This document shows positions 1-32,618 of a stretch of 32,618 bases of DNA, in pieces (position 1 is the stretch's first letter; every line of letters starts with the position of its first letter). The notes under the pieces were generated by a model. It was given only the letters and a program-made list of their open reading frames with translations. It had not been told where the DNA came from and did not search any database. The stretch lies in assembly GCA_017380615.1 (NCBI GenBank), contig JAFODQ010000014.1, positions 1 to 32,618 on the forward strand, written 5' to 3'. The stretch comes from Clostridia bacterium (GTDB lineage Bacteria > Bacillota > Clostridia > Oscillospirales > Acutalibacteraceae). The position numbers and the translations under genes are program-made.

Positions 1-78
1 GACTTTTACAACAATGAAAGAATTCAACTTAAAACAAAACTGACTCCGCTTGAAAAACGAAATCAGTTTGTTGCTTAA
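1..78 (+). CDS. IS3-family transposase, C-terminal fragment (partial)
   Basis: Frame 1 is open from the first base to TAA at 76-78 and gives 25 residues containing YNNERIQ and LTPLEKR. The pattern YN..R.Q..L...TP.E.R is the typical extreme C-terminus of the IS3/IS150 DDE integrase (OrfB), which catalyses strand transfer. The rest of the protein, including the DDE residues, is upstream of the window. Whether the full gene is intact cannot be seen. Confidence 0.75.
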   Translation, partial: DFYNNERIQLKTKLTPLEKRNQFVA

Positions 79-140
79 ATTTTAATTTTATCTACCATTA
101 TGGTCGTTTTTGTACTGTCCGCACAATTTGGGGCAGTTCA
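1..140 (+). mobile_element. Right end of an IS3-family insertion sequence (truncated by window edge)
   Basis: The window opens inside a transposase reading frame that stops at 78. About 60 bp later comes a terminus ending ...GGGGCAGTTCA at 140. Read on the minus strand this end begins TGAACTGCCCC and continues with GGACAGTACAAAAACG, which resembles the TG-starting terminal inverted repeats of the IS3 family. The left end lies outside the window, so completeness, the exact boundary and any target duplication cannot be judged. The element sits only about 20 bp past the stop codon of the minus-strand gene at 162-746, so it inserted between genes. Confidence 0.7.
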
Positions 141-161
141 TTTAACAGTCGGTCAAAAAAT

Positions 162-746
162 TTAATCTTCTAGATACCAAGGCTCATTGCCCATTGAGTC
201 TGTTACTTTACCTGTGCCCTTTTCAACAAAAATGTCACCAATCAATTTATTGGGAGAGCCGTTTGCATTGAGTCGGAGTGTATATCTGAAGCCGTTTGCT
301 GTTTCAGAAGATTCACTCGCTCTGATAAAGAGAGCACCCTCAGGGAAGCCCATGTAATCAGTGTAATGATCAATTATGATATCAACAGAATCCTTTGCTT
401 CGTGATTTATGGGAAGAGTTATCATCTCGGTTGTTGTTTCTGCCGCTGAGGAAGCTTCCTCGGAAGTTTTTTCAGATGTTTCTTCTGTTTGTGATGATTC
501 CGAAGCATCATCCTCATCATCAGATTCATTGTTTGAAAAGTCATCACGATTATCATCACTGTAACCGGCCTGGGTGTCAGTTGATGTAATTTCTCCACCA
601 ACAGGTTTATCATCGCTCAACGCCTTGAATGCAAAAATTGCGATTATAACAATTATGACAACAAGCATAACAAGGAGCGTTCTGTTAGCCTTTTTCTGCT
701 GTGATTTTTTGCTATTGGATGGTCTTTTCTTTTTATTTTGTGCCAT
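162..746 (-). CDS. Hypothetical membrane-anchored protein with acidic Ser/Glu-rich linker
   Basis: 194 residues; I do not recognise the family. The N-terminus is strongly basic (Lys/Ser-rich, residues 1-22). It is followed by one hydrophobic helix (about 23-44, VMLVVIIVIIAIFAF) with no clear cleavage site, which suggests a single N-terminal anchor with the rest outside the cell. Residues about 45-105 form a low-complexity acidic linker (Asp, Glu, Ser, Thr). Residues about 108-194 look like a small folded domain (IIDHYTDYMGF, FRYTLRLNANG, WYLED). The ATG at 746 has a good AAGAAGGTGA RBS six bases upstream, and a promoter is visible at 773-801. The gene is monocistronic and ends next to the IS3 terminus. 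Confidence 0.75.
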   Translation of the reverse strand: MAQNKKKRPSNSKKSQQKKANRTLLVMLVVIIVIIAIFAFKALSDDKPVGGEITSTDTQAGYSDDNRDDFSNNESDDEDDASESSQTEETSEKTSEEASSAAETTTEMITLPINHEAKDSVDIIIDHYTDYMGFPEGALFIRASESSETANGFRYTLRLNANGSPNKLIGDIFVEKGTGKVTDSMGNEPWYLED

Positions 747-772
747 TTTATCACCTTCTTAAGATTGATATA

Positions 773-801
773 ATCATATCACAAATTTTTCGTTTATGCA
801 A
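773..801 (-). promoter_or_regulatory. Sigma-A promoter of the 162-746 gene
   Basis: On the minus strand TTGCAT (801-796), a 17-bp spacer, then TATGAT (778-773). The predicted start of transcription lies about 20 nt upstream of the AAGAAGG RBS. Confidence 0.6.
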
Positions 802-867
802 GAAAACAAGCTGTTAACATTAAATTAAATTTCTTTTAAAAAATTTTAAAAATTTTCAAATTTACTA

Positions 868-896
868 TTGACAATCGAGGAAAGTGATAGTATAAT
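868..896 (+). promoter_or_regulatory. Consensus sigma-A promoter for tRNA-Gln
   Basis: TTGACA (868-873), 17-bp spacer, TATAAT (891-896): a perfect match to the sigma-A consensus, as expected for a stable-RNA gene. Transcription should begin around 903, a few bases before the mature tRNA. Confidence 0.9.
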
Positions 897-908
897 CCTA
901 TATGTTCT

Positions 909-982
909 AGCGGGATAGTGTAACGGTAGCACGACAGACTCTGACTCTGTTTGTTGGGGTTCGAATCCCTATCCCGCTGCCA
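909..982 (+). tRNA. tRNA-Gln (anticodon CTG), CCA encoded
   Basis: 74 nt. The acceptor stem AGCGGGA (909-915) pairs with TCCCGCT (972-978), followed by discriminator G and encoded CCA. The anticodon stem is ACAGA/TCTGT around the loop CTCTGAC, so the anticodon is CTG, which reads CAG codons. The T arm holds GGTTCGAATCC. The gene is a single-tRNA unit with its own promoter upstream and a terminator directly after CCA. Confidence 0.95.
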
Positions 983-1014
983 AAAATCCAAGTCAGCAGA
1001 CTTGGATTTTTTTA
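983..1014 (+). terminator. Intrinsic terminator of tRNA-Gln
   Basis: Perfect 12-bp stem AAAATCCAAGTC / GACTTGGATTTT with an AGCA loop and a following T-run, starting directly after the CCA end. Confidence 0.9.
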
Positions 1015-1078
1015 TTTTATTAAAAAATTTCAAAAGCCTGTCTGATAGCTTACAAACAAAAATCAATCAATATTTCCC

Positions 1079-1107
1079 TTGCGAACAAAACCATTATTGG
1101 TTATAAT
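1079..1107 (+). promoter_or_regulatory. Likely sigma-A promoter of the MATE gene
   Basis: TTGCGA (1079-1084), 17 bp, TATAAT (1102-1107). The -10 is perfect and the -35 matches four of six. Transcription would begin near 1114, leaving a very short leader. Confidence 0.6.
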
Positions 1108-1129
1108 ATTACCCAGCATATAGTCGGAG

Positions 1130-2506
1130 ATGATTTTCACGAACAACAGCGATAAACATTATAAATTTATGACAGAAACACCTGTTTCCAAGCTGGTCAT
1201 AAAGCTTGGTATTCCCACAACAATCAGCATGCTTGTCACAAACATTTACAACATGGCAGATACGTATTTCGTGGGTACACTTGGCACCAGCGCCAGTGGC
1301 GCAGTTGGTGTTGTTTTCGGATTAATGGCAATTATTCAGGCTTTCGGCTTCACTCTTGGTCATGGCGCAGGCAGCATAATATCAAGAAAGCTTGGTGCAC
1401 ACGAAAACGAGGATGCATCCCTTGTGGCATCTGCATCATTTTTTACATCACTCATAACAGGCTCAGCTCTTACTGTGATTGGAATAATATTTATTGAACC
1501 TTTGTTAATATTATTGGGTAGCACACCCACAATACTTCCCTTTGCAAAGGATTATGCTTTCTGGATTCTGTGTGCTTCACCCGTAACAATGGCAAGCTTT
1601 GTTATGAACAATATACTCCGATATGAAGGCAAAGCATCTCTTGCTATGATCGGTCTCACAACAGGTGGTATTCTTAACATTTTCGGTGACTGGTTTTTTA
1701 TCAAAAAGCTTAACATGGGAATTGCCGGTGCCGGCATCGCAACAGCTACCTCACAGGCTATCAGCTTCTTTATACTGTTATTCATGTTTTTCAGCAAAAG
1801 CACACAGTGCAGACTTTCCTTGCGACTTTTCAAGCAGGGCATAAGCCACCTCAAACACATCATCCCCACGGGCTTCCCAAGCCTTATGAGGCAAGGCCTT
1901 TCAAGTATTTCAACCATGTTACTCAATAACCTTGCAGGTGGATACGGAGATGCTGCTGTTTCTGCTATGTCCATTGTTGGAAAAATCTGTTTCTTTATTT
2001 TCGCTGTTGGTCTTGGAATAGGACAAGGCTATCAGCCGGTATGCTCCTTTAATTACGGTGCAGGAAAATATTCCAGAGTAAAAAAGGGCTTCTTCTTTAC
2101 ATTAATTACAGGAGAAATCCTTTTAAGTATTCTTGCAATTGCAGGATTATTCGTAAGCGATCACCTTGTTGGTATATTCAGAGACGACCCCTTGGTTATT
2201 GAAATCGGCTCATTTGCACTTAAGGCACAGCTCATATCTCTATTCTTTCTTCCTCTTTCAATATGCATCAACATGACCTTCCAGAGCATCGGAAAAAACA
2301 AGTCCGCAACCTTTCTTTCTGCATTGAGAAGCGGTCTTGTGTTCATCCCGGTTATCATAACACTTTCAAAGGTTATGAACTTGACGGGTGTTCAGATTTC
2401 ACAGACGGTTGCAGATATAATTACATTTGCAATAACTGTTCCGTTTACTATTGTTTTCTTTAAAAACTTACCAGCCGACACTACCCCTATAATTGACACA
2501 AAATAA
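1130..2506 (+). CDS. MATE-family multidrug/cation antiporter
   Basis: Up to 458 residues, the normal size for a 12-helix MATE exporter, which extrudes drugs or metabolites using Na+ or H+ gradients. Visible family signatures are PVSKLVIKLGIPT near the N-terminus, NMADTYFVG in the first helix pair, GHGAGSIISRKLGA, and in the second half the mirror-image element GIGQGYQPVCSFNYGAG. Substrate cannot be inferred. The start is uncertain. ATG 1130 directly abuts the only good SD (GGAG, 1126-1129), which leaves no spacing. An ACG at 1139 has ideal spacing and would give an N-terminus of normal family length. The next ATG (1169) has no SD. A separate promoter for the downstream acyltransferase begins inside the last codons. 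Confidence 0.93.
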   Translation: MIFTNNSDKHYKFMTETPVSKLVIKLGIPTTISMLVTNIYNMADTYFVGTLGTSASGAVGVVFGLMAIIQAFGFTLGHGAGSIISRKLGAHENEDASLVASASFFTSLITGSALTVIGIIFIEPLLILLGSTPTILPFAKDYAFWILCASPVTMASFVMNNILRYEGKASLAMIGLTTGGILNIFGDWFFIKKLNMGIAGAGIATATSQAISFFILLFMFFSKSTQCRLSLRLFKQGISHLKHIIPTGFPSLMRQGLSSISTMLLNNLAGGYGDAAVSAMSIVGKICFFIFAVGLGIGQGYQPVCSFNYGAGKYSRVKKGFFFTLITGEILLSILAIAGLFVSDHLVGIFRDDPLVIEIGSFALKAQLISLFFLPLSICINMTFQSIGKNKSATFLSALRSGLVFIPVIITLSKVMNLTGVQISQTVADIITFAITVPFTIVFFKNLPADTTPIIDTK

Positions 2507-2521
2507 CTTATTTGTTATAAT
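2493..2521 (+). promoter_or_regulatory. Sigma-A promoter of the acyltransferase gene
   Basis: TTGACA (2493-2498) lies in the last codons of the MATE gene, followed by 17 bp and TATAAT (2516-2521) with an upstream TG at 2513-2514. Both hexamers are perfect, so the acyltransferase can be transcribed independently. Confidence 0.8.
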
Positions 2522-2556
2522 TATGCAATAAAAAAGAGAAAGTGAGGTCGTCGCCA

Positions 2557-3591
2557 ATGAAAAAAAAGAATATTCTTTACCTTGATGTTCTCAGAATCAT
2601 TGCAACTTTTGCTGTTATAGCAATTCATGTTGTTACGCTTTATTGGAACGACTACGATGTCAGCACTTATGAATGGGGTGCATTCAATGTTTTTGACAGC
2701 ATATCGCGTTGGGCTGTCCCAATTTTCTGTATGATAAGCGGTTATCTTTTCCTCAACAACGAAAAGAAAATAAGCATAAGCAGTTTATTTACTAAAAACA
2801 TTGCCAGAATGGTAATTACACTTCTCGTCTGGTCTGTATTTTATGCATTTTACAACTACGACCCCGAGGTGCTTGGCACAACAGAATTCATTAAAAAAAT
2901 CTTTTCAGGTAGCTATCACACATGGTATATTCTTTTAGCTGCCGGCTTTTATGCATGCGTGCCTATATTCAGAAGAATAACATCATCAAAATCTGCAACA
3001 CAATACTTCATCGCACTTTGTATTGCAATCACATTTATTCTTCCGAATCTTTCTCAATCACCTGATTTAGAGTGGATTCAAAGAAACCTCAGCAGAGCAT
3101 TTCTTAATCTGACATTAGGTTACACACCATATTTCTTTATTGGTTATTATCTTGCAAAGTACGACATACCAAAGCTTCTCAAAGCTTTGATTTATATTGT
3201 GGGCCCTATTTCTTTCTTTGTTATAATCTTTGGCACACTTTCATATTCACAGGCAGCCGGTGAATTCGATGACAGATTCTATGTTTACAACTCAATTTGC
3301 GTGTTATTCCAGAGTTGCTTCGTTTTTCTTTTTGCTAAGGATTTCTGCAAAGGCATTGATTTATCACCAAAAGCACAAAAGGTATTTTCAACAATCTCCA
3401 AGCACACCTTTGGTGTTTATCTTATTCATGTATTCGTAATAGCAGAATTAGACAGACTCTTCTTAATAAACGCAGTTACCGTTAACCCATATATTGCAAT
3501 CCCCGCTGTTATGATAATCACCTATGCTATTTCGGAAATTGTTTCGGCAATACTCAATTTCATTCCGATTGTTAAAAAATATATCGTTTAA
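2557..3591 (+). CDS. Membrane acyltransferase family 3 protein
   Basis: 344 residues, an integral membrane O-acyltransferase of the Acyl_transf_3 family (the group containing OafA/WecH/NolL-like enzymes), which transfers acyl groups to surface glycans or related acceptors. The first helix has the family signature LDVLRIIATFAVIAIHVV with Arg13 and His24. About ten hydrophobic segments follow, including SRWAVPIFCMISGYLF and a late FGVYLIHVF. The start is ATG 2557, with SD AGTGAGG nine bases upstream. A GTG at 2542 lies inside that SD and is rejected. The gene has its own promoter and shares a bidirectional terminator with rpoD, with which it converges. The acceptor substrate cannot be read from sequence. 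Confidence 0.9.
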   Translation: MKKKNILYLDVLRIIATFAVIAIHVVTLYWNDYDVSTYEWGAFNVFDSISRWAVPIFCMISGYLFLNNEKKISISSLFTKNIARMVITLLVWSVFYAFYNYDPEVLGTTEFIKKIFSGSYHTWYILLAAGFYACVPIFRRITSSKSATQYFIALCIAITFILPNLSQSPDLEWIQRNLSRAFLNLTLGYTPYFFIGYYLAKYDIPKLLKALIYIVGPISFFVIIFGTLSYSQAAGEFDDRFYVYNSICVLFQSCFVFLFAKDFCKGIDLSPKAQKVFSTISKHTFGVYLIHVFVIAELDRLFLINAVTVNPYIAIPAVMIITYAISEIVSAILNFIPIVKKYIV

Positions 3592-3602
3592 CAAAAGAAA
3601 AC

Positions 3603-3638
3603 AAAATCCCGACTCAGAATGAGTCGGGATTTTTTATT
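3603..3638. terminator. Bidirectional terminator between acyltransferase and rpoD
   Basis: Perfect 13-bp stem AAAATCCCGACTC / GAGTCGGGATTTT around AGAAT. T-rich sequence follows on the plus strand, and an A-rich left flank gives T-rich sequence on the minus strand. Confidence 0.9.
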
Positions 3639-3642
3639 GAAA

Positions 3643-4743
3643 TCAATCAAGGAAATCACGGAGCTTCTTGGAGCGTGATGGATGACGAAGCTTGCGAAGT
3701 GCTTTTGCTTCAATCTGACGAATTCTTTCACGGGTAACATTGAATTCCTTACCAACCTCTTCAAGAGTTTTTGGGTTTCCGTCTTCAAGACCGTAACGAA
3801 GGCTCAAAACTCTTGCTTCACGAGGAGTGAGAGTTTTTAGAACCTCTGCGAGCTGCTCTCTCATGAGTGCCATTGAAGCAGCATCAACAGGTGCCTGTGC
3901 CTCATCATCAGGGATAAAGTCACCAAGATGGCTGTCTTCCTCTTCACCGATTGGTGTTTCAAGAGAAACAGGCTCCTGGGCAACTCTGAGGATTTCACGA
4001 ACCTTATCAACAGGCATATCAAGCTTTTCAGCTATTTCTTCAGCCGTGGGATCTCTTCCGTTTTCGTGAAGAAGCTGGCTATTTGTCTTCTTAACCTTAT
4101 TGATTGTTTCAACCATATGAACAGGAATACGAATTGTTCTTGCCTGATCTGCAATAGCACGGGTAATTGCCTGACGAATCCACCATGTAGCATAAGTTGA
4201 GAACTTGAAGCCCTTTGTGTAATCGAACTTATCAACAGCCTTGATAAGACCAAGGTTACCCTCCTGAATAAGGTCAAGGAACTGCATACCTCTGCCCACA
4301 TATCTCTTCGCAATGCTGACAACAAGACGGAGGTTTGCTTCTGACAAACGGCGCTTTGCCTCAGGATCATCTTCAGAAATTCTTATAGCAAGCTCAATTT
4401 CCTCTTCAGAGGTGAGAAGTGGAACTCTACCAATTTCCTTAAGATAAACTTTAACAGGGTCATCGATAGCAATTGCCTTTGCGTCGGTTGTGCCATCATC
4501 ATCTCCTGTTGATTTTGTTGACTCAATGTCAAATGAAAGCGCATCAAGCATTTCATCACTGACTTCGTCAATAATTTCAATGTTGTTGCTTTCAATAAGC
4601 TCATAGAGCTTTTCAATATCGTCAACATCAAAGCCTTCAATTTCAAGAATGATGTTGTCGATTTCATGTGTTGCAAGCTTACCACTTATCTTACCCTTTT
4701 CGATAAGAGCCTTGATTTGCGGTTTCTTCTCCCAACCTTCCAT
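3643..4743 (-). CDS. rpoD: RNA polymerase primary sigma factor RpoD (SigA)
   Basis: 366 residues, the usual length for the compact clostridial/bacillar housekeeping sigma factor. In order: a short acidic region 1.1 (about 1-95), region 1.2 ([16 protein letters not shown]), region 2 with the 2.3/2.4 -10 recognition and melting segment ([18 protein letters not shown]-like, here [20 protein letters not shown]), region 3, and region 4 with the -35-binding helix-turn-helix ([20 protein letters not shown]). The C-terminus is the canonical KLRDFLD type. Start ATG 4743 has an AAAGGTG SD; the in-frame ATG at 4764 lies upstream of that SD. It is the last gene of the dgt-dnaG-rpoD cluster, 33 bp after dnaG. 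Confidence 0.98.
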
Positions 4744-4776
4744 TATAATCGCACCTTTCCACAAATGTATTTAAAT

Positions 4777-6552
4777 TTAATTCTGACCATCTTTATTATT
4801 CAATGAACTGAAGAGAGCCAGGAAGCTATCATCACTCATATCTGAGGGTGACTGCCTATCTCTGTTTTTCTTTTCAGTTTCAAGAACACATAAACAATCT
4901 TCACATTCCTGCATCGTGTTAGAAATCATTGAAGCATTTGCAAGAAGCTTTGCAACTGCACTCATCTCCTCCTGAGTAAGAAACTGTGAGATATGCGATA
5001 AATCAACGCTTTCGCCATTTTCAAGACGAGAAGCGATAACCAAAAACAAACGGTTGTTTACTGCTGTAAAGAACAAGCCGGCACACAATCTCTCCTTGAG
5101 CTTGCTGTAAAAGCCCGGATTGTTGAGCAAGGTTAAAATAACAGTATCCTCTGCTTTGGTGACCTTTATATTCTTGAGGCGTTGAGGATCGATTGCCTTT
5201 TCAATGCTCTGAGCTGACTTTTGAGCCTCACTCAATCTTGCTTTAGCTTTTGCATTCTGATCTCTTTTGACAGCCTGAGCAATATGCTGCATTATAGCAT
5301 CCTTGCTCACCTGAAGCTCATCTGCAAGCTTCATTGCATAGATATCTCTCTCCAGGGAATCGCACTTAGAAAGAAGCCTTGAGGCTTCACGAAGGAAATT
5401 AACCTTACCATCTGCAGTTTCGATAATATACTTGTCCCGGAGAAGAGAAAGCCTGTACTCAATATCATTATCAGCTTCACCGAGGAGCTTTGCAAACATC
5501 TCTTTGCCGTGGTCACGGATTATTTCATCCGGATCTTTACCACCTCGCAGACGAATAACCTTTGTGCGCACACCTGTTTTTGAAAACAGTAAAAGAGCTG
5601 CTCTTACAGCCTTCTGACCTGCTTCATCAGAGTCATAACACAGAGATACCTCATCAGCATAGCGGGATATAAGACTCACCTGCTCCGGTGTAAGGGCTGT
5701 GCCGAGACCCGCAACAGCATTCTCGAAGCCTGCAGCATGAAGAGCAATAACATCCATATAACCTTCACAAAGAATAATTTTTCTGTCATTGCCGTTTTTT
5801 GCAAAGTTCATCGCAAAAAGCTCATTACTCTTTTTATAAACAAGTGTATCCGATGTGTTGATATATTTTGGCTTTGAGTTATCAAGAACTCGTCCACCGA
5901 AAGCAACAACATTGCCGCGAACATCTATGACAGGAAACATCACCTTTGCTCTAAAAGCATCGTAATAATATTTCTTGCCGTTCTTTTCACTCATTCTCAA
6001 CAGATTTGCAGCAACAAGCTCGTTTCTTTTAAAGCCCTTGGCTGTAAGGTGATTTTCAAGAGCATGCCAATCATCAGGTGCAGCACCCAGACCGAAATGC
6101 TTAATCATTTTGAGTGACATGCCTCTGCCTTCAAGATATCTGAGCTGAGCCTGTCCTTGTGATGTAAATAAGGTTTCGTGATAAAACCTTGCAGCCTCTC
6201 GATTGGCTTCATATATCCGACGACGCATATTTGCTGTGCTATCGTCATAATCAGCATCGGGCATTTTGATACCTGACCTGTCTGCAAGAAGCTTAACAGC
6301 CTCAATATAGTCAAGGTTTTCAATGTTTCTTATAAAACCGATTACATCGCCACCTGCACCACAACCGAAGCAATAATACGACGCAGTTTCGGGATAGACG
6401 GTGAAGGATGGTGTTTTTTCATTATGAAAAGGACACAAGCCAACAAGGTTGCGACCCCGACGGCGAAGCTCGATATAACTTGAAATAACAGATTCAATGT
6501 CATTGCTGTCACGCAAACGATCAATAAAATCATCAGTAAAACGCATTGCCAA
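4777..6552 (-). CDS. dnaG: DNA primase DnaG
   Basis: 591 residues. Synthesises RNA primers at the replication fork together with the DnaB helicase. The N-terminal CHC2 zinc finger uses Cys40, His43, Cys61 and Cys64 (CPFHNEKTPSF ... YYCFGCGAGGD). The catalytic core and Toprim domain follow (ILCEGYMDVIALHAAG with the acidic Glu, then CYDSDEAGQKA with the DxD pair). The region after about residue 420 is the helicase-binding domain. The start chosen is TTG 6552, nine bases after AAGGAG; the alternative is ATG 6546, and upstream in-frame ATGs overlap the SD. It lies between dgt and rpoD, as in the macromolecular-synthesis operon of many Firmicutes. Confidence 0.97.
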   Translation of the reverse strand: MAMRFTDDFIDRLRDSNDIESVISSYIELRRRGRNLVGLCPFHNEKTPSFTVYPETASYYCFGCGAGGDVIGFIRNIENLDYIEAVKLLADRSGIKMPDADYDDSTANMRRRIYEANREAARFYHETLFTSQGQAQLRYLEGRGMSLKMIKHFGLGAAPDDWHALENHLTAKGFKRNELVAANLLRMSEKNGKKYYYDAFRAKVMFPVIDVRGNVVAFGGRVLDNSKPKYINTSDTLVYKKSNELFAMNFAKNGNDRKIILCEGYMDVIALHAAGFENAVAGLGTALTPEQVSLISRYADEVSLCYDSDEAGQKAVRAALLLFSKTGVRTKVIRLRGGKDPDEIIRDHGKEMFAKLLGEADNDIEYRLSLLRDKYIIETADGKVNFLREASRLLSKCDSLERDIYAMKLADELQVSKDAIMQHIAQAVKRDQNAKAKARLSEAQKSAQSIEKAIDPQRLKNIKVTKAEDTVILTLLNNPGFYSKLKERLCAGLFFTAVNNRLFLVIASRLENGESVDLSHISQFLTQEEMSAVAKLLANASMISNTMQECEDCLCVLETEKKNRDRQSPSDMSDDSFLALFSSLNNKDGQN

Positions 6553-6614
6553 GTTAATCATCTCCTTTTCATAATATTGTAACACCTACAATGTACCTTT
6601 TGTGGTATTGACAA

Positions 6615-7616
6615 TCAGTCTATCCATGTTTTCGGGACAAATAAATCGTTGAATATTTTTAAAGAATAAGTATCTGTCATACCTGAAATGTAATCACAAG
6701 CGGCTCTTTCGGCACCTTCCCTCTTTGCTACTTCATAGTAAAAATCAGGCATACTACTAGGATTACGGGAAAAATATCTATAAAGCTCCTTGATCATGCT
6801 CTCAGCCTTCCCCTCTTCGCTTTTACAAACGGGGTTTGTGTACACATACTTGAACATAAAGGAATGGAGCTTTTCGTAAGCTTCAAAAACCTCATCTGAC
6901 ATTTTGATTTCATCAGTTGTGTTTTCAATGGTTGATTTAATAAGAGTGTTTATTCTGTCTGTTTTTGAAAAACCTAATACAAGACGGATATCAAGAGGAA
7001 TGTCATCCTCGCTCATGACACCACCACGGCAAGCATCATCAATATCGTGGTTAATATAGGCGATTTTATCGCTGATTTTGACAATTCTGCCTTCGAGGGT
7101 ATCCGCCTCCTTACCACGGGTATGACAAAGGATACCGTCACGGACCTCGTGAGTGAGGTTCAGACCTGCACCATTACGCTCAAGCTTATCCACAACACGA
7201 AGACTCTGTTCAAAATGAGTAAAGCCTTTTTCAAAAACAGTGTTCAAGGCTCTTTCACCGGCGTGACCGAAGGGAGTATGACCCAAATCGTGACCGAGGG
7301 CAATTGCCTCTGTCAAATCCTCATTAAGATTTAAAGAACGAGCAATAGTTCTTGCAATCTGTGACACCTCGAGGGTGTGAGTGAGACGAGTGCGATAGTG
7401 AACATTATCAGGTGCCAGAAAGACCTGGGTTTTGTCCTTAAGGCGTCTGAAAGCAGAGCAATGAAGAATTCTGTCTCTGTCTCGCTGATAAGCTGTACGA
7501 AGAGGACACTCCTCTTCATTAACCAGTCTGCCCTTTGTGTTTTCGCAAAGAGCTGCATATTCAGAAAAGGTTTCTCGTTCTCTTTTGAGAGTTCTTAATC
7601 TGATGCTGTCGTCCAC
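6615..7616 (-). CDS. dgt: Deoxyguanosinetriphosphate triphosphohydrolase-like HD protein
   Basis: 333 residues of the HD-superfamily dNTPase group (short Dgt type 2/3), which hydrolyses dGTP or other dNTPs to the nucleoside plus triphosphate. The metal-binding residues are visible: His80 (RTRLTHTLEV), His109-Asp110 (IALGHDLGHTPFGHAGE) and a later Asp in KISDKIAYINHDIDD. RRLKDKTQVF near residue 57 is a family signature. Start GTG 7616 follows AGGAGGGG. The gene heads the cluster with dnaG and rpoD, which is common in clostridia and links dNTP control with replication. Actual dNTP preference is not readable. Confidence 0.93.
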   Translation of the reverse strand: MDDSIRLRTLKRERETFSEYAALCENTKGRLVNEEECPLRTAYQRDRDRILHCSAFRRLKDKTQVFLAPDNVHYRTRLTHTLEVSQIARTIARSLNLNEDLTEAIALGHDLGHTPFGHAGERALNTVFEKGFTHFEQSLRVVDKLERNGAGLNLTHEVRDGILCHTRGKEADTLEGRIVKISDKIAYINHDIDDACRGGVMSEDDIPLDIRLVLGFSKTDRINTLIKSTIENTTDEIKMSDEVFEAYEKLHSFMFKYVYTNPVCKSEEGKAESMIKELYRYFSRNPSSMPDFYYEVAKREGAERAACDYISGMTDTYSLKIFNDLFVPKTWID

Positions 7617-7630
7617 TATAATCCCCTCCT

Positions 7631-7659
7631 ATTATATAAATACTCCAATTTTAGAAAAA
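7631..7659 (-). promoter_or_regulatory. Possible promoter of the dgt-dnaG-rpoD cluster
   Basis: Minus strand: perfect TATAAT at 7636-7631, 17 bp from a poor -35 (TTTTTC, 7659-7654). It lies between yigZ and dgt. The weak -35 keeps confidence low; readthrough from yigZ is also possible. Confidence 0.4.
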
Positions 7660-7683
7660 ACCCTTTATTTTTCTACAAAAATT

Positions 7684-8304
7684 TTATTTTGCTGATATTA
7701 TTTCATCAATTATGGCAAATTCAACCTTACCGTTTGTTATATCTTTAAGCTTTTTATCGAAGGCATTGAGCGTTTCCTTCTCAATTCTGAATGTAATATT
7801 GACACAATCCGTAAACTGTGTGTCGTCCATCACGCCACCAAGCTCTCTGACAAGGCTTTCAATTTTACCATAGAGATTATAATCGCAAGAGATATTAAGC
7901 ACAAGCCACGGAACAAGGGTTATGATTCCCGCAGCATCCACAGCAAGCTTTGCACTGTGGCTATATGCTCTGACGAGACCACCACCGCCAAGAAGAATGC
8001 CTCCGAAATATCGTGTAACGACAACAACGCAGTCGGTTATTCCCTCCTGCGTGATAACATTTAATACCGGCATTCCTGCTGTGCCCTGTGGCTCTCCATC
8101 GTCCGAGAATCTTTTAATTGACCCTTCACGAAGAGAATATGCATAAACATTGTGTGTAGCATCCCAGTGCTTTTTGCGAATTTCTTCAATAAAAGCAAGG
8201 GCATCCTGCTCACATTTGATTGGCTTTGCATAACCGATAAATTTTGATTTTTTAACTATGTATTCTTCGGCAGCATACTGCCCCAGAGTGATATACGAAT
8301 CCAA
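7684..8304 (-). CDS. YigZ/IMPACT family protein
   Basis: 206 residues, the normal family length. The N-terminal UPF0029/Impact domain carries KKSKFIGYA, HNVYAYSLR, SDDGEPQGTAGMP and a glycine-rich VVTRYFGGILLGGGGLVRAYS stretch. The C-terminal part (from about 135) corresponds to the DUF1949 ferredoxin-like domain. The bacterial family has no firmly settled biochemical role; the eukaryotic homologue IMPACT regulates GCN2. Start TTG 8304 is well placed after GGAGGTG. The SD sits a short distance downstream of the rpmE terminator, and no clear promoter of its own was seen. Confidence 0.93.
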   Translation of the reverse strand: MDSYITLGQYAAEEYIVKKSKFIGYAKPIKCEQDALAFIEEIRKKHWDATHNVYAYSLREGSIKRFSDDGEPQGTAGMPVLNVITQEGITDCVVVVTRYFGGILLGGGGLVRAYSHSAKLAVDAAGIITLVPWLVLNISCDYNLYGKIESLVRELGGVMDDTQFTDCVNITFRIEKETLNAFDKKLKDITNGKVEFAIIDEIISAK

Positions 8305-8325
8305 CGGGAAGCACCTCCGTATAAC

Positions 8326-8354
8326 GCAAAAAGCCGGTGATAACTCACCGGCTT
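8326..8354 (-). terminator. Intrinsic terminator of rpmE
   Basis: 10-bp perfect stem AAGCCGGTGA / TCACCGGCTT (8331-8340 / 8345-8354) with a TAAC loop (written on the plus strand). On the minus strand it is followed by TTTTTGCG. Located 15 bp after the rpmE stop. Confidence 0.85.
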
Positions 8355-8368
8355 ACTAAGCATACAAC

Positions 8369-8572
8369 TTACTTAGAGAGGTTATATTTCTTATTGAATC
8401 TGTCTACTCGTCCACCTGTGTCAACAAGCTTCTGCTTGCCTGTGAAGAATGGATGACATTTTGAGCAGATATCAACACGCATGCCGTCCTTTGTTGAAGC
8501 TGTTTCGAGCACAGCACCACATGCACATTTAACCTGAGTTGCGCCGTAATTTGGATGAAGTCCTTCTTTCAT
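8369..8572 (-). CDS. rpmE: 50S ribosomal protein L31 (zinc-binding form)
   Basis: 67 residues. Starts MKEGLHPNY, the L31 signature. Cys16 and Cys18 (CAC), with Cys36 and Cys39 (CSKC), form the C+ zinc site, so this is the zinc-containing rather than the zinc-free paralogue. It also carries [20 protein letters not shown]. Start ATG 8572 follows AAAGAGGTG; the in-frame GTG at 8581 is part of that SD. It is a single-gene unit with its own promoter and terminator. Confidence 0.97.
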
Positions 8573-8613
8573 TTTGTTCACCTCTTTAAACTTGATAACA
8601 CATTAGCAGAAGA

Positions 8614-8642
8614 ATATTACCACAACGCCACCAAAAAAGCAA
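8614..8642 (-). promoter_or_regulatory. Sigma-A promoter of rpmE
   Basis: Minus strand: TTGCTT (8642-8637), 17-bp spacer, TAATAT (8619-8614). No Zur-type inverted repeat was evident around it. Confidence 0.65.
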
Positions 8643-8732
8643 TACTTTTTTAAAAAAAATTGCAATATTATTTATATTTTATTTCAATAACAAGGATTAC
8701 TGCAAAAATAATATGTTTTTTTGTTAAAACAA

Positions 8733-8760
8733 TTGATTTATCGCTTTTAAATGATAAAAT
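8733..8760 (+). promoter_or_regulatory. Possible promoter of the 8789 membrane-protein gene
   Basis: TTGATT (8733-8738), 16 bp, TAAAAT (8755-8760). Both hexamers deviate from consensus, but the position upstream of the AGGAGG SD is suitable. Confidence 0.5.
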
Positions 8761-8788
8761 GTTTATATAAATCTCAGGAGGAATGTGC

Positions 8789-9382
8789 TTGAAAAATAAA
8801 AACAAATTCAACTTTCTGTTAAGCTGCTCAGCCTATATGCTGACAATTGTGCTTGATCTTCTTTTCACATACATTGCAACACCAAACCTTCTGCTTGAGG
8901 GTAACCCGCTGTATAACCAGACAAACTTCGGTTGGACAGGTTTAATTGCAATAAATGTGATAACTTATGTCGGCTATGTTGCAATGGCGTGGTATGCTTT
9001 CCTGAAATACAAACCACCAATAACAAATGAAACGGATATGAAGCGATATCTTGCATTTATAAACTATGGCGATGCAGATAAATATGTGCCAATGATGTGG
9101 AAGCTCCCCAAGCACTGGGGGCCACAGACTGCTTGTCTTTGCTGGTCGGTGGTGTGTGTTCTCCCCTTCTGCAGAATGATAATTGTGCTTGAATGGTTTT
9201 TAATGATATTGAGAATAAGAAACCCACTGACAGAAACCTTCTTCACCATTGTTTCACTTTTCCCAATGGGACGAATTGATATTGTGCTGGCTGTAATTGG
9301 TGCATGGGCATTATCCTTTGTGTGGATACAAAAAGAATTCAAAAATAATCTTGCAGAAATCAAGAGACGGAATCAAAGCTGA
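8789..9382 (+). CDS. Hypothetical polytopic membrane protein
   Basis: 197 residues; family not recognised. Hydrophobic segments are visible at about residues 10-28 (SAYMLTIVLDLLFTYIA), 45-68 (INVITYVGYVAMAWYAF), 108-135 (CLCWSVVCVLPFCRMIIVLEWFLM) and 150-180, giving about four membrane helices, with a charged cytoplasmic-looking loop (residues about 70-105) and a basic C-terminal tail. Start TTG 8789 has AGGAGG seven bases upstream; ATG 8783 is too close to that SD. It stands alone with its own promoter and terminator, and its stop codon lies inside the terminator hairpin. No function is suggested by the neighbours. Confidence 0.8.
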   Translation: MKNKNKFNFLLSCSAYMLTIVLDLLFTYIATPNLLLEGNPLYNQTNFGWTGLIAINVITYVGYVAMAWYAFLKYKPPITNETDMKRYLAFINYGDADKYVPMMWKLPKHWGPQTACLCWSVVCVLPFCRMIIVLEWFLMILRIRNPLTETFFTIVSLFPMGRIDIVLAVIGAWALSFVWIQKEFKNNLAEIKRRNQS

Positions 9383-9394
9383 TTCCGTCTCTTT
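9364..9394 (+). terminator. Terminator overlapping the end of the membrane-protein gene
   Basis: Perfect 11-bp stem GAGACGGAATC (9364-9374) / GATTCCGTCTC (9381-9391), loop AAAGCT, followed by TTTC. The last five codons of the gene form the left arm, and the stop codon spans the loop and the start of the right arm. Confidence 0.75.
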
Positions 9395-9406
9395 CACTTA
9401 GAGATT

Positions 9407-10324
9407 TTAATCCCAGAGCCTTTCGGGATACTCACCACTCTCAACGAGTGCACTGATTGATTTTACAACATCCGGCTTATCTTCCTTGTATGTAACACCA
9501 AACCACTTATCTGCTGTTTCAAGAACATCCACAGCGCATTTACCTTCAGAAAGCAGATCTCGAACAAGGAACGGAAGGAAGAATTCAGACTTAAGAGGAT
9601 TTGATGGAACCTCATTTTTAAGGAACTCAATGAAATATTTTTCAATCTCATTTAAGAATTCTGCGGGGAAGCCCCAGCAATTCATTGAACAAACTGCATT
9701 TTCAGGGAGCTCAACCCAGCTTTCCTCATCTTCTGTGTATGAAATTTTACCATCAACGCGTTTGATTTTTGTTCTTTCGACAACATCTATAAGCTTGTTA
9801 TCATCATCAACATCACACACACCACGGGAAACAGTGCCATTATCAGTCAATGTGTTTTTAAGGAAATATGCTGACATTGCTGTGCTGTATTTTTCAGAAG
9901 TGAAATCAGCAGTATCCATCCATTCTGAAATATTCTTGAAAGCGCCCTTGCCATAAAAATCATCTGAATTGATTACCATAAATGGCTCATTTACAACACC
10001 CTTGCAGCAATAGATCGCGTGTGCTGTACCCCAAGGCTTGATTCTATCCTCCGGACAAGTAAAGCCCTCAGGAAGCTTATCTGTGCTCTGGAAGACATAT
10101 TCCACCTTAATGTGCTTGGCAACCTTATCACCAATAACCTCACGGAATATCTCTTCATTTTCTTTTTTTATAATAAAAACAACTTTATTGAAGCCATATC
10201 TCAAAGCATCATAAATTGAATAATCAATAATTATAGAGTTGTTTGGTCCAACAGGGTCAATCTGCTTCAAGCCACCGTAACGGCTACCCATACCGGCAGC
10301 AAGAATCACTAAAGTTTTATCCAT
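9407..10324 (-). CDS. Sugar-phosphate nucleotidyltransferase family protein
   Basis: 305 residues with a GT-A-like NTP_transferase fold. The N-terminal nucleotide-binding signature is LVILAAGMGSRYGGLKQIDPVG, similar to but not identical with the GxGTRxxPxTK of RmlA/GlmU/GalU. FMVINSDDFYGK supplies the metal-binding Asp of the second motif. The enzyme should transfer a nucleotidyl group to a sugar or alditol phosphate, but the substrate is unknown. Start ATG 10324 follows GGAG by nine bases; an ATG at 10339 lies before the SD. It is transcribed alone from the promoter at 10370-10398, divergently from the CDF exporter. No glycan cluster surrounds it. Confidence 0.85.
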   Translation of the reverse strand: MDKTLVILAAGMGSRYGGLKQIDPVGPNNSIIIDYSIYDALRYGFNKVVFIIKKENEEIFREVIGDKVAKHIKVEYVFQSTDKLPEGFTCPEDRIKPWGTAHAIYCCKGVVNEPFMVINSDDFYGKGAFKNISEWMDTADFTSEKYSTAMSAYFLKNTLTDNGTVSRGVCDVDDDNKLIDVVERTKIKRVDGKISYTEDEESWVELPENAVCSMNCWGFPAEFLNEIEKYFIEFLKNEVPSNPLKSEFFLPFLVRDLLSEGKCAVDVLETADKWFGVTYKEDKPDVVKSISALVESGEYPERLWD

Positions 10325-10369
10325 AGTTAAAATCTCCATTCAGGAATTATAGGCTTACGCCTTGAGGTG

Positions 10370-10398
10370 ATGATATCATAGATTTATGATTTTGTCCA
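10370..10398 (-). promoter_or_regulatory. Promoter of the nucleotidyltransferase gene
   Basis: Minus strand: TGGACA (10398-10393), 17-bp spacer, TATCAT (10375-10370). Confidence 0.55.
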
Positions 10399-10419
10399 CT
10401 TAAATTTTATTTTATTCAG

Positions 10420-10447
10420 TTGACAAATCAGCAAATAGCTTTATAAT
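10420..10447 (+). promoter_or_regulatory. Sigma-A promoter of the CDF exporter
   Basis: TTGACA (10420-10425), 16-bp spacer, TATAAT (10442-10447). Both hexamers are perfect. Confidence 0.8.
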
Positions 10448-10481
10448 CAAATACAATATTTATTTTCACGGATGGTTAATT

Positions 10482-11669
10482 ATGACAAAATTCATTAAAA
10501 AATTATTTCTTTCCTCAAGAGATTGTGATACCCCGAGTGGCAGAGAGGCATATGGCAGAGTTGCGGGTATAACAGGTATTATCTGCAACCTTATTTTAAG
10601 TGGTCTCAAGTTCCTTGTGGGTTCAATTTCAAACAGCATTTCAATAATTGCAGATGCAACAAACAACATCTCTGATGCCGGTAGCTCTGTGGTTACACTT
10701 ATAGGCTTCAGACTTTCAGAAAAGCCTGCAGATGAAGACCACCCATATGGTCACGCAAGGATTGAATATGTTACAGGACTTATAATCTCCTTCCTTATTT
10801 TACATATCGGATTTGATATTTTTGTTGATTCCTTTAAGAAAATCATCAACCCTGAAGAAAGTGTTTTCAGCTGGGTTACAGTTGGCATTCTCGCAGGCTC
10901 AATTGTTGTTAAGCTCTGGCTTTCCCTTTTCAACAAAAGCCTTGCAAAGGACATCAAGTCAAAAACTCTTGAAGCAACAGCAATTGACAGCAGAAACGAT
11001 TGCATCTCAACAGCTGCTGTTCTTTTTGCAACACTGCTTTCGCACTACACAAGCATCAATCTTGACGGATATATCGGTGTTGGTGTTGCCGTGATGATTA
11101 TTGTTTCAGGCATAAATCTTGTAAAAGAAACGGTTGGCCCTCTTCTCGGTCAGGCACCTTCAAAGGAAATGTACGAAAAAATTGAAAGTGGAATTCTTAA
11201 ATACGAAAATGTCCTCGGTGTGCACGACCTTATGGTACACAGCTACGGTCCCGGCTCATACTTCGCTTCAGCACACATAGAAATGGATGCAAAAATTGAT
11301 GTGCTTGTTTGCCATGATATAATGGACAAAATTGAAAGAGATTTCAAGGCACAGCACAACATTCACCTCGTGGTGCATCTTGACCCGACAATCCTTGATT
11401 GTGAGGAAACAAACGAATTAAAAGAGGTTGTCAGAAAAATCCTCAATGAAATTGACCCAATAATTACCTTCCATGATTTCAGAGTTGTTGTCGGTGAAAC
11501 AGCTAAAAATGTTCTTTTCGACATTGTTGTTCCACCTACTTATAAATATTCCGACAGCGAAATAACAGAGCTTATAAAAAACCACGTAAACGAGGCCGGT
11601 AACGGCAACCTTTACGCAGTTATTGTGGTTGACAGAAGCTACGGAACACTAAAAAGCGAAGAAGAATAA
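10482..11669 (+). CDS. Cation diffusion facilitator (CDF) family metal exporter
   Basis: 395 residues; exports divalent metal by proton antiport. Six-helix core: helix 2 has ADATNNISDAGSSVVTLIGF, followed by the conserved cytosolic HPYGHARIEY; helix 5 has DSRNDCIST. A ZT-dimer cytoplasmic domain begins near residue 215 (LLGQAPS ... LGVHDLMVHSYGPG) and a further C-terminal extension of about 100 residues makes the protein longer than a typical 300-residue CDF. Helix 5 has a DxxxD rather than the HxxxD of Zn exporters such as YiiP, which resembles Mn-type CDFs; that is inference. The SD (GGATGG) is weak. It converges on spoIVA with two bases between stops and no terminator visible. Confidence 0.92.
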   Translation: MTKFIKKLFLSSRDCDTPSGREAYGRVAGITGIICNLILSGLKFLVGSISNSISIIADATNNISDAGSSVVTLIGFRLSEKPADEDHPYGHARIEYVTGLIISFLILHIGFDIFVDSFKKIINPEESVFSWVTVGILAGSIVVKLWLSLFNKSLAKDIKSKTLEATAIDSRNDCISTAAVLFATLLSHYTSINLDGYIGVGVAVMIIVSGINLVKETVGPLLGQAPSKEMYEKIESGILKYENVLGVHDLMVHSYGPGSYFASAHIEMDAKIDVLVCHDIMDKIERDFKAQHNIHLVVHLDPTILDCEETNELKEVVRKILNEIDPIITFHDFRVVVGETAKNVLFDIVVPPTYKYSDSEITELIKNHVNEAGNGNLYAVIVVDRSYGTLKSEEE

Positions 11670-11671
11670 AA

Positions 11672-13150
11672 TTAAAGAATTATGCAGATAAGACCACTGC
11701 ATCCGTCATTTATGATTCTTTCCAGGGTTTCTTGTATTTTTGATCGTGCATCCACAGGCATATGGCAAAGCTTGTTGCGCAAGCCCTCATTCACAAGCTC
11801 GTTGAGAGATTTTCCGAATATATCAGATTCCCAGATTTTAAGTGGATCCTCCTCAAAGCCTGTGAGCAGATATTTTAATAATTCTTCAGATTGGCTCTCC
11901 GTTCCTACAACGGGAGCCACTTCTGTTTCTATGCAGGTTTTCATCATGTGTATGGACGGCGCAGAGGCTGAAAGCCTCACACCATAGCGTCCCCCCTGCT
12001 TGACAATTTCAGGCTCCTTGAGAGTCAATTCATCAATATCGGGCATAACAATACCATAGCCTGTTGCTTCGACCTCCTCAAGAGCATTTCTGATTTTGTC
12101 ATATTTCTTTTTTATTGCAGCAAGAGAAACGAGGTTTTCCATCAATTCCTCTTCATCTTCAATGTGAAGGTGAGTGTTTTCTTCAATAATCTTATAGAAA
12201 AGATTATTCGACAGCACAACATTGATCTCTGCGTATCCCTTACCAAGGTCAAGCTTCGAAATATCTGTTGAAATAACATTTTCGTTATCCTTGATGCAAC
12301 CAAGCATTGAGCTGACATCTGACATACAGCAGACATTCTGCGCAGAATCCTTAACACTTGACATAAGCGAGCTTCTCAACCAGTGAGTTCTGCCTACACT
12401 TTCCACCCAACGTGGGAGGTTGATACCGATTTCTTTTACGGGAAAGCGTTGAAGCACTGCACCGAGAACAGACTTTATCTCATCCTCCTGCATCTGCGCA
12501 CAATCAAGAGGAATAACCGGAACAGAATATTTCCTTGAAAGCTCAGCAGAGAGGCTCGCTGACTCATGCGACTCGGGAGATGTTGTATTGAGAACAACCA
12601 CAAAGGGTTTATTTATGGAATTGAGCTCTTCTACAACACGCTCCTCTGCCTCTTCATATTCATGGCGCGGAATATCGCTTATTGTGCCATCTGTTGTAAT
12701 AAGCAAGCCGATTGTTGAATGCTCCGTTATAACCTTCTGCGTTCCTATTTCGGCTGCCATATTAAAAGGAATTTCGTGATCATACCAGGGTGTTTTAACC
12801 ATACGAGGCTGCCCCTCTTCAATATATCCCAGAGAGCTTGGTACAATATAGCCCACACAATCGATCATTCTTACATTCAATTCTGCGTTATCCGGAAGCT
12901 CAATCCTTACGGCATCTTCGGGAATAAACTTGGGCTCAGTGGTCATAATTGTTCTTCCCGCTGCAGATTGTGGCAGCTCATCCTGTGCTCTCTCCCGTTT
13001 AAAAGAGCTTTCAATATTAGGAAGCACAAGTGTATCCATAAACCTTTTTATGAATGTTGATTTTCCTGTTCTCACAGGTCCTACAACACCTATATAAATA
13101 TCGCCACCTGTTCTTGCTTCAATATCCTTATAAATACTTGCTTCTGTCAT
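11672..13150 (-). CDS. spoIVA: Stage IV sporulation protein A (spore coat ATPase)
   Basis: 492 residues, matching the length of the Bacillus subtilis protein. SpoIVA is made in the mother cell, hydrolyses ATP and polymerises around the forespore to form the coat basement layer. The Walker A motif is GPVRTGKST (residues 24-32), with a nearby MIDCVGY segment typical of this TRAFAC-type ATPase. The C-terminal end GLICIIL is the family's membrane-surface-targeting tail. Start ATG 13150 follows GGAGG; an upstream in-frame ATG at 13177 precedes the SD. A sigma-E-like promoter is at 13181-13211. Its presence indicates an endospore-forming lineage. Confidence 0.98.
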   Translation of the reverse strand: MTEASIYKDIEARTGGDIYIGVVGPVRTGKSTFIKRFMDTLVLPNIESSFKRERAQDELPQSAAGRTIMTTEPKFIPEDAVRIELPDNAELNVRMIDCVGYIVPSSLGYIEEGQPRMVKTPWYDHEIPFNMAAEIGTQKVITEHSTIGLLITTDGTISDIPRHEYEEAEERVVEELNSINKPFVVVLNTTSPESHESASLSAELSRKYSVPVIPLDCAQMQEDEIKSVLGAVLQRFPVKEIGINLPRWVESVGRTHWLRSSLMSSVKDSAQNVCCMSDVSSMLGCIKDNENVISTDISKLDLGKGYAEINVVLSNNLFYKIIEENTHLHIEDEEELMENLVSLAAIKKKYDKIRNALEEVEATGYGIVMPDIDELTLKEPEIVKQGGRYGVRLSASAPSIHMMKTCIETEVAPVVGTESQSEELLKYLLTGFEEDPLKIWESDIFGKSLNELVNEGLRNKLCHMPVDARSKIQETLERIINDGCSGLICIIL

Positions 13151-13180
13151 AAATATACCTCCGTTTATGCATTTCACAAA

Positions 13181-13211
13181 ATTTATATGAAATGAAAAAG
13201 AAATTTATGAC
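13181..13211 (-). promoter_or_regulatory. Sigma-E-like sporulation promoter of spoIVA
   Basis: Minus strand: GTCATAAAT (-35 element beginning 13211) and CATATAAAT (-10 element 13189-13181), with 16 nt between the ATA of the -35 and the -10. This fits the mother-cell sigma-E pattern (ATA ... CATAnA-T) and the known regulation of spoIVA in Bacillus. No good sigma-A promoter is seen on this strand. Confidence 0.65.
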
Positions 13212-13223
13212 CAAGGAGTCAAT

Positions 13224-13252
13224 TTGACAAGTTAACTGAAATATATTATAAT
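13224..13252 (+). promoter_or_regulatory. Consensus sigma-A promoter of the MgtC-family gene
   Basis: TTGACA (13224-13229), 17-bp spacer, TATAAT (13247-13252), a perfect match. It lies back to back with the sigma-E-like spoIVA promoter, 12 bp away. Confidence 0.88.
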
Positions 13253-13284
13253 AGCAAAATATTAATCATTATGGAGTGAATGAA

Positions 13285-14019
13285 TTGTTACTTACGGTTA
13301 ACCCCACATACGATGTTGCTGAAATTCTTGAGATTTTTCTTGAATCCTTCAAGATTGAAGCTGTGTTCCCATATTTCCTCGCTCTTGTTACTGCAACAAT
13401 CTGCGGTGCTGCAATCGGTATTGAAAGAACACTGCGCCAGAAAGAAGCAGGTATCAGAACACACATTATCGTTGCCATGGGCTCTGCCCTCATTATGATT
13501 GTCAGCAAATACGGTTTCTTTGATATTGTGAATATGGAAGGCATTGTGGGAAATATCAACCTTGATGGTGCAAGACTTGCAGCACAGGTTGTTACAGGTA
13601 TCTCCTTCCTTGGTGCAGGTATTATTGTTTACAAAGGCACTGTTAAGGGTCTCACCACTGCTGCCGGTGTGTGGACAACAGCCGGTATCGGTCTTGCTGC
13701 AGGTGCAGGAATGTACGGCATTGCCGTTTACGCAACACTCATTATCCTCGTTGTTCAGATCGTTATTCACAGAGTTCTTCCCGTTGAAAACACAAGCACA
13801 ACAGCAATCAGCATGAAGCTTGTTGACAGCCCGGAAGCTGTTGAAAACATTTCAGATATATTAAAGGGCAAGGGCTACGAAATAATCTCCACAAGCATTG
13901 AAAAGAAAAACGAAAAGCTTGTCTGCTTGTTTGTTGTGAAATCACACAGGCACATCAACTCTGATGATATTGGTGCATTATTCACAAACAATGAATATGT
14001 GCTTTCCGTTTCAATCTAA
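13285..14019 (+). CDS. MgtC/SapB family membrane protein
   Basis: 244 residues. The MgtC domain covers about residues 25-155 with four to five helices: a conserved CGAAIGIERTLRQKEAGIRTH motif-bearing region, then RLAAQVVTGISFLGAGII and GLTTAAGVWTTAGIGLAAG. The C-terminal 80 residues form an ACT-like soluble domain. Proteins of this family are tied to growth in low Mg2+ and to virulence in some pathogens, but in commensals the role is undefined. The start chosen is TTG 13285, eight bases after GGAG; GTG 13276 overlaps that SD. A simple promoter and terminator make it monocistronic. No Mg2+ leader (M-box) fits in the short 5' UTR. Confidence 0.92.
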   Translation: MLLTVNPTYDVAEILEIFLESFKIEAVFPYFLALVTATICGAAIGIERTLRQKEAGIRTHIIVAMGSALIMIVSKYGFFDIVNMEGIVGNINLDGARLAAQVVTGISFLGAGIIVYKGTVKGLTTAAGVWTTAGIGLAAGAGMYGIAVYATLIILVVQIVIHRVLPVENTSTTAISMKLVDSPEAVENISDILKGKGYEIISTSIEKKNEKLVCLFVVKSHRHINSDDIGALFTNNEYVLSVSI

Positions 14020-14044
14020 ATTTATTTGTTAATACTAACCATTT

Positions 14045-14070
14045 AACTGCCCTATTTTAGGGCAGTTTTT
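14045..14070 (+). terminator. Intrinsic terminator of the MgtC-family gene
   Basis: Perfect 10-bp stem AACTGCCCTA / TAGGGCAGTT with a TTT loop and a T-run. Confidence 0.9.
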
Positions 14071-14073
14071 CTA

Positions 14074-14102
14074 TTGTTTTATTTCTGCAAATAATGTATT
14101 AT
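14074..14102 (+). promoter_or_regulatory. Likely promoter of the sulfatase-maturase pair
   Basis: TTGTTT (14074-14079), 17 bp, TATTAT (14097-14102), placed directly after the preceding terminator and about 20 bp before the SD. Confidence 0.55.
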
Positions 14103-14140
14103 ATGTGATGTGAAAATTTTGTAAAGTGAGGTTGTTCGCT

Positions 14141-16192
14141 TTGAAAAAAGACATTGTGTTCGAAAAGAAAGGAAAAGTATTTCCACAGATAATCGGTATC
14201 CTCGGCATACTTCTTGCTCTGGCACTTATTATCGCAAGACTTAATCTTCTTGCTGTTGTGAACGTTGCGTTCATGTGCATTGTCGCAGCACTTACAATGA
14301 TTGGTGTATTTTTCTTCAAAAAGGTTTACAAGTGGTTTATTATCGGTTATGGTGCATCTGCGGCAGGCATCTTTCTTTATTACCTCATCTTCGGTGCAGA
14401 CGCAGGTTTCGGTGCATTCTCAACAGGCAAAACAGGTTGGGCATCAGCAGATAACCCACTTTTCGCAGGTGGAGGAAATTTCCTTACAAGACTTGGTGGC
14501 GGAATTCTTCTGCTCCTCCCTTGCATTATTGCAATTGTTCTTTTAATCACTGTTGCAGTAAAAAAATTCAAAAAGGTTGGCTTACACAAGCTTGTTACAT
14601 CTGTTCTCAGCATTGTTCTTGCAGGTACCACTGTTTTATATGTACTTACAATGAACCTTCGTTCAAAGCCAAATGTTGACAGACTCTGGGATGGTCACGA
14701 TGACTATCTTGACGGTGTTGATAAGGCAAAATCCAACAACCCCAATGTTCTTTTCATTCTTATGGATGATATGGGTTATGCTGACACATCTCTCAACGGT
14801 GCTATCTATGACACTCCCAACATGGACAGAATCGGTGAAGAAGGTCTTAACTTTGACAACTTCTATTCAAGCTACTCTGTTTGCTCACCTGCAAGATTCG
14901 CTCTCATGACAGGCAGATACCCATTCAGAGGCTATGCTGATAATGTTATCTATCCTACATACGATACATTCTCACCATTTGCACAGACAAGAATTTTCAA
15001 TTCAATTGAGATGGGCAACAACTGTGACGGTATGCTCGGTGACGAAATCACAGTTGCTGAAATTTTCAAGAGCGCAGGCTACAACACTGGTGCTTTCGGT
15101 AAGTGGCATCTTGGTGACTACGGTGAATATCTCCCCACAAACCAGGGCTTTGACTACTTCTACGGAAGCCACCATGTAAACGATATGGCTCCTTTCTATC
15201 ATGTTAAGGAGGAAGCCGGTGAATTTGAAATTGTTCACGGCGTTGAAGAGCTCCGTGATGAAAACGGAAAGAAAGACCAGAGACAGTTAAGTGAATGGAT
15301 TCACGAGGAAATCAACGGTTGGATTACCGACCAGGTTACAAACAGCGATGAGCCATTCTTTGCATACTACGCAACTCCATGGCCACATGCACCAATCTTT
15401 GTTGGTGATGAATTCAACGGCAAAACAGGTATGGGCGCTTATGCCGACTGTGTAACAGAGTTTGACTACTATCTCGGCGAGCTGTTCACAACACTTGAAA
15501 ATCTCGGTGTTATGGATGACACAATCATCATCTTCACAAGTGACAACGGTCCTGCTCTTGAAGGCTCTGTTGGTGAGCTTCGTGGTGGTAAATATCTTGC
15601 CTACGATGGTGGTCAGAAGGTACCGTTTATGATTCGTTGGGGCAATAACAACAATCTTTGGAAAGCCGGAGAAACAAGAAGCCAGACAGCAACACTTGTT
15701 GATATTATGCCAACACTCGTTGAGCTTTGCGGCATCACAGGTGACGGTGGCACAAAGACAAACTACCTGCCCTTTGACCGTGATATTGACGGCGTTTCAA
15801 TGGTTAACCTTCTCAAAAATGACACTGTTATCCACACACCGGAGCACCCGATTCTTCACATGAAGCGAGAGAAGCTTAAAGCAATTCAGTACACTGTTCC
15901 AACATCTGAGGTGCTCAAGCGTGAGGAATATGCTGATTATACATACCCCGTTCTTACAGAAAATGAATATATAACCTTCAAATATTTCCAGAGAATACAG
16001 AATGATAACTCTGCATTCTTTGACAAGTTCAGAAAGAACTGGTTGCACATCTTAACAGATGATGTGGGCGAAAACCTTAACCGTTCAGGCGTTTATCCTT
16101 CAATTGCAGAAGAAATGAATGCAAAGATGGATGAAATAATGAAGGACTTCAAGTCAGACCGAAGAGGTATGAACGAAGAATATTACCAATAA
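14141..16192 (+). CDS. Membrane-embedded formylglycine-dependent sulfatase
   Basis: 683 residues. The N-terminal part (about 10-180) has four membrane-spanning helix regions (IGILGILLALALIIARL, FMCIVAALTMIGVFFF/FIIGYGASAAGIFLYYL, GILLLLPCIIAIVLLITV, VTSVLSIVLAGTTVLYVL). The sulfatase domain begins near residue 202 with NVLFILMDDMGYAD (metal-binding Asp pair). The active-site motif is CSPAR at residues 248-252, so Cys248 would be converted to formylglycine. GRYPFRG, AFGKWHLGDYG and IIFTSDNGP are further sulfatase motifs. The enzyme hydrolyses sulfate esters; the substrate is unknown. Start TTG 14141 is eight bases after AGTGAGG; GTG 14126 is inside that SD. Its maturase follows 49 bp downstream. 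Confidence 0.93.
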   Translation: MKKDIVFEKKGKVFPQIIGILGILLALALIIARLNLLAVVNVAFMCIVAALTMIGVFFFKKVYKWFIIGYGASAAGIFLYYLIFGADAGFGAFSTGKTGWASADNPLFAGGGNFLTRLGGGILLLLPCIIAIVLLITVAVKKFKKVGLHKLVTSVLSIVLAGTTVLYVLTMNLRSKPNVDRLWDGHDDYLDGVDKAKSNNPNVLFILMDDMGYADTSLNGAIYDTPNMDRIGEEGLNFDNFYSSYSVCSPARFALMTGRYPFRGYADNVIYPTYDTFSPFAQTRIFNSIEMGNNCDGMLGDEITVAEIFKSAGYNTGAFGKWHLGDYGEYLPTNQGFDYFYGSHHVNDMAPFYHVKEEAGEFEIVHGVEELRDENGKKDQRQLSEWIHEEINGWITDQVTNSDEPFFAYYATPWPHAPIFVGDEFNGKTGMGAYADCVTEFDYYLGELFTTLENLGVMDDTIIIFTSDNGPALEGSVGELRGGKYLAYDGGQKVPFMIRWGNNNNLWKAGETRSQTATLVDIMPTLVELCGITGDGGTKTNYLPFDRDIDGVSMVNLLKNDTVIHTPEHPILHMKREKLKAIQYTVPTSEVLKREEYADYTYPVLTENEYITFKYFQRIQNDNSAFFDKFRKNWLHILTDDVGENLNRSGVYPSIAEEMNAKMDEIMKDFKSDRRGMNEEYYQ

Positions 16193-16197
16193 AAACC

Positions 16198-16227
16198 TTA
16201 GCCTCGGATTTCCGAGGCTAAAATTTT
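16198..16227 (+). terminator. Hairpin between sulfatase and maturase (partial terminator or processing signal)
   Basis: Perfect 10-bp stem TTAGCCTCGG / CCGAGGCTAA with an ATTT loop, followed by only AATTTTA. The poor T-run suggests attenuation or mRNA protection rather than full termination, so the maturase is probably made at a lower level from the same transcript. Confidence 0.6.
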
Positions 16228-16241
16228 ACAGGAGATTTGCT

Positions 16242-17336
16242 ATGCCACCTCTTTCAATAATGATAAAACCTGCTTCTGCGCTGTGCAATATGCGCTGTGA
16301 ATATTGCTTTTATCACGATGTCACAGACCACCGCGATGTTAAAAGCTTTGGTCTTATGAGCGAAGAAACAGCAGACAATTTAATCAGTAAGGCTCTTGAA
16401 TTTGCAAATGGCGAAAGCATTGCATTTGCATTTCAGGGTGGTGAACCAACCACAAGAGGGCTTGATTTCTTCCGTTATTTTTGTAAAAGAGTGGATGAAC
16501 TGAACATCAAAAAAAGCCAGATTCACTACGGATTGCAGACAAACGGAACACTCATTGATGATAACTGGGCAAGATTCTTCAAGCAGAGGAAATTCCTTAT
16601 AGGTCTCAGCCTTGACGGTGATTTTGAAAACAATTCGTTCAGAATTGATGACAAGGGACAAAACACATATCACAGAATTATCAAAGCGGCAAACACCTTC
16701 ACGAAGCACGGGGTGGATTTTAACATTCTGACCGTGCTTACCGGCAGATGTGCAGATAACATTGATAATATTCTCCGATATTTCAAAAAGAGAGGATTCA
16801 AATATCTCCAGTTCATCCCCTGCCTGAGACCCTTTGGCGACACAACGGAAAGCCCCTTATACATGACAGTGGAGCAATACAAAAGCTTCCTTATACACGG
16901 CTTTAATGCATATGTAAAGGACTATGTGAGAGACGAATACACAAGCATCCGTTATTTTGATAACCTTGTGCATTTGTATCTCGGAAACCCCACAGAGCAA
17001 TGCGGAATGTGCGGACACTGTACACACCAGTTTGTGGCAGAAGGCAACGGAAACATTTACCCTTGCGACTTTTATTGCACAGATGAATGGCTTCTCGGTA
17101 ATATTAATAACTCGAACGAGAATTTCGACACTCTTGCTCACAGTGAAAAGGCAATCAATTTTCTTAAAGAGAGCCTCCGGATAAATGAGGAGTGTAAGAA
17201 ATGCAAATATCTTGCACTGTGCCGTGGCGGTGGTTGCAAACGCTCAAGGGCAGACAGAAATTATTGCGAAAGCTACAAGGCATTTTTTGATGCTTGTCTC
17301 CCATTATTCAGGGCATTTATCGCTGAAAAAAAGTAA
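16242..17336 (+). CDS. Anaerobic sulfatase-maturating enzyme (radical SAM/SPASM)
   Basis: 364 residues. Oxidises the active-site Cys or Ser of sulfatases to formylglycine in the cytoplasm without oxygen. The radical-SAM cluster is Cys15, Cys19, Cys22 (CNMRCEYC), and FAFQGGEPT is the SAM-binding GGE motif. The SPASM auxiliary clusters are supplied by C-terminal cysteines in CGMCGHC, NIYPCDFYC and CKKCKYLALCRGGGC. The N-terminal LSIMIKPAS.CN is typical of anSMEs. Start ATG 16242 has AGGAG nine bases upstream. Its position immediately after a CSPAR sulfatase strongly supports this assignment over other SPASM maturases. Confidence 0.95.
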   Translation: MPPLSIMIKPASALCNMRCEYCFYHDVTDHRDVKSFGLMSEETADNLISKALEFANGESIAFAFQGGEPTTRGLDFFRYFCKRVDELNIKKSQIHYGLQTNGTLIDDNWARFFKQRKFLIGLSLDGDFENNSFRIDDKGQNTYHRIIKAANTFTKHGVDFNILTVLTGRCADNIDNILRYFKKRGFKYLQFIPCLRPFGDTTESPLYMTVEQYKSFLIHGFNAYVKDYVRDEYTSIRYFDNLVHLYLGNPTEQCGMCGHCTHQFVAEGNGNIYPCDFYCTDEWLLGNINNSNENFDTLAHSEKAINFLKESLRINEECKKCKYLALCRGGGCKRSRADRNYCESYKAFFDACLPLFRAFIAEKK

Positions 17337-17349
17337 TAAACAGTTTTTG

Positions 17350-17373
17350 TTACAAACGATGTGCGTTTTGTAA
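17350..17373. repeat. Imperfect inverted repeat after the maturase gene
   Basis: TTACAAACG (17350-17358) faces CGTTTTGTAA (17364-17373) across a five-base loop, with one bulge. It may end the maturase transcript (AT-rich but no clean T-run follows) or be an operator for the downstream LRR gene. Confidence 0.4.
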
Positions 17374-17397
17374 TACTTTATTATAATAATAACAAAA

Positions 17398-17426
17398 TTG
17401 TAATTTTTTCCTAATCGAAATATATT
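17398..17426 (+). promoter_or_regulatory. Promoter of the BspA-like gene
   Basis: TTGTAA (17398-17403), 17 bp, TATATT (17421-17426). The predicted start of transcription (about 17432-17434) coincides with the left arm of the RBS-sequestering hairpin. A second TATAAT at 17382-17387 lacks a matching -35. Confidence 0.55.
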
Positions 17427-17431
17427 GAAAA

Positions 17432-17484
17432 ACCTCCTTGAAAGTAGTATTGTAGGATTACAATATAAAATACTGCAAGGAGGT
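17432..17484 (+). promoter_or_regulatory. 5'-end hairpin that sequesters the RBS of the BspA-like gene
   Basis: ACCTCCTTG (17432-17440) is exactly complementary to CAAGGAGGT (17476-17484), which contains the complete SD of the gene starting at 17491. Pairing continues inward: AGTA/TACT (17443-17446 with 17471-17474) and, after an AAAA bulge, GTATTGTA/TACAATAT (17447-17454 with 17459-17466, including one G-T wobble). A TATTTTT run follows before the ATG. The structure could act as an RNA switch or thermometer limiting translation, or stabilise the 5' end. The regulatory role is inference; the base pairing is directly visible. Confidence 0.65.
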
Positions 17485-17490
17485 ATTTTT

Positions 17491-19257
17491 ATGAAGAAAA
17501 TTTTAAGCTTAGTTCTGGCAATTGTGCTTGCGGCAAGTGCATTTTTGGCTGCACCCCTCCAGTTGCCCGGTCTCGTTGTTGCGGCAAGTGCCGAGGAAGC
17601 GACAGAGCCTTCCGAAGGTGGCAACGCAGGTGGCGAAGGTGAAGCTATACCTGATCCTGCAGGCTTCCTGACCTATGCCTTTAACAGCAATAGCAAAAGC
17701 TACGCTGTAACAGGCTACACAGGCGAGCAATGCGATGAATTGGTTATACCTGCCGAATACGAAGGAAAGCCTGTTACATCAATCGCTGACAAAGCTTTTG
17801 AAATGAACAGTAATTTTAAAAACATTGTGCTCCCCGATACAATAGAATATATCGGAATGGAATCCTTCAGAGGAACATCAATTAAAAAGATCGACATTCC
17901 TGATAGTGTCACCTACATTGCACCCTACGCTTTCGATGGTTGTTCAGCACTTCAGACAGTAAAGCTTTCCAAAAATGTAAAGACCATTGAATACCAGACC
18001 TTCTCCGGTTGCTTTAACCTTACAGATATTTTTCTTCCGGTAGGTTTAGAAAATATCGAAGACCAAGCCTTTTCCGGTTGTGGAAAGCTTGGTGAAATTA
18101 TAATCCCTGATTCCGTAAAACATATTGGTGGTATGGCATTTTATAGCTGTACAAACCTTAAATCAGTCAAACTTCCTAAAAGCATTGATATGATTGAATA
18201 TCAGCTCTTTATGGATTGCTACAATCTTACAGAGATTGTTATTCCTGATGGTGTTAAAACAATTCGTTACAACGCTTTTGCAAACTGCAGCAAGCTTGAA
18301 AAGATCACGCTTCCTGATTCTGTTGAAAAAATCTTCGACAACGCTTTTGACGGTACATTAGTTTATACTGATAAGTCTAATTGGGAAGATGGTGCTTTAT
18401 ATATCAATAATCACCTCATTGCTGTTGACAACACCATCCCTGAAATGTACAGAGTGAAGAATGGCACTGTAAGCATTGCACAAAGTGCTTTCAAGAACGC
18501 TCCTCATGTAGGCTCTGTATATTTACCCAAAACAATAAAATCTGTTGATGACTATGCTTTCATGTCTCTTGGCTTGGCATTCATTTTCTATGAAGGAACT
18601 GTTGAAGAATTCAATAAAATCAATTTCAACTCTAACGAAACCTATTTAGAGGAAACAATCATTATTCTTGAGGCAGATGGTGTTGGCAAGCCTAACAAGG
18701 TAACAACAAAGAGTGTTTCAAATGTAGCCGGTGGTTTAAAGGTTACATGGGGCGCTGTTGCAAATGCTGATTTATACCTTGTTTGGCGTCGCGGTGCAGG
18801 AAACAGCGATTGGCAGCTTCTCGGCATCACTGACCAGACAAGTGTTGTTGACACATCCGCAGGTCACAGACAGTACTGGAGATACTCCGTTCAGGCTATG
18901 AACGCAGATGATTTAAGTGATTTTGATTACACAGGTAAATATCAGAAATATGTAGCAACACCTAAATTAACAGGTATTTCAAATGCTACAAACGGTATTT
19001 ACTTTAAATGGAATGCTGTAAGCGGTGCGTCAGGCTACCGTGTTTACAGAAGAGCCTCAGGCTCAAGCACCTGGACATATCTCGGCACAGTTAAGGGCAC
19101 AGGCTACACCGACACAGGTGTTAAGAATGCCAATAACAAATATTACAGATACACAGTAAGAGCTGTTGTTGATGGTCTTTACAGTGGTTATGAGGATTTC
19201 CTTTACACAAAGCGCGTTGTAAACCCAAAGCTCATCAGTGCAACGAACACAAGTTAA
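17491..19257 (+). CDS. Secreted BspA-like LRR_5 protein with Fn3-like domains, ended by a premature stop
   Basis: 588 residues. The signal peptide is at 1-~33 (KKILSLVLAIVLAASAFLAA ... VVAASA). From about 70 to 400 there are tandem BspA-type leucine-rich repeats of about 23 residues (pattern IPDSVKHIGGMAFYSCTNLKSVKLP). Two and a half fibronectin-III-like modules follow, with the recurring KWNAVSGASGYRVYRR / YRYTVRAV patterns. Such proteins are surface or secreted adhesins in gut and oral bacteria. The TAA at 19255-19257 falls at the start of a third Fn3-like module whose remainder continues in the same frame to 19485. Start ATG 17491 follows AAGGAGGT. The gene has its own promoter and 5' hairpin. 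Confidence 0.88.
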   Translation: MKKILSLVLAIVLAASAFLAAPLQLPGLVVAASAEEATEPSEGGNAGGEGEAIPDPAGFLTYAFNSNSKSYAVTGYTGEQCDELVIPAEYEGKPVTSIADKAFEMNSNFKNIVLPDTIEYIGMESFRGTSIKKIDIPDSVTYIAPYAFDGCSALQTVKLSKNVKTIEYQTFSGCFNLTDIFLPVGLENIEDQAFSGCGKLGEIIIPDSVKHIGGMAFYSCTNLKSVKLPKSIDMIEYQLFMDCYNLTEIVIPDGVKTIRYNAFANCSKLEKITLPDSVEKIFDNAFDGTLVYTDKSNWEDGALYINNHLIAVDNTIPEMYRVKNGTVSIAQSAFKNAPHVGSVYLPKTIKSVDDYAFMSLGLAFIFYEGTVEEFNKINFNSNETYLEETIIILEADGVGKPNKVTTKSVSNVAGGLKVTWGAVANADLYLVWRRGAGNSDWQLLGITDQTSVVDTSAGHRQYWRYSVQAMNADDLSDFDYTGKYQKYVATPKLTGISNATNGIYFKWNAVSGASGYRVYRRASGSSTWTYLGTVKGTGYTDTGVKNANNKYYRYTVRAVVDGLYSGYEDFLYTKRVVNPKLISATNTS

Positions 19258-19485
19258 GGCATTTCTGTTAAGTGGAATGCTGTGAGTGGCACAACAGGTT
19301 ACTATGTTTACAGAAAAACTGCAGGCTCAGGTTGGGTAAAGGTTGGCACCTGCTACGGCACAAGCTCAACAACCTTTGTTGACAAGACAGCAAAGAAGGG
19401 CACAACCTACACCTATACAGTTCGTGCAGCAGCCGGCAAAACAACAAGTTATTTCAACAGTGGCATAAGCTGCAAGAGAAAATAA
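19258..19485 (+). pseudogene. In-frame continuation of the BspA-like gene after the internal TAA
   Basis: 75 codons in the same frame as the preceding gene. They encode GISVKWNAVSGTTGYYVYRK ... TYTYTVRAAAG and end in GISCKRK and TAA. This completes the Fn3-like module begun before the stop, and aligns with GIYFKWNAVSGASGYRVYRR in the preceding module. There is no SD or good start codon at its beginning, so it is not a separate gene. Read through, the whole protein would be about 664 residues with codon 589 as TAA. Either a nonsense mutation, a sequence error or stop-codon readthrough explains it. Confidence 0.75.
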
Positions 19486-19501
19486 TTAACAGCAAAATGA
19501 G

Positions 19502-19528
19502 ACCCCCGAAGGAAATCCTTCGGGGGTT
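19502..19528. terminator. Strong GC-rich hairpin between the BspA-like gene and lysA
   Basis: Perfect 11-bp stem ACCCCCGAAGG / CCTTCGGGGGT around AAAT between convergent genes. The T-runs on both sides are interrupted (TTAGCTTATATATTTTTT on the plus strand), but position and stability point to a shared bidirectional terminator. Confidence 0.7.
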
Positions 19529-19542
19529 AGCTTATATATTTT

Positions 19543-20838
19543 TTACATATCATTCCTGATTATGTCTTCGAGAGTTTCTCCCTTGACTGCAACATAATCC
19601 TCTGCACCGTTAAGCATAATAACAGGCAACTTGGGAATTCTGTTATAGTTTGATGCCATTGAGTAATTATATGCACCTGTTGTGAGAACAGCTATAAGGT
19701 CTCCCCTTTTAATTGATCCGGGAAGCATTATCCTTGGCTGAATGATATCTCCACTTTCACAGCACCTACCAACAAGGTCGCACGGAAAATCACATTTATC
19801 GTTTGCTTTATCAGCAGCAACAACCGTGTATTCAGATTCATAAAGAGCGAAGCGTGGATTATCAGTCATGCCACCATCTATTGAAACATAATTCTTATAG
19901 CCTTCGATTTGCTTGACATTACCCACTCTGTAAAGAGTGATGCCTGCATCTGCAACAATGCTTCTGCCCGGCTCAAGGTGAATTTCAGGCTGATTAAGAT
20001 TAAGCTCGGTGCACTTTGATTTCACATATTCTGCAACCTGTCTGATATTATCCTCAATATCAATAACAGGGTCATTCTCGGTATATCTGACACCGTAGCC
20101 ACCACCCAGGTCAAGCACTGCTGCTTCAAAGCCTGTTTCCTTTTTGACTTCGGCAATGAAAACGAGCATTATTTCAGCAGAGCGAACAAACACGCTTGAT
20201 TCAAAGAGCTGTGAGCCCACATGGCAATGGAAACCAACAAGGTTAATATTGGGTAAGCTGAGTGCCTTCTTAGTGATGCACATTGCAGCACCAGTTTCAA
20301 TCGGGAAACCGAACTTTGAATCCACCTTGCCGGTGTTTACAGCCTCATAGGTATGAGTATCAATACCCGGTGTTACTCTAAAAATGATATCCTGCTTAAT
20401 GCCCTTCTCACCTGCAAAGTGATTGATTGCTTCAAGCTCTTCTTCGTTGTCACAAGCAAAGCAGCCCACACCACAATCAATGGCAAAGCATATATCGAAA
20501 TCATTTTTGCTGTTTGAATGGAAGCAGATATTCTTCATATTGAAGCCTGCTGCCTTGGCTGTATAAAGCTCGCCGCAGGAAACAACATCAGCACACATGC
20601 CTTCACTTTCAACAATGCTGTACATTCTTTTGAAGGAACAAGCCTTACTTGCAAAGAAGGGCTTTGAGCTTTCCCCGAAATATTTTTTCATTGCACGGAC
20701 ATATCTGCGACAATTCTCACGAATTGTGGGTTCATCCATTATGTAAACGGGTGTTCCGTACTTTTCGGCTAACTCAATGGTGCTTCTGCCACCAAAATAA
20801 AGAACATTATCTATAATCTTTAAGTTATTTGCGATCAT
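19543..20838 (-). CDS. lysA: Diaminopimelate decarboxylase
   Basis: 431 residues; PLP enzyme converting meso-diaminopimelate to L-lysine, the last step of lysine synthesis. The alanine-racemase-type barrel carries the PLP lysine Lys65 (FFASKACSFK), HCHVGSQ, DLGGGYGVRY and EPGRSIV. The C-terminal beta domain has the CCESGD motif, which contributes the catalytic Cys and substrate binding. Start ATG 20838 overlaps the dapA stop by four bases (ATGA), with no strong SD of its own, implying translational coupling. It is therefore under the lysine riboswitch upstream of dapA. Confidence 0.97.
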   Translation of the reverse strand: MIANNLKIIDNVLYFGGRSTIELAEKYGTPVYIMDEPTIRENCRRYVRAMKKYFGESSKPFFASKACSFKRMYSIVESEGMCADVVSCGELYTAKAAGFNMKNICFHSNSKNDFDICFAIDCGVGCFACDNEEELEAINHFAGEKGIKQDIIFRVTPGIDTHTYEAVNTGKVDSKFGFPIETGAAMCITKKALSLPNINLVGFHCHVGSQLFESSVFVRSAEIMLVFIAEVKKETGFEAAVLDLGGGYGVRYTENDPVIDIEDNIRQVAEYVKSKCTELNLNQPEIHLEPGRSIVADAGITLYRVGNVKQIEGYKNYVSIDGGMTDNPRFALYESEYTVVAADKANDKCDFPCDLVGRCCESGDIIQPRIMLPGSIKRGDLIAVLTTGAYNYSMASNYNRIPKLPVIMLNGAEDYVAVKGETLEDIIRNDM

Positions 20839-21722
20839 ACATTAAGACCCTGTTCTCTCATAAGAGCTCTCATCTTTGCCTCATTCTCAGGCTCCATGGT
20901 TGTGAGAGGAAGACGAACAAAATTCTCACCAAAGCCAATTGCAGCTGTTGCAGCCTTAACGGGAATCGGGTTAACCTCACAGAAAAGAGAATTGATGAGA
21001 GGAAGAAGCTCAAGCTGAAGATTTCGGCTGCCTTCGAGGTCGCCTGCAAAGAATTTATCGCAAAGCTCAACTGTTTTCTTGGGAAGAATATTGGCAACAA
21101 CAGAAATAACACCCTTACCACCCAATGACATGAGTGGAACAATCTGATCATCGTTACCTGAATAGATATCAAACTCACCATTTGTGAGAGCCACGATTTC
21201 AGCAACCTGCGAGATGTTGCCACTTGCTTCCTTAATGCCCACAATGTTTTCATGCTTTGCAAGAATTGCACAAGAAGCAGGAGTCAGATTGCAGCCTGTT
21301 CTTGAAGGAACATTATAAAGAATACAAGGCTTTGTGGAAGCATCTGCAATTGCTGTGAATGATTCAATAAGACCACGCTGTGTTGCCTTGTTGTAATATG
21401 GTGTAACAAGAAGCATTGCATCGCAACCGATTTCACAAGCATATTTTGTAAGCTCAATTGCATAAGCAGTATCGTTTGAGCCAGTTCCTGCAACGATGGG
21501 CACTCTGCCCTTTACAACATCCACTGAAAATTTGAGAACTGCTTTGTGCTCTTCGTCTGTGAGAGTTGAGCCCTCGCCCGTGGTACCGGCAACAACAAGT
21601 GCATTTACACCCTCTGCTATCTGCCACTCAAGAAGTCTTTCGAAGGCCTCATAATCAACACCATTTGCATTCATTGGTGTGATAATTGCTGTGCCTACAC
21701 CTGTGAAAACTGTTTTTTTCAT
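20835..21722 (-). CDS. dapA: 4-hydroxy-tetrahydrodipicolinate synthase
   Basis: 295 residues, the normal length. Condenses pyruvate with aspartate semialdehyde, the first committed step toward diaminopimelate and lysine. A TIM-barrel aldolase. The Schiff-base lysine is Lys164 (VGIKEASGN). The Thr47-Thr48 pair lies in AGTTGEGST, Tyr136 in ILYNVPSRTG, and Arg141 is the carboxylate-binding residue. Start ATG 21722 follows AAAGGAG; in-frame codons further upstream belong to the leader RNA. The gene is preceded by an L-box riboswitch and terminator and overlaps lysA. Confidence 0.98.
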   Translation of the reverse strand: MKKTVFTGVGTAIITPMNANGVDYEAFERLLEWQIAEGVNALVVAGTTGEGSTLTDEEHKAVLKFSVDVVKGRVPIVAGTGSNDTAYAIELTKYACEIGCDAMLLVTPYYNKATQRGLIESFTAIADASTKPCILYNVPSRTGCNLTPASCAILAKHENIVGIKEASGNISQVAEIVALTNGEFDIYSGNDDQIVPLMSLGGKGVISVVANILPKKTVELCDKFFAGDLEGSRNLQLELLPLINSLFCEVNPIPVKAATAAIGFGENFVRLPLTTMEPENEAKMRALMREQGLNV

Positions 21723-21747
21723 TGTGATAATCTCCTTTGATTTTATC

Positions 21748-21778
21748 AAAAAAATAATAGCTGCCGAAAAGCAACTAT
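21748..21778 (-). terminator. Riboswitch-controlled terminator upstream of dapA
   Basis: Minus strand: ATAGTTGC (21778-21771) pairs with GCAGCTAT (21764-21757, one G-T wobble) around TTTTCG, followed by TATTTTTTT. It lies between the lysine aptamer and the dapA SD, so it is the expression platform. Confidence 0.85.
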
Positions 21779-21811
21779 CCACATAAAAATACACTGAAAT
21801 TGTATAAAATT

Positions 21812-21980
21812 ATGGAAGATAGCTCTCCACCCTGAAAGGGTGACAACAGTAAGGATATTATTCCGTACTGCCAGAACGACTTTTGCCGGAAGCCGCCTTC
21901 GGCACCTGCTCCTTTCACCGCAACAGTCTTGGCGACCTTTGGGCTACGGTTACTGATAGCAAAATGCACCTCTATCGGTT
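21812..21980 (-). ncRNA. Lysine riboswitch (L box)
   Basis: Minus strand. The L-box landmarks appear in the usual order: GATAGAGGTGC at the P1 5' side, AGTAAC, GGTGAAAGGAGC, GCCGAAGGCGG, CTGGCAGTACGG, AATAATATCCTTACTG, and GGTGGAGAGCTATC closing P1 (GATAG with CTATC). It precedes dapA and a terminator, so lysine binding should stop transcription of dapA-lysA. The boundaries are approximate. Confidence 0.93.
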
Positions 21981-21986
21981 GTTAAT

Positions 21987-22015
21987 AATATATCACAGTG
22001 AAAAATCAAAGTCAA
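21987..22015 (-). promoter_or_regulatory. Sigma-A promoter of the lysine riboswitch-dapA-lysA operon
   Basis: Minus strand: TTGACT (22015-22010), 17-bp spacer, TATATT (21992-21987). Transcription would start about 21980, right at P1 of the riboswitch. Confidence 0.8.
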
Positions 22016-22064
22016 CCATAAAATGATACAAATACAATGTATTTTAATACACATTTATTATATA

Positions 22065-22103
22065 AAAGGTTGAAAGCCTTGAGAACTTTCTCAAGGCTTT
22101 CAA
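22065..22103 (-). terminator. Terminator of the glycosidase-to-flavodiiron operon
   Basis: 16-bp perfect inverted repeat TTGAAAGCCTTGAGAA / TTCTCAAGGCTTTCAA (22070-22085 / 22088-22103); on the minus strand it is followed by CCTTTTATA. It separates this operon from the lysine operon. Confidence 0.85.
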
Positions 22104-22110
22104 ATTATCT

Positions 22111-23262
22111 TTATTTGCTTATTTCGTTAGCAAGTGCTTCGAGCTGTGCACGACTTTCATCGTTGAGTGCAGAAAGCAGCTTCACATTATTCTCACAATA
22201 CTCAAGGTTTTTGCTACCCTCAAGCATTTTGAGCATAACCTTTGTGGCAACAGGTGCCCAGCTACCGTTTTCAACAAAGCCGAGCTTACGATTCTTGTAG
22301 CCTCTTTCGGTCAGGTGATTTATAAACTCCTTCATAAATGGGAAAACATCTGAATTATATGTGGTGGTTGCGAGAATGAGTCTGTCGTAACGGAAGGCAT
22401 CCTCCACAGCCTCTGCCATATCGCACCTTGCAAGGTCATTAACAACGACCTTTTCACCTTTAGCCTTGAGAAGCTCCGCAAGAAGCATTACAGCATTTCT
22501 GGTATTGCCATACACTGATGTGTAGGCAATCACAACGCCCTCTTCCTCCGGCTTATAGCTTGACCAGGTGTCATAAAGATTGATGTAATAGCCGAGATTT
22601 TCCTTGAGCACAGGACCATGAAGCGGACAGATTATTTCAATATCGAGCCCTGCTGCCTTTTTGAGAAGAGCCTGTGTCTGTGCTCCATATTTACCAACAA
22701 TGCCGAAATAATAACGTCTGGCTTCGCAAGCCCAATCCTCATCCACATCAAGTGCTCCGAATTTACCGAAACCATCTGCCGAGAAAAGAACCTTATCAAG
22801 GCTGTCATAGGTAACAATAACCTCAGGCCAATGCACCATTGGTGCTGTGACGAAATTAAGCATGTGTTTGCCAAGAGAGAGTGTGTCGCCCTCACCTACC
22901 ACAACGCTTCTTTCACCAAGCTCGAGATTGAAAAACTGCTTCATCATTGCAAAAGCCTTTGAAGAAGAAACAATTTTTGCCTCAGGGAAAGCATTTGCAA
23001 AGCTTGTGATGTTTGCTGAATGGTCAGGCTCCATGTGCTGAACAACAAGATAATCCGGTGCTTTATCACCAAGGACAGTTTTTATGTTACCAAGCCATTC
23101 ATCTGTGAAACGGGCATCCACAGTGTCCATAACAGCAATTTTCTCATCAAGAATAATATAAGAATTATATGCCATTCCGTTAGGAACATCATACTGTCCT
23201 TCAAATAAATCTATATCGTGGTCATTTACGCCAATATATTTTATATCATTTGTTATAATCAT
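22111..23262 (-). CDS. A-type flavodiiron protein (FprA family)
   Basis: 383 residues. A soluble O2 and/or NO reductase that protects anaerobes. The N-terminal beta-lactamase-like domain carries the diiron ligands His76, Glu78, Asp80 (HMEPDHS), His81, His144 (MVHWPE), Asp163 (SADGFG) and the His of CPLHGP. The C-terminal flavodoxin domain (from about residue 248) begins VVIAYTSVYGNTRNAV, the FMN loop. No rubredoxin extension is present, so this is class A. Start ATG 23262 follows AGAGGT. It is the last gene of a four-gene minus-strand operon, 22 bp after the EEP gene, an unexpected partner for glycan genes. Confidence 0.95.
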   Translation of the reverse strand: MIITNDIKYIGVNDHDIDLFEGQYDVPNGMAYNSYIILDEKIAVMDTVDARFTDEWLGNIKTVLGDKAPDYLVVQHMEPDHSANITSFANAFPEAKIVSSSKAFAMMKQFFNLELGERSVVVGEGDTLSLGKHMLNFVTAPMVHWPEVIVTYDSLDKVLFSADGFGKFGALDVDEDWACEARRYYFGIVGKYGAQTQALLKKAAGLDIEIICPLHGPVLKENLGYYINLYDTWSSYKPEEEGVVIAYTSVYGNTRNAVMLLAELLKAKGEKVVVNDLARCDMAEAVEDAFRYDRLILATTTYNSDVFPFMKEFINHLTERGYKNRKLGFVENGSWAPVATKVMLKMLEGSKNLEYCENNVKLLSALNDESRAQLEALANEISK

Positions 23263-23284
23263 TTTTTTACCTCTGTTTATAATT

Positions 23285-23983
23285 TTATTCAACTACTGCA
23301 ATGTGGGGTCTGTGGTCTGCTGCAACAATTGAAGGAATATCTGCATCAAGCACGGTAACATCCGATGACACAAATATATAATCAATTTTTCTGTTTGGTT
23401 TATCAGACGGGAAGCTGACAAGCTCCTGTGTGAACAAATCTGCTGTATCCTTCATACAATCACGAATTGGATCAAGAACAGGATTTTCAGGACGGACATT
23501 AAAGTCACCCATAAGTATGCATTTTTCTGATTCAAGATTGTTGAGAACAGTTTTAACAGCATTGATATGCTCATCCTCATTCAATCCGAAATGTGTACAA
23601 AGAACTGTGAAACCATTTTCAAGCTTTGCCTTTAAAATGCAACGCGTTTCGTAAAGCTGGTCTCCCCTCTTTTCAACAGGGTCGGGAATGGGAATGGTAA
23701 TTGCCTCAACTATCGGAACGCGTGAAATAAAGCCGTTCCCGAACCATCCATCATCATCCACTATATTCACAGCCTTTGCAAAATAGGAATATTTCATACC
23801 GGTTAATTCTGCAAGCTTTTCTGTCTGACGGGTAAAGTCGGACTCGGGATCTTCATATCGCATCTCCTGAAGACCGACAATATCTGCTTCACACTGAAGA
23901 ATTGCATCAGCCATTATCTGATAATCAATTTCTTTCGTAATATAGTTCATGCAATGCTGTGTGTTAAAAGACATAACCTTCAT
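23285..23983 (-). CDS. Endonuclease/exonuclease/phosphatase (EEP) family hydrolase
   Basis: 232 residues, a compact single EEP domain without signal peptide. Mg2+-dependent phosphodiesterase/phosphomonoesterase fold. Visible motifs: MSFNTQH at the N-terminus (Asn7), VGLQEM (metal ligand Glu40), GNGFISR, LMGDFNVRP (Asp and Asn), KIDYIFVS and the terminal catalytic ADHRPH. The family includes nucleases, sphingomyelinases and sugar-phosphate or lipid phosphatases, and the substrate cannot be told. The small cytosolic form in a glycoside operon suggests a metabolite phosphatase rather than DNA repair; this is inference. Start ATG 23983 follows GAGGTGG. It lies 12 bp after the oxidoreductase gene. 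Confidence 0.88.
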   Translation of the reverse strand: MKVMSFNTQHCMNYITKEIDYQIMADAILQCEADIVGLQEMRYEDPESDFTRQTEKLAELTGMKYSYFAKAVNIVDDDGWFGNGFISRVPIVEAITIPIPDPVEKRGDQLYETRCILKAKLENGFTVLCTHFGLNEDEHINAVKTVLNNLESEKCILMGDFNVRPENPVLDPIRDCMKDTADLFTQELVSFPSDKPNRKIDYIFVSSDVTVLDADIPSIVAADHRPHIAVVE

Positions 23984-23995
23984 AAAGCCACCTCA

Positions 23996-24940
23996 TTAAT
24001 CATAAGCTAAAACCATCATTCTTGTTAACGCCTTAGCCTCATCCATTCCACAGCCCTCAAGAATGTTCCCTGAAAGGAATTGCTCAAGCGGTGACGGAAG
24101 GTCTTCCGGAATTTCCACCTCAACAGGCTTGCCGTCTGTTGTTTTAGTGCACTTGATTACATTGTTCCCTTCCATTTTAACAAACCCATTTTCACCGTGC
24201 ACCTCAAACACTGTGGGTGAGCAGCCTGAAACAAAGCCGGTTTCGTTGATGGCAATTGTACCATCAGCATAGTTCATTACCGTGACGGCATTATCCTCAA
24301 CACTGTCTGTATTTTTATTCCTATAGCCCTCTTTATCACAAGCAATTGTAAACACTGATTTTGCACCACCGGGCACTCCTGCAAGCCAATGCGTAAGATA
24401 CATTCCGTGAGCACCAAGGTCAATCATTGCACCGCCGCCACACTCTTCTTTATTGAAGAAATGTGGTGGAAGCCACCCTTCAACAGAGCCACTGTGACAA
24501 TTGCGAAAACGCATGTAATTAATCTTTCCAAGCTCACCACTATCTGCAATATTTTTGACAGCAATACGTGAGCCTATGTATTTCTGAAAAAGCGAAATCA
24601 CAAAATTAACGCCATTTGTCTTAACAGCCTCTTCAACCCTGAGGCACTCTTCATCAGTAAGGGCAAGAACCTTTTCCGTGAAGATGTGTTTACCTGCATT
24701 GGCAATGTTCACCATTATATCACAATGTTCATTTGTGGCACTGCAGACGATAACACCATCTGCATCGCTATTGAGAAGCTCTTCGGGAGATGAAAAACGA
24801 GGAATGTTAAACTCTGCCTGAAACTTTTCGGCAAAAGCTTCGTTTTTCTCATAGAAGCCGATTACCTCTCCCATTTCCATCGCCTTGCGAGTATAGCCGC
24901 CTGCGTGGACATGCCACACACCATAAACTGCTATTTTCAT
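23996..24940 (-). CDS. Gfo/Idh/MocA family oxidoreductase
   Basis: 314 residues. An NAD(P)-dependent oxidoreductase of sugars, inositols or related polyols. The N-terminal Rossmann fold starts KIAVYGVWHVHAGGYTRKA, which departs from the usual GxGxxG (His-Val-His in the loop). The family's EKP motif is replaced by FTEKVLALT, retaining the Lys. The C-terminal substrate domain has GGGAMIDLGAHGMYLTHWL, where the family's catalytic Asp and His lie in DLGAH. Start ATG 24940 follows TAAGGTG. The gene is four bases after the glycosidase stop, so it probably acts on the sugar that enzyme releases. Confidence 0.92.
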   Translation of the reverse strand: MKIAVYGVWHVHAGGYTRKAMEMGEVIGFYEKNEAFAEKFQAEFNIPRFSSPEELLNSDADGVIVCSATNEHCDIMVNIANAGKHIFTEKVLALTDEECLRVEEAVKTNGVNFVISLFQKYIGSRIAVKNIADSGELGKINYMRFRNCHSGSVEGWLPPHFFNKEECGGGAMIDLGAHGMYLTHWLAGVPGGAKSVFTIACDKEGYRNKNTDSVEDNAVTVMNYADGTIAINETGFVSGCSPTVFEVHGENGFVKMEGNNVIKCTKTTDGKPVEVEIPEDLPSPLEQFLSGNILEGCGMDEAKALTRMMVLAYD

Positions 24941-24944
24941 AGTT

Positions 24945-27056
24945 TCACCTTATTTCAATTTCTTTTGGATATTTTATTTCCGGGCTATGCCCTTTTTCTT
25001 GTTTACAAACAATCTTCCCGTATGGCGTGAGCATCTCTGCTGTTGCCTCTGAGAGCCCCAGAAGTGACGGAGAAAATCTGACTGCCTTCATACCGGGTGA
25101 AAGGATTTCGAGGCCAAACAACGCCTTGGGAAGAGAATAAAGTGGTGTCCCTCCCCACGCGTGACTATGATCAAAGGAATATGTTGGTTCAGGAGCAATA
25201 AACCCTTCAACGAGACCTTTGGGGCAGTCTTTTACAGATGGCTTCCATTTTTCAAGAATTTCTAATGTATATTTATCCCTGAGACCTGTTCTGAAAACAG
25301 CCTCGAGAAGATAGTGCAGGAAATAGGGCTGACAATCGCCTTCTATTTCATTTCTCATTATTTTGTGAATAAGAGATTTTGCTGTTTCATCATCGCACAC
25401 ACCGAAATATGCTGCAAGAACATTGGCGTGCTTGAGGTAATATCTTTTGGAAACATTTCCGGGCATCCATTCCCAATCAGGTGAAGGATCCTCAGGTGTA
25501 TTAAGTCCCATAAAATATATGCCTTTTTCCTTATCAAAAAGCCGTGTATTGATAGCTTCCCTCACACATTCGCTTTTGGTTACACACTTTTCTGCAGAAG
25601 CTTTGCAGCCGAGGAAATCATATATTTTCCCGGCAAATGAAAGTGCACCGAAATAGAACATATTAAGGCAGGTTTGACCAAGCGCCTTGGGTGGATGGTG
25701 CATTGAAATATCATCAATATAAATCCAATCAATGAACATATAATCAGGTGGATTTTCAATAAGTCCACTATCACCTATGTATGTTTCAAAGCGTGATAAA
25801 AGCAAATCAAGACCCTTGCGACAAGCTTTCAGCAGATCAACATTTCCCGTTGCCATAAATGTGTCATAAAGCATTCTGACCCAGATAAGACTATATGTGG
25901 TATGAAACATTCTGCCATTTTCCCGTTCAAGCATTCTTGCTGTGCGCACAAGGTCAAACTCTGCAAGTCTCATATCGCCAAAAGCGAATGGTGTCATAAG
26001 ACTTTCAATATAATAATCTCCTGTGCATGCCATTGGTTCACAATGTCTGGGACTGTCAAGATGATGAGTCTGTCTGCAGATTTTAAGTGTATGCTTGCAG
26101 GTTTCAAGAACACTGTTAAGCTCGTCATCACTTGTGAGTGTCCGGCACTCTTCTGCCACGGGATAGTGTGTTTCAATGAACGAAACAGTTATTTCTGCAG
26201 ATGAAGATGCGTGATTTTTTGCAGTAACAAGGAGATTCCCTGCACTGTGCATATGGAAACCTCTGTATGCATCAGAAGACCTGATTACAACATTTTCTGA
26301 AGAGCCATCTTCAAACAACTCCCTGCACACTATCTTCACTGAAGCATCGCCCTGAGAGTTTGATGTCACTTTGACAAATCCACTCATTATCTTCTCGAAT
26401 TCAAGAACAACAGTTTTCTCCTCAAGAGGATTTAATGTGATGATGCTGTTCCTTACAAAATGCTCTTTTTCACTTCTGACAGGGATAGGGGCTGTCTCAG
26501 TGTTCCATATATTTTTAATAACCCGTGCATTAACAAAGCAACCGGACTCAATTCTGCCATCAAAGGAACAGGGGGCTGTGTAAGCCTTGTTCTCACGAAC
26601 AAGCCATGATTCATCAGTGAAAACATGGTGTTTTGAGCCATCCTCCAGCTCAACAATGCCTGAAAGCATAAATCCACCGTGACCTTTTGAATAGTCACAA
26701 ATCTGTTCAGGCAGCATCCTGACTTTTGCAAAAAAATTCAAGTTGCTTGATTCGGGATGAATTGTTGTCTCAAAGGAATAAAAATTCTCACGACAGGTTT
26801 CATTCCCGATGAAATCTCCACCTACACAAGCAGGACCTGTGGCGACTAACTCTTCATTACAATAAAGCTGAAAAGCATTATCTCCACTGAAGCGAAGCGA
26901 AACAGCAGAAATTCTGTGACAGAAGGAATATTCCTTCATAAACTCAGCAACGATATATGAAGCCGCCTCACCAGGTTCAAAAGCACTGAAGACATTGTGC
27001 TGATATGATACATTATCACTTTCAGAAAGCCATATCCACTGTTCAGTGTGCTGCAT
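24945..27056 (-). CDS. GH78-like alpha-L-rhamnosidase family glycosidase (cytoplasmic)
   Basis: 703 residues. N-terminal beta-sandwich regions (to about 310) precede an (alpha/alpha)6 six-hairpin catalytic domain (about 320-640) and a short C-terminal beta domain containing the GH78-type FDHSHAWGGTPLYSLPKALFG and MKAVRFSPSL. The usual rhamnosidase DCP..RER..W.GD signature appears as DSPRHCEPMACTGDYYIES, so the acidic residues differ and rhamnose specificity is not assured. There is no signal peptide, which implies an intracellular enzyme acting on imported oligosaccharides. The start chosen is ATG 27056, six bases after GGAGGG; ATG 27062 abuts the SD. First gene of the operon, with a promoter at 27085-27113. 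Confidence 0.85.
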   Translation of the reverse strand: MQHTEQWIWLSESDNVSYQHNVFSAFEPGEAASYIVAEFMKEYSFCHRISAVSLRFSGDNAFQLYCNEELVATGPACVGGDFIGNETCRENFYSFETTIHPESSNLNFFAKVRMLPEQICDYSKGHGGFMLSGIVELEDGSKHHVFTDESWLVRENKAYTAPCSFDGRIESGCFVNARVIKNIWNTETAPIPVRSEKEHFVRNSIITLNPLEEKTVVLEFEKIMSGFVKVTSNSQGDASVKIVCRELFEDGSSENVVIRSSDAYRGFHMHSAGNLLVTAKNHASSSAEITVSFIETHYPVAEECRTLTSDDELNSVLETCKHTLKICRQTHHLDSPRHCEPMACTGDYYIESLMTPFAFGDMRLAEFDLVRTARMLERENGRMFHTTYSLIWVRMLYDTFMATGNVDLLKACRKGLDLLLSRFETYIGDSGLIENPPDYMFIDWIYIDDISMHHPPKALGQTCLNMFYFGALSFAGKIYDFLGCKASAEKCVTKSECVREAINTRLFDKEKGIYFMGLNTPEDPSPDWEWMPGNVSKRYYLKHANVLAAYFGVCDDETAKSLIHKIMRNEIEGDCQPYFLHYLLEAVFRTGLRDKYTLEILEKWKPSVKDCPKGLVEGFIAPEPTYSFDHSHAWGGTPLYSLPKALFGLEILSPGMKAVRFSPSLLGLSEATAEMLTPYGKIVCKQEKGHSPEIKYPKEIEIR

Positions 27057-27084
27057 AAGCATCCCTCCGTTTCATACACAGAAT

Positions 27085-27113
27085 ATTATACTTTATATAC
27101 AAACAAAAAACAA
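27085..27113 (-). promoter_or_regulatory. Promoter of the GH78-Gfo-EEP-FDP operon
   Basis: Minus strand: TTGTTT (27113-27108), 17-bp spacer, TATAAT (27090-27085), just upstream of the GGAGGG SD. About 95 bp of featureless AT-rich sequence separates it from the divergent tRNA promoter. Confidence 0.65.
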
Positions 27114-27210
27114 GATTTTCGTTGTGTAAAATAAATGAAAAACCACCACAAAAACAAGCAATACAAAATAAAAAAAATTAAATATTTTTAAATTACTGCA
27201 TAAAAAGGTA

Positions 27211-27239
27211 TTGACAACATATAATTATAGTGTTATAAT
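27211..27239 (+). promoter_or_regulatory. Consensus extended -10 promoter of initiator tRNA
   Basis: TTGACA (27211-27216), 17 bp, TATAAT (27234-27239) preceded by TGT (extended -10). Confidence 0.9.
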
Positions 27240-27270
27240 CATCAAGCGCTCGGAAAGAGAGTGTATATAT

Positions 27271-27348
<78 letters not shown>

Positions 27349-27352
27349 ACAA

Positions 27353-27387
27353 ATACAGGTTACCTTTTTGGTAGCCTGTATTTTTTG
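27353..27387 (+). terminator. Terminator directly after tRNA-fMet
   Basis: 12-bp stem ATACAGGTTACC / GGTAGCCTGTAT (one T-G wobble), TTTTT loop, followed by TTTTTT. Confidence 0.88.
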
Positions 27388-27401
27388 TTTCAGAATAGTT
27401 T

Positions 27402-27493
27402 GGGGGATTTGAACCTCCCCTCGCCGAAGGCGAACATAATCAGGTGTTCGCAAGTTTACTTGCGAATGATGGGCAGAGCCCATCAAATCCCCT
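27402..27493. repeat. Cloverleaf-like palindrome cluster beside tRNA-fMet
   Basis: The outer stem GGGGATTTGA (27403-27412) pairs with TCAAATCCCC (27483-27492), which lies in the second tRNA 3'-end copy. Inside are TCGCC-GAA-GGCGA (27421-27433), TTCGCAAGT-TT-ACTTGCGAA (27447-27466) and GATGGGC-AGA-GCCCATC (27468-27484). An alternative GCGAACA/TGTTCGC stem (27430-27436 / 27445-27451) overlaps the first two. The left arm extends to GGGGATTTGAACCTCC, an inverted copy of the tRNA T arm. Function unknown. Confidence 0.75.
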
Positions 27494-27508
27494 CTCCGCA
27501 ACCAACAA
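27483..27508 (+). repeat. Direct repeat copy 2 (orphan tRNA-fMet 3' end)
   Basis: Identical to 27327-27352, but the preceding bases are the GATGGGC hairpin rather than tRNA sequence, so this is not a functional tRNA. A hairpin CGAACCGA/TCGGTTCG (27511-27518 / 27527-27534) and then a terminator follow it. Confidence 0.85.
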
Positions 27509-27534
27509 TGCGAACCGAAAAAGATATCGGTTCG

Positions 27535-27573
27535 AAAAACCCTGAAACCACAACGGTTTCGGGGTTTTGTTTT
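27535..27573 (+). terminator. Terminator after the orphan tRNA 3' end
   Basis: 14-bp stem AAAACCCTGAAACC / GGTTTCGGGGTTTT (one T-G wobble), loop ACAAC, followed by GTTTTG. It could be the original terminator of the tRNA gene, displaced by an insertion. Confidence 0.8.
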
Positions 27574-27709
27574 GCCATTTTTCAAAGTAAAATTCAAAAT
27601 ATATCATTTCCCAAAAACGACCTTTGGGGAGGACTTGAACTAAAAAGCGGTTTTGCAAGTGCTGCTTGACAAAATCAAGTAATATATTCTTTCTTTTTCT
27701 GTGAATTTT

Positions 27710-27718
27710 TGTTATAAT
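27710..27718 (+). promoter_or_regulatory. Extended -10 promoter of the XRE-family gene
   Basis: TGTTATAAT: TG one base before a perfect TATAAT (27713-27718). The -35 region (TTTCTT, 27690-27695) is poor. A TTGACA at 27666-27671 is too far away to serve this -10. Confidence 0.5.
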
Positions 27719-27745
27719 TAAGTTAGTTAAAAGGAGGCGACTTTT

Positions 27746-28747
27746 ATGGCAGTTGGTGAAAAAATTCAAAAATATAGAAAAAGCCTTGGTTTATCACAAG
27801 AGGAGCTTGGTCAAAAGTTGCTTGTAAGCCGACAGACAATTAGTCTATGGGAAAAAGATCAAACTGTTCCGACAATTGATAATTTAATGCGACTGAGTGA
27901 AATATTTGAAATATCAGTTGATGAAATATTACATTCCGAAAGCAAGGAACAAAGTGCAGAAATTCAACCGAATGAATCATATCGATTTACTTTTTTAAAG
28001 CAAGAATTAAATGAAATATATCGTTTGCAAAGAAAAAGTGTTTACAAAAGACCCATCGTTTTCACCATACTTTGTGTTTTGATGATTTTGTTTTTCATCG
28101 GATCATCTGCACCGGACGTTATGATTGGTTTTGCTTTCGGTATGTTTTTAATCGGTGCCGTTTCGCATATTAAAGGAATTCGAACATATAGCAAAGCGTG
28201 GAAAAACAGCATAGAAAAAATTTGCAAATCAACTTATGAATACAAAGTTTTTGATAATTATATAAGCGTTAATATATATCGTGAAAACGAAAAAATTCGC
28301 GAATCAAAATGTTTATTTACAGATATTGAACAAATTCAGCAGTTCGGTAAATGGCTTTTCTTACAATTTGGCGGACAATCTTTTATTTTGCGAAAAAGCG
28401 AACTAAAAGAAAATTCGGCATTTTATTCATATATGTATAGAAATCCTGCTAATACAGTAGATACCCCAGTACCAAACAAATGGCGGACTACGTCTATTTT
28501 ACTATTCGTTGCTTCGTTGTTATCAATCTTAGGAGCGATTGCTTTAGTGGGGGCGATGTCTGAGGCAAACGGACTTTTTACAGAAAATATGTGGGCATTC
28601 TTTTTGATGACCCCCATTCCTATTGCATCAATTGTTTTCGGCTATATTTTAAAATCAAAGGGATACAAATATAAGAAAAATATTGTGACAGGAATAATAA
28701 TGACCGCTTTATTATGTATATACGGTTCCTTTGTATTTGTTTTTTAG
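27746..28747 (+). CDS. XRE-family HTH regulator fused to a membrane YcxB-like module
   Basis: 333 residues. The N-terminal helix-turn-helix (about 5-62: KIQKYRKSLGLSQEELGQKL, SRQTISLWEKDQTVPT) is of the HTH_3/Cro type. Two membrane helices lie at about 100-140 (IVFTILCVLMILFFIG, VMIGFAFGMFLIGAV). A cytosolic beta-rich segment (about 155-235, YEYKVFDNYISVNIY ... DIEQIQQFGKWLFLQFGGQSFILRKSEL) resembles YcxB-like domains. Three more helices follow at the end. A membrane-tethered DNA-binding protein is suggested. Start ATG 27746 follows AAGGAGG. Codons such as CGA and GCG are more frequent than in neighbouring genes, which hints at acquisition by transfer. No partner gene is adjacent. Confidence 0.85.
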   Translation: MAVGEKIQKYRKSLGLSQEELGQKLLVSRQTISLWEKDQTVPTIDNLMRLSEIFEISVDEILHSESKEQSAEIQPNESYRFTFLKQELNEIYRLQRKSVYKRPIVFTILCVLMILFFIGSSAPDVMIGFAFGMFLIGAVSHIKGIRTYSKAWKNSIEKICKSTYEYKVFDNYISVNIYRENEKIRESKCLFTDIEQIQQFGKWLFLQFGGQSFILRKSELKENSAFYSYMYRNPANTVDTPVPNKWRTTSILLFVASLLSILGAIALVGAMSEANGLFTENMWAFFLMTPIPIASIVFGYILKSKGYKYKKNIVTGIIMTALLCIYGSFVFVF

Positions 28748-28779
28748 GATATCTAAATCGGTGCAACTTGCCAAAAATG

Positions 28780-28812
28780 AAGGATATCCCTTTGGGTATC
28801 CTTCTTTTTTTA
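28780..28812 (+). terminator. Terminator of the XRE-family gene
   Basis: 10-bp stem AAGGATATCC / GGGTATCCTT (one T-G wobble), loop CTTT, followed by CTTTTTTT. Confidence 0.85.
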
Positions 28813-28944
28813 TACTGATACCGAGGGACTTGAACGAAACAGAAGCAAAGTACATTGCTAGAGGCTGTTTTATCATATCTGGAAAATCTGGATAAAGCTA
28901 AAAATCCATATATACTTATTACCACAGACTAACATTATCAAAAC

Positions 28945-28984
28945 AACCAGACTGAAATTGTTTTCTTTTAATTTCAGTCTGGTT
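28945..28984. terminator. Perfect 15-bp hairpin, probable bidirectional terminator
   Basis: AACCAGACTGAAATT / AATTTCAGTCTGGTT around a ten-base T-rich loop. T-rich sequence follows on both strands (GCTTTATT and GTTTTG). It lies between the convergent XRE and PqqD-like genes; the about 130 bp between it and 28812 holds only short imperfect hairpins. Confidence 0.65.
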
Positions 28985-28993
28985 GCTTTATTG

Positions 28994-29030
28994 CACCCCT
29001 AAACACCATTTAGTGTTTAGAGGTGTTTTA
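28994..29030. terminator. Hairpin at the 3' end of the PqqD-like gene
   Basis: 13-bp stem CACCCCTAAACAC / GTGTTTAGAGGTG (one wobble) around CATTTA, followed on the plus strand by TTTTATT. It touches the PqqD-like stop codon on the minus strand. Confidence 0.65.
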
Positions 29031-29372
29031 TTCAAGCACAATAAACTTGTTTCTTGCCAGGGTTCTGATATACAATAACAACCTTTCATATAACGGTTCT
29101 GCCTTGTCACCGAAATGCTCTTTAACAAAAACGCCGATTAGGGTGATATCTTTTTCACCATCAAACAAAAGCCATATAAAGCTTCCCATTTCATCAAGGT
29201 TGATGTGGCTGACCCTGGGTTTCTTTAAAAGAAGCTGTGTGAATTTATTCATTGCTCCTCTGTTTTCTTTGTGCAAGGTGATATTGCCTTCTTCATCCTC
29301 ACTCCACTGTATATCAGCTCTTTGTGGCTTTTTAGTGAGATAATTCTCACTCTTACTTACTGTATTTTTGAT
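29028..29372 (-). CDS. PqqD-family small protein with no standard start codon
   Basis: The frame encodes a PqqD/RRE-like protein (LDEMGSFIWLLFDGEKDI, VFVKEHFGDKAEPLYERLLLYI, ending KFIVLE). PqqD domains bind leader peptides for radical-SAM enzymes; stand-alone versions like this are of unknown role. The only standard start in frame is TTG 29276 (82 residues, no SD). However, protein-like sequence (SENYLTKKPQRADIQWSEDE) continues upstream in frame. A GGGAG SD lies seven bases before an ATC codon at 29372, giving 114 residues. No ATG, GTG or TTG exists between the upstream in-frame TAA and 29276. It overlaps the OPT transporter end by 16 bases. The start codon may be non-canonical or mutated. 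Confidence 0.65.
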   Translation of the reverse strand: MKNTVSKSENYLTKKPQRADIQWSEDEEGNITLHKENRGAMNKFTQLLLKKPRVSHINLDEMGSFIWLLFDGEKDITLIGVFVKEHFGDKAEPLYERLLLYIRTLARNKFIVLE

Positions 29373-31279
29373 TTCAACTCTCCCTTTCTTGTTTTATTGA
29401 TAAATAAAAACAATATAATTAAAATCAAAAACAAAACAATTCCACCGATTGACATAAAGCTTTGTGATAAATTAAGTTTTTCAGAAAGATCAATCAGATT
29501 ATCAATACCGAAAATCGCAAGAAGGGCAAGAATGATACCGACAACACCCTCACCTGCTATCATTCCCGAGCAAAAAAGCAGACCATTATCAACAAGAGCT
29601 TTCTTTTCAGCCTCATTTTTTGAAAGCTTTTCAAACGCAAGGCGAAGCACTCCACCAACCATTATGCATGTGTTAAGATGCACAGGAAGATATATTCCTA
29701 TGGCAAACGTGAGAACCGGAATTCCGAGAATTTCAACAATAACAGCGATTATAACACCCGTAATAACGAGATTCCAGGGAAGATTACCACCCATTACACC
29801 TTCCGTTATAAGCTTCATAAGAGTCGCTTGAGGTGCTGCCAGTTCATCTGAACCGAAGCCCCAGGCACTGTCGAGAAGATAAAGCGTACCACCAATTGCA
29901 AGGGCGGCAGCAGTGACACCGACAAATTCACCAATCTGCTGATTTTTGGGTGTTGCTCCTAAAATATAGCCGGTCTTCAAATCCTGAGATGTGTCACCTG
30001 CAATTGCCGAAACAATACATATAACAGATCCGATTGCAATTGCACTTGCCATTCCCTCAATGCCATGTGCTCCTGTCAGTTTGAGAATAAGCGTTGCAAT
30101 GAGAAGTGTTGCAATTGCCATTCCCGAAACCGGATTATTACTGCTGCCCACGAGACCCACCATTCTTGACGAGACAGTTGCAAAAAAGAAGCCGAAAATC
30201 ACAATTATTGCTGCACCAATCAAGGAAACTGGAATTGCAGGAATAAGCCACACAAGAAGAGTGAGAACAAGAACACCCACCAAAACAATTTTAATATTTA
30301 TTTCTTTTGATGTTCTATCCTTTTTGTTATTTTCTTCTCCCTTAAGGTTTTTTAGTGCATGAGCAAAGGTCCTGACAATGAGTGGGAAGGATTTTACAAG
30401 GCTGATAACACCACCGGCAGCAAGAGCACCTGCACCAATATAACGGATATATGTGCTCCAGATTGCACCTGCTCCACCTGATGCGAAAAGCTCGCCCACG
30501 GAAGCTGTGCCCGGATAAAGTGTAATGTTTGCACCAAAAAGTGCAACAAGAGGTATGATAACCATCCAACTCAGAAGTCCACCTGCAAACATATATGAAG
30601 AAATTCTAGGTCCACAAATAAAGCCAACACTCATAACAGCCGGGTAAATTTGCGTTCCGATTTCACCCGACAAATTTCTGAATCTGAAGGATATCTCCCC
30701 TGCAACAAGTTTCAAGCCATCGATAATAAATTTAAACAGAGCTGCTATGCCCATACCCACAAAAACCTTTGATGCATTTGCATTCCCCTTACCACCTGCA
30801 AGGAGCACCTCTGCACAGGCTGTTCCCTCCGGATATGGAAGCTTTCCGTGTTCTTTAACAATTAAAGCATTCCTTAAGGGTATCATAAAGAAAACACCAA
30901 GGAGACCACCAATCAAAGCAATGGCTGTTATTTCAAAAATACCGGGTTTATCCATCTTGCCCTCTGCTGCCCACAAGAAAAGTGCAGGAAGAGTGAAAAT
31001 TGTACCAGCTGCAAGTGACTCGCCTGCAGAGCCTGTTGTCTGAACAATGTTGCTTTCAAGAACAGAATTTTTGTGAAGGACAAAACGGAAAACACCCATT
31101 GATACAACAGCTGCAGGGATTGATGCTGAAACAGTCATGCCTACACGTAAACCCAGATATGCATTGGCTGCGCCAAAAACCACAGCAAGAATAACGCCCA
31201 TTATTATTGATGACACTGTTATTTCAGGTGCAACCTTATAAGGTGGAATAAATGACTTGAAATCGCTTTTGTTTTCCAT
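29357..31279 (-). CDS. OPT-family oligopeptide transporter
   Basis: 640 residues, the standard size. An integral membrane protein with about 15-16 hydrophobic segments that imports small peptides or metal-peptide chelates by proton symport. Family landmarks: SIIMGVILAVVFGAANAYLGLRVGMTVSASIPA at the N-terminus, KLPYPEGTACAEVL, IGTQIYPAVMSVGFICGPRI, and SSNNPVSGMAIATLL (the NPVSG motif). The C-terminus is short and basic. Start ATG 31279 follows AAGGAAGAG. The 3' end overlaps the PqqD-like gene, so the two are co-transcribed. No convincing promoter was identified in the 170 bp before ppa. Confidence 0.95.
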   Translation of the reverse strand: MENKSDFKSFIPPYKVAPEITVSSIIMGVILAVVFGAANAYLGLRVGMTVSASIPAAVVSMGVFRFVLHKNSVLESNIVQTTGSAGESLAAGTIFTLPALFLWAAEGKMDKPGIFEITAIALIGGLLGVFFMIPLRNALIVKEHGKLPYPEGTACAEVLLAGGKGNANASKVFVGMGIAALFKFIIDGLKLVAGEISFRFRNLSGEIGTQIYPAVMSVGFICGPRISSYMFAGGLLSWMVIIPLVALFGANITLYPGTASVGELFASGGAGAIWSTYIRYIGAGALAAGGVISLVKSFPLIVRTFAHALKNLKGEENNKKDRTSKEINIKIVLVGVLVLTLLVWLIPAIPVSLIGAAIIVIFGFFFATVSSRMVGLVGSSNNPVSGMAIATLLIATLILKLTGAHGIEGMASAIAIGSVICIVSAIAGDTSQDLKTGYILGATPKNQQIGEFVGVTAAALAIGGTLYLLDSAWGFGSDELAAPQATLMKLITEGVMGGNLPWNLVITGVIIAVIVEILGIPVLTFAIGIYLPVHLNTCIMVGGVLRLAFEKLSKNEAEKKALVDNGLLFCSGMIAGEGVVGIILALLAIFGIDNLIDLSEKLNLSQSFMSIGGIVLFLILIILFLFINKTRKGELKSKIQ

Positions 31280-31385
31280 TAAAACTCTTCCTTCCGAGTA
31301 TTAGTAAATTTAAGTTTTGCCTTGAAAAGGAAAATATTCATTAACAGCATTTGTGATTTTTAACAACAATTTGTTCTGAAATATG

Positions 31386-31414
31386 TTGATTTTTACGAAA
31401 AAGAGTTGTATAAT
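31386..31414 (+). promoter_or_regulatory. Sigma-A promoter of ppa
   Basis: TTGATT (31386-31391), 17 bp, TATAAT (31409-31414). Confidence 0.75.
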
Positions 31415-31449
31415 GTTAAGTAAATGAAATTATGATTAGAGGCGAAAAA

Positions 31450-31980
31450 ATGAATATCTGGCACGACATCAACCCCGAACGAATATCTCGCTCCTCTTAT
31501 GATGCTGTTATTGAAATCAGCAAGGGCAGCAAAATGAAATATGAGCTTGACAAGGAAACTGGTCTTTTAAGACTTGACCGCGTGCTTTACACATCAACCC
31601 ACTACCCCGCAAACTACGGCTTCATTCCAAGAACATACGCAAAGGATAACGACCCTCTTGACGTGCTTGTTTTATGTTCAGGAGAGATTGAGCCTATGGC
31701 AATTGTTGAATGCTACCCTATCGGTGTTATCACAATGCTCGACAACGGAGCTGCTGACGACAAAATCATTTCAATTCCTGTCAACGACCCTACATATAAC
31801 ACCTATAAGGATATCAGCCAGCTTCCCCCTCACGTGTTTGATGAAATGAAACATTTCTTCTCCGTTTACAAAACACTCGAAAGCAAGGAAACTGCCATTG
31901 ACGAGGTTAAAGGTGTGCTTGATGCTGTTGCAATCATTGAGGATGCAATTCAAGCATACAAAGAAAAATTTGGCGAATAA
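31450..31980 (+). CDS. ppa: Inorganic pyrophosphatase (family I, soluble)
   Basis: 176 residues, the normal bacterial family I length. Hydrolyses PPi to two phosphates and drives biosynthetic reactions. The active-site residues line up with the E. coli enzyme shifted by about one: Glu22, Lys30, Glu32, Arg44, Tyr56 (YPANYGFIP), and the signature DNDPLD with Asp66, Asp68 and Asp71. Start ATG 31450 follows a moderate AGAGGCG SD; an in-frame ATG at 31432 lies upstream of it. Monocistronic with its own promoter, divergent from the OPT transporter. No clear terminator follows before the rpsT promoter. Confidence 0.97.
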   Translation: MNIWHDINPERISRSSYDAVIEISKGSKMKYELDKETGLLRLDRVLYTSTHYPANYGFIPRTYAKDNDPLDVLVLCSGEIEPMAIVECYPIGVITMLDNGAADDKIISIPVNDPTYNTYKDISQLPPHVFDEMKHFFSVYKTLESKETAIDEVKGVLDAVAIIEDAIQAYKEKFGE

Positions 31981-32025
31981 AATTTATTACAAATTATTTA
32001 TATTTTATTAAAAAATCTCTTGCAA

Positions 32026-32053
32026 TTGACAACCAATTGTGGTACTATATGTG
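32026..32053 (+). promoter_or_regulatory. Probable promoter of rpsT
   Basis: Perfect TTGACA (32026-32031). The -10 is uncertain: TATATG (32046-32051) has 14-bp spacing and TATGTG (32048-32053) has 16 bp. Confidence 0.55.
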
Positions 32054-32087
32054 AATGTATGAAGTAAAAAAAGGAGGTGCCCACCGA

Positions 32088-32348
32088 ATGCCAAACATTA
32101 AGTCTGCAAAGAAGAGAGTTCTTGTTAATGCAACAAAGGCTGCAAGAAACAAGGCAACTAACTCTGCTCTTAAGACAGCAATTAAGAAGGCTAACGCTGC
32201 TATCGACGCTAACGAGGCAAACAAGGCTGAAGCTGTTAAGGTTGCTGTTAAGAAGCTTGACCAGGCTGCTGCAAAGGGTCTTCTTCACAAGAACAACGCA
32301 GCTCACAAGAAGTCACAGCTCGTAACAAAGCTCAACAAGTCAAACTGA
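32088..32348 (+). CDS. rpsT: 30S ribosomal protein S20
   Basis: 86 residues, Lys/Ala-rich, all-helical. The canonical start [11 protein letters not shown] and the internal KKANAAIDA and [16 protein letters not shown] segments identify S20, which binds 16S rRNA in the body of the 30S subunit. Start ATG 32088 has AAGGAGGTG eight bases upstream; an in-frame ATG at 32055 precedes this SD. Single-gene unit ended by a strong terminator. Confidence 0.98.
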
Positions 32349-32371
32349 TTGCACTTTGTGAGATAAAGAAA

Positions 32372-32412
32372 AACCCCCGTAACGATGTGTTACGGGGATT
32401 TCTTTTTTTATA
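32372..32412 (+). terminator. Intrinsic terminator of rpsT
   Basis: 9-bp GC-rich stem CCCCGTAAC / GTTACGGGG, loop GATGT, followed by ATTTCTTTTTTTA. Confidence 0.93.
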
Positions 32413-32513
32413 ATGATTGTAATTTTTCGAAACGCAGTCGCGTTTCGAAAAAGCCGATTTTATCGGCTTTTAGCAAAATTTTTTTATAAATACAATTTTG
32501 CATTACACTCATT
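32412..32513. repeat. Cloverleaf-like palindrome cluster A
   Basis: The outer stem 32412-32423 (AATGATTGTAAT) pairs with 32502-32513 (ATTACACTCATT), 11 of 12 bases. It encloses TTTTCGAAACGC-AGTC-GCGTTTCGAAAA (32424-32451), AGCCGAT-TTT-ATCGGCT (32452-32468) and GCAAAATT ... AATTTTGC (32473-32501). The arms follow each other almost without linker, forming a perfect four-way junction, and the first two share an A-run. No gene lies inside. Function unknown. Confidence 0.8.
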
Positions 32514-32518
32514 GAAAG

Positions 32519-32611
32519 GATTATAGTCGAATTTTCGAAGAAAATTCGATACCAAATCATAATTTGGTATCGAAACAGTGTAATTTTACACTGTTTCGAC
32601 TAACTATAATC
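32519..32611. repeat. Cloverleaf-like palindrome cluster B
   Basis: The outer stem GATTATAGT (32519-32527) pairs perfectly with ACTATAATC (32603-32611). Inside are CGAATTTTC-GAA-GAAAATTCG (32528-32548), ATACCAAAT-CATA-ATTTGGTAT (32549-32570) and CGAAACAGTGTAA-TT-TTACACTGTTTCG (32571-32598). Architecture and size match cluster A, five bases away, although the arm sequences differ. TCGA recurs at arm borders. Confidence 0.8.
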
Positions 32612-32618
32612 GTTATAA

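What the first reader, a model, noticed from the sequence alone, without database searches (positions are those of the whole stretch)
32412..32611. Tandem cloverleaf-like palindrome clusters with shared architecture but different sequence
Two adjacent units (32412-32513 and 32519-32611) each consist of an outer stem of 9-12 bp enclosing exactly three perfect hairpins of 7-13 bp, stacked with almost no unpaired linker. Arm sequences differ between units, yet nearly every base is paired. Neighbouring hairpins share end bases, so alternative cruciforms are possible. This goes far beyond a terminator (rpsT already has one) and suggests selection for, or a mechanism that generates, four-way-junction shape: for example a mobile palindromic element, a substrate for a structure-specific transposase or recombinase, or a structured non-coding RNA.
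Basis: seen in the sequence. Interest (0 to 1): 0.75.

Follow-up and report, generated by a model that had tools for sequence, protein, structure and literature searches.

The report
Mobile double-cloverleaf repeat in gut Clostridia
This stretch is one copy of a small, apparently mobile DNA element, repeated through its own genome and found in several families of related bacteria, whose folded shape of two inverted four-armed cloverleaves is kept even where the letters change; what moves it and why the shape is kept are not yet known.

Summary
Window 32411-32611 folds into two four-way-junction units on either strand (RNA z -9.9 and -11.8, DNA z -12.3; 0 of 200 shuffles as good each time). It is one copy of a ~203-bp repeat lying at 17 places in its own genome, some in tandem. 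Copies were found in 13 of 60 genomes by sequence and in 11 of 394 genomes of the order (9 of 169 genera) with a covariance model of one unit. Unit 1 is an inverted homologue of unit 2. The fold is kept through compensatory changes. Empty sites and independently varying flanks fit insertion at TT-AT-AA with a 2-bp AT at both ends. I read it as a non-autonomous, MITE-like mobile element with an unusually elaborate conserved fold. No mobilising enzyme was identified; IS607 and IS30 profiles do not track it. Whether the fold matters as single-stranded DNA, as RNA, or is kept by template-switch mutation is open. A bias toward gene starts among 76 close loci (43 v 19) was absent in 15 distant loci (7 v 7). 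No Rfam family reached its gathering score.

The parts
32412..32614 (+). the element between its two AT dinucleotides: two inverted cloverleaf units, about 203 bp
   Evidence: 17 places in own genome; boundaries from flanks of copies
32408..32411 (+). left target half TT plus the AT core
   Evidence: AT in 64 of 64 readable left ends, TT outside it in 41 of 64
32615..32618 (+). right AT core plus target half AA, at the contig end
   Evidence: AT in 64 of 65 readable right ends, AA outside it in 48 of 65
32412..32433 (+). left terminal inverted repeat (matches AAYGRTTRTARTTNGTCGAAAC with one mismatch)
32593..32614 (-). right terminal inverted repeat (exact match to the same pattern on the - strand)
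32411..32514 (+). unit 1: outer stem 32411-32416/32509-32514 and 32418-32423/32502-32507; hairpins 32427-32448, 32449-32471, 32473-32501
   Evidence: matches the unit 2 model on the - strand, E 2.3e-9
32519..32611 (+). unit 2: outer stem 32519-32527/32603-32611; hairpins 32528-32548, 32549-32570, 32571-32598
   Evidence: covariation
32055..32348 (+). upstream neighbour rpsT (ribosomal protein S20), followed by its own terminator-like hairpin at about 32371-32409; not part of the element
   Evidence: Pfam PF01649; sequence

Best explanation
It is a non-autonomous mobile element (MITE-like) made of two inverted cloverleaf units, one beside each end. SHOWN: it is multicopy, bounded by ~22-bp inverted repeats, present at sites whose counterparts in relatives lack it, found in tandem and in both orientations in one host repeat, and its fold is conserved through paired changes. 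INFERRED: a transposase or recombinase encoded elsewhere recognises the two ends, each presented as a cloverleaf next to AT|AAYGRTTRTARTT, and joins them to a TT-AT-AA target with a 2-bp AT. Because two joined ends (AATCRTT-AT-AAYGATT) recreate that target, new copies also insert at old ends and give tandem arrays. The cloverleaves are kept because the enzyme acts on folded, probably single-stranded, ends. The enzyme and the last step are the weakest parts.
For: 17 places in the own genome, ten near full length at 96-100% identity. Tandem copies sharing one TTATAA on C99, C22 and C13, and a full copy joined to a remnant on C106. Empty counterparts: a repeat in G003 with a single TTATAA; seven loci of six genomes with a single TATAAT where L016 has the element; 18 relatives with a short operon gap where L045 has it. 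Opposite orientations at the same point of one REP-like repeat, L048 in G009 and L062 in G003. AT core in 64 of 64 left and 64 of 65 right readable ends while outer bases vary independently. Compensatory changes, inverted two-unit plan, spread over genera.
Against: No autonomous partner with the same ends in own genome or in the printed, cut-off list for 26 genomes. IS607: 0 of 48 genomes over cut-off; IS30 in none of 22 genus genomes. Y1 genes were not searched genome-wide. A two-base AT duplication cannot be told from an AT that belongs to one end. A plain end-recognising MITE would not need six conserved internal hairpins.
Confidence: 0.5

Rival explanations
1. The fold is selected as RNA: a mobile 5'-UTR or non-coding RNA module that stabilises, insulates or regulates the transcripts into which it inserts, as proposed for BOX or ERIC elements.
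For: Among 76 close loci the right end faces a gene start in 43 and a stop in 19 (p 0.003; full copies only 32 v 14, p 0.011); median distance to that start 43 nt. In L016 a promoter-like site lies directly before the element. In G031+G046 G-U variants outnumber A-C 15 v 5 (p 0.04).
Against: In 15 distant loci the right end faces start and stop equally, 7 v 7. G-U v A-C is 31 v 19 overall, p 0.12. The fold is as strong on the - strand. No transcript data. No Rfam family at gathering score.
Confidence: 0.25
2. The stems stay complementary through template-switch (quasipalindrome) mutation during replication, without selection on the fold; mobility needs only the ends.
For: Template switching can create stems and repair pairing (PMC8794818, abstract seen). 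Short perfect hairpins are the right substrate, and whole arms differ between lineages.
Against: The outer stems, about 80 nt apart, also covary (2 of 9 pairs in unit 2), and the plan of three hairpins inside one stem, twice inverted, recurs in distant genera.
Confidence: 0.15
3. It is the palindromic repeat of a Y1 (RAYT or TIR-associated tyrosine) transposase, i.e. an IS200/IS605-type system acting on single-stranded hairpins.
For: Hairpin-rich ends next to the joining point; a Y1-like gene (PF01797, 24.3 bits, cut-off 23) lies about 1.4 kb from a copy in G031. Y1 transposases flanked by inverted repeats are described (PMC3733652, passages).
Against: The DNA printed after that gene holds other short palindromic repeats, judged by eye. 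No conserved GTAG tag in the alignments. Y1 genes were not sought in the own genome.
Confidence: 0.12
4. An ordinary terminator or attenuator cluster belonging to rpsT.
For: Strong hairpins just after a gene.
Against: rpsT has its own terminator-like hairpin at about 32371-32409, and the same sequence lies at 16 other places in the genome.
Confidence: 0.01

Closest known systems
BOX, RUP and SPRITE repeats of pneumococcus
   Same: Short AT-rich non-autonomous repeats with predicted RNA folds; BOX can supply stop codons at gene ends (PMC3049150, passages); here some upstream ORFs also run up to or into the element
   Different: Those are over-represented between convergent genes (same passages); here convergent gaps are 3 and divergent 15 of 44 called on both sides. 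No inverted double cloverleaf is described in the passages seen
ERIC, Correia and other MITEs with structured transcripts
   Same: Inverted ends, intergenic, stable folds, can alter mRNA fate (PMC10969869, passages)
   Different: No sequence comparison made. The conserved two-unit junction plan across genera and the TT-AT-AA target are not in the passages seen
REP/REPIN repeats with RAYT (Y1) transposases
   Same: Palindromic, dispersed, arrays, hairpin-based (PMC3733652, passages)
   Different: No GTAG tag in the alignments; about 200 bp instead of 20-40 bp; no dedicated Y1 gene shown
IS30 family
   Same: Joined inverted ends and tandem dimers as reactive intermediates (PMC9333248, start of abstract in a listing); 2-bp duplication and palindromic targets recalled
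   Different: No IS30 transposase in the 22 genus genomes searched

Membership tests
MITE (general kind) | Short, no transposase of its own | tested here: met
   203 bp; no ORF of 80 aa or more starts inside it
MITE (general kind) | Terminal inverted repeats | tested here: met
   AAYGRTTRTARTTNGTCGAAAC at both ends
MITE (general kind) | Dispersed copies with empty sites | tested here: met
MITE (general kind) | Target-site duplication | tested here: inconclusive
   AT at both ends, which could be a 2-bp duplication or part of one end
MITE (general kind) | Parent autonomous element with the same ends | tested here: inconclusive
   None seen, own genome and printed part of 26 genomes (list cut off; draft assemblies)
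IS630/Tc1-type MITE | TA duplication | tested here: not met
   TA absent at 8 of 64 left and 8 of 65 right ends
IS30-derived MITE | IS30 transposase in carriers | tested here: not met
   0 of 22 genus genomes; 6 of 60 in all, G046 among them; the ends of those IS30 copies were not examined
IS607-type element | IS607 serine transposase in carriers | tested here: not met
   0 of 48 over cut-off; below it no match at all in carriers G009, G015, G021, G046
REP/RAYT | GTAG tag at the hairpin foot | tested here: not met
   No invariant GTAG column
REP/RAYT | Dedicated Y1 transposase gene flanked by the repeat | tested here: inconclusive
   One Y1-like gene 1.4 kb from a G031 copy, next to other repeats; own genome not searched
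Known Rfam family | Score at or above gathering | tested here: not met
   Only a lysine riboswitch and two tRNAs in the window; 66 matches in 32350-32618 all below gathering

The most novel reading that the evidence does not exclude
The cloverleaf itself is the heritable unit: a family of mobile elements, spread over several families of one bacterial order, in which an enzyme reads junction shape more than arm sequence, so that arms turn over while inverted four-way junctions beside a palindromic TT-AT-AA joining point are kept.
Probability: 0.2. Interest if true: 0.8.

Novelty: new variant of a known kind. Interest (0 to 1): 0.55.

Why it matters
Bacterial MITEs are usually defined by their ends. 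A family whose whole interior holds to a four-way-junction plan across several families of bacteria is a natural test case for what keeps palindromes intact: the moving enzyme, an RNA function, or replication-linked repair. It also lies close upstream of many genes in one gut lineage, and 10 of its 17 own-genome copies sit at a contig end, so it may be breaking draft assemblies.

Tried and rejected
4- and 6-bp target duplications: outer flank bases vary independently on the two sides (of 50 copies with both ends readable: left only 13, right only 12, both 2, neither 23). TA duplication: absent at 8 of 64 left and 8 of 65 right ends. IS607 and IS30 as mobilisers. Autonomous partner with the same ends: patterns in the own genome and 26 genomes (list cut off), plus seven stretches around unpaired or solo ends, whose ORFs I judged by eye except one searched against Pfam; none found. 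Viral contigs with one exact pattern, plasmids and phages: no match. Strand test by G-U v A-C: 31 v 19, p 0.12. The gene-start bias did not recur in 15 distant loci. Within genus g1 alone (38 copies) there is no covariation signal, -82.3 v -82.3. RNAalifold on the raw alignments missed stems through misaligned variable arms, and in g1 preferred pairing the two element ends with each other. A cruder gene-context script was replaced. One search for the flanks of L012 found no syntenic empty site. Paper searches for a described family of this kind: none in the lists shown; only openly licensed papers are held, so this is weak.

Full report
WHAT WAS CHECKED. Folding 32405-32615 gives them on both strands: RNA + strand -80.4 kcal/mol (z -9.9), RNA - strand -80.0 (z -11.8), DNA + strand -61.3 (z -12.3); none of 200 shuffles folded as well in any case. 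A further 500 dinucleotide shuffles had mean -32.7 and minimum -47.4 and paired at most 68% of bases, against 76% here. Unit 1 has an outer stem of 6+6 bp and hairpins of 9, 10 and 8 bp; unit 2 an outer stem of 9 bp and hairpins of 9, 9 and 12 bp.

IT IS A DISPERSED REPEAT. The window is contig C82 of a 1.97-Mb draft genome in 119 contigs, and it ends where the contig ends. The same sequence lies at 17 places on 16 contigs, ten near full length at 96-100% identity; the others are cut by contig ends or carry internal deletions. Ten of the 17 abut a contig end. C99, C22 and C13 hold tandem copies and C106 a full copy joined to a remnant, each pair sharing one TTATAA.

SPREAD. By sequence, 13 of 60 genomes (own included) carry it at E 0.001 or better: 9 of 22 of the genus, G025, G027 (weak) and G031 of the same family, and G046 of another family. 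An exact pattern of the right end in the species genome collection gave 27 stretches, all from MAGs titled Oscillospiraceae or Clostridia bacterium; where the title names a source it is sheep, goat or buffalo gut. A covariance model of unit 2 found 11 of 394 genomes of the order, 9 of 169 genera. Of these, G000 and G046 were known, G057 had been searched there without a match, and eight were new. Viral contigs (one exact pattern), plasmids and phages gave no match.

ARCHITECTURE. In the window, unit 1 matches the model of unit 2 on the opposite strand (E 2.3e-9). Of 16 distant loci given to the model (of 22 that fetched from genomes other than G000 and G046), 9 show an adjoining unit on the opposite strand at E below 1e-7. 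So the element is an inverted pair of cloverleaves with ~22-bp terminal repeats outermost. Variants: an element followed by half of another in G215 (L267), a longer unit of 146-148 nt in G276 and G218, what looks like a single-unit copy in G305 (L263), and one-hairpin minis in G031 and G015 (L291, L292).

THE SHAPE IS KEPT. From 80 matching segments at 76 loci I took 53 full-length copies, 52 distinct. 42 of 52 fold with exactly six hairpins. Mean MFE of the 52 is -81.4, against -69.7 when residues are permuted within alignment columns (12 permutations). For the 14 copies of G031+G046 it is -78.8 against -64.6; for the 38 of the genus there is no difference, -82.3 v -82.3, as expected of recent copies. 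In G031+G046, 19 double changes that keep pairing occur at 16 of 73 pairs, with 97% of cells paired. For unit 2, on 34 rows chosen from the 52 (33 distinct), 13 of 39 pairs have changes on both sides, with a covariation score of 0.159 against 0.080 shuffled (0 of 500 as high) and at most 0.052 when slid. The shuffles do not remove relatedness, and most double changes separate the same two groups of genomes. Distant copies keep the plan with quite different arms.

INSERTION. (a) L048 (G009) and L062 (G003) hold the element in opposite orientations at the same point of two copies of one REP-like repeat; L168 (G003) is a copy of that repeat without the element and with one TTATAA, though followed by two extra bases. 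(b) Seven loci of six genomes that match the left flank of L016 have a single TATAAT where L016 has TATAAT on each side of the element. (c) L045 has the element between two operon genes; of 19 relatives examined, 18 show a short gap without it and one runs off its contig. Across readable ends, AT is present in 64 of 64 left and 64 of 65 right; the two bases outside are TT in 41 of 64 and AA in 48 of 65, and deviate independently. This fits a palindromic TT-AT-AA target with a 2-bp AT, and not a 4- or 6-bp or TA duplication. An AT belonging to one end cannot be excluded.

WHAT MOVES IT. Unknown. IS607: 0 of 48 genomes over cut-off. IS30: 6 of 60 genomes, none of the genus. In the printed part of a cut-off list for 26 genomes I saw no pair of inward-facing ends 1-3 kb apart. 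A Y1 (IS200-like) gene, 24.3 bits against a cut-off of 23, lies about 1.4 kb from a copy in G031, with other short palindromic repeats after it.

GENE CONTEXT. With a home-made codon-model caller on 76 loci (53 with a full copy, 23 partial), the right end faces a start in 43 and a stop in 19 (14 uncalled), the left end a start in 26 and a stop in 30 (20 uncalled) (p 0.003, and Fisher right v left 0.015). Full copies alone: 32 v 14, p 0.011. Of 44 loci called on both sides, 15 are divergent, 3 convergent, 18 co-directional in sense and 8 antisense (sense v antisense p 0.076). Loci are not independent, since some share flanks. In 15 distant loci it was 7 v 7 with one uncalled, so the bias is not general. 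Some upstream ORFs run up to or into the element.

JUDGEMENT. A MITE-like mobile element is well supported. Its covarying double four-way junction goes beyond what the passages I saw describe for that kind. I favour a fold kept because the moving enzyme uses folded ends, but RNA-level selection and template-switch maintenance (PMC8794818, abstract) are live rivals; the strand test was inconclusive (G-U 31 v A-C 19, p 0.12).

Noticed in passing
window 21812-21982 (-): Lysine riboswitch, 80.3 bits.
   Followed up: no
window 27241-27571: The strongest raw fold in the window (-90.6 kcal/mol per 211 nt) lies around the tRNA at 27271-27345, not at the element.
   Followed up: no
L168, L179, L183, L170, L181, L184, L196 and others (G003, G014, G005): A different REP-like repeat family whose modules (e.g. 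TTATAATGTTTGGAAGCGAAGCTTCCCC) also begin or abut at TTAT(AA), with unrelated DNA on the other side; several palindromic families may share this joining point.
   Followed up: partly
L288 4003-4677 (-) (G031:C60): Y1-like transposase gene followed by short palindromic repeats of another type.
   Followed up: partly
L291 about 1655-1705 and L292 about 2044-2095: Minimal one-hairpin versions made of little more than the two terminal repeats.
   Followed up: partly
L265, L272 (G218) and L264 (G276): Unit 2 carries a much longer middle arm in these genomes (146-148 nt unit).
   Followed up: no
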